Notes under the pieces: model-generated | Databases searched by the model: none | What the model was told of the DNA's origin: nothing | The model's input: the letters and a program-made list of their open reading frames with translations, nothing else | Part shown: one piece after another, positions 1 to 60,277 of the stretch | Position numbering within the stretch: the first letter of the stretch is position 1 | Layout of the letters: each line of letters opens with the position of its first letter | IMG/VR virus record: IMGVR_UViG_3300030380_002146 | Span: 1 to 60,277 of that record | Origin: a virus | Strand: one strand, 5' to 3' | DNA length: 60,277 nucleotides | Program-made: the position numbers and the translations under genes

Positions 1-1
1 T

Positions 2-649
2 AATTCTGCTAACACTTGGGAACGTAAAACTTTAACATTTATAGGTAATACTTCAGATGTTATTAATGATGATACTGGTGTAGGTATGCAATTAAACTGG
101 TTTTTAATGGCTGGAAGTAACTTTACATCAGGGTCAAATAGTGGTTGGGAAACTTTTGCTACTGCTAAACACGCAGTAGGGCATAATGCAAATGCAGTTG
201 CTACAACTGATAATGCAACATGGCAAATAACTGGAGTCCAACTAGAAGTTGGCTCACAAGCCACACCATTTGAGCATAGATCATTTACGGAAGAGCTAAT
301 GTTGTGTCAGAGGTATTATTATCAAGTTAAAGGTCCAGCTAAAGGAAGATTTGCAGCAGGTAACTATTTCTCTACAACTAGAGGAGATATTACTATTCCT
401 TTTGGAGGTGTAAAACAAAGAGGTGCACACGCATTAGAACATTCAGGTGTTAGCACCATTAATGTTACGTCTGCATCTGCTGAAGTAGCTTGTTCTGCTC
501 TTGCATTAGATAGTTCTGGAGGTGACATGGCTGCTTGTGTAAGATTTACTGTAGGTTCTACAGGTTACTCATCTGGTGCAGTTGGTCAGGTTTCTACTAT
601 GATATGTAGTGATGCTAATGCTTTTATAGCCTTTGATGCAGAATTATAG
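2..649 (+). CDS. Tail fibre protein, C-terminal part (5' truncated by window edge)
   Basis: The reading frame is open from base 2, upstream of the first Met at 86, so this is the end of a longer gene. It ends in a fibre-type module with the motif TGVQLEVGSQATPFEHRSF followed by ELMLCQRYYYQ, a signature I recognise from C-terminal domains of many marine phage tail fibres with a jelly-roll carbohydrate-binding-like fold. It probably contacts the host surface. The matching N-terminus is probably the truncated gene at 60200-60277. Family recognition is good; exact receptor function is inference. Confidence 0.75.
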   Translation, partial: NSANTWERKTLTFIGNTSDVINDDTGVGMQLNWFLMAGSNFTSGSNSGWETFATAKHAVGHNANAVATTDNATWQITGVQLEVGSQATPFEHRSFTEELMLCQRYYYQVKGPAKGRFAAGNYFSTTRGDITIPFGGVKQRGAHALEHSGVSTINVTSASAEVACSALALDSSGGDMAACVRFTVGSTGYSSGAVGQVSTMICSDANAFIAFDAEL

Positions 650-658
650 GGAGTAATT

Positions 659-841
659 ATGTCTATAAAAACAGTAAAAAAAATACATAATCCAAAAACA
701 AATGCAGATGATGAAAATTATCTTATGTTATATAGGCATGACAATAAAGAGATTTGTGTTCCTATAAACACAGACCACAGATATTATAGAGAAATCCAAG
801 AATGGGTGGCTAAAGGCAACACAATAGAGGATGCTGATTGA
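659..841 (+). CDS. Small conserved phage protein (60 aa), fibre-associated
   Basis: Sixty residues ending in YREIQEWVAKGNTIEDAD, a motif I know from small proteins that sit directly behind tail-fibre genes in marine phages. The spacing of 9 bases from the fibre gene, with a GGAG-like ribosome site, suggests co-translation. It overlaps the next gene by one base (TGATG). Function is unknown; a fibre assembly or accessory role is inferred only from position. Confidence 0.65.
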   Translation: MSIKTVKKIHNPKTNADDENYLMLYRHDNKEICVPINTDHRYYREIQEWVAKGNTIEDAD

Positions 842-1320
842 TGTTAGGTCACTCATCCATTGCCGAAGCTTCGATTGCTGATGCAGGTGGTTCAATACAA
901 ATAGGCACAGCAGAAATGAGTGCAATAAGTTCTGCTCTTAGCGTAGGTGTAGGTACATTAGTTGGTGTATCTAGTATGAGTAGTATCTTTACTCAAACCA
1001 CAGAAGTAAATACTAAGGCTTCAGGAGTTATAGATATGTCGTCTATATTTACTGTTACAGCAGAAAATATAAAGTCAGTAAACCTCGCAACTGCAAGTTT
1101 AGATACTAACTTTATACAAACTGCTCAAGGTAATTTTACTACTACTGGAACTTCTTCTCAGCAAATAAGTTTTACAAAAACAACATCAGGAGATATACTG
1201 TTTGAAGAAGTAGTGACAAACGCAACTACAGAAACGTATACTACTATAACACCGTCTGGTACAGAAACTTGGACAACGATAACACCATCTGGTACAGAAA
1301 CTTGGACAGAAATACAGTGA
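841..1320 (+). CDS. Virion-associated protein with C-terminal 11-residue repeats
   Basis: Starts at the ATG that overlaps the previous stop; an in-frame TTG three bases upstream is less likely. The N-terminus LGHSSIAEASIADAGG resembles small structural proteins of marine podoviruses. The rest is Ser/Thr/Ala-rich and low in charge, as expected for a beta-rich virion or fibre component. It ends in about 2.7 copies of an 11-residue unit (TETWTTITPSG). It is embedded between tail genes. No enzymatic motif is visible. Confidence 0.6.
   Translation: MLGHSSIAEASIADAGGSIQIGTAEMSAISSALSVGVGTLVGVSSMSSIFTQTTEVNTKASGVIDMSSIFTVTAENIKSVNLATASLDTNFIQTAQGNFTTTGTSSQQISFTKTTSGDILFEEVVTNATTETYTTITPSGTETWTTITPSGTETWTEIQ
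1228..1317 (+). repeat. 33-bp coding tandem repeat
   Basis: Two full units (1228-1260 and 1261-1293) and one partial unit (1294-1317) encode TET(Y/W)TTITPSG repeats at the C-terminus of the protein at 841-1320. The units differ by a few synonymous and one Tyr/Trp change, so the copies have had time to drift. Confidence 0.85.
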
Positions 1321-1327
1321 GGTAAAC

Positions 1328-1975
1328 ATGGCAAGTACATATACATCAAACACAGGAATAGAAAAAATAGGTGCTGGTGAACAATCTGGTACTTGGGGAA
1401 ATACCACCAATAACAATTTAGAAATAATCGACAGGGCTTTAAATGGAGTTGTTAGTTTAACTATAACTGGAAATAAACTTGTTACTACAAGCGATGGTTC
1501 TTTATCTGATGGGCAGTATAAAATATTACTTTTAACTGGATCTCCAGGATCACAATTTAATTTGCATTTAGATCCTAATGATCAACAAAAATGGTTCTTT
1601 ATAAAAAATAGTACAAACGCAATAGCAAAAGTTCGACAAGGTCCAGCAGATGCAGATGCTTCTGATGGTAGTGGAACAACTGTATCAATAGCATCAGGAA
1701 CATCAGCTATAGTCTTCGCAGATGGAACAGGTTCAAATTCTAATGTTAGTTCAATACCAACAGATTTATTAGGTGATACAACTCCTCAACTTGGTGGGGA
1801 TTTAGATACTAATGGTCAAGCAATTTTATTTGGATCAAGTAAATGGGCGATATCCTTAGATACTGGTGATAATGAATTATTATTTAAATATAATGGCACA
1901 ACTGTATTTAAATTAGGATCTAATGGTGCAGTAACATCAGCTAATAATATAACAGCATTTGGAACAAGTTTATAA
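1328..1975 (+). CDS. Tail fibre-like structural protein
   Basis: 215 residues. The N-terminal segment (YTSNTGIEKIGAGEQSGTWG and then NLEIIDRAL) is a conserved opening of phage fibre or baseplate-type proteins that repeats widely in marine phage genomes. The remainder is Ser/Thr/Gly-rich with a predicted all-beta character, and the segment DTTPQLGGDLDTNGQAI is typical of collar segments of fibres. It overlaps the following gene by one base, so the two are translationally coupled. Probably a virion surface protein; partner unknown. Confidence 0.65.
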   Translation: MASTYTSNTGIEKIGAGEQSGTWGNTTNNNLEIIDRALNGVVSLTITGNKLVTTSDGSLSDGQYKILLLTGSPGSQFNLHLDPNDQQKWFFIKNSTNAIAKVRQGPADADASDGSGTTVSIASGTSAIVFADGTGSNSNVSSIPTDLLGDTTPQLGGDLDTNGQAILFGSSKWAISLDTGDNELLFKYNGTTVFKLGSNGAVTSANNITAFGTSL

Positions 1976-3348
1976 TGGCAGCACTGCAAGCATCTGGGGC
2001 TATCTCATTTCAAGATATTGAAGAACAGTATACTCCAGGATCGAACTTACCAAGTCGAACTTTAACAGAATTTTATCTTGGTGGTTCATTGGTTCGTGCT
2101 AATGCTGGTAATAATTCTTCTACAAACATGTCTGCTGGTGTGCCTACTTCTGGTACTATTTCTTTTAATGATTTTTATAGTAAAGAAAGAGCTTTTAGGA
2201 AGACGTATACTTCTTCAGCTACTAATCAAAGTGCAGACAATATTTTTGGGGATGATTACGAAGTAGACTATCCAAAACAGTTTGTAATAAATGCCTCTCA
2301 AACTGTTGGTTCAACTAACCCATCTAATGCAGCTTTGACTATAGAAAGTAATGGTGTTGGTTCTATAACTATTACAAATAACGGAAGTATTGAAGGTGCT
2401 GGAGGTACAGCAAATGGTGGTAATGGTGGTAATGCACTTGAAGTGGCTGGAAGTGTTGCCGTAACTTTAGTTAATAATAGCACAATCAAATCTGGTGGTG
2501 GAGGAGGAGGTGCTGGGGGAGCAGGGGGTGCAGGAAGTGCTGGTTCCACGGCTACAATCTCTAGCGTAACAGACAAAACTGGAAACAAGCCTACTTTCGT
2601 TCCATATAGTGTAAACACTCAATTTGGTCCAAGATCATGGTCTGGTATTGGTTCTGGTCAATGGGGTTTAAATACATCAGGTAGTACAGTAATTTCTAAT
2701 ATATCTGCCAGAGGTCCAATGTGGTACTCGTTTCAAGTTAATAAATCTGCTGAATATACTTTATCTGGGTCTATTAGTGATCCTTTTCCAGAAGATGGTC
2801 AAACAGGTCATCGTGGTCAACCAAGAGTAGATATAAGCACAGCAGAAAATACAGCTAGTCAAGGTCAAGGTGGAGATTTATATGGTAGTGGTTTATCATG
2901 GAGTGGAGTAAAAGCACCTTTAGCTGCAAGTACAACATATTATTTTTGCAATTATACTGTTGGTTCAGGTTCAGGGTCGGCTTTTTTCTATAATGATATG
3001 AGTACTAGTTTATCTTTATCGGTTAATGAGCCAACTTCTGGTGGATCGGCTGGAGCAGGTGGTGTAGGTCAAGGTTATGATCAAGCTGCTGGTTCAGCAG
3101 GTAGTGGTGGATCTGGTGGCACTAATGCAGGTAATGGTGGTGATGGAGGTGCAGGTGGGGCTTTTGGTGCAGATGGCTCTGCTGGAAGTAATGGTGCAGA
3201 CGGATCTGGAACAACAATAAGTTACCCATCTTCTGCTCCAAGTAACGGTGCAAGTGCAGGAAGTGCAGGAAGTGCTGGTAAGTCAATACAAGGTTTTAGT
3301 AATGTTACATCAAGTGGTAGTGGTTCTTTAACTGGGAGTACAGCGTAA
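1975..3348 (+). CDS. Glycine-rich adhesin-like tail protein
   Basis: 457 residues. The first ~75 residues (ASGAISFQDIEEQYTP, later SGTISFNDFYSKE) match a short virion-anchoring module found in phage tail proteins. Two blocks of glycine-rich sequence follow, near residues 170-190 and 360-440, with GGGGGGAGGAG and GNGGDGGAGG stretches. They are separated by a ~140-residue non-repetitive insert with aromatic residues. Such blocks recall the polyglycine-II sandwich of T4-like gp38 adhesins; the analogy is inferred from composition, not alignment. Likely a host-recognition tip protein. Confidence 0.6.
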   Translation: MAALQASGAISFQDIEEQYTPGSNLPSRTLTEFYLGGSLVRANAGNNSSTNMSAGVPTSGTISFNDFYSKERAFRKTYTSSATNQSADNIFGDDYEVDYPKQFVINASQTVGSTNPSNAALTIESNGVGSITITNNGSIEGAGGTANGGNGGNALEVAGSVAVTLVNNSTIKSGGGGGGAGGAGGAGSAGSTATISSVTDKTGNKPTFVPYSVNTQFGPRSWSGIGSGQWGLNTSGSTVISNISARGPMWYSFQVNKSAEYTLSGSISDPFPEDGQTGHRGQPRVDISTAENTASQGQGGDLYGSGLSWSGVKAPLAASTTYYFCNYTVGSGSGSAFFYNDMSTSLSLSVNEPTSGGSAGAGGVGQGYDQAAGSAGSGGSGGTNAGNGGDGGAGGAFGADGSAGSNGADGSGTTISYPSSAPSNGASAGSAGSAGKSIQGFSNVTSSGSGSLTGSTA

Positions 3349-5564
3349 TGCCTATGAAAGCAATAAAATTCAAACCTGGAGTTGTTTCAGACCTTACATC
3401 ATATAGCAACGAAGGTGGATTTGTTGATGGTGATAAAGTAAGGTTTAGGTTTGGTTTTCCAGAAAAGTTTGGTGGTTGGGAAAAATACAGTTCTAATACT
3501 TATCTTGGAAGTGCAAGACGATTACATAATTGGGTGGCTCTTGATGGTTCTGATTTTATGGGTATTGGAACACACTTAAAATACTATATAGAAGAAGGAC
3601 AAACATTTACTGATATTACACCATTAAGAACTGAAGTTACAAGTGGAGTAACTTTTACAACGAATACTACTACTGGTACAGAATCTCAAGTATTAGTAGA
3701 CTCTACGGCTCATGGTGCAAATCTTAATGATTTTGTTACAATATCTAATGCAGAAACTACTGCTGGTATTAGTGCAGACACTATGAATAAAGAACATCAA
3801 ATAACAGAAATTATTAGTTCAAATGTATTTAAAATCGATGTTGGGGCTAATGCTTCTTCTGTCGTTACAGATGATAATTTTAAAAGTTCAGGAAGTGTTA
3901 CGTTAAACTTTCAAATAAATGTAGGTTTAGATAATACTGTTGGTGGTACAGGTTGGGGTGCTGGTCAATGGAGTGGTACAACAAGTGGAACTTTGGCTAC
4001 AACAATAAATGAAGGAGGAACCTTTTCTAATTCAGATACAACCTTAACTGTTGCTAGTGGAACTGGAATATCAGTTGGTGATACTATATTAATAGAAAAA
4101 GAGTTATTATTTGTATCAGGTGTGTCTACAAACGACTTAACAGTGGCTCGTGGACATACAGGACTTCATGCTAATTCAACACCAACGGCAGGAACGGCAA
4201 GCTCTACTCAAAACGCAAATTCTTTTTCAGCAGCAACAACCCATGTAAATGGAACTTTAGTACGATTAGCTTTTGGTAATACAAGCACTAGTAATGACTT
4301 CGTTGGTTGGGGTAATGCAGCAAGTGTGACAATTCCTGGAGCACAAATTAGATTATGGTCGCATGATAATTTTGGTGAAGACTTAATAATGAACGCAAGA
4401 GACGGTGGAATATATTATTGGGATAAAACAAACGGTTTAGGTAATAGAGCAAAAGAATTAAGTGATACAAGTACATTTAATAATGAAACTAGTGTTCCTC
4501 AAATAGCTAAACAAATTCTTGTTTCTGACCAAGATAGACACGTTATCGTATTTGGATGCGATGGTCTAGGGGCTACTCCTACAACTCAACGAGGAGATGG
4601 TGTTCAAGATCCATTATTAATACGCTTTTCTTCGCAAGAAAATCCAGTAGATTTTTTCCCAACTGCTACAAATACTGCAGGCGATTTAAGGTTAGGTGGA
4701 GGATCTACTTTTATGCAAGCTGTAGAAACAAAGCAACAGATACTTGTTTTTACTAATAAAACATTACACGCTATGAAGTTTATTGGTCCACCGTTTACTT
4801 TTGGTTTACAAGAACTTTCTAAAAATATTACAATTATGAGTCCTTTTTCTGCTATAGCTGTTGAAGATGCAGTTTTTTGGATGGGTGTAGATACATTTTA
4901 TATTTTTGCTGGAGGTCAAACAGCACAATTACCCTGTACTGTAAAAGATAAAGTGTTTTTAGATTTTAACTTAGAAGAACGAGATAAAGTTCATGTAGGT
5001 TTAAATTCTGAATTTAGTGAAATATTATGGTTTTATCCTTCTTCTGCTGGTAGAGAAATAGATAAGTATGTTTGTTATAACTATACAGAAAAAGTTTGGT
5101 ATTTTGGAACACTTGTAAGACAGGCATGGCTCGATAGAGGTATAAGAACATTACCACAAGCAACAGGTGGTCAATTTCTCTATAACCATGAAACAGGGTT
5201 TGATGATGACGGTGCTGCTATGACATCGTTTATTGAATCTTCAGCGATTGATATAGGGGATGGTGATAAGTTTGTGTTTTTAAAACAAGTTATTCCTGAT
5301 GTTACATTTAACGGTTCTACAAGTGTAAACCCAGATGTAGCCTTTACAATGAAAGTAAGAAATAATCCTGGGGCTGATTTTCATGAGTCTACTTCAAGTA
5401 CAACGACAAGAACTGCAACAAGTCCTGTAGAACAGTTTACAGAAAAATTAAATTATCGTTTACGAGGTAGGTCTTTTGCATTAAGAATAGAATCTACATC
5501 ATTAGGAACGAAATATAAATTAGGAACACCAAGAATTGATATACGAGAGGATGGTAGACGCTGA
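3348..5564 (+). CDS. Large tail protein, nozzle / DNA-stabilisation-like
   Basis: 738 residues. Opens with a conserved block (FKPGVVSDLTSYSNEGG, then DGDKVRFRFGFPEKFGGW) that I recognise from a large tail protein of marine podoviruses. The central part (WSHDNFGEDLIMNARDGG; later VETKQQILVFTNKTLHAM) looks like a beta-propeller resembling the P22 gp10 / T7 gp12 nozzle class. A Ser/Thr-rich insertion fills roughly residues 90-310. It overlaps its neighbours by one base on each side. The nozzle role is inferred from gene order and propeller-like repeats. Confidence 0.6.
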   Translation: MPMKAIKFKPGVVSDLTSYSNEGGFVDGDKVRFRFGFPEKFGGWEKYSSNTYLGSARRLHNWVALDGSDFMGIGTHLKYYIEEGQTFTDITPLRTEVTSGVTFTTNTTTGTESQVLVDSTAHGANLNDFVTISNAETTAGISADTMNKEHQITEIISSNVFKIDVGANASSVVTDDNFKSSGSVTLNFQINVGLDNTVGGTGWGAGQWSGTTSGTLATTINEGGTFSNSDTTLTVASGTGISVGDTILIEKELLFVSGVSTNDLTVARGHTGLHANSTPTAGTASSTQNANSFSAATTHVNGTLVRLAFGNTSTSNDFVGWGNAASVTIPGAQIRLWSHDNFGEDLIMNARDGGIYYWDKTNGLGNRAKELSDTSTFNNETSVPQIAKQILVSDQDRHVIVFGCDGLGATPTTQRGDGVQDPLLIRFSSQENPVDFFPTATNTAGDLRLGGGSTFMQAVETKQQILVFTNKTLHAMKFIGPPFTFGLQELSKNITIMSPFSAIAVEDAVFWMGVDTFYIFAGGQTAQLPCTVKDKVFLDFNLEERDKVHVGLNSEFSEILWFYPSSAGREIDKYVCYNYTEKVWYFGTLVRQAWLDRGIRTLPQATGGQFLYNHETGFDDDGAAMTSFIESSAIDIGDGDKFVFLKQVIPDVTFNGSTSVNPDVAFTMKVRNNPGADFHESTSSTTTRTATSPVEQFTEKLNYRLRGRSFALRIESTSLGTKYKLGTPRIDIREDGRR

Positions 5565-5983
5565 TGTTAATAAACAGTATTCCACAGTATATTCAAGGTA
5601 TTACAAATGCAAAAATAGATTTAACAGCAACTGATCTTGAGACCCTATTTACAGTTCCTAGTGATGCCGATTTTAATGCCGTTGTAGTTAGTTCTATTTT
5701 AGTATCTAATGACGATACATCTAACGCCTCTACTATTACAGTAACTGTCGTTGGAAATGGACTTAATTCAGCAGGAGCAGTAACTGCTCATACTTTTAGT
5801 TTATTTAAGGATTCAGCCATCGCTGCTAAAACAACAGTAGAGCTTTTAACGAAAGATATAATTTTAAAAAGTGGAGAAGTTTTACAGGTACAAGCTGGTC
5901 ATGCAGATAGATTACATGTCTTAGCTAGTATTCAAGAATTATCAAAAACAAGAATTACAACAAGTGCGATAGTGAGTATATAG
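5564..5983 (+). CDS. Hypothetical virion-associated protein
   Basis: 139 residues, overlapping the previous gene by one base. Composition is beta-rich with a central segment (VVSSILVSNDDTSNASTITV) typical of small structural or decoration-like proteins that also appear elsewhere in this genome, for example the 119-aa protein at 56037. No catalytic motif. Probably a tail or collar accessory protein; function unknown. Confidence 0.55.
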   Translation: MLINSIPQYIQGITNAKIDLTATDLETLFTVPSDADFNAVVVSSILVSNDDTSNASTITVTVVGNGLNSAGAVTAHTFSLFKDSAIAAKTTVELLTKDIILKSGEVLQVQAGHADRLHVLASIQELSKTRITTSAIVSI

Positions 5984-6027
5984 ATAAAAGGATTGTAAAA
6001 TGAATTATTATAAGTTATGGTATCAAC

Positions 6028-7095
6028 ATGATTGCTCCGTATGAAAACCAAGCTAAAGGTTTAGCAAGTTTAGGTAGGTATGAAGATACTTATATTGTTC
6101 ATGCTGCAGAGGGCGAAACAGTTATTCCTAAAGAAGTTTTGGCTAGTAATCCAAAATTAAAAGAAGACATTTTTAAACAAATGCGTGCAGTTGGTATAGA
6201 ACAGCCAGAGAGTTATATTGTTGGTGATGCTTTAAATTCTAGAAACCCTATAACTGGACAGCCAGAGTTTTTCTTTAAGTCTTTAAAAAAGTTCCTTCCA
6301 ACTATTGGTGCTATCGTTGGTAATATACTACTTCCAGGAATTGGTGGTGCTATTGGTTCTGGTTTAGGAAGTCTTGCTGCAGGACAAAGTGTAGAACAAT
6401 CTCTTGTAAATGCTGGTCTTTCTTATGTGGGTGGAAAATATGTGGCTCCACAACTCGATAAAGCAGTAGCAGGGTTTAGTGGAGGAACTGTACCTACAAT
6501 AGGTTCTACTATTGGATCTGGAGCAAAATATGCTGTTACAGGTCCAGCTGCAGCAGGATCGAGTTTACTTTCTGGTGCAGGAGCAACTATACCTCAAGTT
6601 GTTACAGCAGGACTAACCCCTACAGTAGGGAAAGAACTTATGAAACTTGCAGAAGTACCTGAAATAGAGGCTTCTAATAAAAACAGTATTGTAGATGATT
6701 ATTATGCTGCATTAGCAAGAGGAGAAAACCCTCCATTACCTGCAGAGTTAACCCCTCCTCCTGAATCTGCTTTATTTGCACAGGAAAAACAGGGTGCACC
6801 AAGAGATCCTCAAGAATTTCTAGCTAATGTTGATTATGAGGCATTACTAAATAATGTTCTTAACAGACGAATGTTTTTAAATGCTGCCAATGGTGGGTAT
6901 ATTACTGGTCCAGGATCACCAACTAGTGATTCCATTCCTACAAGGTTATCTAATACAGAGTTTGTACAAACAGGAAAAGCCGTAGCTGGGGCAGATCCAA
7001 CAGGTAATAACAACCCTGACCAAGGAGCAAAAGTTATGGCAGGGATTATGAGGGCTTTTGAACAAAAAGCTGATCAAAATGCGAGGAGAGCATAA
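6028..7095 (+). CDS. Virion structural protein, conserved in marine phages
   Basis: 355 residues. The N-terminus (LASLGRYEDTYIVHAAEGE) and C-terminal motif (GPGSPTSDSIPTRLSNTEF) are shared by structural proteins of marine phages. A central hydrophobic, glycine-rich region (residues ~90-130) could insert in a membrane, suggesting an internal or ejected protein. The ribosome site before ATG 6028 is weak; a 14-codon reading frame at 6000-6044 with a better site (AAGGA) overlaps the start and may feed ribosomes into it. Role inferred from its place in the virion gene block. Confidence 0.6.
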   Translation: MIAPYENQAKGLASLGRYEDTYIVHAAEGETVIPKEVLASNPKLKEDIFKQMRAVGIEQPESYIVGDALNSRNPITGQPEFFFKSLKKFLPTIGAIVGNILLPGIGGAIGSGLGSLAAGQSVEQSLVNAGLSYVGGKYVAPQLDKAVAGFSGGTVPTIGSTIGSGAKYAVTGPAAAGSSLLSGAGATIPQVVTAGLTPTVGKELMKLAEVPEIEASNKNSIVDDYYAALARGENPPLPAELTPPPESALFAQEKQGAPRDPQEFLANVDYEALLNNVLNRRMFLNAANGGYITGPGSPTSDSIPTRLSNTEFVQTGKAVAGADPTGNNNPDQGAKVMAGIMRAFEQKADQNARRA

Positions 7096-8033
7096 TGGCA
7101 ACTACAGAACAAACCACCATTACAAGGCAAGCCCCTTTTTTAGAAGACTATGCTCGTAAGTTATTAGAATCAAGTTATCAAAAATCACAAGATCCTGTAA
7201 ATATACCTGATATAAATATAGCAGGTTTTACCCCAGATCAAAAATCAGCCATAGAAAAAACTAGAGAAGGTATAGGGGCTTTTGAACCTTTTATCTCTTC
7301 TGCAGGTGATACGATTACCGATGCAATAGGTAGACCTTCTGTAGATGAAACATATAGTGCAGAAGGAATAGCTAAATTTTTTAATCCTTATACTCAACAA
7401 GTAGTAGATACAACTTTATCTGATATTGGTAGACAAGGTCAAATTGCACAAAATAGATTGGCTGGACAGGGCGTGGGTCAAGGAGCATTCGGAGGATCGA
7501 GGTCAGCTATTGCTGCTGGAGGATTACAAAGAGACGTACTAGACCAGCAAGCTAAGTCTGCAGGTCAACTAAGAGCAGCAGGATTTGAGTCTGCTTTACA
7601 ACAATCTAGAAATTTAGCTGACGCACAAATACGAGAAAGAAGTTTATTAGGACAGTTAGCTGGACAGCAAGCAGGGTTAGGTGGATTAAAACAACAACTT
7701 CAACAACAAGATGTAGCTAATTTATTAGGTATTGGGTCTTTACAACAAGGTCAAGCTCAAGCGTTACTTGATGCACAAAGACAAACAGAGTTACAACAAG
7801 CCTATGAGCCTTACCAAAGATTAGGGTTCTTTAGTGATATATTAAGGGGTGTTCCGTCTTCTCAGCAAACTACAACTTCTGTTACTGCTCCAACTCCGTC
7901 GTTACTTTCTCAGATAGGTGGTGTTGCTGCAACAGGATTAGGATTAGCAGGACAGTTAGGTTATAGACCTTTTGGTAATGATTCATCAGGACTTGGTAAT
8001 TTTAACTTTGCTAGTTTAGGGGGTAGTAAGTAA
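7095..8033 (+). CDS. Virion structural protein with Gln/Ala-rich helices
   Basis: 312 residues. A conserved motif, GAFGGSRSAIAAGGLQRD, sits near residues 132-149, and is a hallmark of an uncharacterised marine-phage virion family. The middle is strongly Gln/Ala/Leu-rich and helical (FESALQQSRNLADAQIRERS), resembling internal or ejection proteins that line the head-tail channel. One-base overlaps link it to the genes on both sides. Function inferred. Confidence 0.6.
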   Translation: MATTEQTTITRQAPFLEDYARKLLESSYQKSQDPVNIPDINIAGFTPDQKSAIEKTREGIGAFEPFISSAGDTITDAIGRPSVDETYSAEGIAKFFNPYTQQVVDTTLSDIGRQGQIAQNRLAGQGVGQGAFGGSRSAIAAGGLQRDVLDQQAKSAGQLRAAGFESALQQSRNLADAQIRERSLLGQLAGQQAGLGGLKQQLQQQDVANLLGIGSLQQGQAQALLDAQRQTELQQAYEPYQRLGFFSDILRGVPSSQQTTTSVTAPTPSLLSQIGGVAATGLGLAGQLGYRPFGNDSSGLGNFNFASLGGSK

Positions 8034-10693
8034 TGGTAATGAACCCCTTTGAGATGTTGTTAAATAACTCTCAGTTTAAAACAGCAGGTCGTTCAAAGTT
8101 TTTAGACCAAGGCACTGGAGGGGCTAATACTAGTGGGCTTAGTGATCAAAGGCTAGTTCCTTTTGCAAATGTACAACAAGAACCACAGATAGATTTAAAA
8201 AGTAGTTTTAATCAAGTTGATAATGCTGATTTAAAAAAAGTAGGTAAAAGTGTTTTTGCTCCAGAAGGAATGAATGTAAACTTTAATGAGTTGGATAATA
8301 AAGATATTAATAGTTTAGCTACAGATAACCCTGAAAAGGTAACAGAAAAAGCAAAATCTTTTTACGATGGTGGTGGGGAAATAACAAAAATATTAGGTGC
8401 ATTAAATAAATTATCAACAGGTGGAAAAGAAGTTGATAAATTATATAAAGGTTTGATTGCAAAAGCTGAGCCTGATCCAGCAAAAGCAAAGAAAATGGTA
8501 AAAGACTTTTTTGGAACTGACCCTGAAAAAGAAACTCCTGCGTGGGCTGATGCTGCACTTGCTATAGGAGAATCTTTATTAAGTGCCGATCCAAATAAAA
8601 CAGGATTACAAACTCTTGGACTTGCTTTAGGCGAGGGAGGAAAAGCAGCAAAAGTATCGAAAGCAAAAACTAAGGCAAAAGATTCAGCTATGATGCAATT
8701 AGCCTTCGGTGTTTATAAAGAGGATAAAAAATCTCAAACTGCTCTTTTAGCAAACTATGAAAAGTTTAAACAAAAGCAAAGCGAAAACACAGCTAAGTTA
8801 GGCAAAAACTTAACAGACCTTTTATATAAAGATAAGAAATTTAATCAAGAAGAACAAAAAGCAATAGAAAGTGCAATTACATCTACAGCAAATTTATTTC
8901 CAAAAGAAGTAAGAGGTGACTTGTTTCAAGCTATAGCTAAGAACAGAAGTATATTTGACGGTGTAAGTATAGATAAAATACCACAAGCTATTTTTGCTTT
9001 AGCTAAAGATAGTGGTATAGAAACGAATGAAACAAACGCAAGTAATTTTGTAAAAGCCGATGTAAAGATAAATGATAAAGTTCAGTTTGATTTTTTTAAA
9101 CAAAAATTTCCAGATCAGTTTAGAGATATAGTTTATGATCCTGCAAAATCTTATACGATAAAAGGTTTTACGGATAAAACGAAAACAGGTTCAATACAAG
9201 ATAATATTTCTCAAGTTAGTGTAAGTTTTAGTAATTTAAATCCTTCAAAATCTGGGTTTCTTGCTTTATTAGAAGCAGAAAAAGAATTAAATAAAGCTGT
9301 CTTTGCTGAAAAAAACCCAAGAAAAAGAGGACTACTACAAGCAGAGTTACAAAGTATAAAAGCTAAAATAACTAAAGAAATAACTCCTACAGACACCAGA
9401 CCAGAAATATTAAAACTTCAAACTAGTCTTGAAGAGTTAAAAAAAGACCCAGGAAAGAATGCATCAAAAATTAAACAAATAGAAGCAAAAATTGCTAAAG
9501 CTACAACCCAGCCTGATAATAGAACGGCACTAAAAAAAGAACAAAACGATTTAGCCTCTTTAGAACAAGAACAAAAGAGTGTCTCGTTTGGTGCTGCTGG
9601 AAGACCATTAGAAGTAATAAATAGAGAAATAGAACAAGTTAAGGCTCGCATAAAAAAGTTAACACAAGAAACAAAAGGTAATATTGTTTACATGGGTCCA
9701 GACGGTTCTTTTTACAGTGGTCCACCAGGAGCAGGAGGAATCGATGAAGTGAAGAATAAGTCCATTATAAACGAAATAGAAAAAAGTCAAGTTGGGTTTG
9801 TTCGTGCTGCTTACATAGGTGACTCTATACTTCAAAATCTTGCAAAAGAAATTGGTGATGAGTCTGTAGGTGCTTTTCAAGCATTAGGAACTTTAATTGA
9901 AGGAGCGAAGCTACAAATAGGAAACTTCGGTTTTGTTATGAGTCCAGAACAAGAAGCGAAATATGACGGTGGTAATATTGATGCCTTAATTTCTGGTAAC
10001 TCAGGAAAGACATCTAATATATTTAAACGATTTAAAGAAGCAGCAGGAAATAATCAAAATTTAATGTCTGCTATTATGGATTATGCTTTTGCATTAGCGT
10101 CTAGTAGAGAAACTGGAAAACTAACAGATAAAGATGTTGCTGCAGCATTACAAACAATAGGTGGTGGTAATATTGCTGATGGTGATTGGTTCGTAAATAA
10201 AGATAAAGTTATTAACGGTGTTAGTAATGCTATAAATTTATCTAGTAATGCTCTTGGTGTAAGGATGAATCAATTTTTTTCTAAAACAAGAAAGATGGAA
10301 GAGAAAAACGGAAACACTGACCTTGACCAGTTTCGATACAATCCTATTAAACTGATAAAAGAATTATCACCTGACACAACTTTATATGAGAGAATGTATG
10401 TAGGAAAAACAAATTTTGCTTTAAATGGTTTATCTTATATGAAATTTAACAAATACCAAAAAGCTATGGGTAACGATCCTAATATAGATCCAAAGCCAGA
10501 AGGAGGAGGAGGAAAGACATCAACACTATCTCCCGAACTTACTGATTTAAAGAATAAAATATCAGGAATAAGTATTTTATTAAATAATTCAAATAAAAGC
10601 GTGGCTGACGCAGCAAAAGAACAAATAAACAAAATTTTATTAGGCTTGAGCAGTGAAGAGTCTAAACTAATACGGGAAGCTCTTAAACAATGA
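8033..10693 (+). CDS. Large internal virion / candidate ejection protein (886 aa)
   Basis: Long, lysine-rich and mostly helical, with coiled-coil-like stretches near residues 450-550 (LEELKKDPGKNASKIKQIEA). No enzyme motif is seen. Large helical proteins between the nozzle gene and the holin region are typical ejection proteins in podoviruses (compare T7 gp15/gp16). Its stop overlaps the start of the 979-aa protein by four bases (ATGA), so the two giants are probably made in fixed ratio. Homology not shown; call is by size, composition and location. Confidence 0.5.
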   Translation: MVMNPFEMLLNNSQFKTAGRSKFLDQGTGGANTSGLSDQRLVPFANVQQEPQIDLKSSFNQVDNADLKKVGKSVFAPEGMNVNFNELDNKDINSLATDNPEKVTEKAKSFYDGGGEITKILGALNKLSTGGKEVDKLYKGLIAKAEPDPAKAKKMVKDFFGTDPEKETPAWADAALAIGESLLSADPNKTGLQTLGLALGEGGKAAKVSKAKTKAKDSAMMQLAFGVYKEDKKSQTALLANYEKFKQKQSENTAKLGKNLTDLLYKDKKFNQEEQKAIESAITSTANLFPKEVRGDLFQAIAKNRSIFDGVSIDKIPQAIFALAKDSGIETNETNASNFVKADVKINDKVQFDFFKQKFPDQFRDIVYDPAKSYTIKGFTDKTKTGSIQDNISQVSVSFSNLNPSKSGFLALLEAEKELNKAVFAEKNPRKRGLLQAELQSIKAKITKEITPTDTRPEILKLQTSLEELKKDPGKNASKIKQIEAKIAKATTQPDNRTALKKEQNDLASLEQEQKSVSFGAAGRPLEVINREIEQVKARIKKLTQETKGNIVYMGPDGSFYSGPPGAGGIDEVKNKSIINEIEKSQVGFVRAAYIGDSILQNLAKEIGDESVGAFQALGTLIEGAKLQIGNFGFVMSPEQEAKYDGGNIDALISGNSGKTSNIFKRFKEAAGNNQNLMSAIMDYAFALASSRETGKLTDKDVAAALQTIGGGNIADGDWFVNKDKVINGVSNAINLSSNALGVRMNQFFSKTRKMEEKNGNTDLDQFRYNPIKLIKELSPDTTLYERMYVGKTNFALNGLSYMKFNKYQKAMGNDPNIDPKPEGGGGKTSTLSPELTDLKNKISGISILLNNSNKSVADAAKEQINKILLGLSSEESKLIREALKQ

Positions 10694-13629
10694 GTATATT
10701 AGACCAAATTTTTGACGAAGCTGAAAAAGCAAGGTTACAAGCTGCAAGTAATGCTACAAATAAAACAGCACCCTTACCTACTGCAGCACTCGATGCAATT
10801 CAAAACAGACTTATGACATCGTCTTTTGATAACACTCAGTTAGAAAATGATCTTTCTATGACAGCGTTTGACCCTTCGCAAGAACAAATAGATATGAATC
10901 TTGCAGGTGTGTTAAACGAGGGGATTCCTATTGGTTTAAGAGCAAAAATTAGTGCAAGTGGTGTTACGAATCCAGAAGTAAATAAAAAGAATATTCTTTT
11001 TAATTTAAAAAAATATTTTAAAGAAGAAGGACTTATAGACGATAATTACGATTTTGGATTAAGAATTGGTCCACAAAGTAAACGATTAGAATTTTTAGAT
11101 CCTCGTCCAGAATTTAAAGGTAAGTATAATGTTCTTGATCCATTAGGTGCTGCAGATTTGTTTACTGGAGACCTTGCTGATCTAACAGGAGACATACCAA
11201 CTATTATTGCTGAAATTTCAGCAGCTCTTGGTACAACACTTATTCCAGGAGTTGGTCAAAGTGGTGTAGCTAATATTGCTGCTGCAAGTGCTGCTGCTTT
11301 TGCAACAGAACTAGCTAGATTAAAATTAGCACGAGAAACAGGAATATTATCTCCTGAGGTAACAAACGATGATATTTTAAGACAGGCACTTGATACTGCG
11401 AAATGGAGTGCTTTAGGTGGTGCAGGTGGACAATTATTATATAAATTTGGAAGACCTATTTTATCAAAGCTAGGGATAGTATCACCTAAACTTCGTTTTG
11501 ACATGGATGAAGAATCTTTTATAAAAGCCTATGATAGTTGGGTAAAAACACCTGCTGCAAAAGCAAGTGCCGACGCAAAGGTTCAGCCCTCCTCTGCTCA
11601 AGTAATGATAGCAAGTATTGATGAACCAGGAATTTCTGCTGCAGAAAAAGCTAATAGAATACAAATAGCTAGAGAATTAGCAAGGGAAGAAGAACTTTTA
11701 GCTAAATCTTCAAGTTCGTCTGTTGGCTCTGCTGTTGCAACACCTAGTTTAGAAAAACAAATATTAGCAAGTGGTGAAGTAGATAAAGCGATAAAAGGAA
11801 ATGTCACAGACGGTATGCCCCCTAATGTAGAAACAATAGACACTAGTGAGCTTGCATTACAAAAGGTAGGTCAAGGTGTTAGAACAGGTTTAACAGAAAC
11901 GGTAGAGTTGAGTAAATCGGCTGTTGAGAACTTTTATAAAAATGAATTAAAAGAAATAAATTCTATAATAGATGATGCTGCTAATCTTCCTGTTTCAATA
12001 GCAAATTCTTCGCAAGTAGGTGCTTCTGTAAAAGAAGCAGTGGGTAGTGCTTATGAATCAGCAAACCAAAAATTTAGTGCATCATACGAAGCAATTTATA
12101 AAAAGTGGTCAGAAAAAACTGGTATAAATATTGATAGTGTTGTTATTGGTAAAGGTGGTATAAAGCCCACAGAAGCAGCAAATATTGCAGCAAGTTTAAA
12201 GAAGACTTTTTCTGATAGACCTTTTTTAAGTGCAGAAGAATTAAAAGTTGTAAACAAAGTATATGATGCTTTTGTTATTTCAGAAAAAGGTGGAGCGATT
12301 GGTGTAAAGAATATTTCATTAAGAACCTTAAATGAAAACTTACGAGACCTGAGAAGATTAGAGCGTAAGGCTTATTTGAAATCGTTAAAAGGAGAGGATG
12401 CTCCTTATCCTGAAACAATAAGTTCAATGGTAAAAGCATTAGAGACAGCAAGAACTCGTGTTCTTTCGAGAGCAAACGCACCTAAAGGATTAGCCGAGGA
12501 ATTAAAATTATTAGACGAGGGCTTTGCAGAATTCTCAAAAAAGTTTCGTAACAGTCAACTTTCTGCTGTAGCTAAATTAAGAACGGCTAAAAATCCTGAA
12601 GCAGCATTTAACTTAGTAATGACTCCAGATAAAACTGGTAGGACAGCTGTTTTAGAAGTAGCTGACTTGTTAAAAAAGGATCCTAAAAACGGAGATCTTC
12701 TCGTTCAAGTTGGTGATTCTATTCGTGAACATTGGTTAAAAAATGTTGTAAAAAGAAATAGTGATGGTGTAATTACTAAAATAGATACTACTGCTCATAA
12801 TGCTTTTGTAGAAAAGTATGGAACGGTTATGAAAGAATATCTTTCACCAGAAGCTCTTGCAAAGTTAAATAACGCATCAGACTTTGGAGAAATTATTACT
12901 CAGATAAATGCAAAACGAACTGCTTCTTTATCAGAATTAGATGAGACATTAGAACTAGGTGGTGCGTTACTTAGAGAACCAGAAAAACTATTTAGTTTAG
13001 TTTGGCAACCAGAAAATATAACTCGTTTTCAAAAAGTTATTCCTATTTTAAATAGAGAGCCACAGTTAAAGAAAATATTTCAAGCAAGAGTATTTAAAGA
13101 AATGACTGATGAAAATGCAGGTTTAGTACAGAACATAAACGGTGTAATGGTTCCCGATACAGATCTTATGAGTAGTTATATACGAAACAATAAGGATAAG
13201 TTAGGTTTATTATTTAGTCCAGAATATGTTCAAAATTTAAATAAAGTTTTGACTGCAATGAAACCTGCTTTAACAAATGTAAGTGCAAGAGTCGCAAAAG
13301 AAGAAAATAATGTTTTGTTAACTGCTGCAAGAAGTTTTGTTGGCGTATTTACACGTCCTGGAAGGGTTTTAACTTTCGTAAATAAGATAAGAGGAAAAGC
13401 TAGAGAAGACGCTTTAGTTCAAGCCTTAATAGATCCTGTTAAGCTAAGAGCAATGGCTCAAGCATCAAAAATGAGTCCTGCACATTCTGAAGCTGTAAAA
13501 GTTTTAGGAAGAATTTTTATAGGTAACGATGGAGAGTTTAGTGCAACCTCAAGAACTGGTAATCTGGATGATATAAATGTACCCAAGCCAAGTTCTGCGA
13601 AAGCTATACTAGATTCATTACAAAAGTAG
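10690..13629 (+). CDS. Largest virion-type protein, candidate ejection protein (979 aa)
   Basis: 979 residues. It carries a hydrophobic Ala/Ile-rich region near residues 165-215 (DIPTIIAEISAALGTT and ANIAAASAAAFATEL) that could form membrane-spanning helices. A long lysine/glutamate-rich helical remainder follows. I see no transglycosylase or peptidase motif. As the longest product in the virion block it probably forms part of the DNA-ejection conduit. That role is inferred; proteomics of particles would settle it. Confidence 0.5.
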   Translation: MSILDQIFDEAEKARLQAASNATNKTAPLPTAALDAIQNRLMTSSFDNTQLENDLSMTAFDPSQEQIDMNLAGVLNEGIPIGLRAKISASGVTNPEVNKKNILFNLKKYFKEEGLIDDNYDFGLRIGPQSKRLEFLDPRPEFKGKYNVLDPLGAADLFTGDLADLTGDIPTIIAEISAALGTTLIPGVGQSGVANIAAASAAAFATELARLKLARETGILSPEVTNDDILRQALDTAKWSALGGAGGQLLYKFGRPILSKLGIVSPKLRFDMDEESFIKAYDSWVKTPAAKASADAKVQPSSAQVMIASIDEPGISAAEKANRIQIARELAREEELLAKSSSSSVGSAVATPSLEKQILASGEVDKAIKGNVTDGMPPNVETIDTSELALQKVGQGVRTGLTETVELSKSAVENFYKNELKEINSIIDDAANLPVSIANSSQVGASVKEAVGSAYESANQKFSASYEAIYKKWSEKTGINIDSVVIGKGGIKPTEAANIAASLKKTFSDRPFLSAEELKVVNKVYDAFVISEKGGAIGVKNISLRTLNENLRDLRRLERKAYLKSLKGEDAPYPETISSMVKALETARTRVLSRANAPKGLAEELKLLDEGFAEFSKKFRNSQLSAVAKLRTAKNPEAAFNLVMTPDKTGRTAVLEVADLLKKDPKNGDLLVQVGDSIREHWLKNVVKRNSDGVITKIDTTAHNAFVEKYGTVMKEYLSPEALAKLNNASDFGEIITQINAKRTASLSELDETLELGGALLREPEKLFSLVWQPENITRFQKVIPILNREPQLKKIFQARVFKEMTDENAGLVQNINGVMVPDTDLMSSYIRNNKDKLGLLFSPEYVQNLNKVLTAMKPALTNVSARVAKEENNVLLTAARSFVGVFTRPGRVLTFVNKIRGKAREDALVQALIDPVKLRAMAQASKMSPAHSEAVKVLGRIFIGNDGEFSATSRTGNLDDINVPKPSSAKAILDSLQK

Positions 13630-13635
13630 GTAGCT

Positions 13636-14385
13636 ATGGTTGTTGCTGAAATCCTCACTGGCATCGCCCTAGTACAGAAATCTGTAGACTTCATAAAATC
13701 AAATATTTCCACCGTGCAGGATATTTCTGGCATAGCAAAGCAGATAGATGGGTTCTTTGAGGGCGAAGCTCAAATGAATAAAAAGTCTGGTACTGTAGGT
13801 ATAAAAGAACAGTTTGGTATTGAATCTACAGCCACAGATTTTATTGATAGAAAACTATTAGAAGAAAAGCGTCAAGAACTTAAAACAATTATTAATATGA
13901 GATTTGGACCTACAGCATGGGATCAGATTTTAGCAGAACGTGCAAGTCGAATCAATGAAGCAAAAGAAGCTGTACGTTTACGAAAAGTAGAAAAGCGACA
14001 ACAACAAAAAGAAATTATAGATACTTTACAAACCATGGGTATTATATTTTGTGTCTTAGCAGTGCTTATAATATCTATCGTTTTATCAATAAAAGCGTTT
14101 GCAAAAGGTAAACTTTACAATGCACCTAAAGACTATACAAGACAACAAAAGATACAAAGAGGTGAAATAATTGAACCTGTTATGACAACTTGTCGACTTA
14201 AACTACAAAAAGTTTTTAAAGATAAAATGGCTTGTGTTTATGTTGGTGCTCAAAAAACATATGAATTAGAATTTACAGATATTCATATTGGCTGTCCTCG
14301 AAAATATAAATGTAAACTAAATCCGAATGGAAAAGAGCCAAACATCGATCAAGTCATGGAAAGTTTACGGAGTATTGCGAAATGA
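13636..14385 (+). CDS. Membrane protein with coiled coil and one TM helix
   Basis: 249 residues. A charged, helical N-terminal half (EAVRLRKVEKRQQQKEII) precedes one clear transmembrane helix at about residues 133-152 (MGIIFCVLAVLIISIVLSIK). The C-terminal domain has three or four cysteines (TTCRLKLQKVF, MACVYVGAQ, IGCPRKYKC), which could form disulfides in the periplasm. It opens a run of small membrane genes leading to the holin. Possible spanin- or ejection-related role; not recognised. Confidence 0.5.
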   Translation: MVVAEILTGIALVQKSVDFIKSNISTVQDISGIAKQIDGFFEGEAQMNKKSGTVGIKEQFGIESTATDFIDRKLLEEKRQELKTIINMRFGPTAWDQILAERASRINEAKEAVRLRKVEKRQQQKEIIDTLQTMGIIFCVLAVLIISIVLSIKAFAKGKLYNAPKDYTRQQKIQRGEIIEPVMTTCRLKLQKVFKDKMACVYVGAQKTYELEFTDIHIGCPRKYKCKLNPNGKEPNIDQVMESLRSIAK

Positions 14386-14582
14386 CAGCATTTATGCTAT
14401 ACTGTACATTAAATGGGTTTGTTGCAGAAGGAGCAATATATTTTAGGAACGTAAATGATTGTTTAAGTTTCGATAAAAAGCTAAGTAACCAAACTTATAT
14501 GAAAAACGATGAAGAGCAAGTATATGATTGTATTTGTAAACTTATACCAAAAATAGATCCAAAGAGAGTGAGGATATACTAA
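14382..14582 (+). CDS. Small Cys-containing hypothetical protein
   Basis: 66 residues, overlapping the previous stop by four bases and the next start by one. A hydrophobic N-terminus (MTAFMLYCTLNGFVAEGAIYF) could be a signal or membrane anchor; three later cysteines (NDCLSF, YDCICKL) suggest an exported disulfide protein. Conserved-looking small protein in the lysis region; function unknown. Confidence 0.5.
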   Translation: MTAFMLYCTLNGFVAEGAIYFRNVNDCLSFDKKLSNQTYMKNDEEQVYDCICKLIPKIDPKRVRIY

Positions 14583-14752
14583 TGAAAACACATTATAAAA
14601 AAGACGGAACTGTTTATAAGGGGAAGTCTCATAAAATGAAAGACGGTACTTTACATAGTGGTAATACGCATACTTCTAAAAGTGTAAAATTATTTCATTT
14701 AAAAGAGCTTAGTAAGTCTGTACAAAATAAACTAAAAAAGAAAAGTACATGA
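14582..14752 (+). CDS. Small basic protein (56 aa)
   Basis: ATG overlaps the upstream TAA by one base and its TGA overlaps the next ATG (ATGACAG). The product has a pattern YKG...HKMKDGTLHSGNTHT then LFHLKELSK, which I recognise from short marine-phage proteins of unknown function. It is rich in Lys/His with no TM segment. The tight overlaps on both sides make it very likely real despite its size. Confidence 0.65.
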   Translation: MKTHYKKDGTVYKGKSHKMKDGTLHSGNTHTSKSVKLFHLKELSKSVQNKLKKKST

Positions 14753-14958
14753 CAGAAGATAAAAAGAAAATAGTAAATTTAGATATAGGTCAAAATAGTT
14801 TTGAGTTATCTCTAAGAATACTAGGTAATGAGTTTGTTGCTATTAAGATTGGCTCTACTAACTTCAGTGGTAAGCTAATAGCTGGAGGAATCTTGTTATT
14901 ATTTTTTACTTTAGTTCTGTTAGAGGGCTTTGGTCTAAATGAGATTTTAATACAATGA
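14749..14958 (+). CDS. Small single-pass membrane protein
   Basis: 69 residues with a charged N-terminus and a C-terminal transmembrane helix at about residues 42-60 (IAGGILLLFFTLVLLEG). It overlaps both neighbours by four bases in an ATGA arrangement. Located in the lysis module; could be an accessory holin or an antiholin, but no family is recognised. Confidence 0.55.
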   Translation: MTEDKKKIVNLDIGQNSFELSLRILGNEFVAIKIGSTNFSGKLIAGGILLLFFTLVLLEGFGLNEILIQ

Positions 14959-15191
14959 ATGTAGATACTTTTTTAAGATGGAAAATACTACCAAGATTAA
15001 TGATGCTTGCTAGTACAGTAATGTCTTGGCGTTGTGCAGAATGGTTTATGGGTTTAGAAGATCCAACTGCTAGTCAATCTGCATTTGTATCTGTCGTTAT
15101 GGGTGTAATGACAGGTGTGTTTGGTATATGGATGGGTCACGAACATAAAGGAGACAATAATGTTAACAGCGTTAATAGGACCAGTAAGTAA
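14955..15191 (+). CDS. Holin-like two-TM protein
   Basis: 78 residues. Two hydrophobic segments (RLMMLASTVMSWRCAEWFM and FVSVVMGVMTGVFGIWMG) separated by a short acidic loop match a small membrane family common in marine phages next to lysis genes. The C-terminal tail overlaps the start of the 3-TM holin by 32 bases. Candidate holin partner; experimental function unknown. Confidence 0.5.
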   Translation: MNVDTFLRWKILPRLMMLASTVMSWRCAEWFMGLEDPTASQSAFVSVVMGVMTGVFGIWMGHEHKGDNNVNSVNRTSK

Positions 15192-15555
15192 TCTTCTTGG
15201 TAAGTTTATAGAAGATAAAGATATGAAGAACAAGTTGGCACATGAAGTGGCAACTATGGCTGAAAACCATGCTCAAGAGTTAGCAAAAGGTCAGCTAGAG
15301 ATAAACAAAGCAGAAGCTACGCATAAATCGATATTTGTGGCTGGATGGCGACCATTTATCGGTTGGACTTGTGGAGTAGCTTTATGTTGGCATTTTGTTC
15401 TTGCACCAGTAACCATGTTCCTTTGTGCCTATTTAGGAGTAGTCATACCTGAACTGCCAACATTTGATATGGGTAGCCTTATGACAGTCTTAATGGGAAT
15501 GTTAGGACTTGGTGGTCTTAGGACATATGAGAAACAAAAAGGGTTGACTAAGTAG
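15160..15555 (+). CDS. Holin, 3-TM (gene-transfer-agent type)
   Basis: 131 residues. Start chosen at ATG 15160 because AAAGGAG lies 6-7 bases upstream; a longer in-frame Met at 15115 lacks a site. The product has an amphipathic N-terminal helix, the family motif AGWRPFIGW at residues 61-69, and three hydrophobic segments (about 67-80, 83-97 and 105-120). This matches the GTA-holin 3-TM family (PF11351), which permeabilises the inner membrane for release. It faces the leftward lysozyme gene tail to tail, overlapping by eight bases. Confidence 0.8.
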   Translation: MLTALIGPVSNLLGKFIEDKDMKNKLAHEVATMAENHAQELAKGQLEINKAEATHKSIFVAGWRPFIGWTCGVALCWHFVLAPVTMFLCAYLGVVIPELPTFDMGSLMTVLMGMLGLGGLRTYEKQKGLTK

Positions 15556-16012
15556 CAACTTGTTCCTTAATACCTAAGTCTTCCATTCTTTTTATGAGTC
15601 GATTAGCACGATTAGTTACTTGTTTATGCCAACGGCTATCTTCCATTTGAACTGCTGCTTCAAACCAGTCTTCCTCAGCAATAGCTTTATTCATATTCTT
15701 AAATTTAGAAAGACGAGGTCTGCCCATATTAAACATCATGTTACATAAGATCAACTGTGCTTCCTCTGGTATTTGATCAAAGTTATCATATAGTTTTTTA
15801 CACTCTTCTATTGTACCAAAAACATCTGTTTGAAAACAATTATTGACTCTATCTTCGGAAACTTCAGTACCAACAGGTTTTCCATATTCGTCATCCCACT
15901 CTGTTACAAGATGTCCAATACCAAAAGTAGGTAGCCCAAGGTGATCTAAATATACCTCGTACTTACAACCCTCGTCTTTTTCTATTTCTACTCTTAGTCT
16001 ATCAATATTCAT
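15548..16012 (-). CDS. Lysozyme (glycoside hydrolase 24, T4 lysozyme type)
   Basis: 154 residues. The catalytic triad of the T4-lysozyme family is visible: Glu14 in KDEG, Asp23 in YLDHLG and Thr29 in PTFGIGH. The downstream core LILCNMMFNMG and the C-terminal DSRWHKQVTNRANRLIKRM match the muramidase fold. It degrades peptidoglycan at lysis. There is no signal peptide, so it needs the adjacent holin. It is the last gene of a leftward operon while the holin is rightward; its start directly follows the HTH gene's stop. Confidence 0.92.
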   Translation of the reverse strand: MNIDRLRVEIEKDEGCKYEVYLDHLGLPTFGIGHLVTEWDDEYGKPVGTEVSEDRVNNCFQTDVFGTIEECKKLYDNFDQIPEEAQLILCNMMFNMGRPRLSKFKNMNKAIAEEDWFEAAVQMEDSRWHKQVTNRANRLIKRMEDLGIKEQVAT

Positions 16013-16215
16013 TAAACTGCCTCCAATGGTTTTATACTTAATTCATATCCCATTTTATTTAATACTTTATCGAAGTTTTCAAGAGTTGGTTGTCTTTGTC
16101 TTGCTTCCCAAGTATAAACTGTAATGACACTAACACCTGTATCTTCCGATACTTGCTTTTGAGTCAAGTCGTTTTCTTTTCTCAAGTCTTTAAATGTTTT
16201 AATTAAATCAGCCAT
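16012..16215 (-). CDS. XRE/Cro-type HTH transcriptional regulator
   Basis: 67 residues from ATG 16215 (a TTG at 16224 is an alternative, overlapping the helicase stop). The helix-turn-helix core is DLTQKQVSEDTGVSVITVYTWE followed by RQRQPTLENF, the standard XRE/Cro pattern. It is the only clear sequence-specific regulator in the window and lies between helicase and lysozyme in the sole leftward operon. It may bind the iteron-like sites at 17815-17838 and 37187-37210, which is inference. Confidence 0.85.
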   Translation of the reverse strand: MADLIKTFKDLRKENDLTQKQVSEDTGVSVITVYTWEARQRQPTLENFDKVLNKMGYELSIKPLEAV

Positions 16216-17654
16216 TTTTTCCAATCTTCTCCTAGAACTTGTGTAGCTATATTTATCTTTTGTCTTAATGCTTTTACTATAACTTCATCAACCGTTTTTT
16301 CTGAAACAAGATCAATATAAGTAACTTTTTGTTCCTGACCGATTCTGTGTGCACGGTCTTCTGATTGCAACCTTACCTCAAGATCATAACTATTACTATA
16401 ATAAATTACTGTATTAGCAGCAGTTAGGGTAAGACCATAGCCCCCAGTTTTGGGTTGACCAATAAAAAACCTAAGATCGTCGTTGTTTTGAAAAGACTCG
16501 ACAATCTTTTGTCTTTCTTCTCCTGGAGTATCACCAAAGTATGATGCAGTTGATTTATCACCATATTCTTTTTTAAGAGCAGATTGGATAGCTAATATAT
16601 CGTGTCTATAGTTAGCCCATATAATTGCTTTTCCGTTTACTTCTTCTAAAATACCAAGAAGTTCAGTTAACCTATTGTTTTTTAATTCAACACTAGAACC
16701 ACTATCTGTATTTAAAAAGCCACAACTTATTTGATGAAGTCGTAATAGCTGAGTTATAACAGCGTTTGCAGTAACTTGTTCCATATCATCTAATATAGTA
16801 ACTGCATTCTTTTTCATTTCGTCGTATACTTTTTTCTGTTCAGGGGTTAACTCTATAGATCGTCTTGTATATACTTTTTCTGGTAAATCTAAACATTGTT
16901 CTTTCGTAACTCTAAACGAATTAGGTTTAATAAGATCAGTAAGTTCATCTAAGTTTCTAAACCCAAGTATTTGATTATATTGGTGTGTTCCTGCAGACCT
17001 ACGAATCATATCTGCAAAGCGAGAACAAAAAGAGTAATATGATTTAAAGCCTAGTATTGATTCGCCAAGGAAAGCAAACTGAGAATATAAGTCTAAAGGT
17101 GATTTAGTTATTGGTGAACCTGTAAGTATTCTTTTATACTTTGCTTGTTTTGCTAAGTCTATTGCGTTCTTAGTTCTTTTTGCTTTAGGGTTTTTTATTA
17201 CTGTCGATTCGTCTATAGCCAATAACGATCCAAGACCAAGTCCATTCTTATGCCTAAACAAAAACTTCTTTGCTACTTCTAAAGCCTTACCTCCTGATAA
17301 TGCTTCGATATTCATTACAAATATATGTAGATCCCACTCTGGATCCCAAATACTTTTTATCTGATTTTTTATCTTCTGTGTTAAGGGCGAAGCCCAATAA
17401 GCAACTTTATATTCTATGTGCTCAGGTAAGTGGTTTGGTATCTCTTGTCCAACCCAGTTTTTGTAAACACCTTTCGGTGCAAGAATCAAAGCTGAATTAA
17501 TCTCGCCCTTATCGTAAAGATGTGCTATGGTATCTATTAATACTTTTGATTTTCCTGTTCCCATATCCATTAACAATGCGTATTCTTGTTTTTCGCAGGA
17601 AACAGTTAAAGCATCTAATTGATGCTTATACGGTTTAGTTTTAAACTTAAACAA
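16203..17654 (-). CDS. SNF2-family DNA helicase/ATPase (SF2)
   Basis: 483 residues, starting at TTG 17654 supported by AAGGAG seven bases upstream; the next Met comes just before Walker A, so TTG is required. Motifs: MGTGKS (31-36), DES (148-150), LTGSPI (177-182), GGYGLTLTAA (404-413) and DRAHRIGQ (433-440). This is a compact SNF2 helicase of the type found in several phage genomes, probably acting on DNA during replication or recombination. It heads the leftward operon with the HTH regulator and lysozyme. Confidence 0.92.
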   Translation of the reverse strand: MFKFKTKPYKHQLDALTVSCEKQEYALLMDMGTGKSKVLIDTIAHLYDKGEINSALILAPKGVYKNWVGQEIPNHLPEHIEYKVAYWASPLTQKIKNQIKSIWDPEWDLHIFVMNIEALSGGKALEVAKKFLFRHKNGLGLGSLLAIDESTVIKNPKAKRTKNAIDLAKQAKYKRILTGSPITKSPLDLYSQFAFLGESILGFKSYYSFCSRFADMIRRSAGTHQYNQILGFRNLDELTDLIKPNSFRVTKEQCLDLPEKVYTRRSIELTPEQKKVYDEMKKNAVTILDDMEQVTANAVITQLLRLHQISCGFLNTDSGSSVELKNNRLTELLGILEEVNGKAIIWANYRHDILAIQSALKKEYGDKSTASYFGDTPGEERQKIVESFQNNDDLRFFIGQPKTGGYGLTLTAANTVIYYSNSYDLEVRLQSEDRAHRIGQEQKVTYIDLVSEKTVDEVIVKALRQKINIATQVLGEDWKKWLI

Positions 17655-17737
17655 ATTTCTCTCCTTCTTCTTTCTAAAATTACTATACTATAATAATATC
17701 TAGTGAGATATATATACTTTATGAAAAAAGTTGCTTA

Positions 17738-17838
17738 CGACCCTTTATCTATCATATTGTAAAAACAAATCTCATAGAGTACTTGTTCAGTAAAAACAAA
17801 GACTTAGGTATGCTCTTATGATATTATGAGATTATGAC
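17738..17838 (+). repeat. Conserved ~100-bp intergenic element, copy 1
   Basis: Shares three blocks in the same order and spacing with the minus strand of 37195-37297: CGACCCTTTATCTATCAT, ATTGTAAAAACAAAT and GATATTATGAGATTATGAC. The first and last blocks start 82 bases apart here and 84 in the other copy; the second copy carries a 12-base insertion between the first two blocks. Sequence between blocks two and three has diverged, so block conservation suggests protein-binding sites. Confidence 0.75.
17815..17838 (+). repeat. 8-bp iteron-like tandem triplet, copy 1
   Basis: Three adjacent octamers: CTTATGAT, ATTATGAG, ATTATGAC (core TTATGA). The same arrangement occurs in inverted orientation at 37187-37210. 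Possible binding array for a replication initiator or for the XRE regulator encoded next door. Confidence 0.65.
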
Positions 17839-17960
17839 GAGCTTTTTAAAAAATAAAAAAAGCAAAAACTTTTTAAAATTACATTAGACTACCAGTAAAT
17901 ACCTATTTATATTTATATAATAATATAGTAAGTTAAATTAAATAAAATGGAGAAAGTAGA

Positions 17961-18305
17961 ATGGAACAAAATACTACAGTTTATGTAGTCCAAGACTTCG
18001 GCACTAAAAATATATCAGGTGCTACGAGGTTTGGCAGAATAAGAACACTACTACCTCCTAATAGACAAATCGTATTTAGTTCTGCTCCAACTGTTGCACG
18101 GTTGCGAGAAGGCTTAAATGAGTTCTCTGATGACGACTACTTGTTGCTCATGGGAGATCCTGCTGCTATTGGTATAGCATGCAGTATAGCTTCCCATGTA
18201 AATGATGGGAAGTTTAAAATGCTAAAGTGGGATAGACAAGAAGCACTATATCTACCCATAAATATTAACCTAAAATACTTTGGAGAGTATGATGGAAAAT
18301 CTTGA
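17961..18305 (+). CDS. Conserved early hypothetical protein
   Basis: 114 residues, first gene of the rightward early block, with GGAGAAAG upstream. The motif DDDYLLLMGDPAAIGIACSIAS and the ending FKMLKWDRQE are familiar from early proteins of pelagiphages and other marine phages, where the gene commonly precedes replication genes. No enzymatic motif. Function unknown. Confidence 0.6.
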   Translation: MEQNTTVYVVQDFGTKNISGATRFGRIRTLLPPNRQIVFSSAPTVARLREGLNEFSDDDYLLLMGDPAAIGIACSIASHVNDGKFKMLKWDRQEALYLPININLKYFGEYDGKS

Positions 18306-18855
18306 CGATATCCTCAGTGGTGAGGCAATAAACACCTTAAATGTCAAGGCAACAACTGATGAGTTAAATCGGTTGTCGACGTTGGCTAACGAACTTATTC
18401 ATAAACAAAAGGAAGTAAAAGATTACGAAGAATCTATTAAAGACTTTAAGTTTAGAATAAGACAAATAGCAGAACAAGAAATACCTGACCTTTTAGCAGA
18501 GGTTGGTTTATCTAGTTTTGAATTAAAAGACGGAACTAAAGTAAAGGTTGAGCCTTTTGTTACGGCTCATATCTCAAAAGACCGAGCAAACGAAGCACAT
18601 TCTTGGTTAGAGCAAAACGGTTTCGGAGAACTCATAAAGCGTGAAGTTGTTTCGCAGTTTGGCAGAGGTGACAATAAGTATGTAGAAGTCATGTCAGCTT
18701 TAGATAGTATGGGGCAAAGTTATACTACTAAAGAGGGTGTTCACCATGCCACTTTAAAATCATTCGCTAGAGAACAAATGGAAAAGGGAACGGATATTCC
18801 TGTTAACTTATTTGGTCTGTATAGTGGTTTCACAACTAAAATTTCAAAGTCATAG
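18292..18855 (+). CDS. Conserved early protein before SSB
   Basis: 187 residues. Start taken at ATG 18292 with GGAG six bases upstream, overlapping the previous gene by 14 bases; ATG 18289 and TTG 18280 are alternatives. N-terminal half is a coiled coil (LANELIHKQKEVKDYEESIK). The C-terminal half (HSWLEQNGFGELIKREVV) is familiar from proteins encoded directly upstream of SSB-like genes in marine phages. It may assist single-strand binding or recombination; unproven. Confidence 0.55.
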   Translation: MENLDDILSGEAINTLNVKATTDELNRLSTLANELIHKQKEVKDYEESIKDFKFRIRQIAEQEIPDLLAEVGLSSFELKDGTKVKVEPFVTAHISKDRANEAHSWLEQNGFGELIKREVVSQFGRGDNKYVEVMSALDSMGQSYTTKEGVHHATLKSFAREQMEKGTDIPVNLFGLYSGFTTKISKS

Positions 18856-18864
18856 GAGGAAAAA

Positions 18865-19656
18865 ATGGCACAAGCAGTTGTAAAGAAAGAAGAGTCAGCT
18901 ATTATAGTAGTAGATGACGATATATTAAATGTAGGTACAGGGTTAGAAGAAACAACTACTGACGATTATTCTGTTCCTTTTATAAGGATTATCCAATCAG
19001 GTAGTCCTCAACTTAATAAGAACGATGGTAAGTATGTAAAGGGGGCAGAGCAAGGTCACATTTATAATACTGTTACTTCGGAGTGTACTGATGGCGACGA
19101 AGGACTTATTGTTGTTCCTTGTTATTATCAAAAGAAGTACATAGAGTGGAAGTCTCGTGATAATAGTGGGGGTGGTTTAGTTAACCCTGACCATACTAGG
19201 GAGATACTTAGCAAGTGCACAAAGACAGATAAGAATAAATTTGTTTTAGAAAACGGTAATTATATCGAAGAGACAGCCCATTTCTATGTTATGATCACTA
19301 ACCAAGAAGAAACCGAGTGGCAACAAGCCGTTCTTACTATGACATCGACTCAGCTAAGTAAAGCGAGAAAGTGGATTAGTCAGATGAAACAAAGGAAAGT
19401 TCAGAATAGTAAAGGCGATCTAGTTGAAGCCCCAATGTTCATGTTTCGTTATCTAGTAAAAACTATAGGTGAACAGAACGACCAAGGTTCTTGGTATGGT
19501 TGGTCTATTGGTTTAGATAAAGCTGTTAACAGTAAGCCTTTTCTTATTGAAGCAAGTAACTTCTTAAAAGGTATTAGATCAGGAGATGTAAAAGTAAAAC
19601 AACCTGATCAAGAAGGTGCAACAAGCACCGATCTCGACGACTCAGTACCATTCTAG
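18865..19656 (+). CDS. Single-stranded DNA-binding protein (putative)
   Basis: 263 residues with a good AGGAGG ribosome site. The end is an acidic linker and a hydrophobic tip, DLDDSVPF, which matches the SSB C-terminal tail (acidic residues then Pro-Phe) that recruits replication partners. The body (FIRIIQSGSPQLNKNDGKYV; WYGWSIGLDK) resembles a marine-phage protein family usually placed before primase and helicase genes. A rho-independent terminator follows immediately. SSB function is inferred from tail and context. Confidence 0.65.
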   Translation: MAQAVVKKEESAIIVVDDDILNVGTGLEETTTDDYSVPFIRIIQSGSPQLNKNDGKYVKGAEQGHIYNTVTSECTDGDEGLIVVPCYYQKKYIEWKSRDNSGGGLVNPDHTREILSKCTKTDKNKFVLENGNYIEETAHFYVMITNQEETEWQQAVLTMTSTQLSKARKWISQMKQRKVQNSKGDLVEAPMFMFRYLVKTIGEQNDQGSWYGWSIGLDKAVNSKPFLIEASNFLKGIRSGDVKVKQPDQEGATSTDLDDSVPF

Positions 19657-19661
19657 GTATA

Positions 19662-19690
19662 AGGGGGCAGTGAAAACTGCCCCTGTTTTA
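19662..19690 (+). terminator. Rho-independent terminator / attenuator after SSB gene
   Basis: GGGGCAGT, GAAA tetraloop, ACTGCCCC, then GTTTTATT. The stem is at least eight base pairs. It ends two bases before the primase ATG, so it may also limit transcription or translation of the primase. Confidence 0.85.
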
Positions 19691-19692
19691 TT

Positions 19693-21219
19693 ATGATAGC
19701 AAAGGAATTCGCACAGTTATTCGCAGGGTTACGAAAGGCTTATGGCTCTTTCGTTTCAGAAGAGGGTAACGGCATAGGAAAAGAAAAGGGAAGATACCGT
19801 ATCATATCAGAGGATATCGACGATTTACGGTTACAAGAACTTTGGAAAAATCATTTAGAAGGCAAAAGTTCATTAGGTATTATACCTATTACTGAAAACA
19901 ATACGTGTACTTGGGGGGCTATTGATATAGATCAATATCCTCTAAACCATAGTGATTTAGTAACTAAGTTAATACAAACTAATGAACTTCCTTTTGTAGT
20001 GGCACGGTCTAAATCAGGGGGTGCACATGTATATGTGTTTTTATCTGAACCAGTCAGCTGTGCTATTGTTCAACATAAATTAAAAGATATTGCATCGGTG
20101 TTAGGTTATGCAACGGCAGAGATATTCCCCAAACAAACTAAACTTTTGTTAGAAAAAGGTGATAGAGGTAGCACTTTAAATATGCCTTACTTCGGTGGTA
20201 AACGTACAACTAGGTATGCTCACGATGATAAAGGGGTAGCAATAACAGACTTAGAAGAATTTTTAAAATATGCAAAAAGCAAAGTAATCAGTAAGAAGCA
20301 ATTAGAAAGCCTAAAGATTATATCAGCAGATAACGCAGATAAAGATTTGGAGGGTGCACCACCTTGTTTAAAAATACTTTGTAGTATGGGCTTTCCTGAA
20401 GGAACTAGGAATAATGGGTTATTTGATGTCGGTGTGTTTTTAAGAAAGAAGTTTTCAGACGATTGGGAAAAGAAGTTAGAAGAAAAGAACTTTCAATATA
20501 TGAAGCCTCCACTTGGTGCTGCAGATGTATTGACTGTTATTAAGTCGTTAAGTAATAGAGATTATCAATATAAGTGTAACGACCAACCTATCGCATCTCA
20601 TTGTAATGCTGCCGTTTGTCGAACATGTGAATACGGTGTTGGTTCTTCTGGAGGTTTACCACAATTTAGTAATTTACAAAAGCAGGATTCTACTCCTCCT
20701 ATTTGGTTTTTAGATGTAGAGGGTTATCGAATAGAACTTACAACAGACGAGTTACAAAACCAAACTAAATTTCAAAGAAGATGTATGGATGAATTAAACT
20801 TTATGCCGTTAACTATGCGACAAAACAACTGGAGAACGGTAGTCCAACAATTATTAGATAGTGTATCTATTATCGAAGTGCCTGACGATGTTTCCGTTCA
20901 CGGACAGTTCAAAGAACTATTAGAGTCTTTTTGTACAGAGCGTGCACAAGCCCAATCAAGAGACGAGTTATTATTAGGTAAGCCTTGGACAGAAGAAAGT
21001 AAAACTTATTTTAGGTTAAAAGATTTAATTGATTATTTTGGTAGGCAACAGTTTAGGGATTATGGTAGAAACCATATTGCTGCAAGGCTCAGAGAATTAG
21101 GAGGGGGCGATCACTTCTTCCATGTAAAAGGTAAAGGTGTAACTGTTTGGTATATACCTGAGTTTAGTTCTCAAGAAGATAGCTTTGAGTTACCTAGTAT
21201 GGGCGAGGATCCATTTTGA
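19693..21219 (+). CDS. Archaeo-eukaryotic-type primase (AEP, TOTE-like)
   Basis: 508 residues. AEP motifs are visible: motif I IDID (77-80), motif II SKSGGAHVY (106-114) and motif III NMPYFGG (163-169). A helical PriCT-like segment follows (GFPEGTRNNGLFDVGVFLRK, ~233-252). A Cys/His cluster (C295, H303, C304, C309, C312) may bind zinc. It synthesises primers for phage replication. The layout resembles the AEP domain of TOTE-type proteins. The ATG lacks a clear ribosome site and sits at the foot of a terminator hairpin. Its stop overlaps the helicase start (TTGA). Confidence 0.82.
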   Translation: MIAKEFAQLFAGLRKAYGSFVSEEGNGIGKEKGRYRIISEDIDDLRLQELWKNHLEGKSSLGIIPITENNTCTWGAIDIDQYPLNHSDLVTKLIQTNELPFVVARSKSGGAHVYVFLSEPVSCAIVQHKLKDIASVLGYATAEIFPKQTKLLLEKGDRGSTLNMPYFGGKRTTRYAHDDKGVAITDLEEFLKYAKSKVISKKQLESLKIISADNADKDLEGAPPCLKILCSMGFPEGTRNNGLFDVGVFLRKKFSDDWEKKLEEKNFQYMKPPLGAADVLTVIKSLSNRDYQYKCNDQPIASHCNAAVCRTCEYGVGSSGGLPQFSNLQKQDSTPPIWFLDVEGYRIELTTDELQNQTKFQRRCMDELNFMPLTMRQNNWRTVVQQLLDSVSIIEVPDDVSVHGQFKELLESFCTERAQAQSRDELLLGKPWTEESKTYFRLKDLIDYFGRQQFRDYGRNHIAARLRELGGGDHFFHVKGKGVTVWYIPEFSSQEDSFELPSMGEDPF

Positions 21220-22718
21220 GTATAGATCCTTCTACATGGTCGATTATTCTTGGACCTCCAGGAACTGGAAAGACTACAACGATTCTTAACCTAATAGAGA
21301 TGGAGATGCAAAAAGGAACTCCACCTGATAAGATAGGTTATTTTGCTTTTACAAAGAAAGCATCTGACGAGGGCAAGGATAGAACTATGGAACGGTTTGC
21401 TTTAACTGGAAAAGACATACCCAACTTTAGAACGCTACACTCTTTGTGCTATCGTATGCTAGGTCTGTCACGAGACTCGGTCATGGCTCGTTCAAGCTAT
21501 AGAGAGTTTAACGATATTATGGGTTTACGTTTAACAGGAGATATAAGCCTAGAAGAAGGATCTATTTCTTTATTATCTAAAGATGATAAGTTAAAATTTA
21601 TCGAAGGATTAGCAAGGCTCAAGTGCCAAGATCTTAGGTCGGAGTGGCAAGAACACTACGATGAAGATATAGATTGGCATACGTTAGAAAGATTTTCTAA
21701 GGGCTTAAACCAATTTAAACAAGCAAGAGGGCTATATGATTTCACAGATATGCTTGATATGTGTGTAAGGAAAGAACTTGCCCCAACTCTAGACGTTATG
21801 TTTGTTGATGAAGCACAAGACCTTAGTCCTTTACAGTGGCAATTAGTAAAGATTCTCGCACAAAAATCTAAGCGAGTCTATATCGCTGGTGATGATGATC
21901 AAGCTATCTTTCGCTGGGCAGGGGCAGATGTGAACTTCTTGATTGACATATCCAGTGGTGCTAGGGTTTTGGAGAAAAGCTATCGTATTCCCCAAAGTGT
22001 TTTTAGAATAGCTAACAAAGTCATAAGTCGTATTAAGACAAGAACACAAAAAGTTTGGAGTCCTAGAGAAGAGACTGGTAATGTAGTCACCGAAGCAAGT
22101 TTCGAACATGTTGATATATCCTCTGGTCAATGGTTAATATTATCTCGATCTAATTATTTATTAAACGAGGTTGAAGCCCATTGTAGAGGATTAGGTGTAT
22201 ACTTTGAAAGAAAAAACAATCCTTCTATATCTCAAAAGAAAATAGATGCAGTAAAAAACTGGGAGGAACTAAGGAAAGGCAATCTTATTTTTCCTGACCA
22301 AGCTGAAAATATGTTACCGTATATAAAAGAAGCGAAAAGAAAAGCATTAGAAGGAGTAGAATCTTCTCGTAAACTTACATTAAAAGAAATACAAAACTTA
22401 GCAGAACTACCTGAACCAAAAATATGGCATGATATGTTTACTGCTCTTACCCCACACGAAAGAAGTTATATTCTTTCTATGCTTCGTCTTGGCGAAAAGA
22501 TAACTAAAAAACCACGGATAACATTATCTACAATACATTCAGCTAAAGGAGGAGAAGCTGATAATGTAATCTTATTAACCGACTTACCACATAGAACTTG
22601 GAAGTCTTACGAGAAAAACCCAGACGATGATACAAGGGTTTTTTATGTAGGCTTAACTAGGGCTAAACAAAAGCTACATATAGTTCAGCCAATGACCAAT
22701 AAGTTTTTTATGGTATGA
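21216..22718 (+). CDS. UvrD/Rep-like SF1 DNA helicase
   Basis: 500 residues, TTG start at 21216 required because Walker A (GPPGTGKT) is at residues 13-20. Other SF1 motifs: MFVDEAQDLSPLQW (motif II), GDDDQAIFRWAGAD (motif III), TIHSAKGGEADNVIL (motif V) and FYVGLTRAKQKLHI (motif VI). Unwinds DNA 3'-5' in this family. The four-base overlap with the primase gene indicates coupled synthesis, consistent with a primase-helicase pair at the fork. Confidence 0.9.
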   Translation: MSIDPSTWSIILGPPGTGKTTTILNLIEMEMQKGTPPDKIGYFAFTKKASDEGKDRTMERFALTGKDIPNFRTLHSLCYRMLGLSRDSVMARSSYREFNDIMGLRLTGDISLEEGSISLLSKDDKLKFIEGLARLKCQDLRSEWQEHYDEDIDWHTLERFSKGLNQFKQARGLYDFTDMLDMCVRKELAPTLDVMFVDEAQDLSPLQWQLVKILAQKSKRVYIAGDDDQAIFRWAGADVNFLIDISSGARVLEKSYRIPQSVFRIANKVISRIKTRTQKVWSPREETGNVVTEASFEHVDISSGQWLILSRSNYLLNEVEAHCRGLGVYFERKNNPSISQKKIDAVKNWEELRKGNLIFPDQAENMLPYIKEAKRKALEGVESSRKLTLKEIQNLAELPEPKIWHDMFTALTPHERSYILSMLRLGEKITKKPRITLSTIHSAKGGEADNVILLTDLPHRTWKSYEKNPDDDTRVFYVGLTRAKQKLHIVQPMTNKFFMV

Positions 22719-22720
22719 AA

Positions 22721-22756
22721 AGTTTATACTTTATTTTTAATAAACTATAGTATAAT
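22721..22756 (+). promoter_or_regulatory. Promoter-like region with 7-bp inverted repeat
   Basis: An inverted repeat AGTTTAT (22721-22727) / ATAAACT (22740-22746) lies just upstream of TATAAT (22751-22756). A ribosome site AGAAAGGATGAAT precedes the ATG at 22796. Suggests a separate transcript for the next two genes. Confidence 0.5.
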
Positions 22757-22795
22757 ATCTTAATATAGTAAATTTTATTTAGAAAGGATGAATTT

Positions 22796-23116
22796 ATGAA
22801 AATAGGAAAAAAAGTTCAAGTTACTTCTCTTGGTATTGAATTAGAAGATGATATACCAGTGCCTCCAGGATCTGATCGTAGATCTGCAGAACGAAAATAC
22901 CCTTTAAATGAAATGAAAGTAGGACAGTCTTTCTTTTTACCTTTAGAGGAGGGTGATAACTTAAAGCGTATGGCTAATCGTTTGAGCCAAGCTAGGCAAA
23001 CATACCAGAAAAAATATGAGGGTGTTCGCTTTACTCAAAGGCTATGGGAACAAGATGATCCTGATAATGTTGGGAACAACAGTACTCTTGGTATACGAGT
23101 CTGGCGTGTCCAATAA
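22796..23116 (+). CDS. Small conserved early protein (106 aa)
   Basis: Has its own promoter-like leader and AGAAAGG site. The sequence PVPPGSDRRSAERKYPLNEM, then MANRLSQARQTYQKKYEGVRFTQR fits a small basic protein family seen in marine phages; a helix-rich C-terminal half could bind nucleic acid. Overlaps the next gene by about 11 bases. Function unknown. Confidence 0.6.
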   Translation: MKIGKKVQVTSLGIELEDDIPVPPGSDRRSAERKYPLNEMKVGQSFFLPLEEGDNLKRMANRLSQARQTYQKKYEGVRFTQRLWEQDDPDNVGNNSTLGIRVWRVQ

Positions 23117-23510
23117 AGATCTTTCTCACCCAGAGGGGTATCGACAAGAGTATATGTCTGGGTGCACAAGGTTTTGGCACCCAGAAGAATTACAAAAATT
23201 ATTAGATGAATCACCAAAAATTAAAAAGGAGAGAGCCGTGGGCGAAGTTATTGATATTCAAAAAGTAAAGAAGACTAGAATAAAGCACGATGATAATACA
23301 TCTATTACTTATATAAAGCACCCAGAACGAGGGGCAAAACAAATGATGGTAATATTAGATGTTATAAAGCAAAACAATCCTATCATATCAAAAGACTTAA
23401 TGCATGATCTTTCAGGTTGTCTTGATACAACACAACCAGTCCATAAAGTTTTTAAACACTATCTTCGTGAGATGGTCGACAATGGGTATATCTCAATCAT
23501 GTCCTCATAG
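23106..23510 (+). CDS. Winged-helix-like small protein
   Basis: The start is uncertain: GTG 23106 gives an 11-base overlap and 134 residues; ATG 23067 or 23055 would lengthen it inside the upstream gene. The C-terminal ~65 residues (MVILDVIKQNNPIISKDLMH, then HYLREMVDNGYISI) have the shape of a small winged helix and resemble the tails of the proteins at 38455 and 39852. N-terminal part contains GYRQEYMSGCTRFWHPEEL. Possible DNA-binding regulator. Followed by a terminator-like hairpin. Confidence 0.5.
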   Translation: MSNKDLSHPEGYRQEYMSGCTRFWHPEELQKLLDESPKIKKERAVGEVIDIQKVKKTRIKHDDNTSITYIKHPERGAKQMMVILDVIKQNNPIISKDLMHDLSGCLDTTQPVHKVFKHYLREMVDNGYISIMSS

Positions 23511-23526
23511 CTAGTTTCACGTCGCT

Positions 23527-23581
23527 AGGGAAGTACTCGAGGAAATCTTAACCTTTCTATTTCTTTGATACTTCCCTTTTT
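23527..23581 (+). terminator. Terminator-like long hairpin
   Basis: AGGGAAGTA (23527-23535) pairs perfectly with TACTTCCCT (23569-23577), followed by a T-rich run. The 33-base loop is long but contains further partial pairing (AGGAAAT with ATTTCTT). Confidence 0.6.
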
Positions 23582-23604
23582 ATTTTAACAAAAGGAGGAA
23601 GCCG

Positions 23605-24444
23605 ATGGCATCTATACGAAAACGACTTGCAGTAAATGCAAACAATTCTAAAAACACTAGAATGGATATAGCTAGTGCAGGAACACTAGCAAACTGGCGA
23701 CCAGACGAACTAGCCCACATTAGTAGGTTTTGTAAAATGGGTCAACTTATTATGGATAAAGCTAAGACTCTTGGCAGACCAGTGGATATATTAGAAATAG
23801 GTTGTGGTGAAGTTTGGACGCTTCGTTATTTGTATAAAGCGTTTGTTTCAAGAAAAGCAGAAATAGTAAACAGCTATGTAGGTATGGATATTGATCCAGC
23901 TTGTCTCGATGATTGGTGGGTAGACGACGATTTACCATTAACTGAGCATAAATGGTTTCAAACTATGTCAGGTGGTAAAGGTCAGATTATTCTTCAAGAC
24001 TTAACAACTAACCCTGAACCTCCAGTAGAAGATGAGTCTATAGATGTGTTTATGACAACAGAAGTTATTGAACATATGGGAAGAGAGTTTATCGAACCGT
24101 GGATCGAAGCATCAGCTAGAAAACTCCGTTCAGGTGGTATTGCTTATATATCAACTCCTAACCATGACGGTTCGAATGATAAACTTCCAGAAGACCATGT
24201 TTATGAGTGGGGTTATGAAGAACTAAAAGAACTTTTAGAGAAACATTTTATATTAGAACGTCATTACGGTACGTTTACTCAAACTCATAACTTTAATAAA
24301 AACCACCGTGCTAATCTTCGATGGCCACAGCACGTCATAGACGACATAAAGAATAGGTTCGATAAACATTGGCAAAGAGTTCTTTTAGCTACGGCTTATC
24401 CTGAAACATCTAATAATGTAAACTGGCATTTAAGGAAGAAGTAA
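23605..24444 (+). CDS. Class I SAM-dependent methyltransferase-like protein
   Basis: 279 residues, AAAGGAGG site. Motif I DILEIGCGEVW (61-71), the acidic loop GMDIDP (93-98), a motif IV-like segment VFMTTEVIEHM (148-158) and ISTPNHDG (182-189) match small-molecule-type Rossmann methyltransferases. It lacks an (N/D)PP(Y/F) or PC motif, so it is not an ordinary DNA adenine or cytosine methylase. Its stop overlaps the start of the aGPT-Pplase-like gene, placing it in a base-modification operon; it may methylate a modified base or its side chain (inference). Confidence 0.8.
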   Translation: MASIRKRLAVNANNSKNTRMDIASAGTLANWRPDELAHISRFCKMGQLIMDKAKTLGRPVDILEIGCGEVWTLRYLYKAFVSRKAEIVNSYVGMDIDPACLDDWWVDDDLPLTEHKWFQTMSGGKGQIILQDLTTNPEPPVEDESIDVFMTTEVIEHMGREFIEPWIEASARKLRSGGIAYISTPNHDGSNDKLPEDHVYEWGYEELKELLEKHFILERHYGTFTQTHNFNKNHRANLRWPQHVIDDIKNRFDKHWQRVLLATAYPETSNNVNWHLRKK

Positions 24445-25271
24445 TGGAGCCAACAAGACGATTTTTTCGATGGATTGAGGATAGACATGAAATCTACTTA
24501 AAAAAAGAAGCAGGTCTTCCTCGCCCATGGACAACGGATGTCATATTAGATACATATCGATTTACCAATCCGTTTCGTGAAAACGATAAAACAACTGTGT
24601 GGTTTCGTGAGAACATGAGAGATCCACTCAAACATACAAAAGATGTATTATTAGCTACGGTAATTTTTCGTTGGTTTAATTTAATTGAAACTGGAGAAAC
24701 TTTATTAAGACATAATCTTCATAAGTTTTGGAATGCAGAACTAGCAAGAGAAAAAATAAAAGAACAAAAGAAGTTTGTTACTGGAGGATATATAATAAAA
24801 ACTCCAGACGGTATGGATAAAGTTGACGGTGTTATTTGGTGTATAAATAATATTGTAAAAAACCATAACAAAATTCTAAACGACTTTGCAGAGATAAATA
24901 CTTTACAAAAAGCCCACTTACTATTTCAAGAGTACCCATACTTAGGTCATTTTATGTCTTACGAATTAGTTTGTGATCTTCGCTATACTCTTTTCTTAGA
25001 TAAAGCCCTTGATATACATCGTTGGGCTAATGCTGGTCCAGGAGCGATGAGAGGGTTAAATCGTATTCATGGTCGTAGTTTAAATTATACAAGTAAGAAA
25101 CATGATTGGAATGCTGAAATGGTTGAGTTAAAATCAGTTCGTAACCAATACTTACCTTATTCTATAGCCCATAAACTAGAGATGCGAGAAATAGAACATA
25201 GCTTATGTGAGTTTGATAAGTATGAACGAGTCCGTAAAGGAGAAGGAAAGCCAAGGGGGTTATATAGATGA
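24444..25271 (+). CDS. Alpha-glutamyl/putrescinyl thymine pyrophosphorylase-like protein (aGPT-Pplase)
   Basis: 275 residues. The N-terminal motif RPWTTDVILDTYRFTNPFR (27-45) and END..T.WFRENM is the hallmark of the aGPT-Pplase families described in hypermodified phages such as SP10 and phiW-14, where the enzyme replaces a pyrophosphorylated 5-hydroxymethyl group on thymine in DNA with an amino compound. The later region ALDIHRWANAGPGAMRGLNR is helix-hairpin-helix-like and fits DNA binding. Overlaps both neighbours (1 and 4 bases). The reaction in this phage is inferred. Confidence 0.78.
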   Translation: MEPTRRFFRWIEDRHEIYLKKEAGLPRPWTTDVILDTYRFTNPFRENDKTTVWFRENMRDPLKHTKDVLLATVIFRWFNLIETGETLLRHNLHKFWNAELAREKIKEQKKFVTGGYIIKTPDGMDKVDGVIWCINNIVKNHNKILNDFAEINTLQKAHLLFQEYPYLGHFMSYELVCDLRYTLFLDKALDIHRWANAGPGAMRGLNRIHGRSLNYTSKKHDWNAEMVELKSVRNQYLPYSIAHKLEMREIEHSLCEFDKYERVRKGEGKPRGLYR

Positions 25272-26317
25272 TTACATTTCGTGGAGATAACGTAGAAGAA
25301 GTATTTCAAATAGCTTTACTGTCATTACGAGATCCGTCTAGCACGGTAAAGATACCAACTCGAAATGGCGATGTCTTAATGTTTAGAGACCCTGTTTGTT
25401 CTACTTACAACTTTCCAAGAGAACGAGTAATGTTTATTCCTGAGAGAGATTGTAATCCTTTTTTCCATTTTATAGAGGGCTTATGGATGTTAGCTGGACG
25501 AAGAGACGTAGAACCATTGGCACGATTCGTAAAAAGAATGAGAGAGTTTTCTGACGATGGAAACTTTTTATATGGATCTTACGGCTATCGTTGGAGACAC
25601 CAGTTTGGTTATGATCAGCTTCATAGTGTTATACAAAAACTAAAAGATAATAAATGGGATAGACGAATAGTTTTATCAATGTGGGATCCTGTACATGATC
25701 TTCATTATGTAGGTAAAGATGTTCCATGTAATACTCAAATATATTTTAAAGCCTATCCAACAAAAGAACTAGGGGAAGAGCATAACCAGATTAAATTAGA
25801 TATGACAGTTTGTTGTAGATCTAATGATTTAATTTGGGGTGCTTACGGTGCTAACGCAGTCCACTTTAGTATGCTTCATGAATATATAGCAACAATGTCA
25901 GGATTAAGTGTGGGTTGTTATCATCAAATTAGTAATAATGCTCATGTTTATTTAGATGTTTGGAATGAGTTAGATAAGAAACTTTCTAAAGGTATTTCTC
26001 CCCATGGTTATGAAACAGATCCAGATATGACTTGGCTAGACTTAATACAAGATAAACAAAACTTCGATAAGGATTTAAATTATTTCTTTAACTTGTTTTG
26101 TTCTAGTAAAGATAATGAAGAACTAGGTGGCATGTGGATAACACCAGATCATTTTAGTAATATGAAAACATTTGCTTACACAGCGATACCTATTGTTGAG
26201 GCATGGAACTATTATAAACAAAAAGACTATGACCATGCTATATTACAAGCCTCGACTATCCAAGCACCAGATTGGAGAAAAGCATGTATGGAGTGGTTAG
26301 AAAGGAAAGTAAAATGA
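25268..26317 (+). CDS. Thymidylate synthase-fold enzyme, likely dUMP hydroxymethylase
   Basis: 349 residues. The catalytic Cys154 lies in DVPCNTQ. The folate/dUMP-binding segment is CCRSNDLIWGAYGANAVHF (182-200), with R184, D187 and N196 near positions of the thymidylate-synthase R, D and N residues. Asn rather than Asp at the last position fits uracil, not cytosine, as substrate. The RSND...WG form recalls pyrimidine hydroxymethylases. Beside an aGPT-Pplase gene, synthesis of 5-hydroxymethyl-dUMP is more likely than plain dTMP. Discrimination needs biochemistry. Confidence 0.78.
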   Translation: MITFRGDNVEEVFQIALLSLRDPSSTVKIPTRNGDVLMFRDPVCSTYNFPRERVMFIPERDCNPFFHFIEGLWMLAGRRDVEPLARFVKRMREFSDDGNFLYGSYGYRWRHQFGYDQLHSVIQKLKDNKWDRRIVLSMWDPVHDLHYVGKDVPCNTQIYFKAYPTKELGEEHNQIKLDMTVCCRSNDLIWGAYGANAVHFSMLHEYIATMSGLSVGCYHQISNNAHVYLDVWNELDKKLSKGISPHGYETDPDMTWLDLIQDKQNFDKDLNYFFNLFCSSKDNEELGGMWITPDHFSNMKTFAYTAIPIVEAWNYYKQKDYDHAILQASTIQAPDWRKACMEWLERKVK

Positions 26318-26625
26318 GTAATCAAGCAACTAGAAGTAAGATAATTCAAAAAGTAAATAAATTAGCTAACGAAGATGTAACAGGTCTACACGAAGCAGAA
26401 AAGTCTTATGGAGATAGCTGGAAAAAGCGTGGAGGCATAGGGGCTTTTATGATGTTAGCTAGGAAGTGGGATCGTATAGAAAACCAAGCAAACGACTATA
26501 CTTACGATATCTTCTTAGCTTTAGACGAAGATAAGAGACCAGAGGGGCTTATAGACGATATAAGAGACCTTAGACGCTATCTACTACTAGTCGAGGCAGA
26601 AATGGCTTTACAAAAGAATGGGTAA
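26314..26625 (+). CDS. Nucleotide-modification-associated domain 1-like protein
   Basis: 103 residues from ATG 26314, overlapping the previous stop by four bases with AAAGGAAAG upstream; the longer frame from 26272 is not needed. The pattern YGDSWKKRGGIGAFMMLARKWDR, then DDIRDLRRYLLLVEAEM, resembles Nmad1 (DUF1599) proteins, which occur with base-modification genes. I am unsure of the assignment. Operon position beside the TS/aGPT-Pplase pair supports a supporting role in modified-nucleotide metabolism. Confidence 0.5.
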   Translation: MSNQATRSKIIQKVNKLANEDVTGLHEAEKSYGDSWKKRGGIGAFMMLARKWDRIENQANDYTYDIFLALDEDKRPEGLIDDIRDLRRYLLLVEAEMALQKNG

Positions 26626-26662
26626 TACGGTAAAATCTTCCCAACAGAAAGGGAAGAAAGAT

Positions 26663-28618
26663 ATGTTTAAACAAAAGAACCCATTACAACAACCGTTGTT
26701 TACTCCTGATAGTTCTTGGACACCCCCAGAGTTTTTACCAGACTTATCTTCAGCTAAAGAAATAGCTATCGACCTTGAAACATGGGATCCAAACCTTAGA
26801 AACAAAGGTGCAGGTTGGGCTAGGAAAGATGGACAGATTGTTGGTATAGCTGTAGCTACTGACGGTTGGCAAGGTTATTTGCCTATTCGACATCGTGCTG
26901 GAGGCAACTTAGACGAAAACGCTGTCATGAGTTGGATGAAAGATGTAGCTAAAACGAAAGCTGATAAAGTTTGTCATAACGCTTCTTATGATATTGGCTG
27001 GTTAAAAGCTGAAGGTATTGAAGTTAAAGGTCGTATTATAGATACTATGATTGGTGCACCTTTGATTGATGAAAATAGATTTAGTTACTCTTTAAATAAC
27101 TTAGGTAAAACATATCTACAAGAAACTAAAAGCGAAGAACTATTATACGATGCTGCCCAAGCATGGGGTGTAGATGCAAAAGCAGGGTTATATCAGATTC
27201 CCCCTATGTATGTTGGTCCATATGCAGAGCAAGATGCTGCGATGACTTTACGACTATGGAACTGGCAAAAGTCAGAAATATCTAGGCAAGACTTATGGTC
27301 TGTATTCGATTTAGAAACGTCTATACTTCCTTTACTTATAGATATGAGAATGAAAGGTGTTAAAGTAGACCTAGAAGCTACAGAAAGACTATCTAAACAG
27401 TTTCAAGCAAAAGAGATGGAGTCTCTTCATCGCATAAAGCAACTCGTAGGCGAAGAAGTAGAAATATGGGCTAATGCTTCCATAGAAAAAGCATTCAAAA
27501 AACTCAACTTATCATTTAACTATACCGAAAAAGGATCACCGTCATTCCAGCAATCGTGGCTTGAAGCCCATGAACATGAGTTCCCACAGCTAATCGTAAA
27601 AGCACGAAAGATGAATAAAGCTAGGACAACTTTTATTGACGGTATGCTTATGAGTAATCAACAAAATGGTCGTATTCATGCAGAACTTCATCCACTACGT
27701 TCTGATGATGGGGGAACGGTTACTGGACGATTTAGTTACAGTAACCCAAACCTCCAACAAGTACCTGCAAGAGATCCTGAGATTGGTGCAGCAATAAGAT
27801 CCCTCTTCATCCCTGAAGACAACTGCGAGTGGGGAGCATTCGATTATTCTCAGCAAGAACCAAGATTAGTTGTTCATTACGCAGAGATGATGCAGTTAAG
27901 AGGTGCAAAAGATGCAGGAGATGCATTTAGAGACGGTGATGCAGACTTCCATCAAGTCGTAGCCGATATGGCAGGCATAAAAAGAAAGCAAGCAAAAAAC
28001 ATCAACCTTGGTTTGTTTTACTCTATGGGTGTAAAAAAGCTGTCTGATAGTCTAGGGCTAACCTTAGACGAAGGAAAAGAATTATTTGGTCGATATCATG
28101 AACGAGTACCTTTTGTAAAAGCGTTAAGTGAGCGTGCAATAAGACGAGCATCTGATCAAGGCAGTATAAGAACATTACTTGGTAGACGTTGTCGGTTCGA
28201 TAAATGGGAACCATCACAGTTTGGTACACGAAAAATTATGGATCATAAGACTGCCTATGCTGAACACGGTAATGCTATTAAAAGAGCCTTTACTCATAAA
28301 GCTATGAACAGACTTATACAAGGTAGTGCTGCAGATATGACAAAGAAAGCTATGCAGTTATTATATGCAGAGGGCATCATCCCCCATATCCAAGTACATG
28401 ACGAATTAGATTTTTCTATAGAATCGCATGAGCAAGCTGTTCGTATAAAAGAAATTATGGAACACTGTGTAGAACTATCTGTTCCTGTAAAAGTAGACGT
28501 TGATCTTGGTCCAAACTGGGGTGAAGCAAAAGACGCAGAAAAAGCAATAAAGCACGCAGAGTCTGTAAGGGGTTGGACGAGGGGTGCAGAGTCAGATTAC
28601 ACAAAGCAGGCAGTATAG
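26663..28618 (+). CDS. polA: DNA polymerase I (family A) with 3'-5' exonuclease
   Basis: 651 residues from ATG 26663 (AAAGGGAAG upstream); an in-frame ATG at 26618 is an alternative without a site. Exonuclease residues are D37 and E39 in AIDLETW, with CHNASYD and YAEQDAAMTLRLW as Exo II/III. Polymerase motifs: A, DYSQQEPRLV; B, KRKQAKNINLGLFYSMG; C, IQVHDELDF. It copies the phage genome. The residue matching E. coli Phe762 is Leu449. There is no 5' nuclease domain. It is the last gene of the modification operon. Confidence 0.95.
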   Translation: MFKQKNPLQQPLFTPDSSWTPPEFLPDLSSAKEIAIDLETWDPNLRNKGAGWARKDGQIVGIAVATDGWQGYLPIRHRAGGNLDENAVMSWMKDVAKTKADKVCHNASYDIGWLKAEGIEVKGRIIDTMIGAPLIDENRFSYSLNNLGKTYLQETKSEELLYDAAQAWGVDAKAGLYQIPPMYVGPYAEQDAAMTLRLWNWQKSEISRQDLWSVFDLETSILPLLIDMRMKGVKVDLEATERLSKQFQAKEMESLHRIKQLVGEEVEIWANASIEKAFKKLNLSFNYTEKGSPSFQQSWLEAHEHEFPQLIVKARKMNKARTTFIDGMLMSNQQNGRIHAELHPLRSDDGGTVTGRFSYSNPNLQQVPARDPEIGAAIRSLFIPEDNCEWGAFDYSQQEPRLVVHYAEMMQLRGAKDAGDAFRDGDADFHQVVADMAGIKRKQAKNINLGLFYSMGVKKLSDSLGLTLDEGKELFGRYHERVPFVKALSERAIRRASDQGSIRTLLGRRCRFDKWEPSQFGTRKIMDHKTAYAEHGNAIKRAFTHKAMNRLIQGSAADMTKKAMQLLYAEGIIPHIQVHDELDFSIESHEQAVRIKEIMEHCVELSVPVKVDVDLGPNWGEAKDAEKAIKHAESVRGWTRGAESDYTKQAV

Positions 28619-28622
28619 CGAG

Positions 28623-28670
28623 TAAAAACAGGCTTTTCGTATTTTATTCCTTATTATTGCGTAATATAAT
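28623..28670 (+). promoter_or_regulatory. Recurrent promoter module, copy at 28.6 kb
   Basis: TAAAAACA starts 42 bases before TATAAT (28665-28670), with TTCGTATTTTATT between. TAGCGA overlaps the polA stop just upstream. One of at least six copies in the early region with the same 41-43-base spacing. Confidence 0.65.
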
Positions 28671-28690
28671 AATATTTTATAGGAGTAAAA

Positions 28691-28915
28691 ATGTCACAAC
28701 CAATACCTAAAAAAGTCGAAATACCTGTAGTTATGGCTGCAGTATTATGGAAAGCCTTACGCAATAGCAACTGTCCTGAGATGGATTTACTAGCATCATG
28801 CATGATAAATCAAGGTCTCGAGATAGAAGGCTCAGCAGAAGAAGTATATGACTACTATAAGGAGTATCTAATCGCAAATGGATTACTTCAAGAGGAGAGT
28901 GATATTACTCAGTAA
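28691..28915 (+). CDS. Small acidic hypothetical protein
   Basis: 74 residues, first gene after the polA promoter module, with TAGGAGT site. Mostly helical (VVMAAVLWKALRNSNCPEMD; EEVYDYYKEYLIANGLLQEE). No family recognised. Its position at the head of a run of small genes suggests an early host-takeover or accessory role, which is a guess. Confidence 0.55.
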   Translation: MSQPIPKKVEIPVVMAAVLWKALRNSNCPEMDLLASCMINQGLEIEGSAEEVYDYYKEYLIANGLLQEESDITQ

Positions 28916-28939
28916 CCAACTAACTTAGAAAGGATGAAT

Positions 28940-29284
28940 ATGTTAGATAGAAATCACGACAGGGAACACTTCAATAATTTGATGAAGATGTTAGTTGCCT
29001 CAGCTAAAAATGCACAAGCTGAGAAAGAGCAAGTGCTAAGATACCGTGAACGAATCCGAGGCTTATCTAAGAAATATGCTTCAATACTAAAAGAGGATCC
29101 ACACCAAAAAAGAGAGATGGTGGCTGTTCTTCTTAGAGGTATGCATATTTCGATAGAGGGATATAAACAGCATATGGATCGTGTTCAGTGGACAAAACAA
29201 AAAATACAGGAAGCTGTTCGTGTAGAAACCTTAACAGAAAGAGTAACAACTTTTAAACAACTGGAGGCAGTAAGCGATGTCTAA
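28940..29284 (+). CDS. Helical hypothetical protein
   Basis: 114 residues from ATG 28940, spaced correctly from AGAAAGG; the ATG at 28934 lies too close. The predicted product is one long charged helix (AKNAQAEKEQVLRYRERIR; MDRVQWTKQKIQEAVRVETL), probably a coiled coil. Overlaps the next gene by eight bases. Function unknown. Confidence 0.55.
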   Translation: MLDRNHDREHFNNLMKMLVASAKNAQAEKEQVLRYRERIRGLSKKYASILKEDPHQKREMVAVLLRGMHISIEGYKQHMDRVQWTKQKIQEAVRVETLTERVTTFKQLEAVSDV

Positions 29285-29549
29285 TATAGAAATGCAAGAA
29301 CGACGTCAGTGGATGGATAAAGATCAGAAGAAGAAACTTGCGATGGAGTTTCTTTCCTCTACTCGAGGACAGTATATACTTAGTCAGGCTTTATGTTTAG
29401 CTATAGAAAAACTAGAGTCGGTTGACGGTGTCCATAAAGAAGTATCGAATATACATGATATGAATTTACTTCTAGATCATGTCTTTCCTATGTATAAAGG
29501 TCTCATGCGAGATAAAGTAGAGCGTGCACAGGAAGAAGACGATGGCTAA
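29277..29549 (+). CDS. Helical hypothetical protein
   Basis: 90 residues, ATG 29277 preceded by GGAGG. Helical with the segment LSSTRGQYILSQALCLAIEKL, a recurring motif in small marine-phage early proteins, and a C-terminal acidic tail EEDDG. Overlaps neighbours by eight bases on each side. Function unknown. Confidence 0.58.
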   Translation: MSNIEMQERRQWMDKDQKKKLAMEFLSSTRGQYILSQALCLAIEKLESVDGVHKEVSNIHDMNLLLDHVFPMYKGLMRDKVERAQEEDDG

Positions 29550-29919
29550 GTTGTTTTATTATATTGGTCAGATACAAGAAAGAACTGGAGAACATAACTT
29601 CGACTGCACTATCATTTGGTCTGCACCTCAACCACACCAACCTAACTTATTTGGCGACGATAAAGAGGAGCGTGACTGTGCTGCTCAAGACTTTATGGAA
29701 AACCAATGTAGATTTTGGTATGGTGGAGAAGAAGATGAGGATGGGGAAACACGTTCTCATGAGTATAATGAAGATAACGGGTGGTACTCAAAAGATGATT
29801 ACCAGTACCAATGGCGAAATGCTGGGTTTAAAGAAATTTCTGAAAAGACTTTTAAAGAAGTCCAGCCTCTTGTTGCAGATATGACAAGTAGTTATAGGTG
29901 GTACAATGGACTGGACTGA
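29542..29919 (+). CDS. Hypothetical protein rich in Trp/Tyr/Asp
   Basis: 125 residues from ATG 29542 (AGGAAGAAG upstream); the GTG at 29524 is not preferred. Contains many acidic residues and aromatic clusters (QCRFWYGGEEDEDGETRS; DDYQYQWRNAGF). No recognised domain. It overlaps the 394-aa gene by 14 bases. Confidence 0.55.
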   Translation: MAKLFYYIGQIQERTGEHNFDCTIIWSAPQPHQPNLFGDDKEERDCAAQDFMENQCRFWYGGEEDEDGETRSHEYNEDNGWYSKDDYQYQWRNAGFKEISEKTFKEVQPLVADMTSSYRWYNGLD

Positions 29920-31090
29920 TAAACCTTTATTAGCAAGTGAACTAATATCTGCGTTATCAAACCCTACTCGTGGCATAGCAAACTTTGTTTCTGGTAAGTA
30001 TGCTACTGCCATGAGTAAAAACGTACAAATAGATATGGTTCAATCTCAAAAGTTCTTGATTACCGATAACCTTTTAGACCATGCGATAAGAGCAAGTTAT
30101 GTAAAGCCGAAGTATTTACTAGACGGTTTACATAATACAAGACCACCGTTCAATAATATGTGGGTTGAGTGGAACGAAAAGGAACGAGTAAAGAAAAATC
30201 GAAAAGAGTTAGTAAAACTTTGTAAAGAAAAAGGTGCAACGAAAGAAGTTGAACCTTTAATCGATGACGGTATACCAGATCGAATAGGTTATCATATTAA
30301 GAAACTAACTAATGAACGAGAAGATTTAAGAAATTATGCCTATAGAGAGGGAGAAACAATATTATATACTTGTTTCTTTCAAATGGAAGATAAAAGATTT
30401 TATTGTCCTGAAATGGGGTTCAATATGAATTACGAGTGTGATTACGATTATGCGTCTTTTGTAAATACTTGGAATAAACAAAATAATTTTTCACCTGTAA
30501 ACATGACAGAAGAAGTTTTTTACCATAACTGTAATTCGAATGGTGCTATTATGTTAGGAGCGACATATAGCGAAATGTATAAGGGCGATCCTTATATAGA
30601 CCGTATTTTTAGAAATCTCATTCCAGTACAAACATGTTCTACTCACTGGGTTCGATCTGCACAAGATTTCTTAAAACCTGTACAAGAAAAAGAAAGTCTA
30701 CGACATGCTGCAGATTTAAGTAGGTTGGGTGGAGATCCTCGGTTTCTTATCTCGTTACTTAATATGTTAAATTATGACTTAGTTTCTACAGAGACGGTAA
30801 TTCCTCCAAAAAAGATTTCTCATATTTATTTGAGTCGATCTGTTCCAAGAAACGAATATAAAGTTGTACAAATAAATTTACCGAAACCAAGAGGGAAAAG
30901 AGTATACAATAAAATGTTTACTGGTCAAGGGTCACCTAAACGTGAACACTGGAGACGAGGACATTGGAGACGAGTTCATGATAGAAAAGGTAATTTAATA
31001 AAACGTATCTGGATTGGAGAACAAAAGGTTGGCAATGCTGAATTAGGCAAGATCGTACATGATTATGAGTTAGTTCAAAAAAGCCAGTAA
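29906..31090 (+). CDS. Conserved phage protein with basic C-terminal HWRRGHWRR motif
   Basis: 394 residues. Mostly charged, with a Cys/Tyr-rich centre (YTCFFQMEDKRFYCPEMGFN) and a C-terminal motif SPKREHWRRGHWRRVHDR followed by RIWIGEQKVGN. Short RxHxRRGHxRR motifs of this kind end several uncharacterised phage and plasmid proteins; they look nucleic-acid binding. No P-loop is present, so it is not the missing 5-hmdU kinase. Function unknown. Confidence 0.55.
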   Translation: MDWTDKPLLASELISALSNPTRGIANFVSGKYATAMSKNVQIDMVQSQKFLITDNLLDHAIRASYVKPKYLLDGLHNTRPPFNNMWVEWNEKERVKKNRKELVKLCKEKGATKEVEPLIDDGIPDRIGYHIKKLTNEREDLRNYAYREGETILYTCFFQMEDKRFYCPEMGFNMNYECDYDYASFVNTWNKQNNFSPVNMTEEVFYHNCNSNGAIMLGATYSEMYKGDPYIDRIFRNLIPVQTCSTHWVRSAQDFLKPVQEKESLRHAADLSRLGGDPRFLISLLNMLNYDLVSTETVIPPKKISHIYLSRSVPRNEYKVVQINLPKPRGKRVYNKMFTGQGSPKREHWRRGHWRRVHDRKGNLIKRIWIGEQKVGNAELGKIVHDYELVQKSQ

Positions 31091-31135
31091 AAAGATTATT
31101 TTCTAGTTTTATTGTAATTATTATTTTACTATAAT
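31088..31135 (+). promoter_or_regulatory. Recurrent promoter module, copy at 31.1 kb
   Basis: TAAAAAGA overlaps the upstream stop codon and begins exactly 42 bases before TATAAT (31130-31135), with TTTTATTG between, as in the copies at 28.6 and 33.8 kb. Confidence 0.6.
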
Positions 31136-31154
31136 ATAATTATATTGGGTGCTA

Positions 31155-31228
31155 CTAGGTTGAGTACAACGGATAGCTTAATGAGAGGCAAAACACTTGC
31201 ATACCGACCTCTCGCCCTTCAACTATAG
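31155..31228 (+). promoter_or_regulatory. Structured 5' leader RNA candidate
   Basis: After the promoter module, CTAGGTTGA (31155-31163) can pair with TCAACTATAG (31219-31228) with one bulged base. It encloses a second stem GAGAGG (31183-31188) / CCTCTC (31208-31213). The ribosome site AAAGGAAG follows at once, so folding could control the gene at 31240. I do not match it to a known riboswitch. Confidence 0.45.
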
Positions 31229-31239
31229 AAAGGAAGAAT

Positions 31240-31494
31240 ATGTCAGATCTTTATGAATTCGAAGCCAAGTACGAAGTCCATTCCTGTTGGGAACTAGACT
31301 TTGATATCAGAGACGTTTACGCATGGTGGGTAAAATACGAAACATTGTATGTTATCCATGAAAAAGACAGTGATACTAGAATGTATTCCCCAGAATATTC
31401 AGGTCGAACGAATGATCTTAAACATGCTGTATGTTATTATCAAAATGCAGCCTCTGTCGAAGAAAAAACTTTATTTTCAACAGTGGAGGGTTAA
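31240..31494 (+). CDS. Small hypothetical protein behind structured leader
   Basis: 84 residues, AAAGGAAGAAT site. Aromatic and acidic (EVHSCWELDFDIRDVYAWWV; YETLYVIHEKDSDTRMY). The ending is followed directly by the next ATG. No domain recognised. Confidence 0.6.
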   Translation: MSDLYEFEAKYEVHSCWELDFDIRDVYAWWVKYETLYVIHEKDSDTRMYSPEYSGRTNDLKHAVCYYQNAASVEEKTLFSTVEG

Positions 31495-31839
31495 ATGTCT
31501 TTAGAATTAGTATATAAAAAGTCATTGGGGCGATCTTATCGTATCGTTAGCAATGCTTTAGAACAGTTAGTGTCTTACGACTGGTCAGCTATAGACCAGT
31601 CGGATAAGATGACCTTTTCAGGAATTGAGTCAAATGAGCCAAGAAAGTTAGAGCATGGCTTCCAAACTAGTATTATCGACGGCAACCATTTAGAAGTATA
31701 CCTTGCTGATGGAACCATACATCAGTTTGAGTTAAAGCTAGTTAATACACTCACAGATGGTTCTATTGGACAATTCCAAGAACTATTGGAGCAGGAGGTA
31801 ATACAGGATCCATATTCAAGAGATGGGAGGGAAGGATAA
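31495..31839 (+). CDS. Hypothetical early protein
   Basis: 114 residues. No recognised domain; mixed alpha/beta composition. The coding sequence includes a perfect 9-bp hairpin at 31578-31602 (CGACTGGTC / GACCAGTCG, 7-base loop), which encodes part of YDWSAIDQSD. Its stop overlaps the next start by one base. Confidence 0.58.
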   Translation: MSLELVYKKSLGRSYRIVSNALEQLVSYDWSAIDQSDKMTFSGIESNEPRKLEHGFQTSIIDGNHLEVYLADGTIHQFELKLVNTLTDGSIGQFQELLEQEVIQDPYSRDGREG

Positions 31840-32018
31840 TGCCTAAACCTAAAGAAATCACTGGTTACGATATAATAATACATTGGAGTGATGGCACTAA
31901 AGAAGATCTAGATACTTATGGTCCATATCCTTATAATAAAAGTTTAGATTATTATTTAGACGCAATACAAGAAGAAGTAAATGAACAAACAGATGAAACG
32001 GAGGAAAGTGATGCCTAA
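31839..32018 (+). CDS. Small acidic protein (59 aa)
   Basis: Starts MPKPKEITGYDIIIHWSDG, with AAGGAT just upstream, overlapping the previous stop. Its last codons (EESDA stop) lie over the ribosome site and start of the next gene. The tight coupling on both ends and sensible codon use make it probably real. It may be related to the two MPKY proteins that follow. Function unknown. Confidence 0.6.
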   Translation: MPKPKEITGYDIIIHWSDGTKEDLDTYGPYPYNKSLDYYLDAIQEEVNEQTDETEESDA

Positions 32019-32172
32019 ATACAAAGTAATCGTAAGCCACCTTGAGTCACAAGAGTGGTCAATAGTGGCTTCAAACGAAAAAGAAGCTAGAGATAATTGG
32101 GGTATAGGAGACTTTGAAGGTGCTTCTTCAATAAGCCATGAAATTGTATCTGTGGAGGAAAGTGATGCCTAA
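32011..32172 (+). CDS. Small MPKY-domain protein (53 aa)
   Basis: Start at ATG 32011 behind GGAGGAAAGTG; the Met at 31981 is less likely. MPKYKVIVSHLESQEWSIVA, then NEKEARDNWG, is a short alpha/beta domain seen in phage proteins. The same domain forms the N-terminus of the next gene, so it is a stand-alone paralogue. Ends with the same EESDA coupling sequence as the gene before. Confidence 0.65.
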   Translation: MPKYKVIVSHLESQEWSIVASNEKEARDNWGIGDFEGASSISHEIVSVEESDA

Positions 32173-32731
32173 ATATATTGTAAAGACTTATGCAACCTGT
32201 GACTTTGAATATCTTGTAGATGTAGATGAGGGTTGTTCTGAACACAGTGCTGAAGAAGTAGTTTGGGAAGATGGGATTGCCTTAAATGGTGGTGAGACTG
32301 TTAATGTCTACGACGAACAAATAGACCGTGGTGCAACAGTCCTATATCAAGATGGCGATGAAGAAAGTGCTATTCAAGGGTACGGTGGAATTGTAGATGC
32401 TATACAAAAGTGGCATACAGGTCTTAACCTAATCGAAGGCAGTTCAGATAAAGATCAGATTGTAAAGCTAGTTGAAGAGTTTGGCGAACTATCTAGGTCT
32501 ATTATCCGTACCCCAAAAGTAACAGAAAAGTGGCTCAACGAAAACGGCTACCCTGTATCACGAGACAATCTCCGTGATTCGATTGGCGATATGATTGTTG
32601 TCCTTATTAATATAGCTATGCGAAACGATTTATCTTTATACGAATGTATGAAGAAAGCATACGATGAAATCAAAAGTCGTAAAGGTAAAATGGTTGATGG
32701 TTCTTTTATAAAGGAGGAAGTGAATGGATAG
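32165..32731 (+). CDS. MazG-like nucleotide pyrophosphohydrolase with N-terminal MPKY domain
   Basis: 188 residues from ATG 32165 (GGAGG upstream). Residues 1-50 repeat the MPKY domain. Residues ~73-185 are an all-alpha NTP pyrophosphohydrolase: metal-binding KLVEEFGELS (101-110), then RDSIGDM (137-143), and SRKGKMVDGSFIKE (171-184). Such enzymes cleave (d)NTPs to NMPs and can purge unwanted nucleotides, for example unmodified or damaged dNTPs, or alter alarmones. Domain fusion is unusual. Context with the hydroxymethylase operon suggests nucleotide-pool control (inference). Confidence 0.78.
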   Translation: MPKYIVKTYATCDFEYLVDVDEGCSEHSAEEVVWEDGIALNGGETVNVYDEQIDRGATVLYQDGDEESAIQGYGGIVDAIQKWHTGLNLIEGSSDKDQIVKLVEEFGELSRSIIRTPKVTEKWLNENGYPVSRDNLRDSIGDMIVVLINIAMRNDLSLYECMKKAYDEIKSRKGKMVDGSFIKEEVNG

Positions 32732-33086
32732 ATTTTCTCACTGCTCTGAATGTGGAGAAAAACTAAAGAAAGTAAACCATAAAAGAACGAAGCCAGCACT
32801 ATGTGCTTCTTGTCGAGGCAATAAAGTCAGTGGGCACAGTGAGTTACGGCAGATGTTTTTAGAAATGCAAAAGAACCCTCCCCCTGCATCAGCTTACGAA
32901 GGACGATTCGAAGATGACCCAAGGGCTTTAAAAGAAATCGATAATGGTAAGGTTTTAAGAAAGCCAACAATAATTGAAAGTGGAGGAAGTAATCTTTCGG
33001 AAGTAATGATGCCTACGTCTAGCTATAAGCATAAAGTAGGATCAGCACGAGACGGTTTTCGATATAGAAGGAGAGAACTTAAATGA
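32724..33086 (+). CDS. Zinc-finger-like small protein
   Basis: 120 residues, AAGGAGGAAGTG site. N-terminal CSECGEKL...CASCRG gives two CxxC pairs, a small zinc-ribbon. The rest is basic and Pro-rich (FLEMQKNPPPASAYEGRFED) and ends GFRYRRRELK. Probable nucleic-acid or protein-binding adaptor; function unknown. Overlaps both neighbours by 4-8 bases. Confidence 0.62.
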   Translation: MDRFSHCSECGEKLKKVNHKRTKPALCASCRGNKVSGHSELRQMFLEMQKNPPPASAYEGRFEDDPRALKEIDNGKVLRKPTIIESGGSNLSEVMMPTSSYKHKVGSARDGFRYRRRELK

Positions 33087-33565
33087 AATGTTGGCATTGT
33101 GGATCGGATCTAATCTGGGGTGGCGATTGCGACCTAAACGAAGAAGATTATGAAGAGTTTTCTATGGCTACTAATCTTAGCTGTCCAAAATGTGGTTCAC
33201 ATGTAGACGTTTACTTACCAAGAAGAAAGGAAAATGAAATGGAAGAATCTGTAAAAAACGCATGGCTTGTAGAAATATATAGCCCTCAAGATGAGGAATG
33301 GGATTTAGTAAGAGCATACCCATCTACAAAGTTGGTAACTATAAATAGTGCAATGATGCACCCAGACCAACAAGAAGATATAAATGAAGCAAGGGCTTGT
33401 TTATTTTATACGCAGTTAAGTAAGAGAGATACATTCGCAGAGTATCGTTGGCGATTTGGCTATTTCAACGGATATAGTCATGAGATGCCTCAAAAAGAGT
33501 GGACATATAGAATTATCTATGACCCAATAACTAAAACAAAAGAGGAGGATCAAAATGAAACTTGA
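33083..33565 (+). CDS. Zinc-ribbon protein
   Basis: 160 residues. N-terminal CWHCG (residues 3-7) and CPKCG (~34-38) form a four-cysteine ribbon. The C-terminal domain starts at about residue 53, where an internal ATG with GAAAGGAAAATGAA could yield a second, zinc-free product. That domain contains VKNAWLVEIYSPQDEEWDLV and an aromatic core. Function unknown. Confidence 0.6.
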   Translation: MKCWHCGSDLIWGGDCDLNEEDYEEFSMATNLSCPKCGSHVDVYLPRRKENEMEESVKNAWLVEIYSPQDEEWDLVRAYPSTKLVTINSAMMHPDQQEDINEARACLFYTQLSKRDTFAEYRWRFGYFNGYSHEMPQKEWTYRIIYDPITKTKEEDQNET

Positions 33566-33758
33566 CCTTTCATCATATTATCGAATCAGGATAACTAACA
33601 GAGGAAATGGTGGTTCATCATACGTTGGTTCATTCAAAACAGAAGAAGAAGCTCAAAAGAGAATAGAGTTTTTACCAGCATATCAGCGAAACGATAACTT
33701 TTATTCAGTTAATGTAGAACACATGGAAGACATGTTATCTTACAGATTTAGCGATTAA
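33555..33758 (+). CDS. Small hypothetical protein
   Basis: 67 residues, overlapping the previous gene by 11 bases with GAGGAGG upstream. Pattern YYRIRITNRGNGGSSYVGSF, then EEEAQKRIEFLP, looks like a compact alpha/beta domain. The stop codon lies inside the next promoter module. Function unknown. Confidence 0.6.
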   Translation: MKLDLSSYYRIRITNRGNGGSSYVGSFKTEEEAQKRIEFLPAYQRNDNFYSVNVEHMEDMLSYRFSD

Positions 33759-33803
33759 AAACAGTAGTTTGTAATTTTATTGCCCCTTTTTGTACCTTAT
33801 ACT
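33756..33803 (+). promoter_or_regulatory. Recurrent promoter module, copy at 33.8 kb
   Basis: TAAAAACAG begins 42 bases before TATACT (33798-33803); TTTGTA at 33768 is 30 bases before it. TAGCGAT just upstream matches the copy at 28.6 kb. A leader AAATTAAAGAAAGG gives the ribosome site of the next gene. Confidence 0.7.
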
Positions 33804-33834
33804 TTAGTAAAGTTAAATTAAAGAAAGGTACAGT

Positions 33835-34008
33835 ATGTCGACTTACATAAAGAAACAAAAAGATCGTGAGTTAGTTCAGATTACGAACAAAGAAACGATT
33901 AAAGACTTACGAGATATTCAAGATATCTTAGTTAGTGAAACAGGTTTAGACCTCAGTTTACAAAATGTGGTAAACCACTTAATTAAAGAATACTTAAAAG
34001 AAAGATGA
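33835..34008 (+). CDS. Small RHH-like candidate DNA-binding protein (57 aa)
   Basis: Has its own promoter module and AGAAAGG site. The C-terminal half (DILVSETGLDLSLQNVVNHL then IKEYLKER) has the strand-helix-helix feel of a ribbon-helix-helix protein, which is a guess from pattern. Overlaps the next start (ATGA). Could be an early regulator. Confidence 0.55.
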   Translation: MSTYIKKQKDRELVQITNKETIKDLRDIQDILVSETGLDLSLQNVVNHLIKEYLKER

Positions 34009-34199
34009 GTATTTGTAGGTTATGTAACGAAGCTGAGGTTTCTCTACCTCGGCTTCGTCTAGGTTACAAAGTTTGTCTAAAGTGTGGGGAAAAAGATGCA
34101 CGTCAAGTTGTGCATACAATAGTTCCTTTGCATAAGTCAAATTATGTAGTAATATCAAACTATGACGAGTTAGTCAGCATCAATACAAAGGGAGGGTAG
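34005..34199 (+). CDS. DksA-like/C4 zinc-finger small protein
   Basis: 64 residues. CRLC (4-7) and CLKCGEKDAR (24-33) form a C4 zinc ribbon with the arrangement of small phage zinc-finger proteins (SLPRLRLGYKVCLKCGEK). The start of the gene contains a 12-bp near-perfect hairpin at 34028-34057. Might bind RNA polymerase like TraR/DksA relatives; inferred only from the finger. Confidence 0.6.
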   Translation: MSICRLCNEAEVSLPRLRLGYKVCLKCGEKDARQVVHTIVPLHKSNYVVISNYDELVSINTKGG

Positions 34200-34201
34200 C
34201 G

Positions 34202-34534
34202 ATGGCTTGGAAACAACTTGAAGAAGGTCATGGGTTCGGATATATGGAATATTGGGATCCTGAAGATTGGGCACACCCTGAACATCCTAAAGAAATTTTT
34301 CCAGACGGTGAAGACATGTCAGAAGAAGCATCTGCTGGACTTATGAACGCTCCAATGTATGGAGGTAATCGTTTTGAGGTTTATCAGTTTTTACATAAAG
34401 AAGAAGCTGATGGATCAAGAGACCTTGGAGATGGTTCTACAGAGTATTGGGAAAAGGGTGATATCTTATATACTTATGTCATTCACCATAAAGATGAAAC
34501 ATGGAACTTTTTCAGATATCGAAGGGAAATATAA
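34202..34534 (+). CDS. Hypothetical acidic protein
   Basis: 110 residues with many acidic and aromatic residues (GYMEYWDPEDWAHPEHPKEI). GGGAGG site. No domain recognised. Adjacent to the next gene with no gap, so translated as one unit. Confidence 0.58.
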   Translation: MAWKQLEEGHGFGYMEYWDPEDWAHPEHPKEIFPDGEDMSEEASAGLMNAPMYGGNRFEVYQFLHKEEADGSRDLGDGSTEYWEKGDILYTYVIHHKDETWNFFRYRREI

Positions 34535-34723
34535 ATGAAGCATACGTGGAAGATAACATATCCTGATGGAGAAATCGAGTTTTGGCACGATTCCGTCAGC
34601 GATGTTGTGCCAGAACTGGCTCGCCTACAAAAAATTCATAATGGTGGTGTTAGTATCGATCTACACCATACTCAAATAGTAGAGGATTTGGAGGATAATG
34701 ATGGCAAAGTTACGAAACATTAG
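34535..34723 (+). CDS. Small hypothetical protein
   Basis: 62 residues, starts right after the previous stop. MKHTWKITYPDGEIEFWHDS suggests a small beta-hairpin domain. Its tail overlaps the start of the zinc-binding gene that follows. Function unknown. Confidence 0.55.
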   Translation: MKHTWKITYPDGEIEFWHDSVSDVVPELARLQKIHNGGVSIDLHHTQIVEDLEDNDGKVTKH

Positions 34724-34949
34724 TGTCTACCATAACCTTACGGTCAATGCACCAAAAGGATCTTATGAGTGGACTAAGAAACTAGGGCAACAACATATTT
34801 GCCTGAATAAGCCGCAGTTGAAACAAACAACTTTATGTGGTAAACCAATGCTGGGTAATAATTATGCAAGTATCATTCCCCAAGCATACAAAACACAATG
34901 TTTAGAGTGTCAAAAACTTCTTTATCATTTCAATAAAGATAGGGCATAA
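34701..34949 (+). CDS. Cys-rich small protein
   Basis: 82 residues from ATG 34701; ATG 34698 is an alternative behind the same GGAGG. Cysteines at HICLNK, TLCGK and QCLECQK suggest zinc binding. The ending CLECQKLLYHF fits a small finger. Its stop lies just inside the promoter region at 34.96 kb. Confidence 0.58.
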   Translation: MAKLRNISVYHNLTVNAPKGSYEWTKKLGQQHICLNKPQLKQTTLCGKPMLGNNYASIIPQAYKTQCLECQKLLYHFNKDRA

Positions 34950-34959
34950 AAAACAAAAT

Positions 34960-35007
34960 ATAAGGCAATACTTTGTACTAGTAATGATATTTATTGCCTT
35001 ATATACT
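34960..35007 (+). promoter_or_regulatory. Promoter inside an 11-bp inverted repeat
   Basis: ATAAGGCAATA (34960-34970) and TATTGCCTTAT (34992-35002) are perfect inverted repeats 21 bases apart. TTTGTA (34972) and TATACT (35002-35007) have the same 30-base spacing as other copies of the module. The repeat overlaps the -10, as an operator would. Confidence 0.6.
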
Positions 35008-35050
35008 ATATCTAACTTAAATATTAACCTACAGACAGAAAGGAAGAATT

Positions 35051-36055
35051 ATGTCTCATAACGTAGAAACAATGGCTTGGGCAAATGCAAAGCCTTGGCA
35101 CGGTCTAGGTACAGAAGTATCAGACGATCTAACTCCAATCCAAATGCAAAAAGCTGCACAGCTTGATTGGACAGTAAGTAAGCGACCAGCATACACTATC
35201 AACGAACCAGAGTGGTCTGAACAGTGTGGCTTAATACAAGCCGAAGGTCATCACTTTATCGTAAGAGATAGCGATAACTCAGTTTTATCCCAATGTGGTA
35301 ACACTTACGTTCCTATCCAAAACAAAGACATCTTCGACTTCTTTGTGAAGTTTACCCAAGCAGGTCACATGAAAATGGAGACTGCTGGATCTTTACGAGA
35401 CGGTAAAGAAATCTGGGGTTTAGCCAAACTTGCCGACGACTTCGAGTTAGCAGGTGGCGACGAGGTCAAAGGTTATCTTCTCATCAACCAACCTCATGCT
35501 GCAGGTAAAGCAATGACGATCAAGTTTACACCAATCCGAGTTGTCTGCAACAATACTCTTACTATGGCATTACAAGGCGAAGGCACTGCACTTCGTATGC
35601 CACACGTCAAAGAGTTCGATGCTGATGTTCGTGCAGCAGCAGAAGAAGCACTTGGTCTTAGTAGTCAAGCAATATCCGACTTCAAAGAAAAAGCCGACTT
35701 CCTCGCTTCACGTCAGTTCAAGCAAGAGTCCGTACTCAACTACATCGCAGAACTTTATCAACCACAAATACTCGTGGACAAAGCCAAAGCGATTACCGAC
35801 GAAGAGTTCGTTATGCAGGAGAAGTTCAATGCTACTGCTACTCAAGTTCTTCAAAACATCGACCTAAGTCCAGGAGCAACAATGAAATCTGCCAAAGGTA
35901 CATGGTGGGGTGCATTGAATGGAGTGACGTATCTCGAAGACCACCAGCGAAGAGCAACTGCTGTCGGGAACGCACTTCATTCATCATGGTTCGGTGCAGG
36001 GGCTAACAGGAAAGCCAAAGCATTAGACAAAGCTATCGAGTATGCAAATGCTTAA
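35051..36055 (+). CDS. DUF932 family protein (phage/plasmid-like)
   Basis: 334 residues. The start HNVETMAWANAKPWHGLGTE and the core HIVRDSDNSVLSQCGNTY (read here as HFIVRDSDNSVLS) match DUF932/TIGR03299 proteins of phages and plasmids. Function of the family is unknown; some homologues sit near DNA-metabolism genes. The codon use is clearly C-richer (GAC, TTC, CTC, AAC) than its neighbours. It has its own promoter module and AGAAAGGAAG site and is followed by a strong terminator, so it is probably a strongly expressed single-gene unit. Confidence 0.82.
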   Translation: MSHNVETMAWANAKPWHGLGTEVSDDLTPIQMQKAAQLDWTVSKRPAYTINEPEWSEQCGLIQAEGHHFIVRDSDNSVLSQCGNTYVPIQNKDIFDFFVKFTQAGHMKMETAGSLRDGKEIWGLAKLADDFELAGGDEVKGYLLINQPHAAGKAMTIKFTPIRVVCNNTLTMALQGEGTALRMPHVKEFDADVRAAAEEALGLSSQAISDFKEKADFLASRQFKQESVLNYIAELYQPQILVDKAKAITDEEFVMQEKFNATATQVLQNIDLSPGATMKSAKGTWWGALNGVTYLEDHQRRATAVGNALHSSWFGAGANRKAKALDKAIEYANA

Positions 36056-36151
36056 CGATCATTCGTTTATGGAGTATGTCCAGTTTCTACTGGACATCTT
36101 CATTCTGGTGGCGACCTAAGAGTCCTTCATCATCATATCTTTCTTACTTTC

Positions 36152-36182
36152 ACCCCATGGCTTTTTGCCGTGGGGTTTTTCT
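36152..36182 (+). terminator. Rho-independent terminator after DUF932 gene
   Basis: ACCCCATGGC, loop TTTTT, GCCGTGGGGT then TTTTCTTT. Ten base pairs with one G-T wobble. Confidence 0.88.
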
Positions 36183-36199
36183 TTGCATGGCTGTATTGT

Positions 36200-36243
36200 T
36201 TGACAGACTCGCTTCGTGTTACAAGAACAATAGAGTCAGTCAA
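36200..36243. repeat. Imperfect inverted repeat in spacer
   Basis: TTGACAGACTC (36200-36210) and GAGTCAGTCAA (36233-36243) pair in 10 of 11 positions. The same TGACTGACTC word recurs in the spacers at 38.3, 38.86, 38.96 and 39.67 kb. Confidence 0.6.
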
Positions 36244-36252
36244 CCAAGGCAT

Positions 36253-36300
36253 AAAAAACAGTATTTTGTAGTATAAATCGCCTTTTTCCCTTTATATACT
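36253..36300 (+). promoter_or_regulatory. Recurrent promoter module, copy at 36.3 kb
   Basis: AAAAAACA begins 42 bases before TATACT (36295-36300); TTTGTA at 36265 is 30 bases before it. Followed by AATTTTAGAAAGG and the gene at 36335. Confidence 0.7.
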
Positions 36301-36334
36301 ATACTTACGTTAAATTTTAGAAAGGTAGAAAGAA

Positions 36335-36565
36335 ATGACAAAATTAACAGTAAAAAGTGTTGAGTTCATAGACCCAGCAACAATAACTAGCGAATACTTC
36401 AAGGTTTGCGTTTTTATTCCAGCAAAGCCAGAAGCTAGAGAAGTAGAGTTTTCTACAATCTTCGATAACTTTAAGAAAGCTGCGATTGCCTGCGATAGAT
36501 GGTCAGAGGCTCTTGCAAAATACGATTCTGCGAAATATACATTTTGTGTGAAGGAGGTCAAGTAA
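36335..36565 (+). CDS. Small hypothetical protein
   Basis: 76 residues with own promoter module. Mixed alpha/beta (VKSVEFIDPATITSEYFKVC; FKKAAIACDRWSEALAKYD). Two cysteines but no finger pattern. Overlaps the next start by one base behind AAGGAGG. Function unknown. Confidence 0.6.
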   Translation: MTKLTVKSVEFIDPATITSEYFKVCVFIPAKPEAREVEFSTIFDNFKKAAIACDRWSEALAKYDSAKYTFCVKEVK

Positions 36566-36846
36566 TGAATATTCAAGAACAAGAAGAGCGTGATTTTATT
36601 TACGCATCACGTCAAGATTGGGATCGAGCCGAGGCTAGAGAAATCGGCTCCCAAAATCCTGATAGACCTTACATCAGTACAGGTAACGATGTTTGGCACG
36701 TTAATCCATTTTGGGGTAAATATGATGAGTTTGGTAATCCTTTGCGAAAAGAAGCCCCTCATTCTCGTATTCGTCACCCAGAAGATTGTGATGACGAGGA
36801 TGATGAAGAACTTGTAAAACAACTAATGAGTGAGGAAAATATATAA
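36565..36846 (+). CDS. Hypothetical acidic protein
   Basis: 93 residues; start ATG 36565 preferred over 36499 because of AAGGAGG and the one-base overlap. Highly charged, with an acidic C-terminus (EDCDDEDDEELVKQLMSEEN). No domain recognised. Confidence 0.6.
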   Translation: MNIQEQEERDFIYASRQDWDRAEAREIGSQNPDRPYISTGNDVWHVNPFWGKYDEFGNPLRKEAPHSRIRHPEDCDDEDDEELVKQLMSEENI

Positions 36847-37112
36847 TGTATGCACTTTATGCACACCGTGAGGGAATGACTAATATCTTTATCAGGACAT
36901 TCCCTCGTCTTGATATGATGGGTTCGTCTACTATCGAAATGGGTTCTGGTTCATATAGCGATGAATTCCATTCCTTCCCTGAAGCCTATGAACCATTCGC
37001 CCTTAATCTTAGAACTGGTGATCTCTTATGGTTTACTGATAATCCTTGGGTTCTTGTAGAAGATGAAGAGATTCGTCAATCCTTCTTTTCTAGCTTTTCC
37101 TGTTTCGACTAA
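36846..37112 (+). CDS. Hypothetical protein
   Basis: 88 residues, one-base overlap with the previous gene. MYALYAHREGMTNIFIRTF and an aromatic C-terminus. A 9-bp hairpin (GAGGGAATG / CATTCCCTC, 36870-36906) sits just after its start and could modulate translation. Followed by a terminator. Function unknown. Confidence 0.57.
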   Translation: MYALYAHREGMTNIFIRTFPRLDMMGSSTIEMGSGSYSDEFHSFPEAYEPFALNLRTGDLLWFTDNPWVLVEDEEIRQSFFSSFSCFD

Positions 37113-37122
37113 CTATCTATAT

Positions 37123-37152
37123 ATTGGGGCGAAATGCCCCAATGTTCTTTTT
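37123..37152 (+). terminator. Rho-independent terminator
   Basis: ATTGGGGC, loop GAAAT, GCCCCAAT, then GTTCTTTTT. Ends the last early operon before the second iteron element. Confidence 0.85.
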
Positions 37153-37186
37153 AAACACTTTGCTTGTCTGAATGAAGTAAAGTGCC

Positions 37187-37210
37187 GTCATAATGTCATA
37201 ATCTCATAAT
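37187..37210 (-). repeat. 8-bp iteron-like tandem triplet, copy 2
   Basis: On the minus strand: ATTATGAG, ATTATGAC, ATTATGAC (plus strand GTCATAAT, GTCATAAT, CTCATAAT). Matches the triplet at 17815-17838 in inverted orientation. Confidence 0.65.
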
Positions 37211-37297
37211 ATCTTCTGTAATGCTCTGTAGACCTTGAATCATGGTTATGATATTTGTTTTTACAATATCATATATGTAATGATAGATAAAGGGTCG
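37195..37297 (-). repeat. Conserved ~100-bp intergenic element, copy 2
   Basis: Inverted relative of 17738-17838 with the same three blocks in order; the outer block starts are 84 bases apart. A 12-base insertion separates the first two blocks here. It lies in a 291-bp gene-free spacer between the early terminator and the TerS promoter. Confidence 0.75.
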
Positions 37298-37345
37298 GGA
37301 GAATCATTTTTCATTTTTGTAAATAAAACTCACTGTATATTGTTA

Positions 37346-37374
37346 TTGCGTAGGGTTAGATTTGGTGTTATGCT
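37346..37374 (+). promoter_or_regulatory. Sigma70-like promoter for TerS operon
   Basis: TTGCGT (37346-37351), 17-base spacer, TATGCT (37369-37374). AAAGGAG and the TerS ATG follow at 37404. Confidence 0.5.
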
Positions 37375-37403
37375 TCATGTGAAAGTAAGAAAAGGAGAAT
37401 TGT

Positions 37404-37982
37404 ATGAAAGATCTTGAGTATACTCCACTTTTGCCTAGTGAGTGTGGCAATTACTGGATTGCTCCCGATGGTAAGAGACATCGTCCACTACTTCCAAAGC
37501 ACAAAAAGTTCTGTAGATTGTATGTTGAAGGAATGTCTGCTGCTGCAGCAGCACGAAAGTCAGGCTTTACGAAAAGCATGATTGGCTCAAAAGTTCAAGG
37601 TTCTGCAATGTTGAGGACAAACCCACTTATAGCAAACTTCATTATAGAACTTTTGGATAAGCAGAGAGAACGAGCAGATGTTTCGGTTGACTCGCATCTA
37701 ACAGAATTATCCCATTTGCGTGACGAAGCCAAGGATACAGGGCAAATTGCTGCAGCCATCTCAGCCGAGGTTAATCGTGGCAAGGTCGCAGGGCTTTATA
37801 TTGATCGCAAAGAGGTCATGGTCTCAAAGGTTGAAACAATGAGTTCCGAAGACCTGATATCCAGGATACAACAATTAGTTGATGGCAGCAACATGAAAGT
37901 AGTGAACCATGTACCAGACAGAGAAGACATTATATCAAGCAATGAAGAAAAACTTACCGAGGGTTCATTGGCAAAGAGTTGA
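37404..37982 (+). CDS. terS: Terminase small subunit (TerS)
   Basis: 192 residues. The DNA-binding N-terminal domain is LPKHKKFCRLYVEGMSAAAAARKSGF (in pieces: residues 30-54), then SMIGSKVQGSAMLRTNPLI, which matches Terminase_2-type small subunits. The C-terminal helices (HLTELSHLRDEAKDTGQ; AISAEVNRGKVAGLYIDRK) fit oligomerisation. It recognises the packaging site and feeds TerL. It is 3.3 kb away from TerL, with small genes between. The packaging site may lie nearby, perhaps in the adjacent element. AAAGGAG precedes the ATG. Confidence 0.82.
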   Translation: MKDLEYTPLLPSECGNYWIAPDGKRHRPLLPKHKKFCRLYVEGMSAAAAARKSGFTKSMIGSKVQGSAMLRTNPLIANFIIELLDKQRERADVSVDSHLTELSHLRDEAKDTGQIAAAISAEVNRGKVAGLYIDRKEVMVSKVETMSSEDLISRIQQLVDGSNMKVVNHVPDREDIISSNEEKLTEGSLAKS

Positions 37983-38316
37983 GACTGGAGCATTATCAAC
38001 TGGTGTTCCTGACGTCAATGGCTGTTGGCAAGGGTCAGAGTTTTGGATTGAACTCAAGATAGGAGTCATTCAATCAGCCAAGCTATCCCCACAGCAATGT
38101 GCATGGCACATGAGACGTGCTTCATCAGGGGGAGTAAGTTGGATATTTGCAAGCGACCCATCATCACGCAAACTTTGGATGGTATCAGGCAATCAATCAG
38201 TCAACCTCAGAAACAAGAGCCTGGATTCATCACTCTCTGTTCATCACTATAGCCAACCGTATGATTGGAAAGCGATATTAGAACAGTTTTGCTTGACTGA
38301 CCGACTGACTGTCTGA
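37909..38316 (+). CDS. VRR-NUC / PD-(D/E)XK nuclease
   Basis: 135 residues. Nuclease core: RVETGALSTGVPDVNGCW with D35, then EFWIELKIG with E48 and K50, and LSPQQCAWH (59-67), the classic VRR-NUC layout. It probably resolves branched DNA before packaging or processes ends. The start at 37909 keeps the conserved TLYQAMKKNL helix and overlaps TerS by 74 bases; ATG 37942 is an alternative. The final codons are written over a TGAC repeat. Confidence 0.78.
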   Translation: MYQTEKTLYQAMKKNLPRVHWQRVETGALSTGVPDVNGCWQGSEFWIELKIGVIQSAKLSPQQCAWHMRRASSGGVSWIFASDPSSRKLWMVSGNQSVNLRNKSLDSSLSVHHYSQPYDWKAILEQFCLTDRLTV

Positions 38317-38327
38317 TTGATTGACTC
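38294..38327 (+). repeat. TGAC-type repeat cluster, copy 1
   Basis: TTGACTGACCGACTGACTGT followed by CTGATTGATTGACTC: degenerate tandem GACT/TGAT units spanning the end of the nuclease gene and the spacer. Confidence 0.65.
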
Positions 38328-38352
38328 AAGGAAATAGCGATTTTGTATACAT

Positions 38353-38399
38353 AAAAAACATTTAGTTTGTACTTTACTTTCGTAATATTGTACTATACT
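38353..38399 (+). promoter_or_regulatory. Recurrent promoter module, copy at 38.4 kb
   Basis: ATACATAAAAAACA then TTTGTA (38366) and TATACT (38394-38399); AAAAAACA lies 41 bases before TATACT. Followed by a 50-base leader with AGAAAGG. Confidence 0.68.
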
Positions 38400-38454
38400 A
38401 TATAATGATAATCGTAATTAAGCGTTTATACAGAAAGTAGAAAGGTCCAGTAAA

Positions 38455-38805
38455 ATGGCAAAAACTCAAAAGAAGGTCAACGCTTCCAAGTCAGTTGAAA
38501 AAGTAGAAGCTCCAAAGTTAGCAGTAGTATCACCAGTTGGAAACTCTGGTATACCTCGTCCAGCTAAGTCAGGCTTCGATATTCGCAAAGTAACATTATT
38601 AACCAAGACTATTGAAAATCGTAAGATTGCTGGTCAGGCTATGATTATCCTGAATACGCTCGAGGCTCTTGGTGGTTCTGCTACTCAAAAAGATGTAGTT
38701 GATAACCTTATCGCTAATGGTCTTGCGACTGTCCAAACTCCAAAGCGTATCTATGATTTCTATCGTAAGATGCTCGTCGAAGCTGAATATATCAAGCTTG
38801 ACTAA
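38455..38805 (+). CDS. Winged-helix-like protein, paralogue of 39852
   Basis: 116 residues. N-terminal basic tail (KKVNASKSVEKVEAPK) with the motif GIPRPAKSG. The C-terminal half (ILNTLEALGGSATQKDVVDN, then KRIYDFYRKMLVEAEYI) resembles a winged helix. It aligns by eye with the protein at 39852-40232 (GIPAPSKGS, LDNLGGTASKAEIL, RIWAFYRQRLMAEG). Possible DNA-binding or nucleoid-like protein. It stands alone between a promoter module and a strong terminator. Confidence 0.6.
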   Translation: MAKTQKKVNASKSVEKVEAPKLAVVSPVGNSGIPRPAKSGFDIRKVTLLTKTIENRKIAGQAMIILNTLEALGGSATQKDVVDNLIANGLATVQTPKRIYDFYRKMLVEAEYIKLD

Positions 38806-38814
38806 CCTCTCTTT

Positions 38815-38842
38815 GAAACCAGCTTCGGCTGGTTTCTTTTTC
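38815..38842 (+). terminator. Rho-independent terminator with TTCG loop
   Basis: GAAACCAGC, TTCG tetraloop, GCTGGTTTC, then TTTTTC. Perfect nine-base-pair stem. Confidence 0.92.
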
Positions 38843-38855
38843 ATCATCGTATTGC

Positions 38856-38870
38856 TTGACTGACTCGTCA
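38856..38870 (+). repeat. TGAC-type repeat, copy 2
   Basis: TTGACTGACTCGTCA; the same 15-base word, with one extra TGAC unit, occurs at 38957-38975. Lies in the spacer after the TTCG terminator. Confidence 0.6.
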
Positions 38871-38956
38871 TCATACCTTTCATCATCATAGCCACTCACA
38901 TATACTTTTGAACTTTACTTTTATTTATGAATGACTGAACTGTATGTACTCTGTGA

Positions 38957-38975
38957 TTGACTGACTGACTCGTCA
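38957..38975 (+). repeat. TGAC-type repeat, copy 3
   Basis: TTGACTGACTGACTCGTCA, differing from copy 2 by one additional TGAC unit. Sits directly upstream of the promoter module at 38990. Confidence 0.6.
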
Positions 38976-38989
38976 AGTATTGTATACAT

Positions 38990-39038
38990 AACAAACAGTT
39001 TTGACTCAGTATTCTTTTTAAATTTCCTAGGCTATAGT
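38990..39038 (+). promoter_or_regulatory. Recurrent promoter module, variant copy at 39.0 kb
   Basis: GTATACATAACAAACAG, then TTGACT, and TATAGT (39033-39038) about 43 bases after the AACAAACA start. A weaker match to the consensus, followed by AAATTAACTTAGTAAAGG and the gene at 39072. Confidence 0.55.
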
Positions 39039-39071
39039 TAGTTATAAATTAACTTAGTAAAGGTAAAGTAA

Positions 39072-39404
39072 ATGGCTTATTTCAATAAATTGGTAAAAAA
39101 TATATTTAATGCGTGGTCTGATTCTAATCTTAATATCGTTTATGAATATACTCCTAGTTATGATACGTGTGGGTCTGGTGTTCCAACTTGCATGTGGGCT
39201 GACGTTGGTCAAAACTGTAATATAACTATAATCCGTTCCCCTTGGCAATCCCTTCCTGGTCACTATGATTGTATGCTTCATATTACTAATATGGATGATG
39301 ATGGTGGTCCTATTACTAAATCTTATTATATAGCTTCTTCCGATGATTACGATGAGGCTGAAAAAGCTCTTCTCATTGAGTTGTTGTTATGGGTGGAGGT
39401 ATGA
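39072..39404 (+). CDS. Hypothetical protein
   Basis: 110 residues. A small Cys-containing beta-rich domain (TCGSGVPTCMWADVGQNC) and an acidic C-terminal helix (DDYDEAEKALLIELLLW). No family recognised. Overlaps the next gene's start (ATGA). Confidence 0.57.
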   Translation: MAYFNKLVKNIFNAWSDSNLNIVYEYTPSYDTCGSGVPTCMWADVGQNCNITIIRSPWQSLPGHYDCMLHITNMDDDGGPITKSYYIASSDDYDEAEKALLIELLLWVEV

Positions 39405-39607
39405 TAAAATTCGTATTAGAACTGCTCGGTATTAGTGGTCTCTTCCTCGTTTGGTGTGGCTTGCACTTTGCAGTTATTCCAATTATTGAACAGGGTTGGA
39501 ATGACCCTGTTACTCATGTGCTGTTCCTCGGAATAGGTTTGATTGGTCTGTTAGTAGTCATCATGGTTCTACTCTTCCCCTTCCTTCATGGTACTTCATC
39601 ATCATAA
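39401..39607 (+). CDS. Small two-TM membrane protein
   Basis: 68 residues from ATG 39401; ATG 39389 is an alternative. Two hydrophobic segments: LELLGISGLFLVWCGLHFAV and VLFLGIGLIGLLVVIMVLLF. Could be an inner-membrane host-interaction or superinfection-exclusion protein; only topology supports this. Confidence 0.55.
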   Translation: MIKFVLELLGISGLFLVWCGLHFAVIPIIEQGWNDPVTHVLFLGIGLIGLLVVIMVLLFPFLHGTSSS

Positions 39608-39851
39608 TAATGTTCCCTATAGGTGAGTGTATACACACTCGCCTGTATTTTTGCTCGGTGTATTGTCTGACTGACTGACTCTACGGCAGGAAATAGCGAA
39701 AATAGATAGTTAACAAGTTAATTAAATAATTTAACTTTTTTTAATTATTTTACTTTTTTTACTTTACTATAGTAAAAAAATGCTTAATATAATTAGTAAG
39801 GGGGCTAGGTGGTCTAGCCCCTATAATTAGAAAGTAAGAAAGGTCAATAAA
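39608..39851. other. Intergenic spacer with repeats and structured leader
   Basis: Contains a TGAC cluster (39666-39681), the word GGAAATAGCGA (39689-39699, also at 38330-38340), a long A/T stretch with TTTACTATAGTAAA, and a hairpin GGGGCTAG (39801-39808) / CTAGCCCC (39814-39821) that starts the CTAG-rich island. No ORF is convincing. Includes the ribosome site AGAAAGG for 39852. Confidence 0.6.
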
Positions 39852-40232
39852 ATGACAAATACTAAATCAAAGGTAGCCGTACCTACTAATAACGGTAAAG
39901 CAGATACACCTACTACTAACCCTAATACGGTTAACCGTATGGGTATACCTGCCCCTAGTAAAGGTAGCTCAGCTAATATAAAAGTTAGCCTAGCCCCTAA
40001 CGTATTAGACGTACTAACTAATAACCCTTTACCCCCACAAGCCCATTGCCTATTACTAGCCCTAGATAATCTAGGGGGTACGGCTAGTAAAGCTGAAATA
40101 CTAAAAGAGCTAGATAATACCCCTTTTAGTAGTACTCAATCTAAAGACCGTATATGGGCTTTCTACCGTCAACGGTTAATGGCTGAAGGTAAAGCATACG
40201 GTGGGGCTAACCCCTACCTAGTTAAGGCTTAA
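39852..40232 (+). CDS. Winged-helix-like protein with aberrant codon use
   Basis: 126 residues, paralogue of the 38455 protein. N-terminus is Thr/Asn/Pro-rich and basic; C-terminal half (LLLALDNLGGTASKAEILKE; RIWAFYRQRLMAEGKAYG) looks like a winged helix. Codon use is unlike the rest of the window: many CTA, GCC, CCC, CCT, GTA and AGC codons, giving repeated CTAG and TAGCCCCTA words, while GGA, AGA and CTT are almost absent. This suggests recent transfer or selection on the DNA sequence itself. Followed by a strong terminator. Confidence 0.65.
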   Translation: MTNTKSKVAVPTNNGKADTPTTNPNTVNRMGIPAPSKGSSANIKVSLAPNVLDVLTNNPLPPQAHCLLLALDNLGGTASKAEILKELDNTPFSSTQSKDRIWAFYRQRLMAEGKAYGGANPYLVKA

Positions 40233-40255
40233 ACGCCTAGCTACCTAGCCCCTAG

Positions 40256-40283
40256 CCCCTAGCCTAACGGCTAGGGGTTTTTT
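40256..40283 (+). terminator. Rho-independent terminator
   Basis: CCCCTAGCC, loop TAAC, GGCTAGGGG, then TTTTTTATT. Preceded by two more TAGCCCC repeats that could form alternative pairings. Confidence 0.9.
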
Positions 40284-40630
40284 ATTACCCTAAAATATTC
40301 GTGTACTAGTACACTAGTACGCATTAGTTAACATGTTAACTATCCCGCCCTACGGGCTTAACCCTAGCCCTACGGGCTAGACCTTAAAAAGTTTTTAATA
40401 CCCCCTATTTATAACGGCTATAGCTAAACCCCTACCCCTAAAATAGTAAAAGCGACCACCTTTTTTAGCACTAAAGTGCAACTGCCTCGAATAATACGAG
40501 TCATTTTTTAGGATTGACAATTTTTGACCCCCACCCCATACTATAGTAAAAAAAGAGTCAGGAACCTTCTAACCCCCTTTTAATTTTTTTAAAAATAGTA
40601 TATATGTGAAATAACCATGGAGAATGACGC
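40284..40630. other. Gene-free region with palindromes upstream of TerL operon
   Basis: About 350 bases without an ORF. Holds GTACTAGTAC-type palindromes (~40302-40321), an 18-bp perfect palindrome TAGTTAACATGTTAACTA (40325-40342), and two short hairpins GCCC-TAC-GGGC (40347-40378). The CTAG-rich style stops near 40450 and ordinary AT-rich sequence and a sigma70-like promoter follow. Possible origin, packaging or regulatory region. Confidence 0.6.
40514..40542 (+). promoter_or_regulatory. Sigma70-like promoter of the head operon
   Basis: TTGACA (40514-40519), 17-base spacer, CATACT (40537-40542), overlapping CATACTATAGTA. It is the best -35/-10 pair seen and faces the 40631 gene, TerL and the head genes. 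Confidence 0.65.
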
Positions 40631-41335
40631 ATGAATATTGGTGGATTAGCATCTATTCCGACTAACGCTGCACCAAGGCAGATGTCGATGGGTGGACAGC
40701 CACATATGCTTGCTTATATAAATCCTCAAGAAGCCCAGTTATTAAAAGACCTTGGTGGAACAGGCAGTCCGACTATTGCTGGAATCCCAGCTTTTTACAA
40801 TCCTTCCGAGGATATGGGATTAGAAGATTCTCTTGCAGACCAACAATCTGTTTCAGCAGGAATGGGTGCGACATCTACTTCAGGAGACGAGGGAATTGGT
40901 CCAACAGATTTTGGATTAGATCCTTTTGGTGGAATGGGTCCAAATATGTCTGTAGATATGCAAGGTAATGTTACAGGTATAGCAGGCTATAGTCCGACGA
41001 TAGGAGGAAACCAAGGATATAATCCTGGAGATGTTTCTATGAAAGAACTACCAAGACCAGGACCAAGTTCCAGTTTTACTAGAAGTCCTAGTACGGGTGT
41101 TTCATTTACTCCTACGCAAATAGGCAAAGGAATAACAAGTCTTTTATCTCTTGTTCCTAGTCCTGTACAACCGATAGCTCAAGTAATTAGTAAAGGATTA
41201 GCCCTAAAAGATATCGGAAACGTAATTGGTGGCAATCGAGAAGGTGTACTTGGTAGTATAGTAGGGGCTATAGAAAATTTTTCATTAAATGATATAACAT
41301 CAAGTCTTGCAGCACAAGCTAGAGGTGAAAAGTGA
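40631..41335 (+). CDS. Conserved virion-associated protein upstream of TerL
   Basis: 234 residues. HMLAYINPQEAQLLKDLGG, then TIAGIPAFY matches the N-terminal module of a marine-phage structural family, related in style to the protein at 6028. The rest is Gly/Pro/Ser-rich with a hydrophobic stretch near residues 175-200. First gene of the head operon; overlaps the TerL start by four bases. Function unknown. Confidence 0.6.
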   Translation: MNIGGLASIPTNAAPRQMSMGGQPHMLAYINPQEAQLLKDLGGTGSPTIAGIPAFYNPSEDMGLEDSLADQQSVSAGMGATSTSGDEGIGPTDFGLDPFGGMGPNMSVDMQGNVTGIAGYSPTIGGNQGYNPGDVSMKELPRPGPSSSFTRSPSTGVSFTPTQIGKGITSLLSLVPSPVQPIAQVISKGLALKDIGNVIGGNREGVLGSIVGAIENFSLNDITSSLAAQARGEK

Positions 41336-42843
41336 ATCTTAATTCGATAGAAGATGTTCAATCCTTTATTGGCAATATAGATTTAACTACGTTAAAACGA
41401 GACGAGTTATTAGAATTAAATTTAATTACTGATGAATTACAACGACGTGAAAAACAAGAAGGCTGTCGAAAAGATTTTTTAACTTTTGTTAGAACGATGT
41501 GGAGTTCCTTTATCGAAGGTGCACATCACAGGATTATGTGCGAACAATTCAATAAGATAGCTAGAGGTGAATTAAGACGAGTTATAATAAACATGGCTCC
41601 TCGACATTCGAAATCAGAAATGTCTAGTTATATGTTACCCTCTTGGTTATTAGGAATTAAACCAGATTTAAAAATAATACAAGCGACACATACTGGCGAA
41701 CTGGCTGTAAGGTTTGGTAGGAAAGTCAGGGATTTAGTTGATACGAGAGAGTATAAAGAAATATTTCCAGATGTTTCTTTACGAGCAGATTCAAAAGCTG
41801 CAGGTCGATGGGAGACAACTGAGGGTGGCGAGTATTTTGCTTCGGGTGTCGGAGGTGCAATTACTGGTAGAGGTGCTGATATTTTAATAATTGACGATCC
41901 CCATTCGGAACAAGACGCATTAAGTGAAACAGCTATGGATATGGCTTATGAATGGTATACTTCTGGTCCACGACAGAGACTTCAACCTGGAGGAACGATC
42001 ATTCTTGTGATGACAAGATGGTCAAAAAAGGATCTAACAGGGCAATTATTGAAAGCCCAGATGTCAGATTTAAAAGCAGATAAGTGGGAACTCATTGAAT
42101 TTCCTGCAATTATGCCTTCTGGTAAGCCAGTTTGGGAAGAATTTTGGAAAATTGAAGAATTAGAAGGAATTAGAGCATCTTTACCTCATGGAAAATGGGC
42201 TGCACAGTGGATGCAAGAGCCTACAGGTGGAGAAGGTGCAATAATTAAGAAAGAATGGATAAATATTTGGGAAAAAAGCGAACCTCCTGTTGCTGAATAT
42301 ATAATTCAGAGTTATGATACTGCTTTTTTGAAGTCAGAACGTGCAGATTATAGTGCGATTACGACTTGGGGAGTATTTTATAAGGATGAGGGGGGCGAAC
42401 CTAACATAATTTTGCTTGATTCTATCAAAGATCGGTACGATTTTCCTGAATTAAAAGAAATTGCGTACGAAAACTATATACATTGGGATCCAGATGTAGT
42501 TATAATAGAAGCCAAAGCGTCAGGATTACCATTAACGCAAGAATTACGGAAGATGGGAATACCTGTACAAAATTATTCTCCAAATAGGGGGCAAGATAAG
42601 ATTGTTAGGGCTAATGCTGTCGCACCCTTATTCGAATCGGGAATGGTGTGGGTGCCAGAAACGAGATGGGCAGAGGAATTGGTGGAAGAACTTACGGAAT
42701 TTCCTAATGGTGAGCATGATGATTTGGTTGATTCTACTACTCAGGCTCTTTTACGATTTAGGCAGGGAGGTTTTTTGAAACATCCAAAAGATTACGAAGA
42801 CGAACCTCTAGGTTACGAAGCAAAAAGTTTTGTTTATTATTAA
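41332..42843 (+). CDS. terL: Terminase large subunit (TerL)
   Basis: 503 residues, GTG start at 41332 supported by AGAGG and overlap with the previous stop. ATPase: MAPRHSKS (88-95) as Walker A, LIIDDPH (185-191) as Walker B, then MTRWSKKDLTG. Nuclease: D329 in SYDTAF, E393 in IIEAKASG, D463/D464 in HDDLVDS, the RNase H-like triad. It pumps DNA into the procapsid and cuts it. The type of end cut (headful or cohesive) is not decidable here. Confidence 0.95.
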   Translation: MNLNSIEDVQSFIGNIDLTTLKRDELLELNLITDELQRREKQEGCRKDFLTFVRTMWSSFIEGAHHRIMCEQFNKIARGELRRVIINMAPRHSKSEMSSYMLPSWLLGIKPDLKIIQATHTGELAVRFGRKVRDLVDTREYKEIFPDVSLRADSKAAGRWETTEGGEYFASGVGGAITGRGADILIIDDPHSEQDALSETAMDMAYEWYTSGPRQRLQPGGTIILVMTRWSKKDLTGQLLKAQMSDLKADKWELIEFPAIMPSGKPVWEEFWKIEELEGIRASLPHGKWAAQWMQEPTGGEGAIIKKEWINIWEKSEPPVAEYIIQSYDTAFLKSERADYSAITTWGVFYKDEGGEPNIILLDSIKDRYDFPELKEIAYENYIHWDPDVVIIEAKASGLPLTQELRKMGIPVQNYSPNRGQDKIVRANAVAPLFESGMVWVPETRWAEELVEELTEFPNGEHDDLVDSTTQALLRFRQGGFLKHPKDYEDEPLGYEAKSFVYY

Positions 42844-42852
42844 GGATTTATC

Positions 42853-45201
42853 ATGGCAGTTGAAAAAGTAGTTCCAATTTTAGAAGAAGAAACTGTAGAA
42901 ATAGAAGTGACTCCTGTTGAAGAGGAAGTAACTTTTGACCCATCAAACACCGTTCTACTAGACGATGGTAGTGCTGTTGTTAATTATGAGGAGGAAGAAA
43001 ATGAGTCTGAAGACAATTTTAATGCAAACTTGGCAGAAAATATGGAAGATAGTCAGCTTGGAGAACTTACGAACGAACTGCTCGCTGCTTACAAAGACGA
43101 CCTCGAATCAAGGGCAGAGTGGCTTGAAAGCTACACCGAAGGACTTGACCTCCTTGGAACAAACACTGACGAAAGAAGCGAACCGTTCAGGGGGGCGTCA
43201 GGTGTCTACCACCCCCTCCTCGCAGAAAGTGCGACGCAATTCCAAAGTCAAGCGTACAAAGAACTCCTCCCCCCGAGTGGTCCAGTCCAAACGAGGCTCA
43301 TCGGTGAAACGAGTAAAGAAGTCGAAGCCCAAGCTCAAAGGGTAAAAGATTATATGAACTTTATGGTTCTTGATGTAATGGAAGAATTTGATCCTGAATT
43401 AGATCAGATGTTATACTACCTTCCGTTGTCAGGATCTACTTTTAAAAAGACATATTTCGATGAAACATTAGATAGACCTGTAAGTAAGTTTGTACCTGCA
43501 GATGATTTAGTTGTAGCGTATACCGAAAGTAATTTACAAACTTGTGGTCGTTTTACTCATGTAATAAATATGAGTTATAACGATTTAAGAAAACTTCAAG
43601 TGTCAGGTTTTTATAAAGATATAGAGATAATTGAAGATGAACAGGGGGATGAAAATGACTCTAAAGGCAAGATTCAAGATATAACAGGATTTAAGCGATC
43701 TTCTCAAACAAGCGATATGGTAACCATATTAGAAATGCATGTCGATTTAGATTTAGAAGGTTACGAAGACGAAGATAAAGACGGAGAAGCAACAGGAATA
43801 GCTATTCCTTATATTGTTACTATACACGAAGAAACAATGGATATATTAGCTATACGAAGAAACTATAGAGAGGATGATCCTAAAAAACAGAAGATCAGAT
43901 ATTTTACTCATTATAAGTTCACTCCTGGATTAGGTTTCTACGGTTTCGGATTAATACATATGATTGGAGGATTGACTAAATCAGCAACTTCTATTCTTAG
44001 ACAGCTAATTGACGCAGGCACATTAGCTAATTTACCAGCAGGATTTAAATCACGTGGGCTAAGAGTACGAGACGATGACCAACCTCTCCAACCAGGAGAA
44101 TTCCGAGACGTAGATGCTCCAGGATCATCGATTCGTGAAGCGATTATGCCCCTCCCCTACAAAGAGCCATCAGCTACCCTCCTCCAAATGCTTGGTGTCC
44201 TCATTGAAAGTGGTAGACGCTTTGCATCCGTCTCGGATCTTAATGTTGGCGACGGAAATCAAGCAGCACCAGTTGGAACAACAGTTGCTTTACTAGAACA
44301 AGGTACAAAGATACTTTCTGCAATACATAAACGATTACATTTTGCTCAAAGACAAGAGTTACGAATATTAGCAGAAGTTATAAAGAATTCAACTCCTTCG
44401 GAGTACCCATATCAATCTGCTGGGGCAGAAGCAACAATAAAAGCGTCTGATTTTGATGATAGAGTTGATGTTGTTCCAGTAAGTGACCCAGCTATGTTTA
44501 GTATGAGTCAAAGAATAACTATGGCACAAACACAACTTCAACTAGCACAGGCAGCACCACAAATCCATGACTTATATGAATCGTATCGTAGGATGTATTC
44601 GGCACTTGGGGTTCAGAATATTGATCAGTTATTACCACCTAAAGCTGAACAAGTACCGAAAGACCCTGCAAGTGAAAATATGGATGCACTTATGGCTAAA
44701 CCACTTAAAGCGTTTCAAGGACAAAATCACGACGCTCATGTAGCAACCCATACTGCGTTTTTACAAGATCCAAATATGCAAAAGAATCAAATGGCGATGC
44801 AAGGTCTAATGGCACATATGCAAGAACATTTAGCTTTGAAATATAAAGAACAAATTGAACAAACTCTCGGTCAACCACTTCCTGCTGCTGGTCAAGTATT
44901 ACCACCTGAACAAGAAGCGATGTTGGCTCAAGCAACTGCTCAAGCAACTCAGGAGATTAGTCAGATGGCACAGCAAATCGCAGGAACAGGACAGTTTGAT
45001 CCTATTGTAAAACTAAAAGAACAAGAGATACAAGTAGAACAATCCGAAGTACAAAGAAAAGCAGCAGCAGACCAAGCAAAACAACAACTTGCTATAGCAA
45101 AAATGCAACAAGACGCAACTTTAAAAGAAAAAGAGCTACAATCAGAAGAAGATATTGCAGCATTACGAGCAAATGTAACTTTAGCAACCTCGAAAGGATA
45201 A
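42853..45201 (+). CDS. Portal protein (P22-type)
   Basis: 782 residues. Portal hallmarks: WLESYTEGLDLLG (~residues 89-101), EPFRGASGVYHPLLAE, QAYKELLPPSGPV and the stem-like helical region PGLGFYGFGLIHMIGGLTKS. The C-terminal 200 residues are Gln/Ala-rich helices (LAQATAQATQEISQMAQQI), like the barrel of P22-type portals. It forms the dodecameric channel for packaging and ejection. The segments 43080-43330 and 44060-44250 have more C-ending codons (CTC, GAC, ACC) than the rest of the gene. Confidence 0.88.
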   Translation: MAVEKVVPILEEETVEIEVTPVEEEVTFDPSNTVLLDDGSAVVNYEEEENESEDNFNANLAENMEDSQLGELTNELLAAYKDDLESRAEWLESYTEGLDLLGTNTDERSEPFRGASGVYHPLLAESATQFQSQAYKELLPPSGPVQTRLIGETSKEVEAQAQRVKDYMNFMVLDVMEEFDPELDQMLYYLPLSGSTFKKTYFDETLDRPVSKFVPADDLVVAYTESNLQTCGRFTHVINMSYNDLRKLQVSGFYKDIEIIEDEQGDENDSKGKIQDITGFKRSSQTSDMVTILEMHVDLDLEGYEDEDKDGEATGIAIPYIVTIHEETMDILAIRRNYREDDPKKQKIRYFTHYKFTPGLGFYGFGLIHMIGGLTKSATSILRQLIDAGTLANLPAGFKSRGLRVRDDDQPLQPGEFRDVDAPGSSIREAIMPLPYKEPSATLLQMLGVLIESGRRFASVSDLNVGDGNQAAPVGTTVALLEQGTKILSAIHKRLHFAQRQELRILAEVIKNSTPSEYPYQSAGAEATIKASDFDDRVDVVPVSDPAMFSMSQRITMAQTQLQLAQAAPQIHDLYESYRRMYSALGVQNIDQLLPPKAEQVPKDPASENMDALMAKPLKAFQGQNHDAHVATHTAFLQDPNMQKNQMAMQGLMAHMQEHLALKYKEQIEQTLGQPLPAAGQVLPPEQEAMLAQATAQATQEISQMAQQIAGTGQFDPIVKLKEQEIQVEQSEVQRKAAADQAKQQLAIAKMQQDATLKEKELQSEEDIAALRANVTLATSKG

Positions 45202-45204
45202 GAT

Positions 45205-45483
45205 ATGCCAAGTCGTATGAAACAAATTATGGATGAGTTAAAAGACGAAACTGATCCAGATAAAATTCAAATATTAGAACTAGACCTACAAACTCTTTTA
45301 GGTACTAAGCCAAAAGGAAAAGGCAAAGGTGTAAAAAGTAAAGCTGGAGGTGGTTCTATGGCTGGGAATATTCAAGGCGATATGGATTTTGCAGGTCTTA
45401 CAGGAGACGAAGTCCTAGCAACGAATATGTCAAGAGGTGGTCGTAAGGCTATAAAAGGATTAAAATTTAAAGGTATATTTTAG
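45205..45483 (+). CDS. Small basic head-region protein
   Basis: 92 residues, start three bases after the portal stop with AAAGGATA site. Charged helical N-terminus (MKQIMDELKDETDPDKIQIL) and a basic Gly/Lys middle (KPKGKGKGVKSKAGGGSM). Sits between portal and GroES genes; a head assembly accessory is possible. Function unknown. Confidence 0.57.
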   Translation: MPSRMKQIMDELKDETDPDKIQILELDLQTLLGTKPKGKGKGVKSKAGGGSMAGNIQGDMDFAGLTGDEVLATNMSRGGRKAIKGLKFKGIF

Positions 45484-45493
45484 GGAGAATAAA

Positions 45494-45880
45494 ATGGCAC
45501 CAAAAGAAAAGAAAATTGTTCGTGCAAGCGATTCTTCACTTCTTAAAAGATTTGCAAAAAGGTTTGGGGCAAAGTTAATAGAAGATATGACAGACAAACA
45601 GATGCAAAAAATGCTAGATGAGCCTGATAGCGTTTTTGGCAAATTCAAAACAATAAGTAAAGTAGAAAATGAAAGACTAAAACGAAAAAGACTTACTTCA
45701 AAAGCATACCAAGATAAAATTTTAAGAGACGATTCAGACATGGTAAAAGATATGAAATTCGAAAAGGCAATGAAGAAAAGGTATAATGAAAGAAGAAACA
45801 AAGTACAATCGAAATCTCTTGGTGGCTATATGGGTGTTGTAATGGCTGGACGAGGTGGATCATTTAAAGGTTCTTCTTAA
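45494..45880 (+). CDS. Basic head-region protein with GGYM motif
   Basis: 128 residues, strongly basic and helical (ERLKRKRLTSKAYQDKILRD), with a C-terminal SLGGYMGVVMAGRGGSFKG. The GGYM motif recurs in the small proteins at 51217 and 51748. One-base overlap with the next gene. Function unknown. Confidence 0.57.
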   Translation: MAPKEKKIVRASDSSLLKRFAKRFGAKLIEDMTDKQMQKMLDEPDSVFGKFKTISKVENERLKRKRLTSKAYQDKILRDDSDMVKDMKFEKAMKKRYNERRNKVQSKSLGGYMGVVMAGRGGSFKGSS

Positions 45881-46071
45881 TGGATATAGTTACTTATTTA
45901 CAAAAAGTAATTCAAGAACGACGAGCAGAGATTAGCGAAACGCTAATGTCGAGTGGTGTTGGCGATATGAGTCAATACCAACATTTCATGGGGCAAGTAT
46001 CTGCTCTTGCATTTATGGAACAAACATTAAGTAAAATAAAAACAAATATGGAGACGCTAGACGATGACTAA
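45880..46071 (+). CDS. Small helical protein
   Basis: 63 residues, probably two helices (YLQKVIQERRAEISETLMSS; ALAFMEQTLSKIKTNMETL). Resembles short proteins often found between portal and capsid genes of marine phages. Overlaps the GroES-like gene by eight bases. Confidence 0.58.
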   Translation: MDIVTYLQKVIQERRAEISETLMSSGVGDMSQYQHFMGQVSALAFMEQTLSKIKTNMETLDDD

Positions 46072-46540
46072 AACACTATTCGTACCTGATCATATAGCTC
46101 AGGCACGCTCGACTGCAGCAAAAAAATCTGCAGTATCGTCAGACTTAAATCCTTTAGACCCATCTAAGTTTGGGTTGCCAGAACAGGACGAAAGTTTATC
46201 TGCTTTGGAAAGATTGCCAAAGCCGACAGGATGGAGAATTTTAATACTTCCTTATGTAATGCCGAGTGAAACTAAGAACGGCATAATTCTTTCAGATGAG
46301 ACAGTTGAGCGTAACAGAGTTGCAACTAATGTTGGCTATGTAGTCAGTGTTGGTCCAGACGCATATAAAGATAAAGATAAATTTCCTGATGGTCCTTGGT
46401 GTAAAAAGGGTGATTGGGTTTTATTTGGTCGATACGCTGGATCTAAATTTAAAATAATCGGTGCTGAACCTCGTTTATTAAATGATGACGAAATACTAGC
46501 AACGATTGGTCACCCATCTGATATATTACATGTAGTATAG
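46064..46540 (+). CDS. GroES-like co-chaperonin
   Basis: 158 residues. After a ~50-residue N-terminal extension, residues 52-148 have the GroES fold pattern: PKPTGWRILILPY, the mobile-loop analogue SETKNGIILSD (68-78, with the hydrophobic I-I-L that docks on GroEL), GYVVSVGPDA, and KKGDWVLFGRYAGSKF. It probably redirects host GroEL to fold the capsid protein, as T4 gp31 does. It lies directly before scaffold and capsid genes. The N-terminal extension is unusual for GroES. Confidence 0.85.
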   Translation: MTKTLFVPDHIAQARSTAAKKSAVSSDLNPLDPSKFGLPEQDESLSALERLPKPTGWRILILPYVMPSETKNGIILSDETVERNRVATNVGYVVSVGPDAYKDKDKFPDGPWCKKGDWVLFGRYAGSKFKIIGAEPRLLNDDEILATIGHPSDILHVV

Positions 46541-46549
46541 GAGTTTTAA

Positions 46550-47440
46550 ATGAATAATACCCAATTAAAAGAAGAAGAAAAAACAGAACAACTTGAACTC
46601 AATATTGAAATTGAAGAGGATGAAGTTGAAACTGATTCTGGAGTAGAAGTAAAAAAGGAAGAAGAAAAAACATCTAAAGACCAAGAACTTGATTCTTATA
46701 CTGATGATGTAAAGAAAAGAATTAATACTTTAACTTGGAAAATGAGAGAAGCTGAGCGTAGAGAAAAAGCAGCCCTTGATTATGCAAAGAAAGTTAAAGA
46801 AGAAAATGAAAGTCTTTCTACTAAATATAATAAAACTAATGAAGACCTCCAAGAACAATACGGAGGAAAAATTGTTAGTCAATTAGCCGAAGCAAAAAGA
46901 GCATATAAACTAGCTTATGAGGAAGGCGATGCCGATCAAATGGCAGAAGCCCAATCAATTATTGCAAAATTAAGTGTAGAAGAAGAAAATGTTAAAAAGA
47001 AAAAAGAAGAACTCGCTACACAAAAGGAAGACGTAAAAACCGTTGCAGAACAACCACTTGAGCAAAATAAACCTGCTCAAGACCCTGATCCTAAAGCCGT
47101 AGAATGGGCTAGTAGAAACGATTGGTTTGGAAAAAACGACGCAATGACCTTTACAGTTTACTCAATTCATCGTAAACTGACCGAAGAAGAAGGTTTTGAT
47201 CCTACGTCTGATGAATATTATGCAGAGGTAGACAAAAGAATAAGAGACGAATTTCCTCATAAATTTGAGGATAACAAAACAGGAACAACTCGTAAAAACG
47301 TCCAGACGGTTGCACCTGCAAATAGAAATGTAAAAAATGGACGCAATACTATTCGCTTGACCAAAAGTCAAGTGGCTATCGCTAAAAAACTTGGAGTACC
47401 ACTCGAAGAATACGCAAAACATGTGAAGGAGCCAACTTAA
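46550..47440 (+). CDS. Scaffolding protein (putative)
   Basis: 296 residues, very acidic N-terminus (LNIEIEEDEVETDSGVEV) and long coiled coil (YAKKVKEENESLSTKYNKTN; SVEEENVKKKKEELATQKE). A helical C-terminal region ends LTKSQVAIAKKLGVPLEEYA, a motif typical of marine-phage scaffolds. Placed two genes before the capsid protein. Guides procapsid assembly and is removed on maturation in this class. Confidence 0.78.
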   Translation: MNNTQLKEEEKTEQLELNIEIEEDEVETDSGVEVKKEEEKTSKDQELDSYTDDVKKRINTLTWKMREAERREKAALDYAKKVKEENESLSTKYNKTNEDLQEQYGGKIVSQLAEAKRAYKLAYEEGDADQMAEAQSIIAKLSVEEENVKKKKEELATQKEDVKTVAEQPLEQNKPAQDPDPKAVEWASRNDWFGKNDAMTFTVYSIHRKLTEEEGFDPTSDEYYAEVDKRIRDEFPHKFEDNKTGTTRKNVQTVAPANRNVKNGRNTIRLTKSQVAIAKKLGVPLEEYAKHVKEPT

Positions 47441-47907
47441 TGTCACAAAATGTTACGAATAGAACCTCACGTGCTGCTGAAACTCGTTCAACGCAAGAAC
47501 GCAAGAGACCTTGGAAACCAGCATCATCTTTAGAAACACCTCAAGCCCCTGAAGGCTATAAATTCAGATGGATAAGAGCCGAAGTACGAGGACAATCCGA
47601 TACTAAAAACGTCGCTTCTAGATTAAGAGAAGGATGGGAATTTGTTCGTGCCGAGGATTATCCAGACTTTCATGCACCGACTATTGAAGACGGAAAGCAT
47701 GCTGGTGTAATTGGAGTTGGTGGGTTATTATTAGCCAAGATCCCAGAAGAGATTGTTGAAAGCCGTGCAGCTTATTTTGCAAGTCAAACTGCAGATCAGA
47801 TGACAGCCGTAGATAATGATCTTATGAAAGAACAGCACCCTTTGATGCCTATAAGCAAAGAAGGGGATAGCCGAGTAACTTTTGGTGGTCCAAGAACGAA
47901 AGTTTAA
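47440..47907 (+). CDS. Conserved head-region protein
   Basis: 155 residues. PQAPEGYKFRWIRAEVRGQS, then NVASRLREGWEFVRAEDYPD is a motif I know from a family located between scaffold and capsid genes in marine phages. The C-terminal segment GGLLLAKIPEEIVESRAAYF is also conserved. Probably a minor head component. Starts one base before the scaffold stop. Confidence 0.65.
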   Translation: MSQNVTNRTSRAAETRSTQERKRPWKPASSLETPQAPEGYKFRWIRAEVRGQSDTKNVASRLREGWEFVRAEDYPDFHAPTIEDGKHAGVIGVGGLLLAKIPEEIVESRAAYFASQTADQMTAVDNDLMKEQHPLMPISKEGDSRVTFGGPRTKV

Positions 47908-47943
47908 GGATCTTATTTTAACTTTAATTCGGAGATATGAATT

Positions 47944-48588
47944 ATGGCAAACAGTAACGTAGCCTTCGGTTTAAAACCGATAGGCATTTTGGGTGCAGCA
48001 CCCTATACTTCTGGAGTAACTGAATATCGTATTGCGTCTGATAATAGTAATCCTATTTTTCAGGGCATGGCAGTTATCCCATTGGCAGCAGGAGTTATTG
48101 ACGATCTACAGGCAGCAGCAGGTGGAACCGTCAGTATCGCTGGTGTCTTTAACGGTTGTGAATATGTTTCTTCAACAACTGGAGAAAAAATATTCTCTAA
48201 CTATTGGCCAGGATCAGGGGCAGACAGTAACTTCCCTGTAAAGGCTTTCGTGTACGATAACCCTAATCAGTTATTTACTATATGTACTTCTAACGTAGTA
48301 TCTGCAGCAAATACTGAAGCAGAGGTTCGTGCAGCAGTATTTGCAAATATTGCTTTCGCAACTGGAAACAGTGGTTCTACAACTACTGGTATTTCCTCTG
48401 CAACAGCAGATTTAAATACTATAGCAACCACCAACACTTTAGCATTAAGAATTATGGGTGTCCAAGATGACCCTGAAAATTCTGATTTTACTGCTGCTGG
48501 TATTCCATTAATTGTTCGTATAAACAACCACTTCAATGCACCGACTGGTTCTATTGCTGCTGGTACTGTTTCTACAACTGGCGTATAA
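47944..48588 (+). CDS. Head decoration-like structural protein
   Basis: 214 residues. NVAFGLKPIGILGAAPYTSG at the start and GVFNGCEYVSSTTGEKIFSN in the middle match an uncharacterised virion family that precedes the capsid gene. Ser/Thr/Gly-rich beta composition suits an outer head decoration protein. Good ribosome site (CGGAGA). Confidence 0.68.
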   Translation: MANSNVAFGLKPIGILGAAPYTSGVTEYRIASDNSNPIFQGMAVIPLAAGVIDDLQAAAGGTVSIAGVFNGCEYVSSTTGEKIFSNYWPGSGADSNFPVKAFVYDNPNQLFTICTSNVVSAANTEAEVRAAVFANIAFATGNSGSTTTGISSATADLNTIATTNTLALRIMGVQDDPENSDFTAAGIPLIVRINNHFNAPTGSIAAGTVSTTGV

Positions 48589-48601
48589 GGGAGAATGAAT
48601 A

Positions 48602-49507
48602 ATGGCGATTTCACGTGCACAACTAGCTAAAGAGCTAGAACCAGGATTGAACGCATTGTTCGGTATGGAATATGGTAGGTACGAAAACGAGCATTCAGAA
48701 ATTTTTGATACAGAATCTTCAGATAGAGCATTTGAAGAAGAGGTCATGCTTTCTGGGTTCGGTGCTGCACCAACAAAATCTGAAGGTGGTACGGTCAATT
48801 TTGATACTGCAAACGAAGCATTCACTGCTCGTTTCACTCATGAGACCATAGCTTTAGCTTTCTCTATTACAGAAGAAGCTATCGAAGATAACCTTTATGA
48901 CAGACTTGGTTCAAGGTACACTCGTGCTTTAGCAAGATCTATGGCTCATACAAAACAAGTCAAAGCAGCAGCAATTCTTAATAACGCTTTCACAGGTGGT
49001 GCATCCGCAGGTGGAGACGGAAAAGCATTGTGTGCAGCAGACCACCCACTAACAAGTGGTGGTACGTTGGACAATGTTGCTGCAGCAGATTTGAATGAAA
49101 CATCTTTAGAAGATGCGTTAATTTCAATATCTAGCTTTACTGACGAAAGAGGGCTAAAAATTGCGTTAAGAGGAATGAAGTTAATTATTCCTTCAGGCTT
49201 GCAATTTATTGCTGACAGATTATTACAATCTGCTCTACGTCCAGGAACTGCTGATAATGATGTAAACGCAGTTAAGAACATGGGAATGTTACCACAAGGT
49301 TACGTTGTAAACCATTTCTTAACAGATACAGATGCGTTCTTTATCAAAACTGACGCTCCAAATGGTTTTAAACATTTTGAGCGTGCACCAATTAAAACTC
49401 AGATGGAAGGTGATTTCGATACTGGAAATATGAGATTTAAGGCAAGAGAAAGATACTCTTTCGGTTTTTCAGACCCAAGATGTGTCTTTGGAAGTCCAGG
49501 AGCATAA
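48602..49507 (+). CDS. Major capsid protein
   Basis: 301 residues, GGGAGAATGA site. Features: ISRAQLAKELEPGLNALFG, FEEEVMLSGFGAAP, the central DRLGSRYTRALARSMAHTKQ helix, CAADHPLTSGGTLDN, and the C-terminal GFKHFERAPIKTQMEGDFDT and RERYSFGFSDPR, matching the Mu gpT/HK97-fold capsid family of marine phages. Forms the icosahedral shell. Followed by the strongest terminator in the head operon, as expected for a highly expressed gene. Confidence 0.9.
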   Translation: MAISRAQLAKELEPGLNALFGMEYGRYENEHSEIFDTESSDRAFEEEVMLSGFGAAPTKSEGGTVNFDTANEAFTARFTHETIALAFSITEEAIEDNLYDRLGSRYTRALARSMAHTKQVKAAAILNNAFTGGASAGGDGKALCAADHPLTSGGTLDNVAAADLNETSLEDALISISSFTDERGLKIALRGMKLIIPSGLQFIADRLLQSALRPGTADNDVNAVKNMGMLPQGYVVNHFLTDTDAFFIKTDAPNGFKHFERAPIKTQMEGDFDTGNMRFKARERYSFGFSDPRCVFGSPGA

Positions 49508-49515
49508 ATAAAAAT

Positions 49516-49545
49516 AAAAGGGTGACTAGTCAGTCACCCTTTTTT
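49516..49545 (+). terminator. Strong terminator after capsid gene
   Basis: AAAAGGGTGACT, loop AGTC, AGTCACCCTTTT, then TTATTAT. A 12-base-pair stem. Confidence 0.93.
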
Positions 49546-49612
49546 ATTATATATTAATTTTAACCCTAACAATCACATCCCGTGATTGACTAAGCCAAGA
49601 TAGGAGATTAAA

Positions 49613-50239
49613 ATGGCTAATACAACTTTTAAAGGAACTTTACGTTCAGAAGGTGGTTACTCATCTATTGCTACTGCAGCAACAACTGGAGTAGAAACAA
49701 CTCAAATGTCAATAACTTCTGCTGGATTTGCATCTATGGATGCTAATACAATGGCAGTAGAAGCAGGAACAGGTATTACAACTGGCACTGGAACTATCTA
49801 CAGAAGTTCCGTTCAAAGAGTTGGTGGTATAATTACAACAAGAATTCTAATTGATTTAACTGGATTAAGATCAACAGGTGGTGCTGACATCATTGGTGTT
49901 AATGGAACTGCTTTAGTTTGTCATATTGGTCAAATAACTGCTGCTAGAAACGGTACAATCTTAACAGGTAGTATGGAATGTTTTGAAGCACCAGCAGGTG
50001 GTGACCCAGACATTAACGTACATTCTGCAACAGAAGGAACTGGAGTAGAAGACGGTGCTATTGCTGATTTAACGGAAACATTGTTAGTTAATGCAGGAGA
50101 TGCAACAACTGGAAGTAAAGTTTATTTTACTGGTGTTCCTGCAGCAGATGAATTTTTATACTTAACAACTGGTGCTGCGACAGACGCAGATTACACAGCA
50201 GGTAAGTTGTTCATCGAATTAATGGGCTACGAAGCATAA
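49613..50239 (+). CDS. Virion structural protein
   Basis: 208 residues, AGGAG site. ANTTFKGTLRSEGGYSSIAT at the N-terminus and the C-terminal DEFLYLTTGAATDADYTAGK are hallmarks of a virion protein family that follows the capsid gene in pelagiphages. Thr/Gly-rich, beta-rich. It lies between two terminators, so it is probably expressed abundantly on its own. Confidence 0.75.
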   Translation: MANTTFKGTLRSEGGYSSIATAATTGVETTQMSITSAGFASMDANTMAVEAGTGITTGTGTIYRSSVQRVGGIITTRILIDLTGLRSTGGADIIGVNGTALVCHIGQITAARNGTILTGSMECFEAPAGGDPDINVHSATEGTGVEDGAIADLTETLLVNAGDATTGSKVYFTGVPAADEFLYLTTGAATDADYTAGKLFIELMGYEA

Positions 50240-50242
50240 TTA

Positions 50243-50267
50243 AGGGGGTTTCATACCCCCCTCTTTT
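50243..50267 (+). terminator. Rho-independent terminator
   Basis: GGGGGT, short loop, ACCCCC then CTCTTTTAT. Follows the structural gene at 49613. Confidence 0.8.
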
Positions 50268-50281
50268 ATAAGGAGATAAGT

Positions 50282-50566
50282 ATGGCAGGTCGTTCAGACA
50301 CCAAGGCATTTAACATTAATCAGGGTGATAGTGCTGCTGTTTTAGGCTCAGCACGTTCTAGAATAAGACAAGTTGTTATATTTGGTAATTCTGCTGGTGT
50401 GTTAACAATTAAAGATGGCTCAGGTGGAGCAACATTATTGCTTCAAAGTTTTCCTACTGGATTACATACTTTGAATATTCCAGATCAAGGAATATTAGCA
50501 GAGAATGGGGCTTACATTCATGGCTTTACAGGTACAGGAAATAAGTTAACTTTATTTTTATCCTAA
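50282..50566 (+). CDS. Small structural protein
   Basis: 94 residues, AAGGAGATAAG site. RQVVIFGNSAGVLTIKDGSG and GLHTLNIPDQGILAENGAYI match small beta-sandwich proteins of phage virions. One-base overlap with the next gene. Exact role unknown. Confidence 0.62.
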   Translation: MAGRSDTKAFNINQGDSAAVLGSARSRIRQVVIFGNSAGVLTIKDGSGGATLLLQSFPTGLHTLNIPDQGILAENGAYIHGFTGTGNKLTLFLS

Positions 50567-50865
50567 TGGCTGAAAAGAAGAAAAGAAAAGAAAAACCGAT
50601 AAAGACTTCAGTTAAGTCTGGTAATTTCCGTTCTACTAAGTCTGGAGCAGGAATGACGACTAAAGGGGTTAAAGCCTATAGACGAGCCAATCCTGGAAGT
50701 AAATTAAAGACGGCTGTTACTGGAAAAGTAAAAAAAGGCAGTAAAGCATCGAAGAGAAGAAAGTCTTTTTGTGCAAGAAGTGCTGGTCAGATGAAGAAGT
50801 TTCCTAAAGCAGCAAAGAACCCTAATAGTCGTTTACGACAAGCTAGAAGAAGGTGGAAGTGTTAA
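50566..50865 (+). CDS. Basic DUF6321-like protein
   Basis: 99 residues, Lys/Arg-rich. GAGMTTKGVKAYRRANPGSK, then KASKRRKSFCARSAGQMKKF is a conserved motif set of DUF6321-like phage proteins. Strongly basic, so may bind packaged DNA or the head interior. Family role unknown. Overlaps neighbours by one base on both sides. Confidence 0.65.
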   Translation: MAEKKKRKEKPIKTSVKSGNFRSTKSGAGMTTKGVKAYRRANPGSKLKTAVTGKVKKGSKASKRRKSFCARSAGQMKKFPKAAKNPNSRLRQARRRWKC

Positions 50866-51023
50866 TGAAAGCAGCAGACGTTTTAAAACTCTTAGAAAAA
50901 CATGAAGCTCAATGTGATAAAAGATACGCAGAGATTCAAGATAAACTTAAATCTTTAGATGGTAGAGTTTGGGGTTTATATGGCGTTATTATTGGCGTGG
51001 CAGTATTAGAGAAAATATTCTAA
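50865..51023 (+). CDS. Small XhlA-like coiled-coil/TM protein (52 aa)
   Basis: Starts on the base shared with the previous stop (TAATGA) and ends on the base shared with the next start. LLEKHEAQCDKRYAEIQDKL is a coiled coil like that of hemolysin XhlA-type phage proteins, followed by WGLYGVIIGVAVLEKIF, a short TM helix. Possible accessory membrane protein. Function unknown. Confidence 0.6.
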   Translation: MKAADVLKLLEKHEAQCDKRYAEIQDKLKSLDGRVWGLYGVIIGVAVLEKIF

Positions 51024-51217
51024 TGGTTATGGCAAGATCTTCCATGCGACAGCAGATAACTAAACCACCTCAGAAAAGGAAAAAGAAAATGCCATTAAAT
51101 AAATATTCTTCGAAACAAAAGAAGCTAGCCAGAATAGCATCACCTAGAGATAAGATTACAGGTGCAGATTTTAAAAAACTTAAAAAGAAGAAAAAGGTAA
51201 AGAAAGGAAAAGCATAA
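51023..51217 (+). CDS. Small very basic protein
   Basis: 64 residues from ATG 51023, or 42 residues from ATG 51090, which has a better ribosome site (AAAAGGAAA) and the start MPLNKYSSKQKKLARIA seen in similar phage proteins. Ends in a lysine tail (KKLKKKKKVKKGKA). Probable nucleic-acid-binding virion or head protein. Confidence 0.55.
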   Translation: MVMARSSMRQQITKPPQKRKKKMPLNKYSSKQKKLARIASPRDKITGADFKKLKKKKKVKKGKA

Positions 51218-51462
51218 TGCCTAAAGACGCTTGTTATAGAAAAGTAAAAGCACGGTATAAAGTATTTCCTTCTGCTTATGCTAGTGGTTCGATAGCTAAG
51301 TGTAGAAAAGTTGGTGCTGCAAATTATGGTAATAAATCTAAGGTAAAGAAGAAAGTTCTTGGTGGCTATATGGGAGCAAAAAGACCATCTAGCAATCCAA
51401 ATATAGCGAGAGGTTGTGGGGCTATTATGAATAAAAAAAGAAAAGAAACGAAACGTGCATAA
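51217..51462 (+). CDS. Basic Cys-containing protein with GGYM motif
   Basis: 81 residues. DACYRKVKARYKVFPSAYAS, then GSIAKCRKVGAANYGNKS is a conserved motif of small phage proteins, followed by VLGGYMGAKRPSS, the GGYM motif shared with 45494 and 51748. Basic and Cys-containing; function unknown. One-base overlaps on both sides. Confidence 0.65.
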   Translation: MPKDACYRKVKARYKVFPSAYASGSIAKCRKVGAANYGNKSKVKKKVLGGYMGAKRPSSNPNIARGCGAIMNKKRKETKRA

Positions 51463-51746
51463 TGGCTGTAAGAAAAACAAAAGCAGGGTTAGCACTAAAA
51501 AGATGGTTTAAAGAAGACTGGAAAGATGTTCGTTCAGGCAAAAAATGTGGAAGAAAAAAGGGCGAAAAAAGAGGAACACCGTATTGTAGACCAAGTAAAA
51601 GAATTAGTTCTAAGACACCTAAAACAACAAAAGAATTAACATCTGCAGAAAAACGTAGTAGGGTTAGACAGAAAGTTGCTTTAGGACAACCAAGTAAGGG
51701 TAAACCAAGAAACGTAAAACCACTAAAAAGAAAAAGGAGAGCTTAA
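51462..51746 (+). CDS. Basic Cys-containing protein (DUF5872-like)
   Basis: 94 residues. LKRWFKEDWKDVRSGKKCGR, then KKGEKRGTPYCRPSKRISSK is the conserved signature I associate with DUF5872-type phage proteins. Very basic; possible DNA-packing or head role. Two cysteines near the core. Family name from memory. Confidence 0.65.
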   Translation: MAVRKTKAGLALKRWFKEDWKDVRSGKKCGRKKGEKRGTPYCRPSKRISSKTPKTTKELTSAEKRSRVRQKVALGQPSKGKPRNVKPLKRKRRA

Positions 51747-51747
51747 A

Positions 51748-51996
51748 ATGCCAGGAATGAATAAAAACCCACTAAATATGGCAATACAAAAAGTAAAAGG
51801 TAGAAAAATGGGTGGCAGTATGATGCCTACGGCTGAAGAACTAAATCCAGGAAAATCTGTAGATGTTACTGAAATGGCTATGGGTGGCTATATGGACGGT
51901 GAGATCGAAAAGAAAATGATGGGTGGCTACATGGGTGGTGGCTACATGGGAAAAATGGCTATGGGTGGCTACATGGATAAAAAGGGTAAGAAGTAA
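51748..51996 (+). CDS. Met/Gly-rich protein with GGYM repeats
   Basis: 82 residues. C-terminal half has four GGYM repeats (MAMGGYMDGEI; MMGGYMGGGYMGKMAMGGYM). Such Gly/Met/Tyr repeats look like an interaction or phase-forming tag and may bind the other GGYM-bearing proteins. No homologue function known. Overlaps the adaptor gene by one base. Confidence 0.6.
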   Translation: MPGMNKNPLNMAIQKVKGRKMGGSMMPTAEELNPGKSVDVTEMAMGGYMDGEIEKKMMGGYMGGGYMGKMAMGGYMDKKGKK

Positions 51997-52667
51997 TGGC
52001 AACTTCTGGTTCATCTGATTTTGAACTTGCTGTAGATGATTATATCGAAGAGGCTTTTGAGCGATGTGGTTTAGAAGTTAGAACAGGATATGATTTAAGA
52101 ACAGCAAAAAGATCTTTGAACCTTATGTTTGCAGATTGGGCGAATCGTGGCTTAAATCGGTGGACTATTACTCAAACAACTACAACTATTACAGACGGCA
52201 CTACAGAATATACTTTAGCAGCAGATACAATAGACGTATTATCTGCTGTAATAAGAGAAAATGCAGGAACTGCCTCTCAAACAGATACAGCGATTACAAG
52301 AATAGGTAGAGATACTTATTTAAATATTTCTAGCAAGTTAACTGAGTCAAGACCAACTCAGTTTTATATTGATAGACAAGTCGTACCGAAAATTAGATTA
52401 TATCCAACACCAAATGCAACATATAGTTTAGTCTACGATAGACTAACAAGAATAGAAGATGCTGATGCTATTACCAATACAGTAGATATACCTTTTAGAT
52501 TTTATCCTTGTCTTGCTGCAGGATTAGCGTATTATTTATCTATAAAGAAAGCTCCTGATAGGGTGCAAATATTAAAAACTATATATGATGAAGAGTTTGA
52601 TAGAGCTGCGACTGAGGATAGAGATAGAACAAGTTTAAAACTATTACCATACGAAAGATATATTTAA
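51996..52667 (+). CDS. Head-tail adaptor-like protein
   Basis: 223 residues. DDYIEEAFERCGLEVRTGYD, then LRTAKRSLNLMFADWANRGL is the conserved start of phage adaptor proteins (P22 gp4-like or tail-tube adaptor). The rest has an adaptor-type alternation of strands and helices (FYPCLAAGLAYYLSIKKAPD). Probably joins the portal to the tail. Confidence 0.72.
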   Translation: MATSGSSDFELAVDDYIEEAFERCGLEVRTGYDLRTAKRSLNLMFADWANRGLNRWTITQTTTTITDGTTEYTLAADTIDVLSAVIRENAGTASQTDTAITRIGRDTYLNISSKLTESRPTQFYIDRQVVPKIRLYPTPNATYSLVYDRLTRIEDADAITNTVDIPFRFYPCLAAGLAYYLSIKKAPDRVQILKTIYDEEFDRAATEDRDRTSLKLLPYERYI

Positions 52668-53171
52668 ATGGCTTTTGCAAGAGGAAAACATGCCTTCTTT
52701 TTATCGGATAGGAGTGGTATGCGTTTTCCATACAAAGAAAGAATAAAAGAGTGGAATGGTTCTGTTGTGCATATTTCTGAATACGAAGAAAAGCATGAAC
52801 AACTTGACCCACATAGAACAGTTATAGATCCACAGTCTTTACGAGAAAATAGACCTGATGTAAAAACAGAAAGCAGTGTTGAAATTTTATTAGGATTGAA
52901 TCCTTTTTTATCTAGTAGTTCAGGTAGTGCTGTAATTACAGTAGTAGAAAAGAACCATGGAAGGGCTAGTAGCGATACTGTTCGATTTAGAAACATAGTT
53001 GGTTTTGATGGATTTACAAGAACTGTTTTAGAAAAAGCAGAGGGGTATAGTATAACGAAAGTTGACGATAATACCTATACTTTTACTGCAAGTAGTGGTA
53101 CATCATTAATAGGAAGTGTAAATGGTGGTGGGCGTAATGCAACTGCTGGTCCAGTTACGTTGGGGGCATAA
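52668..53171 (+). CDS. Conserved structural protein
   Basis: 167 residues. GKHAFFLSDRSGMRFPYKER, then IKEWNGSVVH, is a conserved opening of a small tail-completion family in marine phages; some relatives carry a Cys pair at this place. Between two adaptor-like genes. Function unknown. Confidence 0.62.
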   Translation: MAFARGKHAFFLSDRSGMRFPYKERIKEWNGSVVHISEYEEKHEQLDPHRTVIDPQSLRENRPDVKTESSVEILLGLNPFLSSSSGSAVITVVEKNHGRASSDTVRFRNIVGFDGFTRTVLEKAEGYSITKVDDNTYTFTASSGTSLIGSVNGGGRNATAGPVTLGA

Positions 53172-53816
53172 ATGAGTTTTACATTAGCTACATTAACGAC
53201 AGCTATACAAGATTATACAGATAATAATGAAACTGTTTTCGTTTCTCAAATAAATAACTTTATAAAAGCAGCAGAAGAAAAAATATTAAAAAGTGTTGAT
53301 CTCGATTATTTTAGAAAAAATGTTACAAGTGCTTTAACAGCTTCAGATGCCTTTCTTACAGTGCCTTCAGATTATTTAGCATCGTTTTCTTTACAAATAA
53401 CAACTTCTGGATCAGAAAGTTTTTTATTACAAAAAGATGTTAATTACATAAGAGAGTATGTAGTTTCAGCCTCAACTACAGGTGTACCAAAATATTTTGC
53501 AAGGTTTGATGAAAATAATTTTATTTTAGGTCCAACTCCAAATAGTAATTATGCAATAGAACTTCACTATTTTTATAGACCTACTAGTTTAGTAGATTCT
53601 GGATCTAATACAACTTGGGTTAGTACAAATGCGTCTTTTGCTTTATTATATGGAGCACTTGTGGAGGCTTATACTTTTATGAAAGGTGAGCCTGATATAA
53701 TACAAAACTATAATGGGTTATATGCACAATATTTAGATAGACTAAAAGATCTTGGAGAAGCAAGAGAAAACACAGATGGTTATAGAGTTGGTCTGCCATC
53801 GAGACCAAGAACATAG
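53172..53816 (+). CDS. Second adaptor / tail tubular A-like protein
   Basis: 214 residues. TLTTAIQDYTDNNETVFVSQ, then INNFIKAAEEKILKSVDL and FLTVPSDYLASFSLQI, later ILGPTPNSNYAIELHYFYRP, match SU10-type adaptor proteins. Probably forms the ring below the portal. Good match by motif order; exact family not verified. Confidence 0.68.
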   Translation: MSFTLATLTTAIQDYTDNNETVFVSQINNFIKAAEEKILKSVDLDYFRKNVTSALTASDAFLTVPSDYLASFSLQITTSGSESFLLQKDVNYIREYVVSASTTGVPKYFARFDENNFILGPTPNSNYAIELHYFYRPTSLVDSGSNTTWVSTNASFALLYGALVEAYTFMKGEPDIIQNYNGLYAQYLDRLKDLGEARENTDGYRVGLPSRPRT

Positions 53817-53825
53817 GAGTAGAAA

Positions 53826-54308
53826 ATGGCAACAGCAAACGCAGCAACTTCCTTTTTAGAAAATAGACTATTAAGTTTAATTTTTAAAAACAATGCAGCA
53901 TCGTTTAGCACCCCTGGAAACAGTATTTATGTTGGACTAGCCACAGCAGTATCTGATTTCAGTAGTTCAACAGGTGAGTCTTCTGCCTCAACTGCGATAA
54001 CGGAAGCAACGTATTCTGGCTACGCAAGAAAAAATGTTCCTCATGCTGATTGGACATTAACAGCAGATACGGCAGATACTCAATCAATTAAAAACACTAA
54101 TAATATAGAATATGATCCATCTACAGACGGTACTCCTGATGTAATAACACATGTTTTTATATCAACAGTTGCTTCAGGAACATCTTTAGATTTAATAGGG
54201 TCAGGTGGTAACGTATTGTTTGTAGGAGCATTAGATACTTCAAAAACGATAGCAGAGGGAGATATATTTAGAATCAATGCACTCAACTTAACAATAGAGT
54301 TAAAATAA
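53826..54308 (+). CDS. Phage structural (fibre-associated) protein
   Basis: 160 residues. FLENRLLSLIFKNNAASFST, then NSIYVGLATAVSDFS, is the start of a well-distributed virion family. Ser/Thr-rich beta protein. Ends at the shared TAATG with the fibre gene. Tail or fibre-collar role inferred. Confidence 0.68.
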   Translation: MATANAATSFLENRLLSLIFKNNAASFSTPGNSIYVGLATAVSDFSSSTGESSASTAITEATYSGYARKNVPHADWTLTADTADTQSIKNTNNIEYDPSTDGTPDVITHVFISTVASGTSLDLIGSGGNVLFVGALDTSKTIAEGDIFRINALNLTIELK

Positions 54309-56032
54309 TGGCGTTTGTAATAAATGACAGAGTAAAAGAAACCTCTACATCTACTGGCACTGGTACATTTAATTTAGCTGGTGCAGTTACAGGTTTTGAA
54401 ACATTTGTTGCAGGAATAGGTAATTCTAATACGACTTATTATGCTATTACCCTTCCTGGAGTAGCAGAGTTTGAAGTTGGTATAGGCACTGTAACAGACG
54501 CAAGTCCAGACACATTATCTAGAGACACTATATTATCTTCTTCTAACTCAGATAGTGCAGTTAACTTTAGTGCTGGTACAAAAAATATTTTTTGTACAAT
54601 ACCAGCATCTAAATCAGTTCTTTTAAGTGACGTTGGAGCTTCTACTTTAGATTTAAGTTCTGCTAAGACACACACAGGTTTATATGGAAGTTCATCAGCA
54701 CCAATAGAATTTACAGTTACAGTAGGAACTAAAACAGCATCACATCCTTACTATGGAGATGGAAGTAGCAGTGCCTATTTTATAAACGGTATCGAATCAC
54801 CTGCTTTGACATTACATGGTGTTGACAATGTAACATCTAATTCAGAATATTATTATAGGTTTACTCTTAGTTCAGGTAATATGTCAAGCCATCCATTTAG
54901 ACTTTACTTAGACGCAGATAAGACTACAGCGTATACGACAGGTGTAACAACAACTAGCACATATTTACAAATAGCAGTAAATGAAGACACCCCTAATATA
55001 CTTTATTATCAATGTTCCTCTCATGCTTATATGGGTAATTATGCGATTACGTTAGGATCTAATAAAATAAATCATACTGAAGCTCTAATAAGTTTTCCAA
55101 CTACAACTGGAACACTTGTAGGAACAGGTGATACAGGTTCAGTAACTAATACTATGTTAGCTGGATCTATCGCAGATAGTAAGCTAAATCAGATAACTAC
55201 GGCAGGAAAAGTTGCTCTTGGTGCTTTAGAAATAGATGGTGCAACTGATATTGGAGCAGATTTAGTAGACGCAGATCTAATTATTGTTGATGATGGTGCA
55301 GGTGGAACAGAAGTTAAATCTACTTTAACACGAGTTAAAAAATATATTTACTCTGCTATGTCAGGTGACGCAACTGCAAGTGATGCTGGTGCGTTGACAA
55401 TAGCAAACACTTCTGTGGAAACAGGTATGATTGCAAACGATGCAATAACAGCTACACAAATAGCTGATGATGCCGTTGGGGCAGATCAATTAGCATCAAG
55501 TGCAGTTGTTACAGCTTCTATTGTAGATGCTAATGTTACTTTAGCAAAAATAGCAAACCAAGCTGGAAATACTGTATTAGTAAGAGATGCTAATAGTTCT
55601 GGTGTTGTTTCTGCGAAAGCAGTTACAGACACACAAATACTAATAGGTGACGGAACTGGATTTACAGCAGCAGCATTGTCTGGCGATGTAACAATGGCAA
55701 ATGATGGAGCAGTTACGATAGCTAACGGTGCAGTAGAAAATGCAATGTTAGCAGACGATGCAGTAGGAGCAGATGAACTAGCTGCAAATGCCGTGGTTAA
55801 TGCAAGTGTTGCGTCTGGTGCTGCAATAGCATTTAGTAAGATGGCAGACTTAACAGCATCAAGAGCATTAGTATCTGATGGCAGTGGAGATGTATCCGTA
55901 AGTGCCGTTACTTCTACAGAGATTGGATATTTAGATGGAGTAAGCTCTGCAATACAAACACAATTAGATGCAAAAACAACAGCAACAGCAGCAGCAGATG
56001 AGGCGACAGCATTAGCAATAGCGTTAGGATAA
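54308..56032 (+). CDS. Tail fibre protein (574 aa)
   Basis: Residues 1-110 (AFVINDRVKETSTSTGTGTF; ASPDTLSRDTILSSSNSDSA) are the widespread N-terminal attachment domain of marine tail fibres. Residues ~115-260 include YYGDGSSSAYFINGIESPAL, perhaps a YHYH-like domain. The C-terminal half has repeats of ADDAVGADQLASSAV type, typical of coiled or beta-helical fibre shafts. Binds host or links other fibres. Confidence 0.78.
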   Translation: MAFVINDRVKETSTSTGTGTFNLAGAVTGFETFVAGIGNSNTTYYAITLPGVAEFEVGIGTVTDASPDTLSRDTILSSSNSDSAVNFSAGTKNIFCTIPASKSVLLSDVGASTLDLSSAKTHTGLYGSSSAPIEFTVTVGTKTASHPYYGDGSSSAYFINGIESPALTLHGVDNVTSNSEYYYRFTLSSGNMSSHPFRLYLDADKTTAYTTGVTTTSTYLQIAVNEDTPNILYYQCSSHAYMGNYAITLGSNKINHTEALISFPTTTGTLVGTGDTGSVTNTMLAGSIADSKLNQITTAGKVALGALEIDGATDIGADLVDADLIIVDDGAGGTEVKSTLTRVKKYIYSAMSGDATASDAGALTIANTSVETGMIANDAITATQIADDAVGADQLASSAVVTASIVDANVTLAKIANQAGNTVLVRDANSSGVVSAKAVTDTQILIGDGTGFTAAALSGDVTMANDGAVTIANGAVENAMLADDAVGADELAANAVVNASVASGAAIAFSKMADLTASRALVSDGSGDVSVSAVTSTEIGYLDGVSSAIQTQLDAKTTATAAADEATALAIALG

Positions 56033-56036
56033 TAAT

Positions 56037-56396
56037 ATGGCAAATACATTTAAAACTGTTACAGCAGCAGGGATAACAAGTGAAGAACAAATATATGTTG
56101 CAGGTGGTTCGATTGTTGCAACAATAGTTTTAGGAATTATGGTAGCCAACACAACAACAAGTCAAGTTACAGTATCAGTTCAATTAGTATCAAACACAGC
56201 TAGTAGAACACATGCTTCAACTAATAGTGGTAATAATGCTACAGTCCATTTGATTAAAAATGCACCAGTGCCTGTAGGTTCATCTCTTGAATTATTAGCT
56301 GGTAATAAGGTTGTATTAGAAGATACTGACGAAATTTTACTAACTGCATCAGGTGCATCAGATATAACTATATCAATAATGGAGATAACAGCCTAA
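56037..56396 (+). CDS. Small structural protein
   Basis: 119 residues. GITSEEQIYVAGGSIVATIV and PVPVGSSLELLAGNKVVLED resemble small virion proteins that sit beside fibre genes, and its fold seems related to the 139-aa protein at 5564. Overlaps the next fibre gene by one base. Confidence 0.6.
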   Translation: MANTFKTVTAAGITSEEQIYVAGGSIVATIVLGIMVANTTTSQVTVSVQLVSNTASRTHASTNSGNNATVHLIKNAPVPVGSSLELLAGNKVVLEDTDEILLTASGASDITISIMEITA

Positions 56397-57364
56397 TGCC
56401 ATATATAGGAAACACAGCAGGAAATAGATTTGTAGCTAGTAAAACGGCAACACAGTTTTCTGGTAATGGTTCTGCCGTTGATTTTACACTAGATCACTCA
56501 GTAAGTTCTCCTGAAGATATACTTGTATCTGTAGATGGTGTTATACAAGAACCAACTGTTGCTTATGGAATAGTTAGTGGAACTACATTAAGATTTACTG
56601 CTGCACCATCAAATAACTCTGGTAATAATATATTTGTTTATTATTTGTTTAGAACAGTGGCTACAGTAGATCATCCTGCAACAAGTGCTTTGAGTGCAAC
56701 CACAGGAACTTTTACAAGTAATGCTACTGTAGGTGGAACTCTTGGAGTAACAGGTGTACCTACGTTTACAGGCAGAAGTGTCCATAGTGGTGGCATAACA
56801 ATCGCTAATGATGGACAGATAGGTTCTGTAGGTGATGCAGATGCTATGTCGATATCAAGTAGTGGAGTTGTAACATTTAGTCAAACTCCTGTTGGTGTTG
56901 GGGGTATTACACTACTTAATAGTGGTGGGGTTTCTATGAGTGGACAAGATGAAGCTGATTTTTTAAGTTTGCCATCAGGAATAAAAAGAATACAAATAAA
57001 TTTTAATGGACTTAGTGCATCTGCTTCTGATGCGAGTGCTTTAATACGACTTGGAAAAAGTGATGGATTAGTAACATCAGGTTATGTTTCTACAAGTTCT
57101 TGGGGTAGTAGTCAGGTTCAAGACACAAGTGGTATTATTGTTTATGGAACTGGTGGCTCTAATACTATTTCAGGTATTGCAACAATAAACCATATGGGGT
57201 CAAATAATTTCGTTACATCTCATGCTGTTAGATATAATTCATCTAATAGTGTTTTTGGTGGTGGTCATGTTGCATTAGGTGGAACTTTAGACAGATTAAG
57301 AGTGCAAGGTGTTTCTGGTGGTACTTTTGATGCTGGTACTGTTAACATTACATATGAGTTATAG
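56396..57364 (+). CDS. Tail fibre protein with MPYIG anchor
   Basis: 322 residues. MPYIGNTAGNRFVASKTATQ starts an anchor domain shared with 58694; TLDHSVSSPEDILVSVDGVI is characteristic. The joint NATVGGTLGVTGV is shared with the next fibre (57672), suggesting exchange of distal domains. C-terminal beta-rich tip. One of several fibres. Confidence 0.75.
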   Translation: MPYIGNTAGNRFVASKTATQFSGNGSAVDFTLDHSVSSPEDILVSVDGVIQEPTVAYGIVSGTTLRFTAAPSNNSGNNIFVYYLFRTVATVDHPATSALSATTGTFTSNATVGGTLGVTGVPTFTGRSVHSGGITIANDGQIGSVGDADAMSISSSGVVTFSQTPVGVGGITLLNSGGVSMSGQDEADFLSLPSGIKRIQINFNGLSASASDASALIRLGKSDGLVTSGYVSTSSWGSSQVQDTSGIIVYGTGGSNTISGIATINHMGSNNFVTSHAVRYNSSNSVFGGGHVALGGTLDRLRVQGVSGGTFDAGTVNITYEL

Positions 57365-57373
57365 GGTAATATT

Positions 57374-57661
57374 ATGGCAAAAAAGACAATATATGACTTT
57401 GCAACAAATAAATTAGAAGTCAGAGATTTAACAAGCGAAGAACAAAAAGCTCGTGATGCCGTAGTACCTGATGCAGAGATAGAATTAGCTAATTTAAGAG
57501 CAGAAAGAAATAAATTATTATTTGAAACAGATTGGTGGGGAGCATCAGATTTAACAATAACAGATGCACAAAAAACGTATCGTCAAGATTTGCGAGATAT
57601 CACTAAGACATTTAAAAGTTTGTCGGACAAAGATTTTAAGTTTCCAACAAAGCCAAGTTAA
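57374..57661 (+). CDS. Tail fibre assembly chaperone-like protein, copy 1
   Basis: 95 residues. AERNKLLFETDWWGASDLTI, then YRQDLRDITKTFKSLSDKDF is the phage tail assembly chaperone family (APC, PF16778 type). Directly behind a fibre gene. A close paralogue is at 58343. Probably assists folding or mounting of the upstream fibre. Confidence 0.78.
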   Translation: MAKKTIYDFATNKLEVRDLTSEEQKARDAVVPDAEIELANLRAERNKLLFETDWWGASDLTITDAQKTYRQDLRDITKTFKSLSDKDFKFPTKPS

Positions 57662-57671
57662 GGAGTAACGG

Positions 57672-58343
57672 ATGGCATTAACAAAAGTAATAGGAGATGG
57701 CACAGGAACATTAAATAGTGCAACTGTAAGTGGTAATGCTACTGTAGGTGGTACGTTAGGTATTACTGGTGTTACTGATTCATCTGTTGGACAAAGTTTT
57801 ATACCTGAGTTTATAGGTAATTTATATTTAGCAGGTAACACTACAGATTCTTGTGAGTTAACTGGTTGTTTTACAAACACTCATCAAGTTTACAGATTGA
57901 TTGGCGAGGTTGGTGCATCTCATGCAGGAGAATCTTTTACTGTATTTTTCTTTTTAAGTGGCACAGATACAAAATTAGCATCAGGCTATTATGGTAGAGG
58001 AATATCATATGATGATGCTTCTTCATCTGCAAATTCTGCTGAAGCAAATGGCTCAAATGCAAAAATAAATATTAATCAATCATCAACTGGTTCTAGCATT
58101 ATTGATATGACTTTTTATAGAAAACAACACGCATATCAAATACTCGGAATGGCAGGGTATCACGACCAAAGTGGTGATAGAGGTTTTCAACATTTTGGTT
58201 ACAAAAACAATAGTGCCTTAGAATTAACTGGTTTTAGATTAGAAAATAGTTCAGGTAATAATATGAGTGCAGTAAACTTTTCTGTCTATGGGTATAGGTT
58301 AAGACAAAATGCAACTGGAGAAATGTTAGGAGCATATCAATAA
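57672..58343 (+). CDS. Tail fibre protein (short)
   Basis: 223 residues. Starts ALTKVIGDGTGTLNSATVSG, then NATVGGTLGITGV, the joint shared with 56396. The distal domain has VYRLIGEVGASHAGESFTVF and a beta-rich tip (FYRKQHAYQILGMAGYHD). The leader GGAGTAACGG equals that of 58694, so the cassette was duplicated with its upstream signal. Confidence 0.72.
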   Translation: MALTKVIGDGTGTLNSATVSGNATVGGTLGITGVTDSSVGQSFIPEFIGNLYLAGNTTDSCELTGCFTNTHQVYRLIGEVGASHAGESFTVFFFLSGTDTKLASGYYGRGISYDDASSSANSAEANGSNAKININQSSTGSSIIDMTFYRKQHAYQILGMAGYHDQSGDRGFQHFGYKNNSALELTGFRLENSSGNNMSAVNFSVYGYRLRQNATGEMLGAYQ

Positions 58344-58690
58344 TGGCTTATTCGGTAAATGAAGATACAAAAGTTGCAACTTACAATGGTGATACCTTTC
58401 CACCAACTCAAAGAACTAATGCACAAACAGGAAAAACAACTTTAATTTCTAAGTCTGAAGCAGAATGTATTGAGGTAAAAAAGTTAAGAGATAATGCACC
58501 TAATGAAATGTTAAACGCATTAAGATTAAAAAGAAATGGTCTATTAGCTCAAACAGATTGGATGGGCAGTTCAGATGTTACAATGAGTGATGCTTGGAAA
58601 AAGTACCGACAAGAATTAAGAGATATAACAAAGACATTTAAGTCAATGAGTGATAAAGATTTTAAGTTTCCTGAGAAACCAACGGAGTAA
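58343..58690 (+). CDS. Tail fibre assembly chaperone-like protein, copy 2
   Basis: 115 residues. The C-terminal ~65 residues (LKRNGLLAQTDWMGSSDVTM; YRQELRDITKTFKSMSDKDF) are paralogous to 57374. The N-terminal ~50 residues are different, so N-terminal parts were exchanged while the APC core was kept. Paired with the fibre at 57672. Confidence 0.78.
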   Translation: MAYSVNEDTKVATYNGDTFPPTQRTNAQTGKTTLISKSEAECIEVKKLRDNAPNEMLNALRLKRNGLLAQTDWMGSSDVTMSDAWKKYRQELRDITKTFKSMSDKDFKFPEKPTE

Positions 58691-58693
58691 CGA

Positions 58694-60199
58694 ATGCCAT
58701 ATATAGGAGTCAGTCCACAATTTGGAGTTAGAAGAAAGCATACTTATACTGCTACGGCAGGACAGACTAGTTTTAGTGGTGCAGGATCAGAAGGTGCAAC
58801 ATTAAGTTATAAAGACAGCACTTTTGTTGATGTATATCAAAATGGTATAAAGTTAGGTGATGCCGATTACACATCTACAAGTGGTACAGCTATTGTTTTA
58901 GTTCAAGGAGCTTCAGTTGATGACCTTGTAGAAATAATTGTTTTTGATGTTTTTAGTGCAGCAGACACTGTAAGTAAAGCAGATGGTGGTACGTTTGATG
59001 GTAATATCGCTATGGGTGGTACTCTTAATGTTTCAGGTGTTCTTACAGCAAATGCTGGTATAAAAGTTGATGACATAACTATTGATGGAACAGAAGTAGA
59101 TTTATCTAGTGGAAGTTTTACAATAGATAGTGCTGCAAATATTACTCTTGATTGTGGTACTGGTGAATTTTTATTTAATAATGCAGGTAATGGAAACCTT
59201 TTAAAAATTCAAGGCGATAGCAGTAATGTAAATTTTATTTCTATGGTTCAAGACAAAGACATAAGATTTAAAGGTGATGATGGTGGTTCAGCTATAACTG
59301 CCCTTACACTTGATATGTCTGCTTCAGGTGATGCACTATTTAACAGAAATATTGATATACCAAATGATTCTGGTAGAGTAAGACTTGGTACAGGCACAGA
59401 CTTACAAATATACCATGATGGTAGTAATAATTATTTTAGTGGTAGTGGTGACCATAATTTTTTATTTCTTACAAATGGTGGCGAAAAATTAAGAATTAGA
59501 AATACTGGTTGTTTAAGAGCATCTAACAACCTTAATGTTTCTAGTCATTCACGATTAAGTTCTACTAATGCTCATGTGTTTCATTCTCATTCATCAGGTA
59601 ACATAATGTTCTTTTTAGAAAATACATCAGATGACCCTAGAGGAATGATGTTTGATTATTCACAAGCTGCTCCTGATAATAATACAAATTTCTTTATAAA
59701 GTGTGAAGATAGTTCAGCAGAAAGAGCTCATATATATTCAGATGGTGATATGAGAAACCATGATGGTACTTTTTCACAAGCATCTGATGAAAGAATAAAA
59801 CAAAATGTTACAGATGCAAATAGTCAATGGGATGATATTAAAGCAATTAGATTTATAAATTATAAAGCTAAAGATGATGTTAGACAATATGGTGAAGATA
59901 AAGCTAAAACCCAATTAGGTGTATTAGCACAAGAAATGGAAAAGATAAGTCCTAAATTAATTAAACAATATCCACCTAGTAAAGCAGATGTAGCAAGTTC
60001 ATCTGAATTTGGAACTCTTTATGAAAAGGGCGATACTATTCCAGATGATAAAGTTATAGGAGATGTAAAAGAAGTAAAAGAAAATGTAAAAGGTATAGCT
60101 TACTCAGTTCTTTATATGAAAGCAGTCAAAGCACTACAAGAGGCTATGACAAGAATAGAAATATTAGAAGCAGAAGTGAAAGCATTAAAAGGTGAATAG
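58694..60199 (+). CDS. Tail fibre with C-terminal peptidase S74 chaperone domain
   Basis: 501 residues. Anchor MPYIGVSPQFGVRRKHTYTA and KDSTFVDVYQNGIKLGDADY, a shaft with DGTEVDLSSGSFTIDSAAN, then a C-terminal intramolecular chaperone/auto-protease: ASDERIKQNV with Ser364 and Lys369 as the S74 catalytic dyad, followed by YKAKDDVRQYGEDKAKTQLG and a coiled coil (AMTRIEILEAEVKALKGE). It folds the trimer and cuts itself off. Confidence 0.88.
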   Translation: MPYIGVSPQFGVRRKHTYTATAGQTSFSGAGSEGATLSYKDSTFVDVYQNGIKLGDADYTSTSGTAIVLVQGASVDDLVEIIVFDVFSAADTVSKADGGTFDGNIAMGGTLNVSGVLTANAGIKVDDITIDGTEVDLSSGSFTIDSAANITLDCGTGEFLFNNAGNGNLLKIQGDSSNVNFISMVQDKDIRFKGDDGGSAITALTLDMSASGDALFNRNIDIPNDSGRVRLGTGTDLQIYHDGSNNYFSGSGDHNFLFLTNGGEKLRIRNTGCLRASNNLNVSSHSRLSSTNAHVFHSHSSGNIMFFLENTSDDPRGMMFDYSQAAPDNNTNFFIKCEDSSAERAHIYSDGDMRNHDGTFSQASDERIKQNVTDANSQWDDIKAIRFINYKAKDDVRQYGEDKAKTQLGVLAQEMEKISPKLIKQYPPSKADVASSSEFGTLYEKGDTIPDDKVIGDVKEVKENVKGIAYSVLYMKAVKALQEAMTRIEILEAEVKALKGE

Positions 60200-60277
60200 A
60201 TGACCAAAGCAGCAGAATTAGCAAAGATGGGTGAAGTCCTAACCAATAGTCAGATTGGTGGGCGAAGGAATATTATT
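60200..60277 (+). CDS. Tail fibre protein, N-terminal part (3' truncated by window edge)
   Basis: 26 residues, TKAAELAKMGEVLTNSQIGG then RRNII, a highly conserved opening of marine-phage tail fibres. The type of protein normally continues into the TGVQLEVGSQATPFEHRSF domain found at 2-649. The frame of the two halves does not join directly across the window ends (a TAA would result), so sequence is missing between them. Confidence 0.8.
   Translation, partial: MTKAAELAKMGEVLTNSQIGGRRNII

Follow-up and report, generated by a model that had tools for sequence, protein, structure and literature searches.

The closest described systems are the phages M6, ViI and phiW-14, which, like the phage reported here, carry a 5-hmdU DNA kinase (HMUDK) and thymidylate-synthase (TS) homologues near PolA; their target context, TpG/TpC, is also the one proposed for this phage (PMC6449724; PMC9599517). 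It has been reported that resistant sites in the DNA of these three phages share TG or TC (S = C or G after T), which was attributed to the kinase (PMC6449724). According to PMC9599517, 30–40% of T is replaced in M6 and ViI; in our phage, 37% of T stands in the corresponding context. Phosphorylation by HMUDK reduces transcription by E. coli RNA polymerase (RNAP) to 37% of that of the natural template (PMC6457204), and RNAP is also stopped at promoters by bulky groups in the major groove (work cited in PMC11550810).

We analyzed a 60,277-bp viral contig (IMGVR_UViG_3300030380_002146, positions 1 to 60,277), hereafter the window. TpS denotes T followed by G or C (S = C or G) on both strands, i.e., TC, TG, CA and GA sites. 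A sequence-only reading had described a CTAG-rich island at 39801–40450. This island is real: CTAG occurred 19 times in 650 bp (173 times in the whole window), well outside the 2.3 predicted from base composition, and no other 650-bp segment of the contig deviated as much in composition. However, CTAG was not the primary signal, as loss of TG/CA and TC/GA (dinucleotide rho of 0.33 and 0.28, with TA at 1.76 and CC/GG at 1.83) comes first. The dinucleotide frequencies within the island predict 8.4 CTAG, and the moderate excess that remains (P = 0.0025) was attributed to palindromes; CTAG richness is thus largely a by-product. CTAG density as a driver was rejected because TpS loss was the constant feature among relatives, whose islands contained 3–19 CTAG each. 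The maximal-scoring TpS-poor segment (75 nats, compared with a random maximum of 15) also corrected the limits of the island to those shown in Table 1. Within it, the probability that T is followed by G or C was 0.12, compared with 0.37 genome-wide, and bases following A, C and G showed no comparable drop, so the depletion was T-specific. Its edges were sharp: depletion stopped within tens of bases, and TpS observed/expected outside the island was 1.08 and 0.84 (values for individual parts are in Table 1).

Since TpS and the mirror set {CT, GT, AC, AG} together comprise all S/W boundaries, the share of these boundaries that are TpS is insensitive to composition, and this share was adopted as the statistic. 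The raw TpS score alone was dropped because poly-T in SPO1 scores 23.9. The TpS-avoidance score of the window was 48.4, whereas the permutation null had a mean of 8.4 and a maximum of 14.4, which excludes a chance origin of the island. The mirror set reached a maximum of 8.0 and revealed no island.

Table 1. Features of the island, its neighborhood and the putative hypermodification genes in the window (o/e, TpS observed/expected).
Feature	Position	Strand	Remarks
TpS-poor island	39691..40477		57 TC/TG/CA/GA sites in 787 bp; maximal-scoring segment
Upstream/promoter region	39691..39799	+	o/e 0.31
Palindrome TACTATAGTA, TpS-free, candidate operator	39765..39774	+	a single further exact copy exists in the window; conserved in relatives
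5' leader hairpin	39800..39822	+	-17.2 kcal/mol, z -2.5; leader o/e 0.48
126-aa gene, possible winged-helix DNA-binding protein	39852..40232	+	weak matches; o/e 0.39
Intrinsic terminator	40254..40279	+	40233-40290 without any TpS site (o/e 0.00)
Palindromic hairpin 3' of terminator	40301..40322		
Two more hairpins, GCCCTACGGGC type	40347..40380		o/e 0.25 in 40291-40477 (187 bp)
Second TACTATAGTA	40539..40548	+	outside island; at probable late promoter, with TTGACA at 40514
Paralogue of island gene	38455..38805	+	not depleted, internal control; TpS index 1.07-1.09
Terminase small subunit (terS)	37404..37982	+	upstream neighbor
Terminase large subunit (terL)	41332..42843	+	downstream neighbor
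HMUDK homologue	24444..25271	+	PF18723 HMUDK_hel, E 2.4e-47
TS homologue, probable dUMP hydroxymethylase	25268..26317	+	adjoins HMUDK
SAM methyltransferase	23605..24444	+	conserved beside HMUDK

Folding and coordinates confirmed that the island covers a 5' hairpin, a whole gene, a terminator and a palindromic spacer, as had been proposed. The codon skew of the gene could also be reproduced (CTA 9, GCC 5 and GTA 4, with GGA, AGA and CTT at zero). The gene contained 36 TpS sites, compared with a protein-allowed minimum of 18 and with 86 for random synonymous codons, and had the lowest TpS index in the genome (0.26; mean of all genes 0.91, sd 0.14). The amino-acid content of its protein was not shifted against residues that require TpS in their codons. 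Searches of Pfam, PHROG and PDB gave nothing significant for this protein. Weak Pfam wHTH matches, a structure model with pLDDT of 70 and Foldseek matches to the Fur family at E of about 1 (not significant) suggest that it is possibly a winged-helix DNA-binding protein. The paralogue located 1 kb away (29% identity, E = 1e-12) had an ordinary composition, consistent with the normal codons noted for it earlier. In G018 and G004 the paralogue was the most TpS-rich gene (1.40 and 1.27), and these adjacent paralogues sit at opposite extremes of modifiability. Besides, spacers of GACTGACTGACTG type, which are very dense TpS arrays, were located upstream of the island (38296–38330, 38850–38870, 38940–38975 and 39665–39690). 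In G001, G016 and G021, the top or second TpS-rich segments were also found just upstream of the island, each individually not significant.

The loss of TpG/TpC on both strands led us to look for hypermodification genes, and the prediction held: an HMUDK gene was located beside a TS homologue at 24444–26317. The former was 34–45% identical to homologues in M6, PaMx11 and Epa5; the latter, which adjoins it and is probably a dUMP hydroxymethylase, was 42% identical to that of M6, and both clustered with PolA. Judging from these genes, this marine bacterial virus appears to decorate much of its thymine, and we infer that its DNA is hypermodified at TpS. A small ORF (26284–26625) that separates the TS homologue from PolA and has a weak PHROG match to a replication protein was the second most TpS-poor gene (0.65 in G000, 0.63 in G012 and 0.58 in G018). 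In another genome (G038), a tandem pair of HMUDK-domain genes was present at 61015–62672.

The island, its gene and the leader kept their place between terS and terL in the divergent relatives that reach the locus. In 7 of 10 contigs of the window clade, and in G021 and G024, the island was the strongest TpS-poor segment, and within the clade it corresponded to the transcription unit plus flanks of roughly 100–260 bp. Islands of relatives ranged from 32 to 58% G+C, following the lineage, and CA/TG and GA/TC were strongly depleted in each; in G012 and G016, CpG was low as well. Relatives thus share the feature as an island, yet not as a genome-wide style. The TpS index of most orthologues was 0.22–0.51, with 0.63–0.80 in one sub-lineage and 0.96–1.06 in L051, L052 and L055, whereas that of the paralogue in orthologue-bearing contigs was 0.83–1.48. 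In the protein tree, low TpS extended across deep divergence and the relaxed orthologues of normal composition were nested within low ones. Against close relatives, 36 TpS-creating substitutions were observed in the island gene versus 87 expected, and 120 TpS-neutral ones versus 71 expected; these counts combine related genomes, and their events are not mutually independent. TpS-creating changes matched expectation in three controls, i.e., the paralogue, the downstream gene and terL. Thus, TpS-creating substitutions in the island gene are selected against and this selection is ongoing. Of the causes offered by the sequence-only reading, these counts and the depleted non-transcribed flanks support selection on the DNA itself; selection for CTAG density is not supported, since CTAG fell from 19 to 3 in relatives.

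Boundary scores of relatives were 48.7 (G001), 29.3 (G021), 26.3 (G012), 21.5 (G016), 14.1 (G024), 10.4 (G018) and 9.0 (G006). Because the permutation null of the window reached 14.4, scores near 10 count only by shared position; taken alone, G006, G018, G032, G030 and G039 were inside the null. Unrelated contigs with HMUDK also reached high scores (G044 38.0, G043 16.2, L208 13.6 and G033 12.9). In contrast, all 11 phages lacking HMUDK scored 7.6 or less and had no island, whereas phages with HMUDK reached 48.7, showing that island presence is associated with this enzyme. Two contigs found through terL, L334 (31.5) and L384 (13.0), are fragments and were for that reason not classed with respect to HMUDK. 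In L334, which is of HTVC023P type, the strong island (510–945) lay over a 64-aa ORF. Not all phages with HMUDK had an island: it was absent in G004, G019, G040, G026, G029, M6, PaMx11, ViI and phiW-14. By the boundary statistic no strong island was found in M6, PaMx11, Epa5, CN1, Sonora, phiW-14 and ViI, and a low-TpS segment of Sonora was discarded as it was inside a tail gene. We found no gene explaining presence or loss of the island among HMUDK phages, including G019 and G040. In unrelated HMUDK phages, TpS-poor islands were mostly noncoding, for example at 56170–56846 in G044, 5892–6291 in G043 and 4–203 in G033; in G043, 78% of T preceded S genome-wide compared with 20% in the island. 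In M6 (L145) and Bordetella CN1 (L147), the lowest-TpS segment lay in the gap just upstream of terS, with conserved TpS-poor iteron-like repeats (GTAAGTAAGTTAAGTAAGTTAAGTA).

In the explanation that we favor, with a probability of about 0.78, the sequence of the island itself keeps the phage's own thymidine hypermodification out of this stretch and so encodes an exclusion zone. The HMUDK would place hypermodified T at TpG/TpC, as in the studied phages with this enzyme, and selection would have removed most of these sites on both strands, through synonymous codon choice within the gene and without that constraint in the flanks. With most TpG/TpC removed, the stretch should therefore stay nearly unmodified, while elsewhere about 37% of T would be modifiable. 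As to purpose, we consider it an even bet that the zone keeps one complete transcription unit, which lies next to the terminase genes and encodes a small putative DNA-binding regulator, open to transcription when the DNA is fully modified, e.g., in an entering virion genome or in progeny genomes late in infection; bulky groups or a phosphorylated intermediate would hinder RNAP outside the zone. The lack of an island in several phages with HMUDK counts against the proposal. Against a simple transcription view, depletion continued for 190 bp beyond the terminator, although transcribing the gene would not by itself require this. Also, other noncoding DNA and promoters showed no TpS depletion beyond control phages, and modified DNA must therefore be transcribable elsewhere. 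A more speculative extension, which we regard as rather doubtful, is that phages with hypermodified thymine carry an epigenetic partition written in their sequence: one transcription unit, unmodifiable on both strands, would stay legible to host RNAP even when virion or progeny DNA is modified throughout, and would encode a regulator starting or switching the programme, and the fully modifiable paralogue beside it would respond to modification state, the pair acting as a modification-timed switch.

The main rival, possible although less probable than an exclusion zone serving the gene, is that the island is a modification-free site (pac/cos, a replication origin or another nucleoprotein site) that has to be recognized or cut in modified DNA, the gene being incidental. 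This would fit the depleted 190 bp after the terminator, a location that in the window clade is always between the two terminase genes, and the islands upstream of terL in G032, where the ORF is an unrelated one of 115 aa, and L384, where there is no ORF. The M6 and CN1 gaps upstream of terS, with their iteron-like TpS-free repeats, point the same way. However, a site does not need a whole gene body, and among clade members the island follows the gene and its flanks; besides, the G044 and G033 islands are away from any recognized terL. No terminal repeats were found in the contigs, and GC skew indicated no origin at the island.

Selection at the level of RNA or codons (RNase sites, translation or codon bias) could account for the strong codon skew in a transcript with 5' and 3' hairpins. 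It is very unlikely, because non-transcribed flanks were equally depleted (0.31 and 0.25) and the four lost dinucleotides need one rule on double-stranded DNA but two rules on RNA; the noncoding depletion in unrelated HMUDK phages and the unshifted amino acids argue against it as well. Escape from a modification-dependent (type IV-like) host nuclease, or from nicking or repair at modified T, would likewise demand freedom from modified T, but is very unlikely, as it is hard to see what a phage would gain by shielding 0.8 kb when the rest of its 60-kb genome is still cut. A local mutational bias or hypermutation in place of selection would explain why depletion is even over coding and noncoding parts; the edges within tens of bases, the recurrence at one locus, the excess of TpS-neutral substitutions with controls near expectation, and a TpS-poor state kept at very different G+C make this highly improbable. 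Finally, recent acquisition of the gene from a donor of unusual genome style, suggested earlier and in keeping with a local composition strongly unlike the genome, has a negligible probability, because the gene is syntenic and vertically inherited over deep divergence with normal-composition orthologues nested, island G+C tracks lineage (0.32–0.58), and no phage in the collection matched the island protein.

No description of such islands was found among open-access papers. Our findings suggest that a hypermodified genome has a place it cannot afford to modify, which may be read from the sequence alone. They open to experiment the question of how host enzymes read a template in which bulky groups sit on a third of the thymines, predict TpS as the modification context of many uncultured phages, and offer a simple genome scan for functional sites. 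With regard to relatives, the window terL was 54–64% identical to those of HTVC023P-type phages. The same pair of hypermodification genes near PolA is reported for HTVC023P-type pelagiphages of clades V/VIII/IX, with TS and aGPT-PPlase1, in the excerpted text of PMC9599517, which mentions no islands for them. Unlike the window, four HTVC023P-type members that we checked had neither HMUDK nor an island. Similarly, M6, ViI and phiW-14 differ from this phage in having no comparable TpS-free island. In restriction-site avoidance, phage genomes lose the target words of enzymes by selection; the loss of target words is alike here, but the enzyme would be the phage's own and only one 0.8-kb zone is affected. 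Unmethylated CpG islands, which are unmodified compositional islands over a promoter and gene, offer an analogy only: there the target words are kept, whereas here, in a phage, they have been removed, with selection on codons shown.
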